The notes under the pieces: model-generated
What the model was told of the DNA's origin: nothing
The model's input: only the letters and a program-made list of their open reading frames with translations
Database searches by the model: none
IMG/VR virus record: IMGVR_UViG_3300043449_000440
Coordinates: 1-37,532 of that record
Direction: 5' to 3' (one strand)
Length of the DNA stretch: 37,532 nucleotides
DNA from: a virus
In this document: positions 1 to 37,532 of the stretch, piece by piece
Layout: each line of letters starts with the position of its first letter
Numbering within the stretch: the stretch's first letter is position 1
Program-made: the position numbers and the translations under genes

Positions 1-52
1 GGGGGCTGGGGGCGGAAGGCTGGGGGATGGGACGGTATTCTGAATTCAGAAT
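1..52. promoter_or_regulatory. G-rich quadruplex-like tract followed by a 16-bp palindrome
   Basis: Bases 1-28 carry three G5 runs separated by 2 and 9 bases, with GGG at 29-31, which fits a G-quadruplex pattern on the plus strand. Bases 37-52 form a perfect 16-bp palindrome centred on an EcoRI site (ATTCTGAA/TTCAGAAT). Both elements sit upstream of the terminase genes in the circular map, where packaging sites or operators often lie. The function is not shown by the sequence. Confidence 0.5.
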
Positions 53-127
53 GTGTGAGAGGGGGCGGGCGCTTTTTACCCGTAACCGTCAATCTTTATT
101 TTGCGGAGGATTATTACTGACTAACGC
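1..127. repeat. Left copy of exact 127-bp terminal direct repeat
   Basis: Every base from 1 to 127 recurs at 37406-37532. The repeat includes a G-rich stretch, a 16-bp palindrome and the 3' end of the first leftward gene, so it is a piece of ordinary genome read twice. This marks a circular or circularly permuted molecule of 37,405 bp. The length of exactly 127 is a common assembler k-mer size, which points to an assembly overlap and not a biological terminal repeat. Confidence 0.95.
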
Positions 128-295
128 GTCATTAATTTTATTAGCATTGACGCTCTGACAATACATGTCGAGCAAGTTTTTAAACCCGGCGCTTATGTCC
201 CCATTGCCCGCGTGCGCAAGTATTGCAGCTTCCGCGTCGGAAAGCTTGCGCAGGAAATGTCGCGTGCGAATTGAGGCTGGGCGTCCGGGCGGCAT
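89..295 (-). CDS. Small hypothetical protein, possibly DNA-binding
   Basis: I chose the ATG at 295 (68 aa, beginning MPPGRPASIRTRHFLRKL). An in-frame TTG at 334 would add 13 residues, but neither start has a Shine-Dalgarno site. The N-terminal half is rich in Arg and Lys and is followed by a compact helical segment (LSDAEAAIL...GNGDISAGFKNLL). This resembles short phage proteins of unknown function that have a helical core. The gene is divergent from the gene at 353. A possible promoter (TTGGCC-17-TAAAAT, 306-334) would start the transcript only a few bases before the ATG. A DNA-binding or regulatory role is my inference. Confidence 0.6.
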   Translation of the reverse strand: MPPGRPASIRTRHFLRKLSDAEAAILAHAGNGDISAGFKNLLDMYCQSVNANKINDALVSNNPPQNKD

Positions 296-323
296 TGCGT
301 TATTTATTTTAACGGTATAAAAT
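295..323 (+). promoter_or_regulatory. Weak putative promoter for the gene at 353
   Basis: TTGCGT (295-300), a 17-base spacer and TAAAAT (318-323). The -35 matches consensus at only three positions, so this call is tentative. Its boxes interleave with those of the opposing promoter at 306-334. Confidence 0.3.
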
Positions 324-334
324 TTAACGGCCAA
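306..334 (-). promoter_or_regulatory. Putative promoter for the leftward small gene
   Basis: On the minus strand there is TTGGCC (329-334), a 17-base spacer and TAAAAT (306-311). The expected start near 299 leaves almost no leader before the ATG at 295. It overlaps a weak rightward promoter, so only one could be occupied at a time. Confidence 0.35.
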
Positions 335-352
335 TAACTAACGGAGGAAATC

Positions 353-619
353 ATGGCCGCACTGAAAAAAATATTTGAGGGTGAATTTACCACGGCAAGC
401 GAATTATTCAACGTCATCCATGAAATGACTGATCGACTGACATTTAATCAGGCGCGGCGCTTGTCTGATTTTGCGGGCAGTCATTTACCCGGCCGCGTTG
501 AACTCTGGCAACGATCGCCCAAAGGCGCCGTTCATTGCAAAGTTATACGGCCGGACATGATCGCTAACATTAACGCGAATCATCGCGCCTTTATTCGCCA
601 ATCGTTCGAGTACCCTTAA
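353..619 (+). CDS. Hypothetical early protein, 88 aa
   Basis: The ATG at 353 is preceded by a strong Shine-Dalgarno site (acggaggaaatc). The protein is soluble with no signal peptide or membrane segment. Its N-terminal half looks helical (ELFNVIHEMTDRL, ARRLSDFAGSHLPG) and is followed by a short beta-like stretch with several basic residues. I do not recognise the family. It is the first rightward gene and lies directly before the 358-bp regulatory gap, so a role in early takeover or replication control is possible but not shown. Confidence 0.7.
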   Translation: MAALKKIFEGEFTTASELFNVIHEMTDRLTFNQARRLSDFAGSHLPGRVELWQRSPKGAVHCKVIRPDMIANINANHRAFIRQSFEYP

Positions 620-721
620 CGCGGGCGTGATAGTCACGGTAGTCACGTAGTCATCCTTTCGCCTTTAGCGCCAGAGCAAGCGTAGTTATTTTTAACGCCT
701 GTCATCCTATAGATATTACTC

Positions 722-740
722 TTGTTTAGAATCTAAACAA
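722..740. promoter_or_regulatory. Perfect 19-bp palindrome, probable operator
   Basis: TTGTTTAGA and its exact reverse complement flank one central A. The odd length and AT-rich 9-bp arms are typical of a dimeric repressor site. It lies 165 bp upstream of the promoter at 905. I found no second copy by eye. Confidence 0.55.
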
Positions 741-795
741 ACAATGACTACAATTGCTGACAGTAGGCAAGAGGCTAGACGTGACGCGGCTTTTG

Positions 796-830
796 GCGTT
801 AGTCATCAGGCGCGCCAGAATGACTAACGC
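796..830. repeat. Inverted repeat with 11-bp perfect arms
   Basis: GCGTTAGTCAT (796-806) pairs with ATGACTAACGC (820-830) around a 13-base centre that itself contains the palindrome GGCGCGCC. Each arm includes one copy of the TAGTCAT motif of this region. The 12-mer TGACTAACGCGT that begins in the right arm also occurs at 118-129. There is no T-tract on either side, so it is not a terminator. Confidence 0.6.
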
Positions 831-904
831 GTGACTACGATCGCTGACAAATAATACAAAAACGACAACCCAGAAAAAATTTTTACCAGCACATAAAAAA
901 ATGT

Positions 905-934
905 TTGACAGAATAAAAGATTCTCTGCTAGGAT
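905..934 (+). promoter_or_regulatory. Strong sigma70-type early promoter with extended -10
   Basis: TTGACA (905-910), an 18-base spacer and TAGGAT (929-934), preceded by an extended -10 TG at 926-927. Transcription should begin near 941 and serve the genes from 978 to 2702. The block AAAAATGTTTGACA at this -35 recurs exactly at the -35 of the leftward promoter near 10375. Confidence 0.75.
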
Positions 935-959
935 ATAGACTGCAGTACCGATTCAAATA

Positions 960-976
960 AAAAACGAAAGGGAAAA
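960..976 (+). repeat. Repeated translation leader, copy 1
   Basis: A 17-base leader made of A5, CGAAAGGG and A4 lies directly before the ATG at 978. The same 17 bases recur at 1227-1243 before the next gene. It contains the ribosome-binding purines GAAAGGGA. Confidence 0.6.
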
Positions 977-977
977 C

Positions 978-1220
978 ATGAAGACAGTCAGCTATAACAC
1001 TGGGCGCGATTACGGCGCGCCGCAAGTGCTCGAAATTACTTTTCCGGAAATAACTTGCGATGCATTCGACGCGGCTTTTATCGACGTTGAAGCGCATTTT
1101 TTCGATGCTGCGCGCCGCATATCCGGCCGCGTCAAGGTTTTCGGGAATGACGCCAATGAGGCCAGCATCGGCCGCGCGGTATTGGCCGAATATGACGCTG
1201 GCCGGTATGTGGCGGTTTAA
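978..1220 (+). CDS. Hypothetical early protein, 80 aa
   Basis: The ATG at 978 follows a purine-rich ribosome site and lies about 37 bases from the predicted start of transcription. The protein is acidic and soluble, with alternating beta-like and helical segments (EITFPEITCDAFDAAFIDVE, then a helix to the end) and no membrane segment or recognisable motif. It is the first gene of the strongly promoted early block, so it is probably made soon after infection. Small acidic proteins in this position can inhibit host enzymes, but nothing in the sequence tests that here. Confidence 0.75.
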   Translation: MKTVSYNTGRDYGAPQVLEITFPEITCDAFDAAFIDVEAHFFDAARRISGRVKVFGNDANEASIGRAVLAEYDAGRYVAV

Positions 1221-1226
1221 CTTAAC

Positions 1227-1243
1227 AAAAACGAAAGGGAAAA
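1227..1243 (+). repeat. Repeated translation leader, copy 2
   Basis: Exact 17-base repeat of 960-976, ending four bases before the ATG at 1248. Both copies precede a start codon, so the duplication is of a ribosome-binding leader. Confidence 0.6.
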
Positions 1244-1247
1244 GAAA

Positions 1248-1409
1248 ATGGACAAATTGCCAACTATTGCAGCTGCGCTCGCAGGCGGATTAACGGCCCT
1301 GACATGCGTCGCGTTTATCACGGATGCCGTGACCGCGCGAGAAATAGCAGGCGGAGCGGCTGTACTGGCCGTGCTGATATTCGGTCTAATAATCATTGGA
1401 AAGGATTAA
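1248..1409 (+). CDS. Small two-helix membrane protein, 53 aa
   Basis: This frame runs from ATG 1248 to TAA 1407-1409 and is preceded by the repeated purine-rich leader. It has two hydrophobic segments, about residues 7-24 (IAAALAGGLTALTCVAFI) and 34-51 (AGGAAVLAVLIFGLIIIG), joined by a short polar loop (TDAVTARE). The short tail ends in GKD. It sits in the early block, away from the lysis genes. An inner-membrane role such as superinfection exclusion is possible. I do not recognise the family, but the leader, length and hydrophobic pattern make it a convincing gene. Confidence 0.7.
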   Translation: MDKLPTIAAALAGGLTALTCVAFITDAVTAREIAGGAAVLAVLIFGLIIIGKD

Positions 1410-1413
1410 CACA

Positions 1414-1692
1414 ATGAAAAACTTATTCTTTATTGAAGTAACAGATGTGTATGGTGGCGAGGCGAATTATTCTTGGGTGACACGTCACGTCATCAAGGCC
1501 AAATCGGAACGAGGCGCTATTACTGCGCTTGCCCGCCGATCTGGCCTGAATTGGCGCAATGACGGCTACCGATACCTCAGCAAATCGGGCGCGACATGTG
1601 CCTTTGTTGACCAATATGATGAAACCTCGCACGGCCAGCTTCGCCTCGACACGGACGAGCGCCCGCGCCAGCTATCGCTCAATTTCAACTAA
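1414..1692 (+). CDS. Hypothetical early protein, 92 aa
   Basis: The ATG at 1414 is chosen over an upstream in-frame alternative at 1396 because GGAAAGG lies at the right distance and the start falls just after the stop of the membrane protein. The N-terminus (MKNLFFIEVTDVYGGE) looks like a beta strand and turn. It is followed by a helix with basic residues (KAKSERGAITALARRSGL) and a mixed C-terminal half with one Cys. The fold could be a small alpha-beta domain. No family is recognised. It is co-transcribed with its neighbours at a spacing of a few bases. Confidence 0.75.
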   Translation: MKNLFFIEVTDVYGGEANYSWVTRHVIKAKSERGAITALARRSGLNWRNDGYRYLSKSGATCAFVDQYDETSHGQLRLDTDERPRQLSLNFN

Positions 1693-1706
1693 TTGGAGGC
1701 TTAACA

Positions 1707-1964
1707 ATGATTGCCATTCACACTAAATTTATCCCGGCCACTACGCATAAAGGCGCGCGGATCAAGGCCTACACGTCGACAAAATGGCAAGCGACAATCT
1801 CGTATCCGTACGAAAAATCGTATGAACTGGCGCATTTTGAGGCGGTCAAGGCGCTGATCGAGCGCAACAAGCTTGACTGGACGATTGACGATATGCGATT
1901 CGGCGACAGTGCGGACGGCAAAGGGTATGTTTTCTGTTTTGACCGGTCGATTGTTGGCCAATGA
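1707..1964 (+). CDS. Hypothetical early protein, 85 aa
   Basis: The ATG at 1707 has a clear Shine-Dalgarno site (ttggaggcttaaca). The stop overlaps the next start as ATGA. The middle segment, SYPYEKSYELAHFEAVKALIERN, is strand then helix. The C-terminal part repeats an aromatic pattern (WTIDDMRFGD, GYVFCFDRS). This layout, with strands around one helix, resembles the 92-aa protein upstream, so the two may be distant paralogues. That comparison is by eye only. No enzyme motif is seen. Confidence 0.75.
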   Translation: MIAIHTKFIPATTHKGARIKAYTSTKWQATISYPYEKSYELAHFEAVKALIERNKLDWTIDDMRFGDSADGKGYVFCFDRSIVGQ

Positions 1965-2149
1965 CAGCACCAGCCGATCACCCGCGCTTTACCGGTTCAT
2001 TTTGGACGCGCCAGGTTTATTTCGGCTGGTTGGACGATACCGGCGACGTCATCCGCTGGTCGACCGATCGTCCGCCCGCTGGCCAAGGTTACATCCGGCG
2101 CGATCCGGTACCGATTGACATTGACAATTTTGGAGACGCATTATTATGA
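1961..2149 (+). CDS. Hypothetical early protein, 62 aa
   Basis: Begins in an ATGA overlap with the previous stop and ends in another with the next gene, so it is translationally coupled on both sides. The protein is rich in Trp, Asp and Pro (GSFWTRQVYFGWLDD, GDVIRWSTDRPPAGQGY) and looks like a small beta-rich domain. It has no membrane segment or Cys motif. Function is unknown. The tight coupling is the main evidence that it is real. Confidence 0.65.
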   Translation: MTAPADHPRFTGSFWTRQVYFGWLDDTGDVIRWSTDRPPAGQGYIRRDPVPIDIDNFGDALL

Positions 2150-2454
2150 AAACACATACACCGGGCCCGTGGTGGTTTTGCGAAGATTTGGACGGCGTTT
2201 TTATGATCGGACAAGGCGACATTGGAATTGCCGCCGCGCACCCGCCAAAACTGCGAGAAGGCGAAAAGATGGGGCTCTTTGACCCGGGTGACCCTCGTGC
2301 CAATGCCCGCCTTATTGCCGCCGCACCCGAACTGCTGGCCGCCGCGCAAGCAATGCTCGCAGTTTGTTATGACTTGGAGCGCAATGACGAGACGCTGGCC
2401 GCTGTCAAAAAAACCATGATCGCTATTGCTAAGGCTACCGGAGAAAACCCATGA
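2146..2454 (+). CDS. Conserved small phage protein of the HTPGPW type
   Basis: The protein starts with HTPGPWWF and carries ANARLIAAAPELLAAAQ in the middle (about residues 51-67). This pair of motifs is found in many small phage and prophage proteins of unknown function. The C-terminal third is a charged helix. The start at 2146 overlaps the previous stop as ATGA, and the end overlaps the next start in the same way. Such proteins usually sit in early accessory blocks, as here. No biochemical activity is known to me. Confidence 0.8.
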   Translation: MKTHTPGPWWFCEDLDGVFMIGQGDIGIAAAHPPKLREGEKMGLFDPGDPRANARLIAAAPELLAAAQAMLAVCYDLERNDETLAAVKKTMIAIAKATGENP

Positions 2455-2702
2455 AAACGCAAATTGACTATTCGACCGGCCACTGGCCGAACCATCTCCA
2501 CGCGTTCGAATACGAGTTCGAACCGGGCAAAGTGCTGGCCTGTTTTCTGGAGTATTCCGAACCTGATCCGGGCGTTGGGTACCCGGGCGGCGCTTGGCTA
2601 GTGTATGCGTTCGCAGGCGGCGTCGATATCGAGGGAATTCTGGCCGATTCGGTCATTCAGGATATCGAAAGGGCGGCCGCGTGCTATTTCTCGGAAAAAT
2701 AA
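2451..2702 (+). CDS. Hypothetical early protein, 83 aa
   Basis: Last gene of the first rightward block, beginning in an ATGA overlap. The protein is acidic, with a beta-like N-terminal half (HLHAFEYEFEPGKVLACFLEY), a Gly-Pro loop (DPGVGYPGG) and a C-terminal helix ending CYFSEK. I do not recognise it. The block is closed about 110 bases downstream by a strong terminator. The 147-base gap before the convergent primase gene otherwise shows only a small hairpin near 2747-2760. Confidence 0.7.
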   Translation: MKTQIDYSTGHWPNHLHAFEYEFEPGKVLACFLEYSEPDPGVGYPGGAWLVYAFAGGVDIEGILADSVIQDIERAAACYFSEK

Positions 2703-2815
2703 TCGTCGCCCTGCTGATAATTATTCTAAAATCAGCCTTGCCGACGCGCGGTTAGGGTTTTCACCCTTGGTTTCCCTCAATCGCGCGGAAGCAGATGCTC
2801 CAAAGCGCGATTTTT

Positions 2816-2851
2816 GCCCGGTATGGTCTAATGGCCTACCGGGCTTTTTTT
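2816..2851 (+). terminator. Rho-independent terminator of the first early block
   Basis: Stem GCCCGGTA (2816-2823) pairs with TACCGGGC (2837-2844) and is followed by seven T (2845-2851). The T-tract touches the stop codon of the convergent primase gene at 2850-2852, so the rightward transcript ends exactly where the leftward gene ends. Confidence 0.85.
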
Positions 2852-5195
2852 ATGCCTTGACTAGCTTGACGGCCGATGGCGCGGGCACCGATTCGACCAT
2901 CGCTCGGAGTTCTGTTTTCGGCCGCGTCGCTAACTCTGGCGCGCAAAATATATGCTTTTTGGTAGTGTATTCGCGTGACATTAACCGCCCGCAATCTATC
3001 CAGCCCGCCTCCCGTAACGCATGCATCAATGCAACCTGCGGGATTTTCGCGCCCATTGGGGCCGCCCCAGCTAAGCGATCGCAAAGCGCGTAAAAGGGCG
3101 ATGCAATCACACCCGAGGCGAATTCACCCAGCCGGCTGGCAATCAATTCGACCAGGTAGGATTCGGCCGTCGATCGCCCTTGATCGATCATGATTGCCTT
3201 GGCTTCCGTCATTGGCGGCGCGGCGCCAGGGTTAAATGACGACACGTCTCGAGTGCGCAAGTAAGCCGCAACGGCCAGCATGCCGCCATTGCCGCCATTG
3301 CCGCCATTGCCGCGATACCAGCCCCACAAAGCCTGCGCGTCGGCCTCTGGCAGACGGCCAGCGTCTGACCAAAGGCAAAACCATCGCCGGTCATCCGACG
3401 GAATTGAAATTGCCGCACGCTCGTTCGTAAACGCGATGACGAGCACACGATTCAGCGCCGAATACGGGTGCATGCCTTTGCGGTGAACGGCCAGATACTC
3501 AGGCGGTGCCGCAATGATGGGTTTGAGGCTGTTCTCAAGCGCGCGACGGTCTTTGGCCTCGGATTGCCGCAATTCCGCTATTTCCATGACCTCACACTCA
3601 AGCGCGTAGCCCCACTGCGACGACAAATCCTCGTTCCTGACCAGTGAACAATTGGTCTTTGAGTCGCCGCCAATAGCCCAGAAAAAGGGCGCCAGCATCG
3701 TATCTTTGCCGCTTCCAGGGTAGCCGCCAATCAGCACCGCGTGATTGATCTTGCGGTTCGGGTGCTGGATCTTGTAAGCCAAAACATTCAAGAAATGCTC
3801 GCGCTCGAAGTCGGTCGGGATCATGCGTTGGACGTGATCTAGCCAGGGTTTAACGCTTGCCGCATCGATTGAATTTGCCGCAATAGCCGGCCTTGCGTCG
3901 CGCCAGCGGTTGCCGTAAGGCATGCCGTCCCGAGCGACGATCAGATCCTCGCCGGCCGCGTAGGTGACGCCGACCAAGGTCTTCGCACCCATCGCTTGCC
4001 GGTTCTGGTCATACGCGACTGACGCCTCTACCTTGCGCGCTGAGTGAATCGACGTGCAATCGATATGCCGGAACAACGCATTGAAGGTCGAGCGGGCGAT
4101 CTCTCTGCGGTCTTGCAGGTCGAAATAGCAGTCATCCGTCTGAATGTATGCGAACCGCTCAAACCAGCCGGCCTTCTCCAGCCGCCCGAGTTCCTTGCGC
4201 TCGATCTCAGCCAGCACCGCCTCGGGCGTCTCGGTAAACATCTCAGCCGCCGCTTCGGGGTTTAATTTTTCCAATGCCGCGCTCATCGTGCTCGCGATCA
4301 GCTCGTCCCGTACGCCCGGCTCATGCTTGGGGCCACCCTGGAGCGCCACCCAGCTCAAGAACGTCGCCGAGTCCAGCTCCAGGCAGTGCGAGTGCAGGCA
4401 GCAGTACGCGCGCGCGGACGGGTTGTAGCGGCCTTCTGGGTTGCCGTCTGTATGCTCGGCGCTATTGGGACAGACGACGCCGGCCCAGCCCTCGGGGTTG
4501 GGGCGGCGCAGGATCAGCCCTTGGTCATTTAGCCACTTGAAGACATCGTCGCCGCCGTCGTCGCGGATTCTGATCGGTGCCGGGCCAAGGCCAGCCGAGG
4601 CGTCTGGCGTGACCTCCAGCTTGGCGCAGATGGCTTCAAGGGTATATTCCTGCTCTGGGTTGAACTCAATCAGCTTGGCTTTGAAGCCGTTCTTGCCGGG
4701 TTTTAGGTTGACACTACCCGGCAGGCGGAAGTTGCGCACCGGGTTGCAGGCGCCGGGGTCGGTGTAGCCAGCAGCCGCGATCGCTTTGATTGCCGCTGCG
4801 AAGTCGGCCTTGGTTGGCTGCTCGGAGAACGCGTAGCCCCATTGGAATGATCCCGGCGACGTCTCCATGATCCACGTCGGTGCCAGCGGCGGCAGTTTCG
4901 GAGCCTTCTGTGGGTCGCCCACATCGTCCAGCACCATGACTAGCACGTACTCGCAGTTGGCTGCGCTGGCGCTGGGCTTCTCTCCGAAGCGATCCATGAT
5001 GAAGCTTGCCGTATTGCCGTACCAAGCCTCGCCGTCCTTGCGCTTGTGACCGGGCATGAACGCCGGCCATGTAGCCTTGATCGCTCCATCGGCGTGAAAT
5101 TGCAGCTCGCCGTTTTTCTTCATCGGTGTCTGACGCACAAACAGCGCCGTCTCGCCCTCTGGTGCCAGATTTGCGATATACTCAAAAAAGTCCAT
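2850..5195 (-). CDS. Primase-helicase: RepB-like primase, zinc site and P-loop helicase
   Basis: The N-terminal third resembles RepB/AEP-type primases: a VLDDVG acidic motif at residues 88-93, ETSPGSFQWGY at 111-121, and a conserved NFRLPGSVNLK at 155-165. A Cys/His-rich segment (C242, C265, C266, H268, H270, C271) probably binds zinc. The C-terminal half is a helicase-like ATPase with Walker A GGYPGSGKDT (490-499) and a probable Walker B VMEIAEL. It probably primes and unwinds DNA for the family A polymerase encoded upstream. The start at 5195 has AAGGGA in front. A triple 9-bp repeat at 3282-3308 encodes Gly-Gly-Asn units between helicase and C-terminal segment. Length 781 aa; the gene appears intact. 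Confidence 0.85.
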   Translation of the reverse strand: MDFFEYIANLAPEGETALFVRQTPMKKNGELQFHADGAIKATWPAFMPGHKRKDGEAWYGNTASFIMDRFGEKPSASAANCEYVLVMVLDDVGDPQKAPKLPPLAPTWIMETSPGSFQWGYAFSEQPTKADFAAAIKAIAAAGYTDPGACNPVRNFRLPGSVNLKPGKNGFKAKLIEFNPEQEYTLEAICAKLEVTPDASAGLGPAPIRIRDDGGDDVFKWLNDQGLILRRPNPEGWAGVVCPNSAEHTDGNPEGRYNPSARAYCCLHSHCLELDSATFLSWVALQGGPKHEPGVRDELIASTMSAALEKLNPEAAAEMFTETPEAVLAEIERKELGRLEKAGWFERFAYIQTDDCYFDLQDRREIARSTFNALFRHIDCTSIHSARKVEASVAYDQNRQAMGAKTLVGVTYAAGEDLIVARDGMPYGNRWRDARPAIAANSIDAASVKPWLDHVQRMIPTDFEREHFLNVLAYKIQHPNRKINHAVLIGGYPGSGKDTMLAPFFWAIGGDSKTNCSLVRNEDLSSQWGYALECEVMEIAELRQSEAKDRRALENSLKPIIAAPPEYLAVHRKGMHPYSALNRVLVIAFTNERAAISIPSDDRRWFCLWSDAGRLPEADAQALWGWYRGNGGNGGNGGMLAVAAYLRTRDVSSFNPGAAPPMTEAKAIMIDQGRSTAESYLVELIASRLGEFASGVIASPFYALCDRLAGAAPMGAKIPQVALMHALREAGWIDCGRLMSREYTTKKHIFCAPELATRPKTELRAMVESVPAPSAVKLVKA
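3282..3308. repeat. Triple 9-bp tandem repeat inside the primase-helicase
   Basis: Three exact copies of GCCGCCATT on the plus strand, followed by five bases of a fourth. It is in frame and encodes (Gly-Gly-Asn)3 around residue 635. In-frame copy-number change would alter only the length of a flexible linker. Confidence 0.8.
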
Positions 5196-5215
5196 TGCAG
5201 TCCCTTGTAGTTGAG

Positions 5216-5242
5216 AAAGCCGCCCTGCCAGGCGGCTTTTTT
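5216..5242. terminator. GC-rich hairpin with T-tract between HNH and primase genes
   Basis: AAAGCCGCC (5216-5224) pairs with GGCGGCTTT (5231-5239) around a 6-base loop. The plus strand follows it with TTTTTT; the minus strand, the direction of the operon, follows it with only TTTCTC. It is thus a good terminator for stray rightward transcription and a weaker attenuator ahead of the primase. Confidence 0.6.
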
Positions 5243-5723
5243 ATTGTGTAAAAAACGCCGTTATCGCGGTCTCCCGCGCTTGCGCGGCTATTTTTGGGCT
5301 GTCGTACGCGCCCAAATGCGTTTTTTTACCGTCTTTATTTATGTATGCAACCCACGTACCGCGACGAGGATCATATGATACCCCGGTATGCCCGCTACTA
5401 TTATTGCGGCGCAGCGAGCCATTTAAACCATTTAAAGATTGCCCAACGTCGCGTAAATTTTTTATCTGGTTATTGCTTCTACAACGATCTATGTGATCGA
5501 TATTTTTTTGCGGCCAGACTTTAAAACAGTAAAACCACGCCAAACGATGCGCAAAGTATTTTACGCCGTCGATGCTTATTTTTGTATACCCACTACTATC
5601 CGTATGCCCTGCAATTTCTCTACGTTTGGCTTTTCCGGTTGAAACTTTCCAATAGAATAATCCAGATCGACGATCATAGCGCACAACTTCGCGCATACGT
5701 CTATAAGTGAGTGAAAGTGTCAT
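5241..5723 (-). CDS. HNH homing-type endonuclease with AP2 DNA-binding domain
   Basis: The core HRLAWFYCFKVWPQ..IDHID..R.NN.I.NLRDV (about residues 58-93) is the HNH nuclease motif of free-standing phage homing enzymes. The C-terminal part SGHTGVSYDPRRGTWVAYI..GKKTHLGAYDSPKIAAQAR is an AP2-like DNA-binding domain. It should nick or cut DNA at a recognised site and promote its own spread. The start overlaps the polymerase stop as ATGA, so it was inserted directly behind the polymerase gene, a common refuge for such genes. The 60-base line at 5461 is about 37% GC, lower than its neighbours. All key His and Asn residues are present, so it is probably active. Confidence 0.88.
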   Translation of the reverse strand: MTLSLTYRRMREVVRYDRRSGLFYWKVSTGKAKRREIAGHTDSSGYTKISIDGVKYFAHRLAWFYCFKVWPQKNIDHIDRCRSNNQIKNLRDVGQSLNGLNGSLRRNNSSGHTGVSYDPRRGTWVAYINKDGKKTHLGAYDSPKIAAQARETAITAFFTQ

Positions 5724-7687
5724 TTTGAGAAACGCTCCATTATGTCGCCTTCAACTTCTAAAGGAAGCCCTCTAGCCCAATCCGGCGGCGTAGTCATTAT
5801 TTCAGTCATTCTACGCCTAACATCGTCCGCATCGCAAGCTAAACATTCAACTATTATTTCATCATGCACTGAGCCGATAACTTTAATTCCTTCAGCGTCT
5901 AGTCTGCGCAATGAATGCCGTAGAAGACAGTTCGCACTAGCTTGGACTAAATTTTCAATTAACACGCCAAACCACAACCGCGCGCGAGGCCACTCTGTAT
6001 CGGATGCGGCAGGCTTCCATGCTGCTTTTGCGTATGAGATGCTACCGTCATCTTCAAAACGCACTTGTGGATAGCACAACACACGCCCAGACGGCAGCGC
6101 GTACCAGAGATGCTCACCTCGGCGCATGTATGTAACCTTACCAGCTGTAAATTCTCTTTCTGGGTTTCGCATCGCGCGCATTGCAGCGTCTTCAAGCTCT
6201 CGCCAGAACACGACTGCCCACGGATTTGCCTTGCGCCACAAGTTAACCATGCGCTTCGCTTCGTGTTCGGGTAGCGTCACGCCGTAGATACGACCCATTG
6301 ACGCAAACGCACCTACTGACCCGCCAAATCCGCAAGCAAGGACTGCCACCTTACCTAGCATTCTGTCTGCTTTGGTTATGTCAGACTCGGTTTTTCCGAA
6401 CATTAATGCAGCAGTGCTGACGTAAATATCTTTACCCGCTCGAAATATGTCCAGCGTATTTTCTGCTGCCGTTGCCCCACTACACCAAGGCGTCATACGC
6501 GCTTCAATTCCCGACCAATCTAACGCAATCAGCTTGTGATTTTTGGGCGCCATGATGGCGGGGCGAAGCATCCCTTTAAGAACGTCCGTCACTCGTTTTC
6601 CAAAACGAGGAACAATTTCATGATTGCGTACTAACGCGTGCCGCACTGCCTCTGGGTTGTCTGCGCAGATGCGGCTCATGTTTTGCAGTTGCGCCCCTGT
6701 GCTGCTATACCGACCTGTCGCGCTGCCGCCGGCGAATATAAACGCGCCGCGCAAACGGCAATCTTCTTCATCAGCTAAGTTAGCTAAACGCGAAAATTTA
6801 GCCACTGAAGATGAAAACATATTGTCTGCGGCCTGCACTACGTTTGCCACTACAGCGGGCACTTCGTCAGCATTTTCCTCCGCAAAATTGAGCAACGCTA
6901 AACGCGCATTTTTGTCTAGGCTCTTTTTTGCTTCGCCATCTTTATACGTTTGCATCAGCTTCTTTGCCTCATCGCCGACGTTATTCCACACCCATTCACG
7001 CAGGCGCGGCGACCGCACGCTAGTAACCATACCTTTGGTTAGCGCAACCACTTCACTTTCAGTTTCTTTTACTTCCTGCGAAGCATATTTCGCCGCCGCG
7101 CGGCATAACGATACGTCCACTAGCAAACCACGGTCGTTAATGCGCTCGTTTGTGTGATAGTCGGCCAGCTCATCAGCTGATAGATCGCGCATGGCCTTGG
7201 AGATCGCCCGCATGGCGCGCACGTCCTGCTCGCAGTAGGCGATCATCTCGGCCATTAAAGATGGATCACTGTTGAAACTGCCATCCGCACGTGGAATGGA
7301 TAGTGCTCGTATGAGCTGACTTCCTCGGTGGTCTTTGCGCATGACGCTGCTGATTGCGCGTCCGACGTCTTCAAGGCCGCCAGGTAGGCAGTTCGCACGC
7401 GCTTGTGCAGCGGTGCAGTAGAACTGTTCGAGTTGAAAGTTACATTGTAGGACGTACCAGAAGATAAGACGTTCGAATGTCGCGTTGTGGGCGCGTATTT
7501 GCCCGGTATGCTTTCGCACTGCGTCTGGAAAAGGCTGGTCGGGAGTCCATGTGACAACGTCATCGTCGTCAAACGCGTAGGACATACATAAAACATCTGT
7601 GCTTCCGTCTTGTGCATAGTTGTAGACCCCTTTAGACGTAAGGTCGCATCGAGAGCGCGTCTCGAAATCAATCCAGAGAATTTTCAC
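5720..7687 (-). CDS. Family A DNA polymerase with 3'-5' exonuclease
   Basis: Replicative polymerase of 655 aa. The exonuclease domain has DFET (residues 7-10), HNATFE (67-72) and Y151-x3-D155, so proofreading should be active. The polymerase domain has TGRYSS (324-329), motif A DWSGIEAR (390-397), motif B R442...K446...L450...F454 and motif C VHDE (607-610). There is no 5' nuclease domain, as is usual in phages. The O-helix position equivalent to E. coli Phe762 is Leu450, a variant discussed for phage lifestyle. The start is GTG in a GTGA overlap with the methyltransferase stop. No insertion disrupts it. Confidence 0.95.
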   Translation of the reverse strand: MKILWIDFETRSRCDLTSKGVYNYAQDGSTDVLCMSYAFDDDDVVTWTPDQPFPDAVRKHTGQIRAHNATFERLIFWYVLQCNFQLEQFYCTAAQARANCLPGGLEDVGRAISSVMRKDHRGSQLIRALSIPRADGSFNSDPSLMAEMIAYCEQDVRAMRAISKAMRDLSADELADYHTNERINDRGLLVDVSLCRAAAKYASQEVKETESEVVALTKGMVTSVRSPRLREWVWNNVGDEAKKLMQTYKDGEAKKSLDKNARLALLNFAEENADEVPAVVANVVQAADNMFSSSVAKFSRLANLADEEDCRLRGAFIFAGGSATGRYSSTGAQLQNMSRICADNPEAVRHALVRNHEIVPRFGKRVTDVLKGMLRPAIMAPKNHKLIALDWSGIEARMTPWCSGATAAENTLDIFRAGKDIYVSTAALMFGKTESDITKADRMLGKVAVLACGFGGSVGAFASMGRIYGVTLPEHEAKRMVNLWRKANPWAVVFWRELEDAAMRAMRNPEREFTAGKVTYMRRGEHLWYALPSGRVLCYPQVRFEDDGSISYAKAAWKPAASDTEWPRARLWFGVLIENLVQASANCLLRHSLRRLDAEGIKVIGSVHDEIIVECLACDADDVRRRMTEIMTTPPDWARGLPLEVEGDIMERFSK

Positions 7688-8313
7688 TTAAACACCAAAA
7701 AATAACTGTGAAAAACTCGCGCATGTTTTTGTACGCGAATTTTTTCCCCTTGTTTTGATGGCATAGGTAATCTATGTTTTGCAGCCAATATAAATAAATC
7801 TTCTATTCTAAAACCTACCTCCCGCGCCCAATTTATTACGTTAACGTGGGTACAGTGCATTTTATGGTTATGTATTATGTCTTGACACTTAAATACTAAA
7901 ACACCCTTTTTAACTAAAACTCTCTTAGCTTCTGCTAAGGTAGATTTATAGTGTTGTTCAAGTTCGTCGTATCTCCAATAACCCGCAAATCGTTTTGCCA
8001 TTATGGAGTTGTGTTCTCTGCCTTGTTTAATATAAGTTAAAAAAGGCGGGTCAAACATTAAACTAAATACAGACTTATCCGCTAACGGAAGATTATTGCT
8101 AGACGCTTCAACTACATTTTCAGTTTGTGGGTCTATATCAAATTTATACCTCGGTTCGGGTATATTTTTATAGAATCCACCATTTCCATAAGTTACATCG
8201 CACTCAATACCGTTTGGGCAATATAGAGAAATGATGGCGCAAAGAATATCGGATTGGTCTTCGTAGACCGATTTAACTATAGTCATAGGAGTAAGAGTAG
8301 GTGGGGTACTCAC
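7684..8313 (-). CDS. Putative DNA methyltransferase (DPPF motif)
   Basis: The protein has a SAM-binding-like start, CDVTYGNGGFY (38-48) and FDIDP (58-62), and a catalytic DPPF at 88-91, the pattern of N6-adenine or N4-cytosine methyltransferases. The remaining core (EAKRVLVKKGVLVFKCQD) fits the Rossmann-like fold. No target-recognition domain or partner nuclease is visible, so it may be an orphan that protects phage DNA. The start is GTG at 8313; an ATG nine codons later is an alternative. Two 60-base lines counted in the gene are 32% and 38% GC, against about 50-60% around it, so recent transfer is likely. Confidence 0.8.
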   Translation of the reverse strand: MSTPPTLTPMTIVKSVYEDQSDILCAIISLYCPNGIECDVTYGNGGFYKNIPEPRYKFDIDPQTENVVEASSNNLPLADKSVFSLMFDPPFLTYIKQGREHNSIMAKRFAGYWRYDELEQHYKSTLAEAKRVLVKKGVLVFKCQDIIHNHKMHCTHVNVINWAREVGFRIEDLFILAAKHRLPMPSKQGEKIRVQKHARVFHSYFLVFK

Positions 8314-8377
8314 GCATCCGTCTCTGCCGTCCTAGGAACGGGCTTATTAGCGACTGCGTCGCTTTCCCCCGTGTTAC

Positions 8378-9001
8378 TTAGGCCGAACGACGACGGCGTG
8401 CTGGTGCCGCCTCTTCTTTACCCTCTTCTGCTTCTTCAGTCTGGCCATCCATTGACGCCCAGTCTTGAATCTCAAAGACTGGCGTGTAGATTTTGCCGTA
8501 GGACTTGTGCTGGTAGCTGTCCTTTTTCAAGGATACGACTGGCACAGGCTTGCCCGGCGTTGTCTCGCACTGACCGGCAATTGCCACGCCCAGTGTGTTG
8601 ACAGCGCGCTTGCCGCCCACTGAAGTTGTCGTGTAGCGCACTTCCAGACCCTTATCAGGGCCTGATAGGCATTTCAGCGACATGCCCACTTGTACTTCCC
8701 AGCCTTTCTTCGCGCCATGCGGTACTGGCGGCAATTCAGGCTTGGGCTCGGTGACCGGCACCATCATCTCACCCAATACGTCACCGTCGCCCCACGCGAT
8801 ATAGCCGTGGATGAACGAGAACGGATTGACTGCCCAAGTCGAATCAGACTCGACTTCGGTTTGCTCGGCGCCATAGATCCAATGGCCGCCCTTGTCCATC
8901 TTGAGAATGACGGAGCCAACAGCACCGACGTCTTTCTCAAGCGTACGCAGAGCAACAGACAGAGAAGAAACAGGGGGGAGATTTGCAATAGCGAATGACA
9001 T
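8378..9001 (-). CDS. Probable single-stranded DNA-binding protein
   Basis: The 207-aa protein has a beta-rich body with aromatic residues (GGHWIYG, PFSFIHGYIAWGDG, KIYTPVFEIQDW) and a charged C-terminal tail of Glu followed by Arg. I base the assignment on its place between a recombination nuclease and the polymerase, where phages of this type carry a conserved protein proposed to bind ssDNA, and on its general make-up. The classic acidic SSB tip is missing; the end is RRRRSA. The start ATG 9001 has AAGGA at a good distance. The function is moderately supported. Confidence 0.6.
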   Translation of the reverse strand: MSFAIANLPPVSSLSVALRTLEKDVGAVGSVILKMDKGGHWIYGAEQTEVESDSTWAVNPFSFIHGYIAWGDGDVLGEMMVPVTEPKPELPPVPHGAKKGWEVQVGMSLKCLSGPDKGLEVRYTTTSVGGKRAVNTLGVAIAGQCETTPGKPVPVVSLKKDSYQHKSYGKIYTPVFEIQDWASMDGQTEEAEEGKEEAAPARRRRSA

Positions 9002-9015
9002 GGTATTTTCCTTTA

Positions 9016-10131
9016 CTATAGTTTAGATAAGGCAGCAGCAAGCTGCTTGCCGATTTGAAGAACCTCGGGTCGGGGATCGCTCTCCGGCACCAAGGTACTG
9101 CCCGAAGACACCGATGTAATCAGCGTCTCAGGAAGTTCGATTTTACGCTTTTTCAGCGCCTTTTCCGCCTGTGCAGGCGAAATAACATCTTGCTTAAACG
9201 GGTACACACCATAATCATTTAACCATTTTGTGGCGTCTTCATCGCTTGCCCACTGCCGCGTGCTGCGCTTGGCGACCAATTTGTAGCCTGGCACTTTCTG
9301 GCCTTTCTCCAACATCGTAAACGCCAACGCACGTAAGTCTTTGATGAAGTCCTCCAAGCGGTCGGCTTGGCCTAGCATGATGCTGATCTGCTCAACCGGC
9401 AGCGCGTCTAATTGCATCTTCAGCGCGCGGTCAACTTCGCCAGTCATTTGCGGGCAGATCGGTTTTGCAGTGCACCAGCGACAGTGGTCGCCGGTTTGCA
9501 TTATTGGATCGGGTCGTAGTGCTTGGGTAACAGCACGCAAGAGGGAAAGTTCGAAATTAGCAACCCGCGCCTTATCAGTGACCCAGCGCCGGATTGCGGG
9601 TGGCTGCACGATGATAAGTTCAATCTCATCTGCGCCCTCGAAAACCCACTTTGCGGCCTCAGTACGCATAGCTGCCGCCGCATAAAACAATAGCTGAGGG
9701 TTATCGTCAGCATCAACAAGAATCCCATCGCCAAATTTCCAGTCGAGAACAATAGCCCGGCTGCCGATCCGACCCAATAGATCAGTAGAACCAAATACAT
9801 TAGGAAGAAAATCTCCAAACCCCACTCGGGTTTCGACCATATACTCCATGCGGTTTTCTGGGTCGACTTCCGCGAGTGCTTCCAGAGCGGGTATAACTTT
9901 CTCATCGATCAACTCCTGTGTCAGCGTCTGATTCTTGTAGGTGGCGCCCAGCATCTGCTCGGGCTTTTTGTCGAACTCCAAGAGTTCAGCCATGACGTTG
10001 TGCAGCAACGTGCCACGGGCGGCGTGCTCGGATTCGAGCTGCGGCGGCATCTGCTGGCAGAGTTTGACGGACGCAGGGCAGGCGATGACGCGCTTGGCGG
10101 TGCTGCCCCCGACGATATTGGAGTGGTTCAT
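9016..10131 (-). CDS. DUF2800-like PD-(D/E)XK nuclease with Fe-S-type cysteines
   Basis: The gene encodes a Cas4/RecB-like nuclease. Visible motifs are ARGTLLHN (38-45), STDLL with D117, VLDWKFGDG with D130 and K132, and the QLLFYA motif from Q146. Four cysteines in the Cas4 arrangement, C18 and C217, C220, C226 (CRWCTAKPIC), probably hold an iron-sulphur cluster. It should act on DNA ends in recombination or replication together with the neighbouring ssDNA-binding protein. It begins in an ATGA overlap with the 62-aa gene and is 371 aa, as expected for DUF2800 phage proteins. Confidence 0.85.
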   Translation of the reverse strand: MNHSNIVGGSTAKRVIACPASVKLCQQMPPQLESEHAARGTLLHNVMAELLEFDKKPEQMLGATYKNQTLTQELIDEKVIPALEALAEVDPENRMEYMVETRVGFGDFLPNVFGSTDLLGRIGSRAIVLDWKFGDGILVDADDNPQLLFYAAAAMRTEAAKWVFEGADEIELIIVQPPAIRRWVTDKARVANFELSLLRAVTQALRPDPIMQTGDHCRWCTAKPICPQMTGEVDRALKMQLDALPVEQISIMLGQADRLEDFIKDLRALAFTMLEKGQKVPGYKLVAKRSTRQWASDEDATKWLNDYGVYPFKQDVISPAQAEKALKKRKIELPETLITSVSSGSTLVPESDPRPEVLQIGKQLAAALSKL

Positions 10132-10316
10132 TTGCGCGCCTTTCTAGCAGGTTTTTTGTGCCTCCACGAACTAGATAACCGCTGACGAAGGAGCAGTATT
10201 ACCGGCGCAGCAATATCTTCGTAGACCCCAGGGTCAGTTTTTATTATTACTTCTATAAGATCAAGCGCAGCCTGCAACGCCGTGCCGTCTGCATCAAAAA
10301 TATCTTCCATGTTCAT
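10128..10316 (-). CDS. Small acidic-basic hypothetical protein, 62 aa
   Basis: First gene of the leftward replication operon. ATG 10316 has a perfect GGAGG six bases away and lies just downstream of a strong promoter. The N-terminal half is acidic and helical (MEDIFDADGTALQAALDLIEVII), while the end is strongly basic (RHKKPARKARK). It overlaps the nuclease start as ATGA. Its place and charge pattern suggest a regulator or accessory factor of the nuclease, but this is inference. No family is recognised. Confidence 0.75.
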   Translation of the reverse strand: MNMEDIFDADGTALQAALDLIEVIIKTDPGVYEDIAAPVILLLRQRLSSSWRHKKPARKARK

Positions 10317-10346
10317 ACTTTACCTCCGTGTACTGTTTGAGCCTTC

Positions 10347-10375
10347 AGCATAGCGGCTAAAAAACCCCTTGTCAA
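10347..10375 (-). promoter_or_regulatory. Promoter of the leftward replication operon
   Basis: On the minus strand there is TTGACA (10370-10375), 17 bases, then TATGCT (10347-10352). Transcription should begin near 10340 and leave a short leader with GGAGG before ATG 10316. The -35 lies within the repeated AAAAATGTTTGACA block also seen near 905, and it shares five bases with the -35 of the opposite promoter. Confidence 0.75.
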
Positions 10376-10397
10376 ACATTTTTAGATCATTTATCCT
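10369..10397 (+). promoter_or_regulatory. Promoter of the rightward nuclease-helicase block
   Basis: TTGTCA (10369-10374), 17 bases, then TATCCT (10392-10397). The predicted start near 10404 coincides with the ATG at 10405, which has no Shine-Dalgarno site, so the message may be leaderless. The -35 overlaps that of the leftward promoter, so the two probably exclude each other. Confidence 0.6.
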
Positions 10398-10404
10398 TTA
10401 CAAC

Positions 10405-10698
10405 ATGAAAGAATCTGAGATAGAGAATTACTTCGTCTGGACGGTCGAGACGCTAGGCGGCAAGTCCTACAAGTTCCGGTCTGTGACGCAGCGAGGCGTA
10501 GCCGATCGGGTGGCGTGTCTGCCCAATGGCGATACGTGGTTTGTGGAATTGAAAACGACCGGCGGGCGCTTATCAGCCTTGCAAAAGTTTTTCTTACAAA
10601 CGATGCAGCACCTAAACCAGAAACACGCAGTTTTGTGGACGAAAGAACAAATCGATGAGTGGGCTAAAACTAAGGCCGTACCAGGACGAGGCTGCTGA
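10405..10698 (+). CDS. VRR-NUC type nuclease
   Basis: The 97-aa protein matches stand-alone phage VRR-NUC domains: N-terminal E (SEIENYFVWTVETLGG), GVADRVACLPNGDTWFVELKTTGGRLSALQK with the catalytic D, ELK and Q, and a C-terminal helix. Such domains cut branched or flap DNA in recombination and repair, and here it is paired with a helicase. I start at ATG 10405; an upstream TTG at 10369 would place the start inside the promoter. There is no ribosome-binding site before the ATG. The gene overlaps the helicase start by 44 bases in another frame. Confidence 0.9.
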   Translation: MKESEIENYFVWTVETLGGKSYKFRSVTQRGVADRVACLPNGDTWFVELKTTGGRLSALQKFFLQTMQHLNQKHAVLWTKEQIDEWAKTKAVPGRGC

Positions 10699-12001
10699 CT
10701 TCCTGTACGAGCATGACCGCGCGATGATCTTGGCGCCCGTTGGCGCTGGCAAGACAGCGATTACATTGACCGCCATGCGCGACGTGATTATGGGTGGTGT
10801 GGCGGGGCGCTTTCTTGTGCTGGCGCCCTTGCGGGTGGCCAAGGACGTCTGGCCTATCGAAGCGCCAAAATGGGCGCCGTCGCTGCGGCTTGCGCTGGCT
10901 GTTGGCACGCCATCTGAACGGTTGCGGGCACTCGATTCTAACGCCGACGTGGTCATTAGCAATTACGACAACTTGCAGTGGCTGGCCGACCACGGCCTGC
11001 AGCAGTTTGATGCCATTGTCTTTGATGAATTGACCAGGCTGAAAGACCCCTCTGGCAAACGATTCAAGGCGCTCTATAAGGCGATCGACCACATTAAAGT
11101 CCGCTGGGGTCTGACTGGATCATTCACCTCGAACGGTCTTGAAGATGTCTTCGGCCAGTGCAAGATCGTCGACGAGAAGCTACTCGGCCGCAGCAAGGGC
11201 GCATTTTTGCAGCAGCATTTCGTCTGTATCAATCGCGACTACGGCGATTGGTCGCCTCGTCGCGGTGCGCTGGAGATGGTCATGCAGAAGATCAAACCCG
11301 CAACATATCTGCTAGACGCCGGTGTTTACAAAGACAAACTGCCGCCGCTTAACGTCGTTGAAGTGCGCTGCCAGATGAACTTGAAGCCATACGAGAAGAT
11401 GCGACGCGACTTCGTGCTGGAATTGGGCAATGCACAGGCGATTGCTGCTAACGCGGCCGTCGTCACAGGCAAGCTGCAGCAGATGGCATCCGGCTTCGTG
11501 TACGAATCGAGCCGAGAAGCTGACCCGATGCGACCAGGTAAATTTTTGACGAGCAAAACGCCGCACTGGTTTAGTAGCCACAAGTTCGACCGTCTTGATG
11601 AACTGCTAGGGGAAAATCAACATGCCAATACGATCGTTGCATATACGTATCAGGAAGAACTTGCAGAGCTTCAGAGGCGTTATCCGCAAGGTCAAACGTT
11701 GGACACGCCAGATGCGATCGCGCGCTGGAATGACGGAAAGATACGACTACTCTTCGTCCATCCGAAATCCGCCGGGCACGGGCTTAACCTTCAGCACGGC
11801 GGGTGCCACATTGTATTTCTGTCGTTGCCGTGGTCATTGGAGTTGTACGAGCAAACGGTTGGCCGGTTGCACCGAAGTGGACAGCAACACGCAGTCTGGT
11901 GCTACGTGATGCTGACTGAAAAAACGATTGATGAACGCATCTGGGGCGCGCTGCACGACAAGCGCGCTATTTCTGACATTGCACTGGAGGAACTAAAGTG
12001 A
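10655..12001 (+). CDS. SNF2-type superfamily 2 DNA helicase
   Basis: Motifs in order: LRPYQ (6-10), Walker A APVGAGKT (27-34), motif II DELT (124-127), motif III LTGSFTSN (about 152-159) and motif VI GRLHRSGQQH (about 407), with DERIWGALHDKRAISD near the end. At 448 aa it is a minimal two-lobe ATPase, as in many phages, where it follows a VRR-NUC gene. It should translocate on DNA and act in recombination or replication restart with the nuclease. ATG 10655 lies inside the nuclease gene. The stop overlaps the next GTG start, with GGAGG close by. Confidence 0.92.
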   Translation: MSGLKLRPYQDEAADFLYEHDRAMILAPVGAGKTAITLTAMRDVIMGGVAGRFLVLAPLRVAKDVWPIEAPKWAPSLRLALAVGTPSERLRALDSNADVVISNYDNLQWLADHGLQQFDAIVFDELTRLKDPSGKRFKALYKAIDHIKVRWGLTGSFTSNGLEDVFGQCKIVDEKLLGRSKGAFLQQHFVCINRDYGDWSPRRGALEMVMQKIKPATYLLDAGVYKDKLPPLNVVEVRCQMNLKPYEKMRRDFVLELGNAQAIAANAAVVTGKLQQMASGFVYESSREADPMRPGKFLTSKTPHWFSSHKFDRLDELLGENQHANTIVAYTYQEELAELQRRYPQGQTLDTPDAIARWNDGKIRLLFVHPKSAGHGLNLQHGGCHIVFLSLPWSLELYEQTVGRLHRSGQQHAVWCYVMLTEKTIDERIWGALHDKRAISDIALEELK

Positions 12002-12201
12002 GAAAGCGAGTCGAAAAACTTTGCGAGCACTTGGAGACGTTGCCGCGCAGACCAGAAGACTTGGAAGCTGCGCAGTTGCTGCGCGATCTGGCGCGAGTGT
12101 ACGAGGCGGCGCGCGAGGTAGTGGTGGCTAAGACGCATGAGCATAGCAGGGCAGCTTACGCTGAATTAGTTGATATTTTTAAGGGGAAACGTGATGCCTA
12201 A
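11998..12201 (+). CDS. Small helical hypothetical protein, 67 aa
   Basis: Starts with GTG in a GTGA overlap with the helicase stop, with GGAGG eight bases ahead. The protein is almost wholly helical and charged (MRKRVEKLCEHLETLPRRP, then ELRDLARVYEAA-like repeats), with no membrane segment. It could form a coiled coil and assist the helicase, but that is inferred only from position. It overlaps the next gene by eight bases. Confidence 0.7.
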   Translation: MRKRVEKLCEHLETLPRRPEDLEAAQLLRDLARVYEAAREVVVAKTHEHSRAAYAELVDIFKGKRDA

Positions 12202-12475
12202 ACATCCGCACGCAGAACTCATTAAAGCTTGGGCAGAAGGTGCTTTAGTTGAGACATTTTCCAAGCGCTATAAACGGTGGATTGAGGCTGCAAAACCGAC
12301 ATGGGATGCCAATACGCAGTACCGCGTCAAGCCGCGTTTTACATTCTCAGAACGACGCATTGTCATTCACCCTTATACCGGCGTCTTAAACGCCAAAGCG
12401 GATAACCCAAACGTGCGTTTTTGTTTTGACTCAGATGGCACACTGCTATCAGTTGAAAAACTTGAAAGGAAGTAA
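12194..12475 (+). CDS. Hypothetical early protein, 93 aa
   Basis: ATG 12194 follows AAGGGG at a suitable distance; an upstream alternative start is not needed. The protein begins MPKHPHAELIKAWAEGA and contains WEAAKP-like and YRVKPR segments, the layout of short phage proteins that start HPHAELI and end with a lone domain of unknown function. The C-terminal part is beta-rich. Function is unknown. Spacing to the next gene is two bases. Confidence 0.75.
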   Translation: MPKHPHAELIKAWAEGALVETFSKRYKRWIEAAKPTWDANTQYRVKPRFTFSERRIVIHPYTGVLNAKADNPNVRFCFDSDGTLLSVEKLERK

Positions 12476-12476
12476 C

Positions 12477-12671
12477 ATGACTCGAATGAACTGGGGCACA
12501 CTTAATGCCCGCTTGTCGAAACTAACCGAAAAGCAAGTATGGACGCTGCTACAGACGGAATTGGAAACCTACCGCCGCGCATCATATTTGCAGCGCCTGC
12601 ATCAGCGATATTGCGCGCTGCGCGATTCCCGTGAACGCGAGGAAATTATGGCAAAGGCACTAGAGCGATGA
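12477..12671 (+). CDS. Small helical hypothetical protein, 64 aa
   Basis: ATG 12477 has AGGAAG in front and is preferred over a longer alternative that would overlap the previous gene deeply. The protein is helical and basic (NARLSKLTEKQVWTLLQTELE, RRASYLQRLHQRYCALR). Such short proteins are frequent in phage early blocks and are usually of unknown role. The stop overlaps the next start as ATGA. Confidence 0.7.
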   Translation: MTRMNWGTLNARLSKLTEKQVWTLLQTELETYRRASYLQRLHQRYCALRDSREREEIMAKALER

Positions 12672-12916
12672 AATGCCGCGATTGCGGCGGGCGTACTTAC
12701 GTTGTAGTTTCGCAACAGTTGCCAGATGGCATTAAACGGCTAAGACGTTGCCATACTTGCGGAGTATCTGCTTACACAGGTGAAGTTTGGTTAACTACAT
12801 TACCGCCAAAAGCTAATAAAGCAGTTTACACTCAGAAAGAGGTAGAAGAAATGAACCGGGATAGAGTCAATACGCGTAGAAAAAACGAAGACAGGAGGAA
12901 AGATGAAGAAACGTAA
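12668..12916 (+). CDS. Zinc-ribbon protein
   Basis: Two CxxC pairs, MKCRDCGG at the N-terminus and RCHTCG about 25 residues later, form a zinc ribbon like that of NrdR or transcription factors. The rest is a basic helical tail (QKEVEEMNRDRVNTRRKNEDRRK). It probably binds nucleic acid. The ATP-cone of NrdR is absent, so it is not a full NrdR. It begins in an ATGA overlap and overlaps the next gene by 14 bases. Confidence 0.8.
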   Translation: MKCRDCGGRTYVVVSQQLPDGIKRLRRCHTCGVSAYTGEVWLTTLPPKANKAVYTQKEVEEMNRDRVNTRRKNEDRRKDEET

Positions 12917-13130
12917 CGGTATGGATGCTAGTCATCACTATGTATATACCCCATCTACTACAGACGTAACCATTCGCTGGCGCGCAAATCATGGTTGGAT
13001 ACCGCCGACAGAAGACCCCGCGTACCAGAAAAAATGGGCTGAATTTCGTATACGTTCAGCGCAAGGATTTGAGACGCTAGTTAATCCCGACGCGGTTCTT
13101 GCTGCGGCTTCAGCGCTTCGTATTGCTTGA
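12903..13130 (+). CDS. Conserved hypothetical protein, 75 aa
   Basis: ATG 12903 has an excellent site (aggaggaaag). The core WRANHGWIPPTEDPAYQKKWAEFR resembles short phage proteins in which a predicted helix is followed by GW.PP....Y..KW. No function is known. It is the last gene of the second rightward block. Its final 50 bases overlap the 3' end of the convergent Rz gene, and no terminator is visible between the two transcripts. Confidence 0.75.
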   Translation: MKKRNGMDASHHYVYTPSTTDVTIRWRANHGWIPPTEDPAYQKKWAEFRIRSAQGFETLVNPDAVLAAASALRIA

Positions 13131-13563
13131 TACATTGATTTAGCGAGGCTGCGAGCCTGGCTGCGTCGGCACTGTACCCTGCAAGAAACTCTCCATCTCC
13201 CCTTGCCAGTTGCGCTCCACTCGCTCCACTACAAGCGCAGGCGGTACCGGACACGGCACCGCTTTCGGTGGAGGGGCGATCCGGGCGCTCGCGCAAGCTG
13301 TTAGCAAGGGCAGCAGCGCGAGCGTTAATATTTTTGATCTCACGATCTTTCTCCATTCGTAGATTGTCGGCGCCTTGCTGAAGCGCCTGCTCTTTCTCGC
13401 GGGCTTGGCGCTGCGCCTCTGCGAACGCTGCCATCTGTTCAGCGCGCTCTTTATCCCACTGCGCATTGACCTTTGCTTGGCCGGCGTCGTCGCCCTGCCA
13501 ATGGCCGACGCCATAGGCTAGGACGACTGCGACAACCGACCCGGCGATGAAGTAGGGATTCAT
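13081..13563 (-). CDS. Rz: Rz-like inner-membrane spanin
   Basis: 160 aa with a single N-terminal membrane anchor (residues 4-20, YFIAGSVVAVVLAYGVG) and a long coiled-coil periplasmic part (AQWDKERAEQMAAFAEAQ...). A lipoprotein gene nested in another frame completes the Rz/Rz1 pair. Together they fuse inner and outer membranes at the end of lysis, so a Gram-negative host is implied. The start overlaps the preceding stop (ATGA). The C-terminal segment has several Cys and Ser and overlaps a convergent gene. Confidence 0.88.
   Translation of the reverse strand: MNPYFIAGSVVAVVLAYGVGHWQGDDAGQAKVNAQWDKERAEQMAAFAEAQRQAREKEQALQQGADNLRMEKDREIKNINARAAALANSLRERPDRPSTESGAVSGTACACSGASGAQLARGDGEFLAGYSADAARLAASLNQCIKQYEALKPQQEPRRD
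13140..13343 (-). CDS. Rz1: Rz1-like outer-membrane spanin lipoprotein, nested in Rz
   Basis: This frame inside Rz starts with GTG at 13343, seven bases after GGAG. The signal peptide MRSKILTLALLPLLTAC ends in the lipobox LLTAC (Cys17). The mature part is Pro-rich (APPPKAVPCPVPP), typical of Rz1, which binds Rz in the periplasm. It is 67 aa and lies wholly within Rz. There is no ATG in this part of the frame, so ATG-only gene calls would miss or misplace it by choosing a much longer, unlikely N-terminus. Confidence 0.88.
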   Translation of the reverse strand: MRSKILTLALLPLLTACASARIAPPPKAVPCPVPPALVVERVERNWQGEMESFLQGTVPTQPGSQPR

Positions 13564-13718
13564 TTAGGCGGTACTTTAGTGGCGCCTTCCAGCTTCTTGT
13601 GAACCTTAATCGTCTTGCAGACCTGTTTGCCCTTTTCTTCGTGGCACACCTTTTTCATCTCGCCACCTGCAAACGCAACAAGGGGGACAAACGCAATAAG
13701 TGCAATCAGATTTTTCAT
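13560..13718 (-). CDS. Tiny exported protein, 52 aa
   Basis: ATG 13718 (or the adjacent ATG 13721) follows GGAG and overlaps the holin stop. The N-terminus MKNLIALIAFVPLVAFAGG is a signal peptide with a likely cut after AFA. The mature part is about 34 residues, Lys-rich, with two Cys (VCHEEKGKQVC) that could form a disulphide. The stop TGA overlaps the Rz start. Its place between holin and spanins suggests a helper in lysis or a periplasmic inhibitor. I do not recognise the family. Confidence 0.75.
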   Translation of the reverse strand: MKNLIALIAFVPLVAFAGGEMKKVCHEEKGKQVCKTIKVHKKLEGATKVPPK

Positions 13719-14149
13719 CATTCAATCTCCGGTTGAGGCGCCGGGGGTGGCGCGGGTTTGCCATTAAATCCCAGTATCACAGGCGCAGCAGTTGATACAG
13801 GCTCAATCGTCGGCTCAACACGTTTGGCTACAGGCGTCGGTGTAGGCGCTGGTGACGTCGGGGGCGGCGTCTTCATCGCGTCTTCACGCTCTTTCGCGGT
13901 GCTTAAGCCAGGGGGTATAAACTGATCTTTACCTTTGACTGCAATCAGCGTGGCCAGCGCGCCCAGAATGTACTTGGACATGTCTGACAACAGCAAAAAG
14001 AACTGCTTATCCGCTGGCGCCATGCCGCTCATCGGCTGCGTCACAAACACGACCGAGTACATTGACAGACTAGCCATCATAATCAGGATGACGCAAAAGC
14101 AGATGCCGATGATGAACTTTAGCCAAGCGTTTAGTTGCTCTTCATTCAT
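13718..14149 (-). CDS. Putative holin
   Basis: 143 aa with two membrane segments (residues about 11-36, FIIGICFCVILIMMASLSMYSVVF, and 58-70, MSKYILGALATLIAV) and a Pro-rich C-terminal tail (TPPPTSPAPTPTPVA). It sits between the endolysin-lipoprotein pair and the spanins, where a holin is expected, since the endolysin has no signal. ATG 14149 overlaps the lipoprotein stop as ATGA and has AAGGTGG ahead. The long soluble tail is unlike small classical holins, so the call stays provisional. Confidence 0.6.
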   Translation of the reverse strand: MNEEQLNAWLKFIIGICFCVILIMMASLSMYSVVFVTQPMSGMAPADKQFFLLLSDMSKYILGALATLIAVKGKDQFIPPGLSTAKEREDAMKTPPPTSPAPTPTPVAKRVEPTIEPVSTAAPVILGFNGKPAPPPAPQPEIE

Positions 14150-14349
14150 TTGACCACCTTTTCCGGTTGCGTAACATCTTCAGGGCAGGTGCCGGTCGCA
14201 GTACAAATAGGCGGCTTGCATTCGATATTCTGCCAATTTTGTGGGTCTTGGCAAGGATATCGAAAACGATCTTGGCAAGACGCCAGGCTAATGAGCGCCA
14301 AGCACATGAAGAGCGTGCTCGTAATGCTTTTTACGGTCTTCGAGTCCAA
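14146..14349 (-). CDS. Small lysis-region lipoprotein, TTG start
   Basis: TTG 14349 is supported by GGAGG five bases upstream. The 67-aa product has a signal peptide ending in the lipobox SLASC (Cys25), then a Cys-rich mature part (CQDRFRYPCQDPQNW...CKPPIC...CP). A short lipoprotein with CQDRFRY and this Cys spacing occurs in several aquatic phages near the lysis genes, as far as I recall. Its first 62 bases lie inside the end of the endolysin gene. Function is unknown. It may act in the envelope or in exclusion. Confidence 0.78.
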   Translation of the reverse strand: MDSKTVKSITSTLFMCLALISLASCQDRFRYPCQDPQNWQNIECKPPICTATGTCPEDVTQPEKVVK

Positions 14350-14929
14350 TCGTTCCTCCGTTAATGCGCTTAGTCAGTGTCAAGATGTCGCCCTCGTCTG
14401 CCCACTTGTTTAGACCATTAGTCTCCCAGAACCAACACGCCGATTGCGCTGCGCCCTCGAACGTCTCTAGATAGGCAGGCACTTCGTCGATTTTTAGCGG
14501 ACGCCCGTCCACTTCAATGCTGTCAGCAAAGTTTTGATAGTTTGATCGTCCAGTAAGCTGTATAAGCCCACGACCCCGAAACCTATAGCCGTCACCAGAA
14601 TGCTCATCGCCATTCCCCATACGGTTAGCATAAATACGGTTGGCAATAGCCTCTTGCTTGTTAGATTTCGCGCAATATTGTCCAGCAATAGCATCATCAG
14701 GAAAGTATTTCGGAAAAAGTCTGCGTAAAGATTGGGGTTTGTAATTCAGGTTTTCCTGCAATACGCTGAACCCGCCAGATTCATGCGCGCATTGGGCTAT
14801 GAAAGCAGCCATGCGACGAGGCGTAGTAATATCGTAATCAGGAAATAGTACAGATAAAGCATCGTACCAATGCTCAACGTACTTATTCTTCGGGAGTAAC
14901 TGGCGTAACTGGCTGATCGTCAGGTTCAT
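14288..14929 (-). CDS. GH19 (chitinase-like) endolysin
   Basis: 213-aa peptidoglycan hydrolase of glycoside hydrolase family 19. The catalytic glutamates are probably E50 in AHESGGF and E59 in QENLNY. Other family landmarks are YRFRGRGLIQLTGRSNY and GAAQSACWFWE. No signal peptide or membrane anchor is present, so it should need a holin. ATG 14929 has AGGA six bases ahead. It overlaps both neighbouring genes, by 47 and 62 bases. Confidence 0.93.
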   Translation of the reverse strand: MNLTISQLRQLLPKNKYVEHWYDALSVLFPDYDITTPRRMAAFIAQCAHESGGFSVLQENLNYKPQSLRRLFPKYFPDDAIAGQYCAKSNKQEAIANRIYANRMGNGDEHSGDGYRFRGRGLIQLTGRSNYQNFADSIEVDGRPLKIDEVPAYLETFEGAAQSACWFWETNGLNKWADEGDILTLTKRINGGTIGLEDRKKHYEHALHVLGAH

Positions 14930-15221
14930 ACAGTTTCCTAAGCTCTAATACGTATTTGCGCCGAACTTCGCGCATTTTTTTAAGTTCTTCGGTTGCCGCG
15001 ACTGTTGCGTTATTTAGGTCTACATAAGCCATCCCTAATAACGGTATTGCAAACACAAAGGTTAAAGCCATTATTGCCAAACATATGACGATAATGATTG
15101 ATACGTCTGACTCTTTCGAATCATTAGCATTAGCGTCCACATCCATACCAGTACGAACAGGATTGCTCCAACCCAAATCGTTAGCGCTTTTGCCTTGTTT
15201 ATTGTTCTTGCTCGTTGCCAT
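14883..15221 (-). CDS. Single-span membrane protein, 112 aa
   Basis: One strong membrane helix (about residues 40-65, VSIIIVICLAIMALTFVFAIPLLGMA) between a polar N-terminus and a C-terminal coiled coil (EELKKMREVRRKYVLELRKL). This layout is known in virion-associated proteins next to the lysis genes of similar phages. It overlaps the 230-aa gene by 151 bases in another frame. An ATG at 15146 would cut the overlap to 76 bases, but neither start has a good ribosome site. Role unknown. Confidence 0.65.
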   Translation of the reverse strand: MATSKNNKQGKSANDLGWSNPVRTGMDVDANANDSKESDVSIIIVICLAIMALTFVFAIPLLGMAYVDLNNATVAATEELKKMREVRRKYVLELRKLYEPDDQPVTPVTPEE

Positions 15222-15763
15222 GCTGCTATTTGAGCTTTCCGCATTTCTTCAGCGCGGGCGATTGATTGTTCATGGTTTATTTGTTCCCACATTTTTTCAA
15301 ACCGCGTCCATAAATCGCCGAGCTCTGGCGGGGCATTCCACGTCATTTCTGTTCGTATTTCGGCCAAGGTAGCATCAAGCCTGGAACGTATTAAGACGCG
15401 GCGGAGCGCTCTTCGCCCTACACTTTCCTCCCCTCTATAAACTTTTTTAGCGTCCATCTCTTCCTTCATGAACAGCTTAATGATTGCATCATAAGCATCC
15501 ATAAACTTTCCGAGATGTTCGCCAATGTCGCCTAGCGCCTCATTGGGGTCAGTCTTGGCTATAGCCTGCACCCGTTGTACTTCTTCGTGAAACTGTCTTT
15601 TCTCTTCGACGGACGGATTTGGTTTAGCCGCAAACTGCTTTTTCAAATCATCCAGCACTTCCTTGACATCGCCCGCCGCGTTTTTAATGTCCTTGTAAAG
15701 CTTACATCCGGCCTTCGCCGCCGCGATCGCTGTGTTAGCGGCAGCGATAAGCGCGAAGGGCAT
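15071..15763 (-). CDS. Virion-associated hypothetical protein with C-terminal membrane helix
   Basis: 230 aa. The N-terminus MPFALIAAANTAIAAAKAG is an amphipathic or hydrophobic segment. The centre is a long charged helix (EEKRQFHEEVQRVQAIAK and onward), and residues 196-216 form a membrane helix (LTIWVGAILFVLVWMWTLMLM). Proteins with this outline follow the internal virion proteins in related phages. It may assist DNA entry. It starts one base after the 918-aa gene stops. The last 150 bases double as the 5' part of the next gene. Confidence 0.7.
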   Translation of the reverse strand: MPFALIAAANTAIAAAKAGCKLYKDIKNAAGDVKEVLDDLKKQFAAKPNPSVEEKRQFHEEVQRVQAIAKTDPNEALGDIGEHLGKFMDAYDAIIKLFMKEEMDAKKVYRGEESVGRRALRRVLIRSRLDATLAEIRTEMTWNAPPELGDLWTRFEKMWEQINHEQSIARAEEMRKAQIAAWQRARTINKAKALTIWVGAILFVLVWMWTLMLMIRKSQTYQSLSSYVWQ

Positions 15764-18520
15764 TTAGTCCTCCATCTCTTCCACCGGTAGCTCAGGCACA
15801 GGCGCTTGTTGAATGGGCTGTTGCATACCGACAGCCGCGCCACGCGCCGCGCCAGCGCGGGCGTTCATAGCTGCCTCTTGAACCCAATCAATGCCATATT
15901 TCTTGCCAACATTCAGCAGATCTTTAATCTGCTCTGGCGTAACACCTTTTGCTTTGGGTTCGACAGCTTTAGCTACCCGAACAAAGTCGGTTGGATTTAG
16001 CAATAGCTCTTTTAGCTTCTCTTCTGTCTTAGTAGCAGCCTGTTTAGCCCAGTATTTACTGAATAACGACGTTACCGCGTAACGAGCGCCCGACACAGGG
16101 TTGAAGAAGCGCGAAATGATCTGCTCCAGCGGAATGCCAGTTAGCTCTTCCACCGGCGTCTTCGGCACTGTCTCAGGGCGGAACGCAACTTGGGTGAGAT
16201 CGCGGTTCAAGCGCTCTGATACGGCTGCGAAATCCGCGACTTTCTTTGAGTAGCCTGGGCCGAACACGCGGTTAAAAATTGCTGCGTTGTCGCGGTTATT
16301 TAGAAAATCGACCGCATTGCCGCCTTTAGCCACAATATCGTCCAGCATGTACGCGCGTGCTGCATTGACAGCATCCTTGTTGCCGCCGTACTGGCGCATG
16401 AACTTATTAGTAAAGTCCACGCTACCGTACATTTTCTTAACCAGATCGGCAGGCTCGGCGATACCTTCTTTGCCAAGAATTTGCTGGCCTGCCACGCGGC
16501 GGAATTCACCCTCAAGACGCGACTGCTGCGCCTTTAGCGCTTGGACATTATTAACCGCGCCGCGCAGCTCGTCTTCAAGCCCGGCAATCGACGCCATCTT
16601 GGGGGAGTTAGCCGCCAGCCAGTTGTTGGCGGCTTTGGGGTCGATGACATCATTCTTGAGTGTGGCTTTTGCGAAGCTGTCGTAGAACGCATCTTTGACA
16701 ACTTGCTCGCCGTCTGCGCCCGTCACGCGTAAGAAGTCGTCAACATTCGTGCGGTTGCCGATTAGCGCGGGCGCAATCTGCTCGACGAATTTCTTTCGGT
16801 CAATCGACTTCAAAGTTTCCGCGCTAAAAGGCAAACCGACGCGCTGCAGATATGCATTATCTGCGTTGCGGTAGGCGTTTACAAAGTCAGGGTCAAGATT
16901 GTCAATGTGGCCCGATACCTTTTCCTTAAGCATGGTCAAGAACCGGATTTGGTCTGTATTGTTTGTGCTACGTAAATCCGCGTTAATCCGACGTTTCAAC
17001 GAATCCAACGCTTCGGGGCTCACATCGGAAAACTGCACACCACCTGGCGTAATAGGCGCACCTTCAGCGGTCAGAATAGCGCTGGGTTCCGTGGTTTTTG
17101 GGCGGAAGCGCTTTTCAACCAGACCATATAGCACAGGAAATTTATTAAAGATGTCGCGATTGGTTTCGCTAGTAACAAAACCATAGATATCGTCTACCGC
17201 TGTGGCGGGCAACGCGACGCCTTTATCAGTAGCTACTTTGAAAGCCTCGGCGTAGAGGGGTTTAGTCGATTCTCGCGCGGCCTTTTCCTTTTGCGCCACA
17301 AGACGCTCAACTTGCGTACCAAACGCAGTGGGGTCAATTTCTTGGCGTTTGTAGGCATCGGCAATCTGCTCCTCAATAGTACGAACTTTGCGCCCTTCTG
17401 CGCGCGCTAAGTCGTAGCCAGACACTAGCGGCCTGCCAGCCTCAGACTTAACTGCAGCCTCGGCGGAAATCTTCGTTGGATCCCCGAACAGACGTATTTG
17501 ATTCTTGCGCAGATCGTTAACGGCCTGCTCAAACTGCGTGCCGTATTTGGCGCGGAACTCTGGATCGCGCGACGACAGATTCTGGATAAAGCTGACGATA
17601 ACCGGGTTGTCGGCAATCAGCGCGGATGTTGGCAACTGAACGTTTGGCGCGCCAGGCGCCTTTAGCGACACGCTCTGCTGCGCCCGAACCGCCTCTTCGA
17701 CTTTAGACATCATGTCGGGGCGAGCCGACATGGCAGCGATCAAGACATTGCTGATGCGGTTATCAACTTCTTTTAGCAGTTCGTCCTCGGGCGTTTTGCC
17801 GCGCACCTTATCCCACATATTCTTGGCCGCATTCCAACCTTTGCCGCCTACATCGATGGCGAGTTTGCCGCCGGTGCCGGCGATATTAGCGGTGGTATAC
17901 CCACCAAATAGTGACCCCGCTATGCGGCCGGCCGTAGGAGCGCCGACTTTTTCGCCAGCCGCCTCGCCTGCAACCCCGCCAGCTTCCGCACCGCCGCCTA
18001 GTAAAAACTGCTCGGCAGGACGCGCAAGAACTTGGGCTGCAGGGCCCATACGGGATACAACACCTAATGGCGGGAACAAGTAGGATTCGGGCGACGTGAC
18101 TGCCTCAAGACCTCGCGCAACGATAGCCTGGCCAGTGGTAGCGGGCTGCGCGCCGGTCGAACCAAACAGGCGCATCAATGGGTCGTACGTTGCCGCACGG
18201 CCTGCACGGAAAGATTCCGTCGCGCTAGTAGGCGCGGGCGCGGGGCGCTGGCCAGCAGCCGTAGCGCCTAGCGTGATTGGGTTAATGCCTAAGTTGGCCA
18301 GCGTGTCGGACAGTGTGCGGCCCAAGCCGGTCAACGTGCCAACCGTGCCAGCAAAACCACGGCGCAGCGCTTCTGTGCGGTAATCGCCCGTTGCGGCAGG
18401 AGTCGTTTCGGGCATCAAAGGTATGGTACGGCCGCCACCGGAGAGCTCTTCGAGCTCGTCATCGGTTAGCGGAGTCTCGCTACGGTAGACCTTGCCATCA
18501 ATCGTGTACTTGTAGGCCAT
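15764..18520 (-). CDS. Large internal virion or DNA-ejection protein
   Basis: 918 aa, the largest product. It starts MAYKYTIDGKVYRSETPLTDDELEEL. Residues about 45-230 are rich in Gly, Ala and Pro with amphipathic stretches that could insert in a membrane, and the rest is long and helical. Its place after the tail genes and two other Ala/Gln-rich proteins is that of the podovirus ejection proteins, which form a channel through the envelope. I see no lytic transglycosylase motif. The assignment rests on size, composition and gene order. Confidence 0.65.
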   Translation of the reverse strand: MAYKYTIDGKVYRSETPLTDDELEELSGGGRTIPLMPETTPAATGDYRTEALRRGFAGTVGTLTGLGRTLSDTLANLGINPITLGATAAGQRPAPAPTSATESFRAGRAATYDPLMRLFGSTGAQPATTGQAIVARGLEAVTSPESYLFPPLGVVSRMGPAAQVLARPAEQFLLGGGAEAGGVAGEAAGEKVGAPTAGRIAGSLFGGYTTANIAGTGGKLAIDVGGKGWNAAKNMWDKVRGKTPEDELLKEVDNRISNVLIAAMSARPDMMSKVEEAVRAQQSVSLKAPGAPNVQLPTSALIADNPVIVSFIQNLSSRDPEFRAKYGTQFEQAVNDLRKNQIRLFGDPTKISAEAAVKSEAGRPLVSGYDLARAEGRKVRTIEEQIADAYKRQEIDPTAFGTQVERLVAQKEKAARESTKPLYAEAFKVATDKGVALPATAVDDIYGFVTSETNRDIFNKFPVLYGLVEKRFRPKTTEPSAILTAEGAPITPGGVQFSDVSPEALDSLKRRINADLRSTNNTDQIRFLTMLKEKVSGHIDNLDPDFVNAYRNADNAYLQRVGLPFSAETLKSIDRKKFVEQIAPALIGNRTNVDDFLRVTGADGEQVVKDAFYDSFAKATLKNDVIDPKAANNWLAANSPKMASIAGLEDELRGAVNNVQALKAQQSRLEGEFRRVAGQQILGKEGIAEPADLVKKMYGSVDFTNKFMRQYGGNKDAVNAARAYMLDDIVAKGGNAVDFLNNRDNAAIFNRVFGPGYSKKVADFAAVSERLNRDLTQVAFRPETVPKTPVEELTGIPLEQIISRFFNPVSGARYAVTSLFSKYWAKQAATKTEEKLKELLLNPTDFVRVAKAVEPKAKGVTPEQIKDLLNVGKKYGIDWVQEAAMNARAGAARGAAVGMQQPIQQAPVPELPVEEMED

Positions 18521-18522
18521 GA

Positions 18523-19977
18523 TTATTCCTGTTCGACAGTCACTTTCTTACCGTTTTTAAGCGTAAGAGTTTGCTTTTGCCCTTTCTTTGGCGCGGCGGG
18601 CGCTTTGGTTGGAGCCTTTGCCGCCGGTTGGCCGCCGCCAACGCGCGCGCCAACATCGGCGGGGATTGTCTCGTTAGTGCGGGGCGCTTCGGCGGGCGCG
18701 GCGGATTTCCCAAGCATAGGGAAGTCAAAAATTACGCCCATCTGATCTGCACTGTACCCAGACTGCTGCGCAATCTTGCGCTGTGTAGTTAATTCAGCGT
18801 TAGCTTTTTCCTTAGCTACTTTACGAATGGCTTTTAGTGTGGACTGTATTTTCTTTTGCGTATCAATGGTTGGTGTTCCGGTAAATAGTGTTGATGTAGT
18901 GTCAAAAAACCCGCCAATCAATGATGGATCGCCGCCAGCTTGTTCAATGTCGCGTCTACTTAATGTGCTGTCGCCAAGCGCTTTAGCCAACTGCACCCGT
19001 GCGGCGTTAAACGAAATATAATTGCCGGTCTTAATAGAATCGCTGATATTTTGCAGCGCAGAATCCGCCGAAGTGACGGTCTTAAGGAATGGGTCAATGG
19101 TGCGGATAACCTCGTTACGGAATGCCGGAACGCCTTCCGCGCCAGTTTTACCTTGCCCAGGCAAAGCAAGTTTAACTTCAGTTGTTTGACCTTTACGCTT
19201 GCCTTCAATTTGTGCTTCGGCATGGCGTACCATAAGATTCTTAAATTCATCCGTAGCAGGATCAAGACCAGCGTCTACCAACTCTTGAGCAAATGCGGAA
19301 CGCTTTTCGGTAGCACTTTTTGTAGTTAGGCTTTCAATAGTTTTATCCACAAAAGCATTGTATTTATCAGTACCAGGCTTCAATCCTTGTAGCGCAGCAC
19401 GTTCGCGCGCGATCTCAATTGCGTCAGGGATCTGGCCTTGACGTGCTGTTGTAGCTAATCCTGCCAAGGTATTGTTAATAATTGCTAAAGCGCGGGCCTT
19501 TTCCGGTGAATCCGGCAAGCCCATCAATTGCGCTTTGCGATCTTCCAGTTCCGCTTTGGCTTGCGCGATTTGCAATTCTTTTGGTGTAGCTGCGGCTTTA
19601 CCTTCGCGCGTACGCTGTTGCGCCAGCGCAATGTCCGATTGCGCCTTGCGCGCATAATCAGCCAAGACAGTAGCGAACTGCATGTCGCCCATTTCGGCGG
19701 CTTGCTGGGCGCGCTGCAAAATAGCGTTGGGGTCGGCTACATCCAATCCTTGCGACAACTGCTGGCGCTGGCTAATCATGCGCAACTGCGGGTCTTCGAC
19801 ACCCAGCAAGCCGCCTACACCGCTGGCCAAATTAGCGCCGCCACGGAACAAACTCATCTCCGCACGCTGAAAAGGCGTCATTCTCGCAAATAGCAAAGCG
19901 CGGTCATCCAGCGCTTCTTGCTGTTGCATACGGTATTGATCTGGCGTCGTAAACAGCCCTAAGATTTCGCTTGCCAT
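18523..19977 (-). CDS. Internal virion protein, 484 aa
   Basis: Helical, Gln/Ala-rich and with no signal peptide. It starts MASEILGLFTTPDQYRMQQQ and has a Gly-rich segment GGANLASGVGGLLGV near residue 55. The C-terminal 50 residues are Ala/Pro/Lys-rich (AAKAPTKAPAAPKKGQ), a flexible basic tail suited to DNA contact. With its neighbours it forms the expected three-gene ejection set. Start supported by AAGGAG. It ends two bases before the 918-aa gene. Function inferred from order. Confidence 0.65.
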   Translation of the reverse strand: MASEILGLFTTPDQYRMQQQEALDDRALLFARMTPFQRAEMSLFRGGANLASGVGGLLGVEDPQLRMISQRQQLSQGLDVADPNAILQRAQQAAEMGDMQFATVLADYARKAQSDIALAQQRTREGKAAATPKELQIAQAKAELEDRKAQLMGLPDSPEKARALAIINNTLAGLATTARQGQIPDAIEIARERAALQGLKPGTDKYNAFVDKTIESLTTKSATEKRSAFAQELVDAGLDPATDEFKNLMVRHAEAQIEGKRKGQTTEVKLALPGQGKTGAEGVPAFRNEVIRTIDPFLKTVTSADSALQNISDSIKTGNYISFNAARVQLAKALGDSTLSRRDIEQAGGDPSLIGGFFDTTSTLFTGTPTIDTQKKIQSTLKAIRKVAKEKANAELTTQRKIAQQSGYSADQMGVIFDFPMLGKSAAPAEAPRTNETIPADVGARVGGGQPAAKAPTKAPAAPKKGQKQTLTLKNGKKVTVEQE

Positions 19978-19986
19978 AATGGCTCC

Positions 19987-21054
19987 TTAATAACCAAATA
20001 CCGAGCCCGACCAGGGCGTGTAACTAGAAGCTGGTTGCGCTGATACCGGCGTAAATGAACGCTCTTCGATTGGCGCTGGTGCTGATGGAAACAAACGATT
20101 CATCATTTGCTGCTGTTGCATGGAGCTGCCTATGCCCGACAACGCAGCGCCAATTGGGTTGTAGGCGTTCGCTTGCTGCATGGCCGCAGCAGCACCCAAG
20201 CCGCCTTGCAGCAACGCTTGGGCGCCTGCTGTATTGATGTTGCGGCCGCCCAAATTAGCGCCCAGTTCCAACGGCTGCAGGCCCAAGCTCTCCAGCGAGC
20301 TGATGCCGCCCAGATAGCTAGTAAACGGCGACAACGCGCCAACCTGGCCGGCCTGCATCTGGCCAAGCAAATTGGCGCCCGCGCCAAACAACCCTGTCCC
20401 AAACGCCAGCTGTTGCTGGCCGGCCTGCTGAGCTTGAGCCGCCAACGCTGCGTCTTGCTGAGCCAGCGCGTTGTAATACGCTTCGAGTTCTGGGTTGGTT
20501 GCACCCAAGCCCGCTGCGCCGGACGGACGCGCGCCAGTTGCGCCCACTGCCAAGCCAGAGCGGCCTGTTTGGAACACTTGATTGCGCAATTCAGAGAGTT
20601 GGCGCTCGCGGTTAGGCGCCAGCAAGTCCATCTGGCGTTGCATGTATTGCTGCGCAACTTGCTCAGGCGATTGCGCCAGATATTGTTGGCCCAGACCAAA
20701 AAGACCAGTAGCCGCAGTGCCTAGCGGCGCGTACATCTCTGGCGCTTGCTCTGCTTGCGTCAACAGACCGCCAGTCAGCGCCGATAAGCGATCCTGATAG
20801 GCTTTTAGTTCAGGGCTGATCGTATAGCCCGCAGCGCTTAATCGACCCGTCTTCGGGTCCATCGTAAATTGACTGGTGCCAAACCGAGTCGTAACGCCAA
20901 CAGGCCTAAAGCGCGACTCTTCAGCGGCTATACGCGCGGCAGCGGTCTGCGCGCCTGCAGACGTCTTAGCAGCGTCTTTAGCGGCTTCGCCTTGAAGATA
21001 GCCGCCTAACAAATTTGCGCCTGCTGCGGCGGCGGTAGCCCATCCAATTGGCAT
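19987..21054 (-). CDS. Internal virion protein, 355 aa, Ala/Gln-rich
   Basis: The N-terminus MPIGWATAAAAGANLLGGYLQGEAAKDAAK is typical of small ejection or pre-core proteins of podoviruses, which carry an amphipathic Ala/Gly helix first. The centre (LLAPNRERQLSELRNQVFQTGRSGLAVG) and the long Gln/Ala-rich second half are also typical. Such proteins leave the capsid first during DNA entry. The gene lies between the cupin and the 484-aa gene with short spacing. No enzymatic motif. Confidence 0.7.
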   Translation of the reverse strand: MPIGWATAAAAGANLLGGYLQGEAAKDAAKTSAGAQTAAARIAAEESRFRPVGVTTRFGTSQFTMDPKTGRLSAAGYTISPELKAYQDRLSALTGGLLTQAEQAPEMYAPLGTAATGLFGLGQQYLAQSPEQVAQQYMQRQMDLLAPNRERQLSELRNQVFQTGRSGLAVGATGARPSGAAGLGATNPELEAYYNALAQQDAALAAQAQQAGQQQLAFGTGLFGAGANLLGQMQAGQVGALSPFTSYLGGISSLESLGLQPLELGANLGGRNINTAGAQALLQGGLGAAAAMQQANAYNPIGAALSGIGSSMQQQQMMNRLFPSAPAPIEERSFTPVSAQPASSYTPWSGSVFGY

Positions 21055-21055
21055 G

Positions 21056-21391
21056 TCAGTACCCCTTAATCAAAATTTCATCCACTTTATCCGGGTCTTT
21101 CTCGTTCGTTGCGTGGATGCAAAACCAAACACAGTCAGTAATCGCTTTGATGCCGTGCGTCACGTTTGCTTTTATTTCTATACAGGCAGGCGCCTCGACA
21201 ATATCAATCTTTTCACCTGTCATCACTGCCACTTTGCCTTTAGCCAAAATCGACAAATGACTAAAGTCATGCGTATGCTTCAAAATTGCTGTGCCCACTG
21301 GCACGAAAGCTTCTTTGGCGTACAACCCATCAGAAAAATGATGGGTAATTTCACCACCTAAATCTTCAATTTGTTTTTTAATTGCGCTCAT
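21056..21391 (-). CDS. Cupin-fold protein
   Basis: 111 aa matching a single cupin barrel. Probable metal ligands are H39, H41 and H45 in KHTHDFSH and H79 in NVTHGI; the usual Glu of the first motif is replaced by His45. The following CVWFCIHAT is the last strand. Cupins bind metals and act as isomerases, dioxygenases or sugar binders. In a late operon the protein may be a virion component or an auxiliary enzyme. The start lies inside the 30-aa gene before it. Confidence 0.75.
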   Translation of the reverse strand: MSAIKKQIEDLGGEITHHFSDGLYAKEAFVPVGTAILKHTHDFSHLSILAKGKVAVMTGEKIDIVEAPACIEIKANVTHGIKAITDCVWFCIHATNEKDPDKVDEILIKGY

Positions 21392-21470
21392 AAATTTTAC
21401 GAAAAGCTACCTCAGCAGCCTTCTCAGCTATCTTCTCAATCTGCTCGTCAGTTAAAGGTAATTTTTCCAT
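21378..21470 (-). CDS. Tiny helical protein, 30 aa
   Basis: Reads MEKLPLTDEQIEKIAEKAAE and ends RKIYERN. It is a single amphipathic helix. Similar 30-residue genes with LTDEQIE..AEKAAE precede the cupin or internal protein genes in related phages, as far as I remember. It overlaps the cupin start by 14 bases. Too short for a domain, it may be a minor virion component or serve to couple translation. Confidence 0.6.
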   Translation of the reverse strand: MEKLPLTDEQIEKIAEKAAEVAFRKIYERN

Positions 21471-21489
21471 TTAATAACTCATAATAAAT

Positions 21490-22335
21490 TTAAGCCCATG
21501 CCCTTAGAACAATATTGAAATTGGCAGAAGTAGGAGAGAATAAAGCCGCAGAACTTTTATTTGATATGCGAGGGCCACCACCAATTTGTGTAACATATAC
21601 GTTTGTGGCATCAGCACTTATGGTAATAGCCCCATAGCCAGGGGAGTCTGAGTGCTGAAAGTATATGGCATCGCCCACAGAATACCCCTGAATTGCTGAT
21701 GTACACACATACATACCTTGCATCAAAACAGGTCTAGCACCAAGACTATGCGCCTGAGAATCTGTCTGACTTGCAGAAGTAATAGAAATTGCAGAAGATG
21801 TAAAAGACGTTGTAAATGGCAAACTAACAGTTACAGCGCCAGTAGAACCATTTACTGAAGTTACGCCAGTATTAGTAATAGTCGGGTTTCCAGATACGCC
21901 AGTACCATTAGTTACTGAAATACCTGTTCCGGCGGTAATAGTTCTTGCTGTCAATGTATTCGCCGCCGTTCTAACGGCAATGCCATTAGACGCAGCGTCT
22001 GCAACAGTTCCTAAGTTTGCTCTAGCTGCTGATGCAGTTGATGCGCCTGTTCCGCCATCAGCAACTGCTAAATCAGTAATTCCAGTAATTGATCCACCAG
22101 TAATAGATGCTCCTGATGTTGATACTGTAGTTGCTGATATTGTAGTTGCTGATATTGTAGATGCGGTTACTGTTCCAGTAAAAGAAGGGCTGGCCAAGTC
22201 GGCCTTAGTCGCAACCGCTGTGGCGATGTTATTAAATTCGGTGTCAATCTCTGTGCCTTTGACAATCTTGCCCGCATTGCCTGAAGGCAGCGAGTCTTTC
22301 GATGCAAAGTCCGTTGATTTTGTGTAATTTGACAT
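21490..22335 (-). CDS. Tail fibre or receptor-binding protein, 281 aa
   Basis: The start MSNYTKSTDFASKDSLPSGN and the segment KIVKGTEIDTEFNNIATAVATKADLASPSFTG are the classic N-terminal tail-fibre module. It is followed by Thr/Ser-rich repeats (ISATT three times) and ADGGTGASTASAARANLG. The C-terminal 90 residues are a small beta domain that could bind the receptor. A 15-bp tandem repeat encodes part of the ISATT run. The gene follows the tail nozzle gene. Confidence 0.85.
   Translation of the reverse strand: MSNYTKSTDFASKDSLPSGNAGKIVKGTEIDTEFNNIATAVATKADLASPSFTGTVTASTISATTISATTVSTSGASITGGSITGITDLAVADGGTGASTASAARANLGTVADAASNGIAVRTAANTLTARTITAGTGISVTNGTGVSGNPTITNTGVTSVNGSTGAVTVSLPFTTSFTSSAISITSASQTDSQAHSLGARPVLMQGMYVCTSAIQGYSVGDAIYFQHSDSPGYGAITISADATNVYVTQIGGGPRISNKSSAALFSPTSANFNIVLRAWA
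22126..22155. repeat. 15-bp tandem repeat in the tail fibre gene
   Basis: TGTAGTTGCTGATAT occurs twice exactly, with a partial third copy beginning at 22156. It is in frame and encodes the repeated ISATT units of the fibre shaft. Copy changes would lengthen the fibre by five residues. Confidence 0.8.
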
Positions 22336-22344
22336 GGCCGCTCC

Positions 22345-23901
22345 TTAACTTATACGGCCACGCTTGGCCAAAATCTCAATTTTTTGGATGGATAGTTCAA
22401 AACCATTTACTTCAGCCTCATATCCTGTCTGGACTACTTTCCCAGAGCCCGTTGCTTGCGTCGTTAAAGTCTGTATGACAATGCCCCCTGCGTACTGGGC
22501 AACCGGCACGCCGTTTGCCCCATACTCCGCAACGCCGTATTCCGAAACACCTTGCGTGGGGACTTGTTCATTTTCAGATAAATAGTTTTCCGAAAAATCG
22601 TAACCCCACTTAATAGTGACGGTTTGATTTGATCCGCCAATAACTACAATGGAGATACGTTTAACGATAGATGTTACCGACACATCACCTAAATCAGCGT
22701 GGTTTGTATAGTACGCGAGGCGGTAAGTTTCAGTATCGTCTAAATAGCCGCCGTATTTTCCAATGTAGCCGGTCTTACCTATCAATAGATCGCCGTTACG
22801 CCGCGCGTATAACGCAGTAGGGTCTATATGGCTCCAAGACGTAATTCTTGACGCGCCGTCCGGCAATGCAACTCTTGTATCAAAAACATAAACTTGATTA
22901 GCGGTAGGAAACGTAAGTAGGTAAAACGCATCAACTTCCGAGTAAACAGCTTTAATATTTGCTGGCGTCTCGCCAGCGACCAACTGCATCAAATCGTTAC
23001 GGACATTTTTGCTCAAATCCCTAAACGGAGCAGATTTTTCTTGGATTGTCCGCAAAATTGATCGTACGCCGCTGTTGGATAAAAATACGACGTCTGTGTT
23101 CGTGCTTTGAATTGAATCGCGCCATTGGCAACCAATACCAATCACCGTGTCGTACAACGACATAGTCGACGGCGCGGTAGCGCCTTGGTAAACCAGAATT
23201 TGGCGCTTGCCGAAGATAAACAGAAAGCCATTATGCGCAGCCAACCCTGTGATTTCGTCCGCGCCGTTAGGCCAGACGGAGTTGACATTTAACGTGCCTG
23301 ACGTGCCGCCGGTGTAGATATGGCCTGAGAGCAAGTCAGAAAATGTCAGTGTTACTTTGTCCGCGTTGCTGCCGGCGATCCATAGCCGACCGTAAGCTGA
23401 TAAGACAATATTGCCCTGCGGCACTGTGCCGGCATAGCCTGCCTTTTCACTAACGCGCCGATACGTAGTGGTACTGACCGCCGGATCGTATATCAACGGA
23501 TCGTGGCCTGCTTGAAAAAAGTAGGTAATGCCGCTTAACGACGCACATTGCCAGTTGCTTGCAGTAATCGTAGGGGCCGTACCCCCACCCCCATAGGTGA
23601 GTTCAGTCAGACTTGTACCGCTTAGTTTAAAGAGCTTGTTGTTGCCCGCGCACAACACAGTCACGTTGCCATCTGATTGCACCAGTTCATGGATGACACC
23701 GACGTCGTTTGAGCCTAAGTTGCCTGTGCTGGTGTTAACCTTAGACCAACCCTTGCGTGCGCCCATGCGCCCATATTGGTCCAGAATGCAATTTTGAGCG
23801 GTCAGCGCAAACCCGGCCGCCAAATCCAGCGGCGAGTCCTGGGTGTTTAAGCCATAAAACCCGGGCGCGGAAATTGAGAATCGCTCAAGTGTCTGGCTCA
23901 T
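22345..23901 (-). CDS. Tail nozzle (tubular protein B-like) protein
   Basis: 518 aa. The N-terminus FYGLNTQDSPLDLAAGFALTAQN and DQYGRMGARKGW are typical of podovirus tail nozzle or stabilisation proteins, with NGADEITGLAAHNGFLFIFGKRQILVYQG as a beta-propeller blade. It should form the distal tube of the short tail. It starts in an ATGA overlap with the head-tail adaptor, the usual order. Confidence 0.85.
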   Translation of the reverse strand: MSQTLERFSISAPGFYGLNTQDSPLDLAAGFALTAQNCILDQYGRMGARKGWSKVNTSTGNLGSNDVGVIHELVQSDGNVTVLCAGNNKLFKLSGTSLTELTYGGGGTAPTITASNWQCASLSGITYFFQAGHDPLIYDPAVSTTTYRRVSEKAGYAGTVPQGNIVLSAYGRLWIAGSNADKVTLTFSDLLSGHIYTGGTSGTLNVNSVWPNGADEITGLAAHNGFLFIFGKRQILVYQGATAPSTMSLYDTVIGIGCQWRDSIQSTNTDVVFLSNSGVRSILRTIQEKSAPFRDLSKNVRNDLMQLVAGETPANIKAVYSEVDAFYLLTFPTANQVYVFDTRVALPDGASRITSWSHIDPTALYARRNGDLLIGKTGYIGKYGGYLDDTETYRLAYYTNHADLGDVSVTSIVKRISIVVIGGSNQTVTIKWGYDFSENYLSENEQVPTQGVSEYGVAEYGANGVPVAQYAGGIVIQTLTTQATGSGKVVQTGYEAEVNGFELSIQKIEILAKRGRIS

Positions 23902-24548
23902 ACCGCAACAAACTCCTGCATTTCAGGAAAGCGCGTAGCCTCCAAGGCTATGTAATCCGACAACATCGAGCGGTATAAATTGTAAGCTTCGGACGATGAT
24001 AGCCCACCATCTTCGCCACGCTCTACTAACGCGCGCGCATAAGCGTTTTGCTCAATCAATTTATAGTTTACCAACGGTTCGTCGCCGTCGGCCGATAAAT
24101 CGGCTTGCGGCACGCACAAAAAGAATTTCAGCGTGTAAACACCATCTGGGATGCCGTAAAGCTGCACTTTAGCGTCGCCGCTGTTGTCTACGCCCTCAAA
24201 GCAGTATTGCGTAGGGATGTTCTGAACTATCGGGGTAAAGTTCTGACGGCGGCGCATGTCTGCCACAGAAATTGTCTGCATGACGACGTTGCTGGTTGTA
24301 TTCAATGGCTCGCTGGTAACGCGGAATTTCTGACCAGCGCCTGTCAGCGCGTATTCGTATGTACTGGCAACTGTAGTAACAATAATTTCTTGGCCGAGGG
24401 CATTCCAATCAAACGCATCCTCAATCTGACGTTTGGCGTCGTTGACGAATTTGCCGATAAGTTGGGAATAGGAAGTAAGCGCCACAGTCGAAACCGCAGG
24501 CTCCCGCAGACGGGCCAATACAGAATTAACGAGCTCTAAATAGGTCAT
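23898..24548 (-). CDS. Head-tail adaptor (tubular protein A-like)
   Basis: 216 aa. MTYLELVNSVLARLREPAVSTV followed by a helix (GKFVNDAKRQIEDAFDWNAL) is the usual start of gp11/gp4-type adaptors, which bind the portal and carry the nozzle. The C-terminal helix pair (LIEQNAYARALVERGEDGGLSS) completes the fold. Both ends are ATGA overlaps with neighbours. Highly confident from sequence pattern and order. Confidence 0.87.
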   Translation of the reverse strand: MTYLELVNSVLARLREPAVSTVALTSYSQLIGKFVNDAKRQIEDAFDWNALGQEIIVTTVASTYEYALTGAGQKFRVTSEPLNTTSNVVMQTISVADMRRRQNFTPIVQNIPTQYCFEGVDNSGDAKVQLYGIPDGVYTLKFFLCVPQADLSADGDEPLVNYKLIEQNAYARALVERGEDGGLSSSEAYNLYRSMLSDYIALEATRFPEMQEFVAV

Positions 24549-24853
24549 TTGCTTTTCGCCTTATTCCTTGCGGATATAGCTTTAGCTTTTACCTTTGCAT
24601 CTGCTTTGGATGAGGCGCCCCAAGCATTTAACGATAGTAGCAGCCGGGTGGGCTTGCCATTTTCGTATTCGGGGCCGGGCATGTTGCCCATCCTAGCGAG
24701 AAAAGAAGCTCGTCTTGGGTTATTTCCAGATTTTACCGGCGGTTTTAGATTACCGCCAGTAGCAGCATTATAAGACGCACGGCCTTTGGCGTTCAAGCCG
24801 CCCTTGGGGTTTTGACCGGCTTTTCGTTGCCAGGCTGGCGTCTTAGAGGTCAT
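24545..24853 (-). CDS. Basic conserved phage protein (DUF6321-like)
   Basis: 102 aa starting MTSKTPAWQRKAGQNPKGGLNAKGRASYNAATGG, which fits a family of small basic phage proteins of unknown function described as DUF6321-like. Lys/Arg/Gly-rich, with LNAWGASSK near the end. It lies with two other tiny basic genes behind the capsid genes and may bind DNA in the virion. ATG 24853 overlaps the previous stop as ATGA. Confidence 0.75.
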   Translation of the reverse strand: MTSKTPAWQRKAGQNPKGGLNAKGRASYNAATGGNLKPPVKSGNNPRRASFLARMGNMPGPEYENGKPTRLLLSLNAWGASSKADAKVKAKAISARNKAKSK

Positions 24854-25005
24854 TTTTTCCTCGCGGCTCGCATATTATCAATTAAGTTAGGATAAGGCCG
24901 CTCGGCCTTCTTGGCCATTTTCTTGGCGGCGGCTTTTTTAGCCGGGGTCAACGGCTTGGAAGGCCCCAAACTTTTTGGGCGCTTCTGATCCCAAACCGGC
25001 TTCAT
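24850..25005 (-). CDS. Tiny basic protein, 51 aa
   Basis: Reads MKPVWDQKRPKSLGPSKPLT, then a Lys/Ala-rich helix and PYPNLIDNMRAARKK. Proteins with this KPVWD...PYPNL.DNMRAAR outline are found at this place in similar phages. Strongly basic, so DNA contact is likely. It is bounded by an ATGATG start overlapping the previous stop and an ATGA overlap with the next gene. Function unknown. Confidence 0.75.
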   Translation of the reverse strand: MKPVWDQKRPKSLGPSKPLTPAKKAAAKKMAKKAERPYPNLIDNMRAARKK

Positions 25006-25169
25006 CATTTTTTAGCTTTTTTCTTGGCCATCCCCGCCATACTCAACCCGATGGCGACAGCCTGTTTTTGGGGGTAGCCTTCTTTGCGCAGCTTACTAAT
25101 CTTTGCTGATGCGGCAGCTTGCTTACCTTTTTTCGTATACGGGTACTTTTTTCCGTCAACCATAGGCAT
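25005..25169 (-). CDS. Tiny basic protein, 54 aa
   Basis: I use ATG 25169, which has AGGGGTG ahead; a longer start at 25205 would overlap the previous gene. It reads MPMVDGKKYPYTKKGKQAAA and ends in GMAKKKAKK, a common short phage protein with unknown role. Basic charge and location suggest a virion DNA-binding or packing function. Stop overlaps the next start. Confidence 0.75.
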   Translation of the reverse strand: MPMVDGKKYPYTKKGKQAAASAKISKLRKEGYPQKQAVAIGLSMAGMAKKKAKK

Positions 25170-25173
25170 GATG

Positions 25174-25383
25174 TCACCCCTTAAAAAATACTCTATCCAA
25201 TACAAACGTTACTAGGCCGCCGGCAAAAGACACCACCGCCATGCCTACCCATAGGCCACCTTTGGATTTATTGGCCATTTCCAATAGCTTTTTGACATCC
25301 TCACGCAAAGCGTAGACTTCAGACTGAAGCACTTCTACCTGAGCCTCAAGCTTGCCGAATTCACGCAAATCAATTTCAGACAT
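25174..25383 (-). CDS. Small coiled-coil membrane protein, 69 aa
   Basis: I prefer ATG 25383; ATG 25389 is two codons earlier. It begins MSEIDLREFGKLEAQVEVLQ, a coiled coil, and then has a membrane helix (GLWVGMAVVSFAGGLVTFVL). The layout resembles small holin-like or anti-receptor membrane proteins found in phages at this place. It could be a second holin. Overlaps the previous gene by eight bases. Confidence 0.7.
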   Translation of the reverse strand: MSEIDLREFGKLEAQVEVLQSEVYALREDVKKLLEMANKSKGGLWVGMAVVSFAGGLVTFVLDRVFFKG

Positions 25384-25594
25384 TTCCATGTTTCCTTGGT
25401 CTACCAGGGCGTTTTTGCGGAACGGGCGCGCTAAAAGCCGTATCAGTACGAGTATCATTAAAATGCAGCTGTTCTTCGTTTCCCTCTTCATCCACCCGAA
25501 CGTACCCTGAATGACCTTTCATGCTATCAATGTCGTGTTGCAGCGTGAAAGTGACAGTTTGTCCGCTAGTAAGGCAACGAAAAGTTGCAGGCAT
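25376..25594 (-). CDS. Small hypothetical protein, 72 aa
   Basis: MPATFRCLTSGQTVTFTLQHDIDSMKGH with later GNEEQLHF and a basic end (KRPGRPRKHGNV, an AT-hook-like GRPRK). The N-terminal half is beta-like; the tail may contact DNA. GGAG precedes ATG 25594. Similar short proteins follow capsid-decoration genes in related phages. Function unknown. Confidence 0.7.
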   Translation of the reverse strand: MPATFRCLTSGQTVTFTLQHDIDSMKGHSGYVRVDEEGNEEQLHFNDTRTDTAFSAPVPQKRPGRPRKHGNV

Positions 25595-25611
25595 AATAAC
25601 TCCAGAAAGAT

Positions 25612-25635
25612 AATCAGGGGCCGAAGCCCCTGATT
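25612..25635 (-). terminator. UUCG-loop hairpin behind the decoration gene
   Basis: A 10-bp stem (AATCAGGGGC/GCCCCTGATT) closes a TTCG loop on the minus strand, which gives the very stable C(UUCG)G form in the late transcript. The bases that follow (ATTATCTTTC) are only a weak T-tract. It may be a weak terminator or an RNA stabiliser. The plus strand has TTTTT after the stem. Confidence 0.6.
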
Positions 25636-25636
25636 T

Positions 25637-25963
25637 TTACGCTAACGAACGAGCAACGACGATTCGCAGAGTTGAAGATGCTAAGTCAACTGACGAACCT
25701 GACTCATTTTGGATACGAAATTTGACGGTATTTGCCGCACTGACATAGCCAGTAACAGTAAGACCAACCAAATCCACGCCCAGCGATGCACCAATGACCA
25801 TATCGCCCAAAGCAACGCCCGGTACGGTCACATCGTCAGTTTCGCCAACCCCATCACTTAATGAACCGGCGTCCAGTGTGGCAGTTACTAGCCAAGTATC
25901 AGAAAACAAGCCGCGAAATTGATCGTTGCCTGCGCGTACAGTTACTGCTGATGCTGTTGCCAT
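25637..25963 (-). CDS. Putative capsid decoration or head-fibre protein
   Basis: 108 aa, beta-rich with no Cys. ATASAVTVRAGNDQFRGLFSDTWLV followed by a run of strands with Gly and Val is the form of small trimeric decoration proteins. The gene directly follows the capsid gene and has its own GGAGG site at 25963, so it is probably well expressed. The role is inferred from place and fold type. Confidence 0.7.
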   Translation of the reverse strand: MATASAVTVRAGNDQFRGLFSDTWLVTATLDAGSLSDGVGETDDVTVPGVALGDMVIGASLGVDLVGLTVTGYVSAANTVKFRIQNESGSSVDLASSTLRIVVARSLA

Positions 25964-25984
25964 AATAATCCTCCCAATTAGGTT

Positions 25985-26009
25985 AAAAACCCCCGCCCGA
26001 AAGCGGGGG
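25985..26009 (-). terminator. Rho-independent terminator behind the capsid gene
   Basis: On the minus strand CCCCCGC pairs with GCGGGGG (25990-25996 with 26003-26009) around a 6-base loop, followed by TTTTT (25985-25989). It lies just after the capsid stop and should end many transcripts there, so capsid message would exceed that of the genes beyond. Confidence 0.85.
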
Positions 26010-26015
26010 GTTTAA

Positions 26016-26990
26016 TTAGGCAGGTACGGCCAGAGCAAATGCTGACGACGAAGTTGCAGCGCCAACAGTTGCAGCAGTACGCATTGCTTTAACACCGTAG
26101 ATCGTGTCAGCAGTAAACAGGGTGCCGAGGTACTCCTGTTTGTACTGAGTCTGAGTACGGACACCCAACTGCTCCACCAGAACCATCGCATCACGGTGGC
26201 CCATCAGGCAGATACGGTCAGCGCCTGAGTTACCCGCGCCAGTATCGGCGTTAGAGGTAACAAACACGGGGATGCCGTACAGATTGCCGATTTCGCCGTT
26301 ACGGATAGCGTTGCCGTCGCCCACAAAGGCTTGCTCAGTATAACGAGCCAGTCCCATCAGGGTGTTACGCGACGATGGGGGGATGACAAAGAAACGGCCA
26401 TCCATCGGAGTGTCGTTGTCATCCAGACGCTGGATGGTACGACGGATTGCGGCGTCGGTCAGTGCAGCAGCATTGGAAGTCGTGCTGTTGTACGCCGTGG
26501 TGCCGTCCGAACCGATGAACGCTTTGGTGGATGTATTCGACGTTGCATAGTCGTTGGTGCCGATAGTGGCGCCGTTAAACGCACGGCCTAGCTGAACCAG
26601 GTCGGTGTCCACGCGGCGAGCCAGCGCATAACCCGCGTCTTGGGTATAGAACTGACGCATGGAGTTCAGAGCCTGAACTTCAGCGATGTCCTCGATCAGA
26701 CGGCTGTACTCATAATGCTTGTCGATAGCGACTTGCACTTCGGAGTTACTAGCAGCAATCAGTGTAACTGCATCGGTTGCGGCTTTAGCATTGGCCGTGC
26801 CGCGAGTCGGAGCGGGGATATGAATAGTGTCGCCTTTTTTGCCCCTGAAGTTCATCTTCATGACCAGATTGGCCAAAACGAGGTTCTTCTTATACGAAGC
26901 AACAATTTCATCACTCCAAATCTCAGGTACAAAAGTACCGGCGCTGGAGACGGTAACGCTATTGGTTGGGTTAAAAGCAGTATTTGCCAT
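26016..26990 (-). CDS. Major capsid protein
   Basis: 324 aa. The N-terminus MANTAFNPTNSVTVSSAGTF and FVPEIWSDEIVASYKKNLVLANLV is typical of the HK97-fold major capsid proteins of podoviruses, with GDTIHIPAPTRG as the beta part of the N-arm region and RFFVIPPSSRNTLMGL and GNLYGIPVFVTSN in the peripheral domain. It starts with AGGAG and follows the scaffold gene, the standard order. The terminator behind it suits high production. Confidence 0.93.
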   Translation of the reverse strand: MANTAFNPTNSVTVSSAGTFVPEIWSDEIVASYKKNLVLANLVMKMNFRGKKGDTIHIPAPTRGTANAKAATDAVTLIAASNSEVQVAIDKHYEYSRLIEDIAEVQALNSMRQFYTQDAGYALARRVDTDLVQLGRAFNGATIGTNDYATSNTSTKAFIGSDGTTAYNSTTSNAAALTDAAIRRTIQRLDDNDTPMDGRFFVIPPSSRNTLMGLARYTEQAFVGDGNAIRNGEIGNLYGIPVFVTSNADTGAGNSGADRICLMGHRDAMVLVEQLGVRTQTQYKQEYLGTLFTADTIYGVKAMRTAATVGAATSSSAFALAVPA

Positions 26991-27016
26991 GTTAATTACT
27001 CCTAAAAGTCAAAAGT

Positions 27017-27784
27017 TTATTTGACTCGACCTTCGCGATACGCCGCCATAATTTCATCGGATAACATGTCGTATCTAGCTGGGTCGGTCATTTTTAGCCG
27101 AATCAGGTCTGCCCTACGGTAGACACGTTTTGAAGCTTCCCCGGTTCCGCCTGTGTCGACTTGTGCGGACTTCATTTGCTGCTGGCGCTTTTCCTTTTGT
27201 TCGGTCTGCACCTGCTGCGTCTTGACGCCCTTCAAAGCCTTATAGGTCGACAGCAATTCATTGCCCGAATCAAAATCGAACTGACCATCTGCTTTGGCAT
27301 ACAGTTCCAAGCGCACAGGGGACGACTTAACCCACGCATGGAAGTCAGGATCTGCCGCGATTTGCATAAAATCGGGGTGTTCCTGCGCCAGTTTCTGCTG
27401 TGTCTGAAGTTTTTTAAACTCCATCGTAGCTTGTCTAGCCGCCAAAACATCTGGATGTTGCGACACGGTTTGCTGAATTGCCTTGTGAGGGTCTTCATAG
27501 AAGTCTACTTCAGGCTCTTTTTGTTCAACAGGCTGCGATTTCGCGCTGAGATTTTGCTTTATGAGCTCATCGGCCAGTTTCCGCACTTCCCCGACTTCTT
27601 GCGCCTGTCGACCGATGACTTTTTCGGCCTCCTGGTGCATTTTGATGATGTCATCGACCGATTTACCTCTATACCGGTCGGGGACTTCTGGCACGACGTT
27701 CTTAGTCGTGTCCTGAAATTCGGGTAGTTTCGCTTCTTCTGCCTCAAGCTCGCTAGGCATCTCCGGTTCTCTATCAATCAGCAT
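27017..27784 (-). CDS. Capsid scaffold protein
   Basis: 255 aa, acidic and helical. It contains RYRGKSVDDIIKMHQEAEKVIGRQAQEVGEVRKLADELI, the segment seen in podovirus scaffolds, and HPDFMQIAADPDFHAWVKSSPVRLELY. The end is Lys/Arg-rich, fitting a capsid-binding helix. It directly precedes the capsid gene and is needed transiently for procapsid assembly. ATG 27784 has AAGGAAAA ahead. Confidence 0.9.
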   Translation of the reverse strand: MLIDREPEMPSELEAEEAKLPEFQDTTKNVVPEVPDRYRGKSVDDIIKMHQEAEKVIGRQAQEVGEVRKLADELIKQNLSAKSQPVEQKEPEVDFYEDPHKAIQQTVSQHPDVLAARQATMEFKKLQTQQKLAQEHPDFMQIAADPDFHAWVKSSPVRLELYAKADGQFDFDSGNELLSTYKALKGVKTQQVQTEQKEKRQQQMKSAQVDTGGTGEASKRVYRRADLIRLKMTDPARYDMLSDEIMAAYREGRVK

Positions 27785-27848
27785 GTCAATTTTCCTTTTC
27801 CTGCCATCTTTTGGTTCCCAGGATTAAACATGAACAGGGCATTTCTGC

Positions 27849-28076
27849 TTATCTGTTCGCCTTCTGCTCCGATTTTAGCTTGTCGCGGTGCTTTTTATCA
27901 AATTGATCGAAAGCTGTCGGAAAATGCCCCGACCACCCCTCTAGCTTAAATGGTGTGGCAGATATTACGCGGTTGGCTAACTTACCGCAATTGCAACTAA
28001 CGGTTTTGTCCTCATAAAACGTAAACCGCTCGATGCGCTGTCCGCTTTCGCAGACAAATTCATATATTCTTTTCAT
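27849..28076 (-). CDS. Small zinc-ribbon protein (FmdB-like)
   Basis: 75 aa. MKRIYEFVCESGQRIERFTFYEDKTVSCNCGK has the outline of regulatory FmdB-type zinc ribbons: one Cys near the N-terminus and CxC further on. The rest is GWSGHFPTAFDQFDKKHRDKLK, frequent in phage proteins near the scaffold. It may bind nucleic acid or a capsid partner. Overlaps the gene before by 17 bases. Confidence 0.75.
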   Translation of the reverse strand: MKRIYEFVCESGQRIERFTFYEDKTVSCNCGKLANRVISATPFKLEGWSGHFPTAFDQFDKKHRDKLKSEQKANR

Positions 28077-28302
28077 CTTGTAAGTCTTCGTAAGCTTGCT
28101 CGCTGACCTGTTTGAGTGTCTTGAGCCACGTTAGTACCGATAACTCACCCTTCTTAAATTGTAAATCTTTTTCGTCGCTAATAACAGAAATGTTGTTCAA
28201 CGTCTCTATTATCTTTTCGATATCATCTTGCAGATCGCGCCACCCTGGTGTGGCCATCATAGTGAAGCGATCCTCGTAGTATTTCTGTAGCTCAGGGGTC
28301 AT
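28060..28302 (-). CDS. Small helical protein, 80 aa
   Basis: MTPELQKYYEDRFTMMATPGWRDLQDDIEKI with a long helix and KKGELSVLTWLKTLKQVSEQAY. Short proteins of this outline (ELQKYYEDRF...TPGW..) occur in many podovirus genomes between oxygenase-like and scaffold genes. Function unknown. It overlaps both neighbours, by 11 and 17 bases. Confidence 0.75.
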   Translation of the reverse strand: MTPELQKYYEDRFTMMATPGWRDLQDDIEKIIETLNNISVISDEKDLQFKKGELSVLTWLKTLKQVSEQAYEDLQDEKNI

Positions 28303-28654
28303 TTATGGCGTCCCAAGTTTGATTAGCTTCATTCCATGAGTACATTTGTCCGTCGGTAGGCATAGCTACAGGTGGTTGCCAATTAGCGTCACCGTCTAGT
28401 GTCCACGATGGATACGGCTGCGGAGGTACAAACGCATCTATATCTGCACGATAGGTATAGCCTATGCCAGCGTAGTGCTTGCGGAAATTGGCGTTATAAC
28501 TGGTCTGCTTCCAAGTGCCACCCAACAGACGCTCACAGAAAGCTGCGCCGATATATTCTTTCTCAACGCCATTGGCATCGCTAGTATCTTTGTTATCAAC
28601 AACGATTACTCGCTGTACGATACCGTTGTCATCAATTTCAGCGAAGTGCGCCAT
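28292..28654 (-). CDS. Conserved structural-region protein, 120 aa
   Basis: MAHFAEIDDNGIVQRVIVVDN, then GTWKQTSYNANFRKHYAGIGYTY and DAFVPPQPYPSWTLD. This combination is frequent in aquatic phages near tail or fibre genes and may form a small beta domain in the virion. The start directly follows the oxygenase stop (TGAATG). I know no established function. Confidence 0.8.
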   Translation of the reverse strand: MAHFAEIDDNGIVQRVIVVDNKDTSDANGVEKEYIGAAFCERLLGGTWKQTSYNANFRKHYAGIGYTYRADIDAFVPPQPYPSWTLDGDANWQPPVAMPTDGQMYSWNEANQTWDAINDP

Positions 28655-29257
28655 TCAAGCCTCCAGTTTCAATTCGGTCAAACTTAGTTCGTCACCAACA
28701 ATTCCCACAGGGAACGTATTAAACGACATACTTATCCTCGTTTCCTCACCTTGTACAGCAGGAACATTATGCTCAAGCGACGAAGGAAACAGAATCAATC
28801 TTCCTTTAATCGCCTCAAACCACCATGACTCAGAGTTGTACAAGTTCCATTCTTCAGGTGGAAACTTAATCTGTTGCCAGCCAGAACGATAGAAATAAAT
28901 CTTATCGTCAGCATTAGTATTTAGATAAAACACACCTGATACAAAGCTATTTGGATGTGCGTGTTTATGATGCCACTGACCCTGCTCTGAATAGTTAAAC
29001 CAACTTTGAGTAATCCGCAGTGCAACATCATGCTTAGGATTAGAAGTTGCTTTAAAGTATTCAGTTACACAATCTTCAATCCATCCCCGTAGAGAAGTCA
29101 TCACAGGATCACGCAGCACAAAGTTATTTGTACTTGTGACATTTCCCTCATTAGGTCTGGTTTCTTGACCACGCACAAACAAAAGTTCCTCATCGGTCAG
29201 TGGACGGTCTAAGTCAAACATACCTATTGGGATAGGGAACAAATGGTGCATATTCAT
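28655..29257 (-). CDS. 2-oxoglutarate/Fe(II) oxygenase-like protein
   Basis: 200 aa. The likely iron ligands are H99 in HHKHAHPNSF with a following SGVFYL, and H163 in LFPSSLEHNV, with R174 as the probable oxoglutarate-binding residue (ETRISMSFN). This fits phage TIGR02466-like putative oxygenases. The classic acidic ligand is not obvious at H/N101-103. The substrate is unknown; hydroxylation of a virion protein is one possibility. ATGA overlap with the upstream gene. Confidence 0.8.
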   Translation of the reverse strand: MNMHHLFPIPIGMFDLDRPLTDEELLFVRGQETRPNEGNVTSTNNFVLRDPVMTSLRGWIEDCVTEYFKATSNPKHDVALRITQSWFNYSEQGQWHHKHAHPNSFVSGVFYLNTNADDKIYFYRSGWQQIKFPPEEWNLYNSESWWFEAIKGRLILFPSSLEHNVPAVQGEETRISMSFNTFPVGIVGDELSLTELKLEA

Positions 29258-29508
29258 GCGACCGCCTTTTCAAATTCTTCTGCTTCAGCCTTCAACTTAG
29301 CCAAGTCCTCATCAAGCCATATCGTAGGAATCTTTTCTTCAAACTCTTTAATCTGATCCATTACCCAATAGACTTCTTCAATAGATGGACATGGACGAGG
29401 ATCATCCCAACGGGTAAAGACGTTGTTCGAGATTTCCCATTTAGCATTAGGACGCAACAATTGCATTGCAGTATCTATGCCGAAAAGTCTGTAGATTTTA
29501 GTTTCCAT
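29254..29508 (-). CDS. Small conserved protein, 84 aa
   Basis: METKIYRLFGIDTAMQLLRPNAKWEISNNVFTRWDDPRPCPS followed by a helical EEVYWVMDQIKEFEEKIPTIW. It looks like a compact alpha-beta protein. Similar sequences occur in other aquatic phages close to a TIGR02466-like oxygenase gene, so the two may work together. No motif for an enzyme is seen. It couples to the next gene by ATGA. Confidence 0.75.
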   Translation of the reverse strand: METKIYRLFGIDTAMQLLRPNAKWEISNNVFTRWDDPRPCPSIEEVYWVMDQIKEFEEKIPTIWLDEDLAKLKAEAEEFEKAVA

Positions 29509-29514
29509 AAGTCC

Positions 29515-31155
29515 TTATTGGTTGATCTTGATGATGACGATGCCTGAGCCGCCAGTGCCGCCTACATAGTTTTGCCAGTTTGTAGCGTTACCTGAACCAG
29601 CCCCGCCACCACCGCCGCCAGTATTTGCTGTTCCGTTATCACCATTAGCAGCAGTACCTTTACCTGCACCACCACCACCAGAGCCGCCTGTGCTGCTTAA
29701 CCCACTGTTGTATGACCCACCACCTCCACCGCCAGCGTATGTAACCGACGATCCTGAAATGGATGACGCAGTCCCATTGCCGCCGTTTCCTCCAGCCGAG
29801 TTTGCGGAAGCATTTCCCCCAACTGCTCCAGCCCCGCCGCCACCACCACCTCCGAAATAGGATCCAGCGAGGTATGCTGTTCCACCGTTATTCCCTTGTG
29901 ACGGGGTTGTTGATGGGCTATTTCCCGTTCCACCTGTTGATGTAAGTTGATCTCCACCCCCACCACTGCCGCCGTTTTTGTTTGCCGAAGTATTTCCACC
30001 GCCACCACCACCACCATTAGAAGTAATGGTTGAAAAAATGGAGTCAGAGCCTTTTGAGCTAGCAGTTGTTCCAGTTTGTCCAGAGCCTCCGGCTCCGACG
30101 GTAATGGTGTAATCAGTTCCAGCTGTAACAGACAAACTTGTGCCTGTTCTAAAACCACCAGCGCCACCGCCAGCCGCATATCCACCTGCACCGCCACCTC
30201 CAGCCACGACCAGATAATCCACGCTAGTCACACCTGTCGGGCAAGTCCACTTTGATGATGCCTTGAACGTGAACACAGTCTGTGATGCCACGGTGTATTT
30301 CAGGATGACGATGCCAGAGCCGCCAGCCTTGCCGTTTTGCTGCGTTGGCGTATTGCCGCCACCGCCACCTCCGCCACCGCCTGTGTTGGCAGATCCAGCA
30401 ACAGCATTATTGGTATTGCCTTGACCGCCTGCGCCACCGCCACCAGAACCACCAGTTCCTACTGTTCCAGCCCCATTCGTTGCTCCACCACCTCCACCGG
30501 CGTATGTGACAGACGATCCTGAAATGGATGACGCAGTTCCTGCCCCGCCATTGCCGCCAGCAGTGCTGGAACCATTGCCGCCAACCGCGCTTGCGCCACC
30601 ACCCCCACCAGCACCATACTGAGGCGCAGATGTTGATGCAGTGCCGCCATTGCTACCTTGGCTCGGTGTCGTGCTTGGCGTGTTTCCTGCTGCTGCTGCA
30701 GCAGAAGTATTCCCCGCTGCTCCACCACCAGAACCGCCAGATGCTCCAGTCGTAGTAACTCCAGACCCATTCCCGCCACCCCTGCCGCCGCCATAAGCTT
30801 TTAAAGTATTTGTTCCTGCACCTGATGGACTTTCAACAATAGGAGAACCAGCAATAGATGAGTCGCCACCACTACCTGAATTACTCGCTGCTGAAGCAGT
30901 GCCTCCACTGCCAACGGTAACCGTGTAATCAGTTCCAGCAGTTACGGATAAAGCTGTTCCAGTTCTAAATCCTCCCGCACCTCCACCACCGCCATTCCAA
31001 TAAGCACCACCGCCACCACCAGCCACCACTAGGTACTCAACCTCTGTCACACCAGTAGGCGCAGTCCATGTGCTCGATGCAGTGAATGTCTGCACAACGG
31101 TATAGTTGCCAGCCGCTAGTACGCGACCCAACAGCATTGCCATGATTCCACTCAT
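29515..31155 (-). CDS. Glycine-rich adhesin-type tail protein with duplicated domain
   Basis: 546 aa made of two tandem copies of about 265 residues. Each begins TF.ASS.WT.PTGVT..(E/D)YLVVAGGGG (near residues 22 and 297), goes on with GGFRTGT.LSVTAGTDYT and ends GGSGIVI(L/I)K. The interior is mostly Gly/Ser/Thr, as in polyglycine-II bundles of phage adhesins. It probably forms the receptor-contacting tip of a tail fibre. A 26-bp block is identical in both copies (29747-29772 and 30512-30537), so the duplication is recent or kept alike by recombination. Confidence 0.85.
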   Translation of the reverse strand: MSGIMAMLLGRVLAAGNYTVVQTFTASSTWTAPTGVTEVEYLVVAGGGGGAYWNGGGGGAGGFRTGTALSVTAGTDYTVTVGSGGTASAASNSGSGGDSSIAGSPIVESPSGAGTNTLKAYGGGRGGGNGSGVTTTGASGGSGGGAAGNTSAAAAAGNTPSTTPSQGSNGGTASTSAPQYGAGGGGGASAVGGNGSSTAGGNGGAGTASSISGSSVTYAGGGGGATNGAGTVGTGGSGGGGAGGQGNTNNAVAGSANTGGGGGGGGGNTPTQQNGKAGGSGIVILKYTVASQTVFTFKASSKWTCPTGVTSVDYLVVAGGGGAGGYAAGGGAGGFRTGTSLSVTAGTDYTITVGAGGSGQTGTTASSKGSDSIFSTITSNGGGGGGGNTSANKNGGSGGGGDQLTSTGGTGNSPSTTPSQGNNGGTAYLAGSYFGGGGGGGAGAVGGNASANSAGGNGGNGTASSISGSSVTYAGGGGGGSYNSGLSSTGGSGGGGAGKGTAANGDNGTANTGGGGGGAGSGNATNWQNYVGGTGGSGIVIIKINQ

Positions 31156-31164
31156 GCCAGCCCC

Positions 31165-32067
31165 TTAACTGACGTTGCCAGAAACAACGCAGACTGTGCC
31201 GCTAATAAACAGAATAGTCGCAACGCCCCTAGTTGCAAGCGTCATCGTGTCCTTGTCCGTGTTTGTTCCTGCAATGTAAGCCGTGGTAATTGAACAAGTG
31301 ACGGTAATGTTGCCTGTGGTGTTATTAAACAGCGATATAACGTCACCAGCAGCAAATGTGTTGTTTGGAATCGTGATTGATCCGCTAGTACCAACGCCAA
31401 CAAATTTGCCAACATCTGTCGTGAGCAATGAATATGAAGTTGTTTTGTCTGATCCAGATTGCGGGATGTTTCTGTAACCAACAGAGTTCGTGCCATCAGC
31501 AGTACAGTTAGTTAGTGTTCCAGAACTAGGAGTACCCAAAGCGCCGCTAGGGGCTACATAGTCAGTTCCAGCAGTCGCGGCGGTAAACGCCGAGGTGCCG
31601 TTGCCTTTCAACACGCCAGTCAAAGTTGTCGCGCCCGTACCACCATTAGCTACTGGCAGCGTGCCAGTCACCTGGCTGGCTAGATTGACGGTGCCGGCTA
31701 TAGTTTTTAGGTTGCCGTTGGTGTCGAACGTACCGTCTGTCGTCCAGGTATCGCCCACAGCCAAAGTAACCTTAGCTAATGTGCGCTGCGTAGCGTTGTT
31801 ATCGTACTTGACAAACACCGTCACAGCGGCCGTGTCGCCGTTGTAGATGGTAAGGTCTTTAATGACGCGACGATTGCTACCTGTCGGGGCGGGAACGACT
31901 GTGACATCAGTTGAGCCATTTAACGCGCCATCCGTTGCGCCCTCAGTAATGCCAGAGCCTGCATTGTCAGCATAGGTCGCAACGAATGTCGGGTTAGTTG
32001 TGGCCGCCGATGTGGACATGGCCACTTGCAAGCTAATGGCTGTCCCATCTAAAACTAAAGTCTTCAT
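31165..32067 (-). CDS. Tail fibre protein, 300 aa
   Basis: Beta-rich and Thr/Gly-rich. The N-terminal half is MKTLVLDGTAISLQVAMSTS and later RRVIKDLTIYNGDTAAVTVFV. The middle LPVANGGTGATTLTGVLKGNGTSA is a common phage fibre repeat. The C-terminal beta domain GKFVGVGTSGSITIPNNTFAAGD may be the knob. It sits between the collagen-like and glycine-rich genes, making a fibre module. AGAGG precedes ATG 32067. Confidence 0.82.
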   Translation of the reverse strand: MKTLVLDGTAISLQVAMSTSAATTNPTFVATYADNAGSGITEGATDGALNGSTDVTVVPAPTGSNRRVIKDLTIYNGDTAAVTVFVKYDNNATQRTLAKVTLAVGDTWTTDGTFDTNGNLKTIAGTVNLASQVTGTLPVANGGTGATTLTGVLKGNGTSAFTAATAGTDYVAPSGALGTPSSGTLTNCTADGTNSVGYRNIPQSGSDKTTSYSLLTTDVGKFVGVGTSGSITIPNNTFAAGDVISLFNNTTGNITVTCSITTAYIAGTNTDKDTMTLATRGVATILFISGTVCVVSGNVS

Positions 32068-32076
32068 GTTTACCTC

Positions 32077-33519
32077 TTAAGATAAAAACCAAGCGTACGC
32101 ACCGCCATCACCCGAGCCCCCGCCGCCGGTTGACGCAATCGTAATTGATCCAGCGCCATTCGTGATCGTAATATTTGAGCCGGCGGTAATATTGGCCTTC
32201 TCCCATAGACTTGTCGTCTGGTTGTAGATCAATATCTGGCCGTTGGTGGGATTTTGAGCTGATACATTGTGCAGCTCATCCATCTCATAGCCATTTTGTA
32301 TGCGTACGTACAGTTGACCATTGCCTGCATTAGCGCGCTCGACAGTGCCCACATAAACCAAATGGTTTGGGGCGTAAGGTTTTGTCGCGGTAATCGACCC
32401 CGCCGTCGCACCTAGATAAATAGAATCGCCGTCCGAGTACGCGCCAAGATTCAAGCCATCAAGCACGCCTTGGCAGATAATCATGCCGGTGCCGCCAGCC
32501 GTAATATTTTCTGCCGCAACACCTATCGTTTTTGCCGAAGTTGCGTCCCCAGTGTTGTACGCTAACTTGACCGACAAACGATTACCTGTGGCTCCAAAGG
32601 TATAGACGACTTGACCTTTATTAATTGTCACTGCTTCAGCATTTGTAGCTCTGGCGTATAGCGTTTGTCCTACATCTGCTGCCAAAGTAGAAGTTAACCC
32701 AATTGCCAAAGAGTTCTGCGCAGCATCCCAATACATGCGGCCGACCGCGTTTGAAACTGTTGGTGTAGTATCAAAATCAATGTAGTTGGCTACCCCTAGC
32801 GACGATACGCCAGCTATGTCACCTGTATCTGACACTGTGACGGTGCTGTTCTGGACGATCTTGCCGGTAGTACCGTCATAGCGAGCAATTGCGTTGTCCG
32901 TCGACGAGGCTGGGCCTGTGACGTCGCCGCCGCCCCCGCCGCCTGCGGTAGCCCACGACAGATTGGTTCCGTCAGTTGTTAGGAATTTTCCTGAATTGCC
33001 TGTTTGCTCGGGCAGACCGACGCCTCCCGTGCCTGTATTGACGATGACTTTAAGCTTATCGGCGATGTCCGGCGGCAGTACCTCGCCTGCATTGATCTGA
33101 CGACCGTCAGAAAGTTCAATAACGAGACTGTTATCGAAATCCAGATACGCATTAACGACTGATACGCCATCTTGGCCGGACGCGCCGTCCGCCCCAGGCG
33201 CTCCGTCCGTACCATCGCGGCCGTCACGGCCGGGCTTACCATCCACACCATCGCGTCCAGGGCGTCCGTCCTGCCCTGGGGCGCCGTCTTGGCCATCTTT
33301 GATGTTGGCCACACGTTTTTCAATTGTTGCGGCAACATTTTCAAAGCGAGCTGAGATGTCCGTCTCAATCTTTTTCAAGGCGGAGACAACCATCTGGACG
33401 TTCTCGCCAATTTTCTTCTTTTGAAGCTCTCGGCTTTGCTTTAATGACTGCTGGACAGACTCAAGAACCTTGAGTTTGTCCTCATCGGTCATCTCATCGA
33501 GGTTGGGGAGCATACTCAT
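32077..33519 (-). CDS. Collagen-like tail fibre protein
   Basis: 480 aa. An N-terminal coiled coil (residues 10-72) leads into about 14 Gly-X-Y triplets (about 75-118, KDGQDGAPGQDGRPGRDG onward), then a beta-rich half with ANGGG-type repeats and a C-terminal domain (YNQTTSLWEKANITAGSNITI). Such collagen-like shafts trimerise. ATG 33519 overlaps the portal stop as ATGA, so the fibre is coupled to the portal. Likely virion fibre or base. Confidence 0.87.
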   Translation of the reverse strand: MSMLPNLDEMTDEDKLKVLESVQQSLKQSRELQKKKIGENVQMVVSALKKIETDISARFENVAATIEKRVANIKDGQDGAPGQDGRPGRDGVDGKPGRDGRDGTDGAPGADGASGQDGVSVVNAYLDFDNSLVIELSDGRQINAGEVLPPDIADKLKVIVNTGTGGVGLPEQTGNSGKFLTTDGTNLSWATAGGGGGGDVTGPASSTDNAIARYDGTTGKIVQNSTVTVSDTGDIAGVSSLGVANYIDFDTTPTVSNAVGRMYWDAAQNSLAIGLTSTLAADVGQTLYARATNAEAVTINKGQVVYTFGATGNRLSVKLAYNTGDATSAKTIGVAAENITAGGTGMIICQGVLDGLNLGAYSDGDSIYLGATAGSITATKPYAPNHLVYVGTVERANAGNGQLYVRIQNGYEMDELHNVSAQNPTNGQILIYNQTTSLWEKANITAGSNITITNGAGSITIASTGGGGSGDGGAYAWFLS

Positions 33520-35561
33520 TTAAGCTCCCCCGCCAAAGTTTCCAAGAAATCGTTCTCCACTTTGCTCAGATTTTCCTGCTTGTTCATCATCTGGAGTTCA
33601 ACAATCTTCGACTTGTTCTTGATGTCAGCCTCTTTCAACATCAATTCAGCCACTTTGACGCGCTTATCGAACTCTTTTGAGGCCAAATCCGCCTGATTGG
33701 GCAGGTTTGCAGTCAGTCCTTGCTGTATTTTGGCCTGCACTTCGATTGGTTTTAGCTTCGTTTCGACCAAAGTCTTCGTCGCTTCAGCCCTATTTTGCTC
33801 GGCTTGCGTCTGATTGACCGCAATTTGCGCTTGCGCGGCCTGCATAGTTAGCTGTTGCTGCATCATCGCCATTTGTTGCTGCTCTGGATTCGGCTGCGAC
33901 ATCTTTGTCAATGCTTCTAAGAGTTCCAGTCGATTTGATAAGCTGCTATTAGCCACAATACCTTTTAGAATGATCGGCAAGACCGGAGTGTCGGGGCCAA
34001 GCGTTTGTAGCAAGCCTATAAATTGTTGCTGCTCGTACTCGCGCGCCAAAATGCCCAGCGTGCCGGTCGGCACAAAGTTCAAATCCGTTGTAGGGTAGCG
34101 CTCGGGGTCAAACTGCATGTACCTAAACGCGGCTTTTTTGATGAAAGGAATTAAAAAATCTTCCTGAAAGTTCACCAGCGTGCGCTTGTACTTCTTGATG
34201 ATAGTAGCCACTGCCATTGACATCGCAGCTCCACCCCCATCGCGGCTCACTTGGCTCACCATGCCGTTGCTGTCCATAGTGCCAGTAGCCTGCAATAGCA
34301 TCCTCTCGAACGTCTGCGCGGTAGTGATGTTCTCTTGACCTGTTTGACCGAACTTGAACGGGAACAGAATCTCGCTCGGGTTGCCGTTCGTCAGCATTGC
34401 TTTGCCCGGCTTGACCTCAAATTTCGCGCCGCGTGGCAGACGTGTGGCGTCCATTCCCATCATCGGAGAAGTAGTCAGCGCTAAACTATCCAAATGGCTT
34501 CGAACTTGAGCGTCAATCGCCTTTTGCATGTTGTACGCTTTTTCGATCGTGCCGCGACCCAACAGACGATTCGGTACGGTGTCGTCCTGATAGGTCAAGA
34601 CCGGACGATCTTTCATCATGTACGGGCTAGCTTCTGCTTTTAGCAGCATCCCGTCGTTGCCCACCACGACAATGGCTTCAACCATATCTTGGTAGTCGTC
34701 AACGGCGGAGTCTTCAGGAAAGAGCTCTTCAATTTTGCCGCCCTCTTCCATCTCTTCGAGCTTAGTCAGGTATTCACGGGGCACCAGACCGTAGTAGGTC
34801 AGCAATTTGACCTTCTCATCTCGGTAATTTTGAACTTCTTGCGTTGGTTCCAGATCGGCGTCTTCGTATTGGGGGGTGATGTTGACTTTGCGGTAAACAC
34901 CTCGTTCAATATTGCGCACGACCTTGTGAATGGACACGTACTTTTCAATGGCTACGCCCATGCAGTCGTCAACCGTTGTGCCGTTAGGGTCAAACAGAAA
35001 GTTTTTAGGATTGACAGGTATTAGTTTGATCGCAACGCGGGGCTTTTCAATCACCCCGATGGCGGCCTGTCCTATTTGGTTAGGTATCGGCTGGGTTGAT
35101 GGAATGTATTCGGTTTCCATGCTGACGACAATCTCACCAATGCCCGTGCCGTATATCTCCGCTAAGAGTTCAATCTGGTCAATCGACTTTTTGATCTTGT
35201 CCTTCTTGAAGTCTTCAGACAGCTGGGCGCGTAGTGCCTCAACATCAATACTATTGCCGTTGACGTCCTGCAAGTCGTCGTCAATATCAAAAAACTCGCC
35301 AGAGCCAAAGATCGCTTCCATAATCTCTGCGTGGCGAGTCTCGACAGCTTGCTGTGCGGCGGGGGTAACGATACGAGAGCGCTCTGATTCGCGTGTCTTG
35401 TCTTCGGAGGCCCATTCGCCTCGGAAGATGCGCTCGTATTCTTCCCAAAGCGATAGATAGTTGGTGTCACGCCAGTCGCGCCAGCGATCGCAATGCTCAA
35501 CGACAAAAGCCGTCAATTCTTTGTCGGCTTCTGTAGGCTGATCGAATTCGTTCTGATCCAT
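33516..35561 (-). CDS. Portal protein
   Basis: 681 aa. MDQNEFDQPTEADKELTAFVVEHCDRW and WRDTNYLSLWEEYERIFRGEW followed by SRIVTPAAQQAVETRHAEIMEAIFG are typical of podovirus portals, with GTGIGEIVVS in the wing and a long Gln-rich C-terminal helical barrel (QQQMAMMQQQLTMQAAQAQI). It forms the 12-mer DNA gate at one capsid vertex. It starts right after the terminase stop. Confidence 0.93.
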   Translation of the reverse strand: MDQNEFDQPTEADKELTAFVVEHCDRWRDWRDTNYLSLWEEYERIFRGEWASEDKTRESERSRIVTPAAQQAVETRHAEIMEAIFGSGEFFDIDDDLQDVNGNSIDVEALRAQLSEDFKKDKIKKSIDQIELLAEIYGTGIGEIVVSMETEYIPSTQPIPNQIGQAAIGVIEKPRVAIKLIPVNPKNFLFDPNGTTVDDCMGVAIEKYVSIHKVVRNIERGVYRKVNITPQYEDADLEPTQEVQNYRDEKVKLLTYYGLVPREYLTKLEEMEEGGKIEELFPEDSAVDDYQDMVEAIVVVGNDGMLLKAEASPYMMKDRPVLTYQDDTVPNRLLGRGTIEKAYNMQKAIDAQVRSHLDSLALTTSPMMGMDATRLPRGAKFEVKPGKAMLTNGNPSEILFPFKFGQTGQENITTAQTFERMLLQATGTMDSNGMVSQVSRDGGGAAMSMAVATIIKKYKRTLVNFQEDFLIPFIKKAAFRYMQFDPERYPTTDLNFVPTGTLGILAREYEQQQFIGLLQTLGPDTPVLPIILKGIVANSSLSNRLELLEALTKMSQPNPEQQQMAMMQQQLTMQAAQAQIAVNQTQAEQNRAEATKTLVETKLKPIEVQAKIQQGLTANLPNQADLASKEFDKRVKVAELMLKEADIKNKSKIVELQMMNKQENLSKVENDFLETLAGELK

Positions 35562-36821
35562 TTAGAATCCCGCAATGATGTCTATAGGCTCCCAATCGTC
35601 GCTTGCGTCGTCCTCGAAATAGCTGGTCACGGCCAATTGATCGATGTACGAGAGCGCGTCGGGCAAGTCATCATGCACGCCTATGGCGGGGAACATGAGC
35701 AACTGGTCTAAAAACTCCGTCCAGTCTTCGTCTCTGTTTAGGATGATCCGGCCGTGCTCAAAGCGTCCCTGAAGGCTCCAGATGATCCTGTCCGCTTTTT
35801 TACGGTTGCCGTGCGTCAGGTCGATGATATGGGAATATACATTATTCTTACGCATCAAGTCACTCAAATACGGCAAAACCGCGTTTTTGAGTGAGCCGCG
35901 CTCGATTCCCACCGATAAAGGCCGATAATCGCGCATGGCAACCAAAATCTTAGCTGCTGTCTCCCTGATGTCCCAACGCCCATGCTGGATGTCCTTAATA
36001 AACCACTGCCCATCATCCGTCACCTTCACGATCGCAATGGCCGTCTCGTCCAACCGTTTCTTGGAATTTGCTGCTTGTTTGGCAACTTCCTCAAACCCTG
36101 CCAAGTCAACCGCTACAAAGTAGCTGCCGTAGTCGGGCTCTTCGCCGTACTTGATCCAATCTTCTTTAAAGACGTCTGACCCTGCATTGTCAAAGCTGGC
36201 CATGTACTCTTGCTTGAACGCAAAGGTACTCAAGGTCTTTTTAGCCGACTCAATCTCGGTTGGGTCAATTAAGGGGTTGTCCTTGGTCGTGAAATGCCAG
36301 CTTTTCCAGTCGGTATCGTCGCCAGACTGGCCTAGCTTGAAGATGTCGAAGAACCAATTACGCCCTTTAGGCGTGCCAATGAAGAGCCCTCGGCCCTTCT
36401 TGTCTGACAAGCTGGCTCGGATGACCTGCTCCCAGGCTTCTGGCTTAATGTCGGCCACCTCATCCAGCACGGCGTAGGTCAAGCTTACGCCGCGCAGCGT
36501 ATCCGGCCTATCGGCGCCCCTGACATAGATGGTCGCGCCGTTGATTAGCGTGATGTCCTGATTGTTGACGTGGCTGTTAGAGATCACCTCGCGTCCTAAG
36601 TCCAGCAAGACGTTCCAGATAATCTGTCGCGCCTGGCCGTTGGTGGGCGCCACGTATAGCACAGCTGAGCCTGCTGGGCAGCGCAGTCCCTCGATTAGCA
36701 GGGTGGTGGCCGCCAGACGCGATTTGCCGCACCGGCGACCGGCGGCAACCACTTTGAAGCGCGTCTTGTCCTCAAAGACCGTCTGCTGCCACGGCAGGAG
36801 TTGAAAGTTAAGATCCGCCAT
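35562..36821 (-). CDS. terL: Terminase large subunit
   Basis: 419 aa. ATPase motifs: Walker A AAGRRCGKS (26-34) and Walker B YAVLDEVADI with D120/E121. The nuclease half has VAVDLAGF near residue 236 and DDLPDALSYI near the end. It cuts and pumps DNA into the procapsid. It overlaps the small-subunit gene by 14 bases and has GGAG at a proper distance. The RNase H-like nuclease acidic residues are present. Confidence 0.95.
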   Translation of the reverse strand: MADLNFQLLPWQQTVFEDKTRFKVVAAGRRCGKSRLAATTLLIEGLRCPAGSAVLYVAPTNGQARQIIWNVLLDLGREVISNSHVNNQDITLINGATIYVRGADRPDTLRGVSLTYAVLDEVADIKPEAWEQVIRASLSDKKGRGLFIGTPKGRNWFFDIFKLGQSGDDTDWKSWHFTTKDNPLIDPTEIESAKKTLSTFAFKQEYMASFDNAGSDVFKEDWIKYGEEPDYGSYFVAVDLAGFEEVAKQAANSKKRLDETAIAIVKVTDDGQWFIKDIQHGRWDIRETAAKILVAMRDYRPLSVGIERGSLKNAVLPYLSDLMRKNNVYSHIIDLTHGNRKKADRIIWSLQGRFEHGRIILNRDEDWTEFLDQLLMFPAIGVHDDLPDALSYIDQLAVTSYFEDDASDDWEPIDIIAGF

Positions 36822-37176
36822 CTTTCATCTCCACGTCGATGATGTCTGCTTGGGGTGCTGGCGCGTCGGGGCCGCCAATGCCGGTGATGTTGATCGTCAC
36901 TGCGCCTCGCTGGGCGGCGGTCTTCTCGAACATGCTAACAGGCAGCGCGCGCTCCATACAGAGCTTTAAGGCTGCCATCTGGCCAGGGTGGCCATCCTCC
37001 AAGGCGATGTCAATCACTTTCTTGACAACCTCCTGCCCCTTGCCTTCGATCAGCATCTGCTTCAATTCCTTGATGCGCTGATTGTCGGTCTTGGGTAATA
37101 CCGCCGGCGGTATGTACGGCGGGTCTTTGATTGGTGCGGGCACTTTGTCTCCTGGCGGGAAAGCGTTTGTGCACAT
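36808..37176 (-). CDS. terS: Terminase small subunit
   Basis: I start at ATG 37176 (122 aa); a TTG at 37203 would add nine residues and neither has a good Shine-Dalgarno site. The core NQRIKELKQMLIEGKGQEVVKKVIDIALEDGHPGQMAALKLCMERALP is the helical DNA-binding and assembly part of small terminases. It recognises the packaging site, which probably lies close by. First gene of the late operon, about 120 bases from the strong promoter at 37302-37330. Confidence 0.85.
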   Translation of the reverse strand: MCTNAFPPGDKVPAPIKDPPYIPPAVLPKTDNQRIKELKQMLIEGKGQEVVKKVIDIALEDGHPGQMAALKLCMERALPVSMFEKTAAQRGAVTINITGIGGPDAPAPQADIIDVEMKDGGS

Positions 37177-37301
37177 TCTCTTTTTTGTGCTGGGAGCTGT
37201 CAACTTTTTTGTTGTGGGTATTTTACTTTTTGGTGAGGGGATGCGGCTCCCGCAAATATTAATAGATAGATAGACCCCTCCCCCCCTATCAATCTGACAA
37301 C

Positions 37302-37330
37302 ATTATCAAACAGCTAACACATTATGTCAA
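37302..37330 (-). promoter_or_regulatory. Strong sigma70-type late promoter
   Basis: On the minus strand TTGACA (37325-37330), 17 bases, then GATAAT (37302-37307), one mismatch to consensus. Transcription should begin near 37295 and serve the terminase and the following structural genes. It shares the CATTTGACA/ATGTTTGACA type of -35 with the two early promoters. Use of a near-perfect host-type promoter suggests host RNA polymerase makes the late message, and no phage RNA polymerase gene was found. Confidence 0.75.
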
Positions 37331-37355
37331 ATGCCGGCGGCCGTAAACGTTTTAC

Positions 37356-37369
37356 ATAACGCTCGTTAT
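37356..37369. promoter_or_regulatory. Inverted repeat upstream of the late promoter
   Basis: ATAACG and CGTTAT flank a 2-base centre about 26 bases upstream of the -35 box of the late promoter. The position fits an activator or repressor site. No protein partner is identified. Confidence 0.4.
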
Positions 37370-37405
37370 ACGGACATGCGAATCCTGGCTGGCGGCCAGA
37401 TGCGA

Positions 37406-37532
37406 GGGGGCTGGGGGCGGAAGGCTGGGGGATGGGACGGTATTCTGAATTCAGAATGTGTGAGAGGGGGCGGGCGCTTTTTACCCGTAACCGTCAATCT
37501 TTATTTTGCGGAGGATTATTACTGACTAACGC
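37406..37532. repeat. Right copy of exact 127-bp terminal direct repeat
   Basis: Identical to 1-127. Joining the two copies places the small leftward gene (stop at 89) about 290 bp from the start of the terminase small subunit, which makes one continuous intergenic region. No gene ends prematurely at either edge once the copies are merged. Confidence 0.95.

Follow-up and report, generated by a model that had tools for sequence, protein, structure and literature searches.

A candidate iteron origin whose repeat sequence changes together with the wing tip of a primase-helicase among related phages

The alpha protein of P4 unites a primase, a helicase and a C-terminal winged helix binding the origin repeats in one protein (PMC4234260). 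The Rep initiator helicase of SaPIs recognises the origin iterons via its C-terminal domain (PMC7581432), and in several E. coli PICIs two sets of iterons, with sequences given, flank an AT-rich region (PMC6092414). Cch2 of SCCmec, a system with AAGTG iterons, is described as a D5-type self-loading helicase with a C-terminal domain that binds direct repeats (PMC7581432). In the PLE of Vibrio cholerae, origin and DNA-binding domain of the initiator co-vary and the specificity was swapped repeatedly; the origin-directed nuclease Odn was proposed as selective force (PMC8263062). The RepA_N initiators of PLE are without predicted helicase or primase (PMC7145576). An iteron origin with a primase-helicase initiator is a known kind of system, and PLE provide a precedent for an origin and an initiator that co-vary. 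Searches of the open-access literature found no description of iterons in comparable primase-helicase systems of phages.

The window analysed here is an IMG/VR virus record of 37,532 nucleotides. Its first 127 bases are identical to the last 127 (1-127 and 37406-37532), and it is a complete virus contig. The direct terminal repeat contains a G-rich stretch, GGGGGCTGGGGGCGG, and could reflect true ends or an assembly overlap from a circular map. Terminase- and portal-like genes are present, together with genes for a PolA-type polymerase (5720-7687), a methyltransferase and a primase-helicase. In the interval between polymerase and primase, an ORF of 160 amino acids on the minus strand (5241-5723) has, by eye, the look of an HNH homing endonuclease with an AP2-like end; it is present in just 4 of the tested related loci. 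A metagenome-assembled genome (MAG) of Rhodoferax sp. includes a phage contig of this group (L141). The binning with Rhodoferax, unreliable as binning is for viral contigs, and the freshwater origin of the metagenomes suggest a betaproteobacterial host.

An earlier note on this DNA had pointed to a repeat cluster in the gap 620-977, and all its elements are present: seven exact copies of TAGTCAY, starting at 631, 640, 648 and 800 on the plus strand and at 744, 820 and 831 on the minus strand, lie within 207 bp (631-837), accompanied by the direct blocks TGACTACAATTGCTGACA and TGACTACGATCGCTGACA (745-762 and 832-849), an 11-bp inverted repeat, GCGTTAGTCAT and ATGACTAACGC (796-806 and 820-830), a palindrome and AT-rich DNA (Table 1). 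The entire window holds 13 TAGTCAY, seven of them in the gap; shuffled sequences had 5.0 ± 2.05 and never reached 13. The count of the top hexamer in the gap exceeded that of all 100 shuffles. With a genome average of 48 % AT, the stretches 846-920 and 700-745 reach 73 % and 74 %, and the richest 50-bp segment of the former, at 875 (78 %), ties for the genome maximum. The GC skew, after removal of the coding-strand effect, was uninformative for the origin; its range was within that of block permutations (17.5 %) and its minimum was located at 31258.

Table 1. Features of the candidate origin region and of the primase-helicase gene in the window
Feature	Position	Strand	Remarks
68-aa gene, divergent, bordering the candidate origin in relatives; locus marker	89-295	-	
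Putative iteron block A: TAGTCAC, TAGTCAC, TAGTCAT (631, 640, 648)	631-654	+	8-9 bp steps; block (0, 8-9, 16-18) in relatives, all motif classes
Perfect 19-bp palindrome TTGTTTAGAATCTAAACAA	722-740	.	Within AT-rich core 700-745
Putative iteron block B: single exact inverted copy; relatives usually two	744-750	-	
Putative iteron C: direct copy, one arm of the 11-bp inverted repeat	800-806	+	
Putative iteron block D: inverted copies 820-826 and 831-837	820-837	-	
AT-rich block, candidate unwinding element (function inferred)	846-920	.	
Promoter-like TTGACA-N18-TAGGAT, ahead of early gene 978-1220	905-934	+	Consensus match only
Primase-helicase, 781 aa, proposed initiator: RepB_primase, DUF5906 helicase, C-terminal winged helix	2850-5195	-	Pfam above cut-offs; covariation; models
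Predicted C-terminal winged-helix domain, residues 676-769	2889-3170	-	AlphaFold2 models, winged-helix matches
Predicted wing tip, residues 739-746 (MSREYTTK), co-varying with iteron sequence	2958-2981	-	

Three queries gave the related loci: the primase, for which 80 of 553 loci were retained, the product of 978-1220 (15 loci) and an aligned set of 89-295 products (42 loci). Forty-six distinct loci, including the window, in which the 89-295 gene adjoins the same gap, formed the comparison set. A scan of the relatives for TAGTCA revealed clusters in L018, L031 and L033 alone. The conclusion that most relatives lack an array was wrong, because they have other motifs: a search for any over-represented hexamer found 4 to 10 copies of a short motif in the corresponding gap of 45 of the 46 loci, with a top hexamer count above all 100 shuffles in 39. 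Only L040 was without a clear array; those of L020, L119 and L131 are weak. The motif is TGACTA in the window and elsewhere TGACCA, TGACCCA, TTGCCCTCA, TTGCCCGCA, TTGCCTACA, TTGCCGACA, TGACGTGCA, TTGTCCACA and also TTGCCCACA. The plan of the array is kept across these classes with about nine copies in steps of about 9 bp (>>> << > <<<): three direct sites in 8-9 bp steps, an AT-rich core of some 100-130 bp, two inverted sites, about 44 bp, one direct site, about 21-26 bp and three inverted sites. Loci L043 (TTGCCCTCA) and L044 (TGACGTGCA) have equal site offsets (0, 9, 18, 120, 170, 196, 208, 217) and alignable spacers. Between L121 and L122 the spacers are nearly equal, but one locus has mostly TTGCCCACA and the other mostly TGACCCACA, with some copies of the other's site type left in each; thus sites are also altered individually at a fixed position. 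The earlier note's reading as a candidate origin is strongly supported by iterons beside AT-rich DNA in a position and layout kept in relatives. Its expectation of a motif conserved in close relatives was not borne out, since L019-L021 have other motifs; this does not refute the origin, because the arrays persist and the motif co-varies with the proposed initiator.

Some arrays have additional elements. In the L049-L097 clade (L072, L092, L057, L079 and others) a second array of 6-9 copies of GTTAGTG/CACTAAC, often in closely spaced inverted pairs, adjoins the iteron array; the window has none. These copies are possibly operators of another regulator. In L072 and L092, a lone TGTGGGTCA-TGTGGGCAA pair, belonging to other iteron classes, lies several hundred bp past the main array, and the main array of L092 contains three tandem sites of unlike types: TGTGGGTCA, TGTGGGCAA and TGTGGACTA.

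The sequence of the motif is tracked by the primase-helicase. Over its whole alignment, mutual information with the motif peaks at column 739. Among 69 close pairs, those with different motifs have unlike residues at 739 in 96 % of cases, those with the same motif in 0 %. After permutation of the motif labels within clades, the value observed for residues 739-746 was reached in 0 of 5000 cases, and in no permutation did any window of the protein attain it; residues 750-781 co-vary as well, more weakly. The primases of L029 and L027 are 98 % identical and their motifs differ: seven of the 16 differing sites fall within 738-746 (738, 739, 740, 741, 743, 744, 746). As controls, the products of 89-295, 2451-2702 and 8378-9001, the polymerase, TerS, TerL and the portal showed no association with the motif; of all proteins compared, the primase-helicase alone co-varies, at its predicted wing tip. 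The idea that TerS reads the array for packaging or partition was rejected on this ground (401/2000). On a tree calculated from primase residues 1-700 of 34 phages, with the wing left out, at least 16 motif changes are needed. Judged by covariation, the primase-helicase is the predicted specificity factor of the iterons.

Matches to Pfam were obtained for DUF5906 (36.4 bits, cut-off 27.6) and, as a marginal pass, for RepB_primase (25.2 bits, cut-off 24.3). The phrog matches are DNA primases, and the sequence contains the Walker A motif GGYPGSGKDT, as in a helicase domain of the AAA+/SF3 type. No NCBIfam model matched at E 1 or less. The full-length AlphaFold model was poor (pLDDT 57), and of it the C-terminal part alone was used; a model of the C-terminal region had a modest confidence of 68 overall and 80-92 around the wing. 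In both models residues 739-746 form the loop that joins strands 733-738 and 747-751, behind helices 701-711 and 720-729, and are predicted to be the tip of the wing. VIA-align matched the model to winged helices among the solved structures, with Z of 6.3 at most, e.g., replication terminator protein, ArgR, PadR and RFX5; P4 alpha was absent among the structure matches listed. These matches support, at the level of models, the winged-helix fold only. Foldseek gave no match to the model at E 0.001 or less, and a sequence search of solved structures with the primase yielded only weak matches (E 0.23).

A simple correspondence relates wing and motif. Wings of the type MS.E.T occur with TGACTA, HS.E.Q with TGACCA, HS.D. 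with TGACCCA, HSREFA with TTGCCCACA or TGACCCACA, NT with TGACGTGCA, GT with TTGCCCGCA, AT or ST with TTGCCCTCA, GS or AS with TTGCCTACA and SS with TTGCCGACA. The pairings of H739 with the CCA type, of M739 with TGACTA and of T740 with CTCA, CGCA or TGCA have no mismatch in 34 phages; counted by independent pairs they stand at 8:0 (p 0.008), 2:0 and 4:0, and significance was attainable for H739 only. These rules were derived on the first set of 34 phages, therefore only the further loci, not all of them independent, count as a test. The further loci agree with the code. Wings of the type KS..D are mostly found with TTGTCCACA, the Rhodoferax contig among them, and AS wings mostly with TTGCCTACA or TTGCTTACA. 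Base 3 of the iteron is T in 32 of 33 loci with S740 and A or C in 11 of 11 with T740, first-set loci included; the table of the automatic 9-mer parse comprises 44 loci because the 8-bp classes (TGACTA, TGACCA) were missed. The code is incomplete. A739 is mostly accompanied by TAC, yet L052 and L077 have CCA-type sites; KS wings coincide with TGTGGGTCA or TGTGGGCAA in L005, L066 and L092; and L121 and L122 have one common wing yet favour different sites. The sequences imply that TGAC or TTGC, the remaining half of the iteron, is either tolerated or recognised by some other means. In the 50 %-identical GenBank phage MW202483 (L137) the wing is CFAPELS and the motif TGTAAAC, in 10 copies. Downstream of its primase, at about 3480-4020, are 10-15 copies of GTAAAC/TGTAAAC and CTACCAA repeats; this region, without such annotation in the record, is on its sequence likely to be the origin of that phage.

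Compared with the known systems, the primase-helicase resembles P4 alpha in having primase, helicase and a predicted C-terminal winged helix in one protein. It differs in the primase, a TOPRIM type in P4 alpha (PMC4234260) and a match to RepB_primase at the N-terminus here. Iteron sets on either side of AT-rich DNA are shared with SaPIs and other PICIs, but the SaPI origin lies directly downstream of rep, whereas here the candidate origin is 1.9 kb off the end of the primase gene, beside divergent early genes. In addition to its origin, P4 has crr, while a single array was found here. In contrast to the satellites, the window represents an entire phage that encodes a terminase, a portal and a PolA polymerase of its own. 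Cch2, unlike the phage system, has three 5-nt iterons and a separate polymerase/primase; covariation with a wing was not found described for it (PMC7581432). RepA_N of PLE is a different protein family, and swapping in PLE concerns whole modules, whereas here changes also occur site by site within one layout. By this comparison the primase-helicase would work like P4 alpha or SaPI Rep; three points keep it out of the P4 and SaPI families, namely the lack of a match to any curated P4-type model, a primase of another type and an origin that does not directly follow the gene.

Computation shows the presence of the array, the constancy of its layout among relatives, the repeated switching of its sequence, the wing-tip covariation and the domain make-up of the protein. 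On this basis, the gap 620-977 is very probably a replication origin of the iteron type, occupied by a primase-helicase that initiates replication, loads itself and works in the manner of P4 alpha or SaPI Rep, but with a specificity that is set by the wing and was switched repeatedly. We infer from this material origin activity together with binding, melting, loading and priming in the following course. The TAGTCA(C/T) copies would be iterons with a full unit of 8-9 bp similar to TGTAGTCA. The C-terminal winged helix of the primase-helicase would bind them, and wing-tip residues 739-746, chiefly 739 and 740, may help to read their bases. Seated in two groups flanking the AT-rich core, the protein would melt the AT-rich DNA, load itself as a helicase ring and then prime, before a hand-over to the phage PolA-type polymerase, which would extend.

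An array between divergent transcription units might instead be a transcriptional operator, occupied by the primase-helicase or another binder, for the early promoter 905-934 and the divergent genes, with replication starting elsewhere. A promoter-like sequence is indeed found at the array edge in the window and at the corresponding place in L018-L021. The protein that tracks the motif is, however, the primase-helicase and no regulator, origin binding is known for SaPI Rep, Cch2 and P4 alpha, its counterparts in function, and an AT-rich core with iterons on either side is the layout of satellite origins; a sole operator function is thus improbable, while an array serving as both operator and origin is possible. 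It is very unlikely that one of the small proteins encoded next to the array (89-295, 353-619 or 978-1220) uses it as operator or centromere, for example as a ribbon-helix-helix repressor on heptads, although the 89-295 gene adjoins the array in relatives, divergent from it, and the spacing is heptad-like. The earlier note had named these genes as possible sources of the binder, a proposal that found no support. Identical 89-295 products are found beside TGACCCA in L007 and beside TTGCCCTCA in L036 and L128, L022 and L029 likewise combine identical or near-identical products with different motifs, and the association with the motif was not significant (124/2000). The 89-295 product is not the specificity factor because identical copies accompany different motifs, and it was rejected on the same ground both as iteron binder and as a repressor setting the motif. 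For the 353-619 product (88 aa) the search of IMG/VR gave no relative, relatives of the 978-1220 product occur in 15 loci only, and both were dropped as binders; most relatives lack the two genes. The three small proteins had no family match, 89-295 none in Pfam at cut-off. An unrelated-looking gene of 84 amino acids occupies the spot of 353-619 in L031 and L033; this position is therefore an insertion spot for small genes.

Covariation could also arise by hitch-hiking, if recombination had moved the gap and the 3' end of the primase gene together and the two had no contact. The covariation of residues 750-781 would fit, as would switches such as L029/L027, where the gap background changed as well, which points to recombination. 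Against it argues the gene 2451-2702, located between gap and primase: it shows no covariation, and 13 pairs that differ in their motifs have identical copies of its product. Moreover, clades far apart combine the same wing residues with the same motif (M739 in the window and the 71 %-identical L033, NT in L044 and L119, KS in L003 and L141), and in L121, L122 and L119 the sites changed inside a conserved spacer background. Hitch-hiking has hardly any probability left beside direct recognition of the iterons by the primase-helicase.

For P4, no description was found of a wing tip co-varying with repeatedly switched iterons. What appears to be new, within the open-access literature searched, is that close phages have switched repeatedly while the layout stayed constant, and that the switches go with two or three residues of a wing. 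As a tentative view, to which we give slightly less than even chances, this large group of freshwater phages may repeatedly re-code its origin, with about nine iterons and two or three wing residues changing together, partly site by site, under a simple wing-to-base code; the likely drive would be escape from agents that attack or exploit the origin, be they satellites, origin-directed nucleases or sister phages competing within one cell. How an initiator and its many binding sites jointly change specificity is an old question, for which at least 16 natural switches in close phages are now at hand, with the residues that change traced to the tip of a single wing. The natural pairs of domain and iteron offer a ready set for the recognition code of winged helices, and they open a route to the origins of metagenomic phages with such a primase. 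The switching is also a hint of strong selection on phage origins, such as was proposed for the PLE satellites and Odn (PMC8263062).
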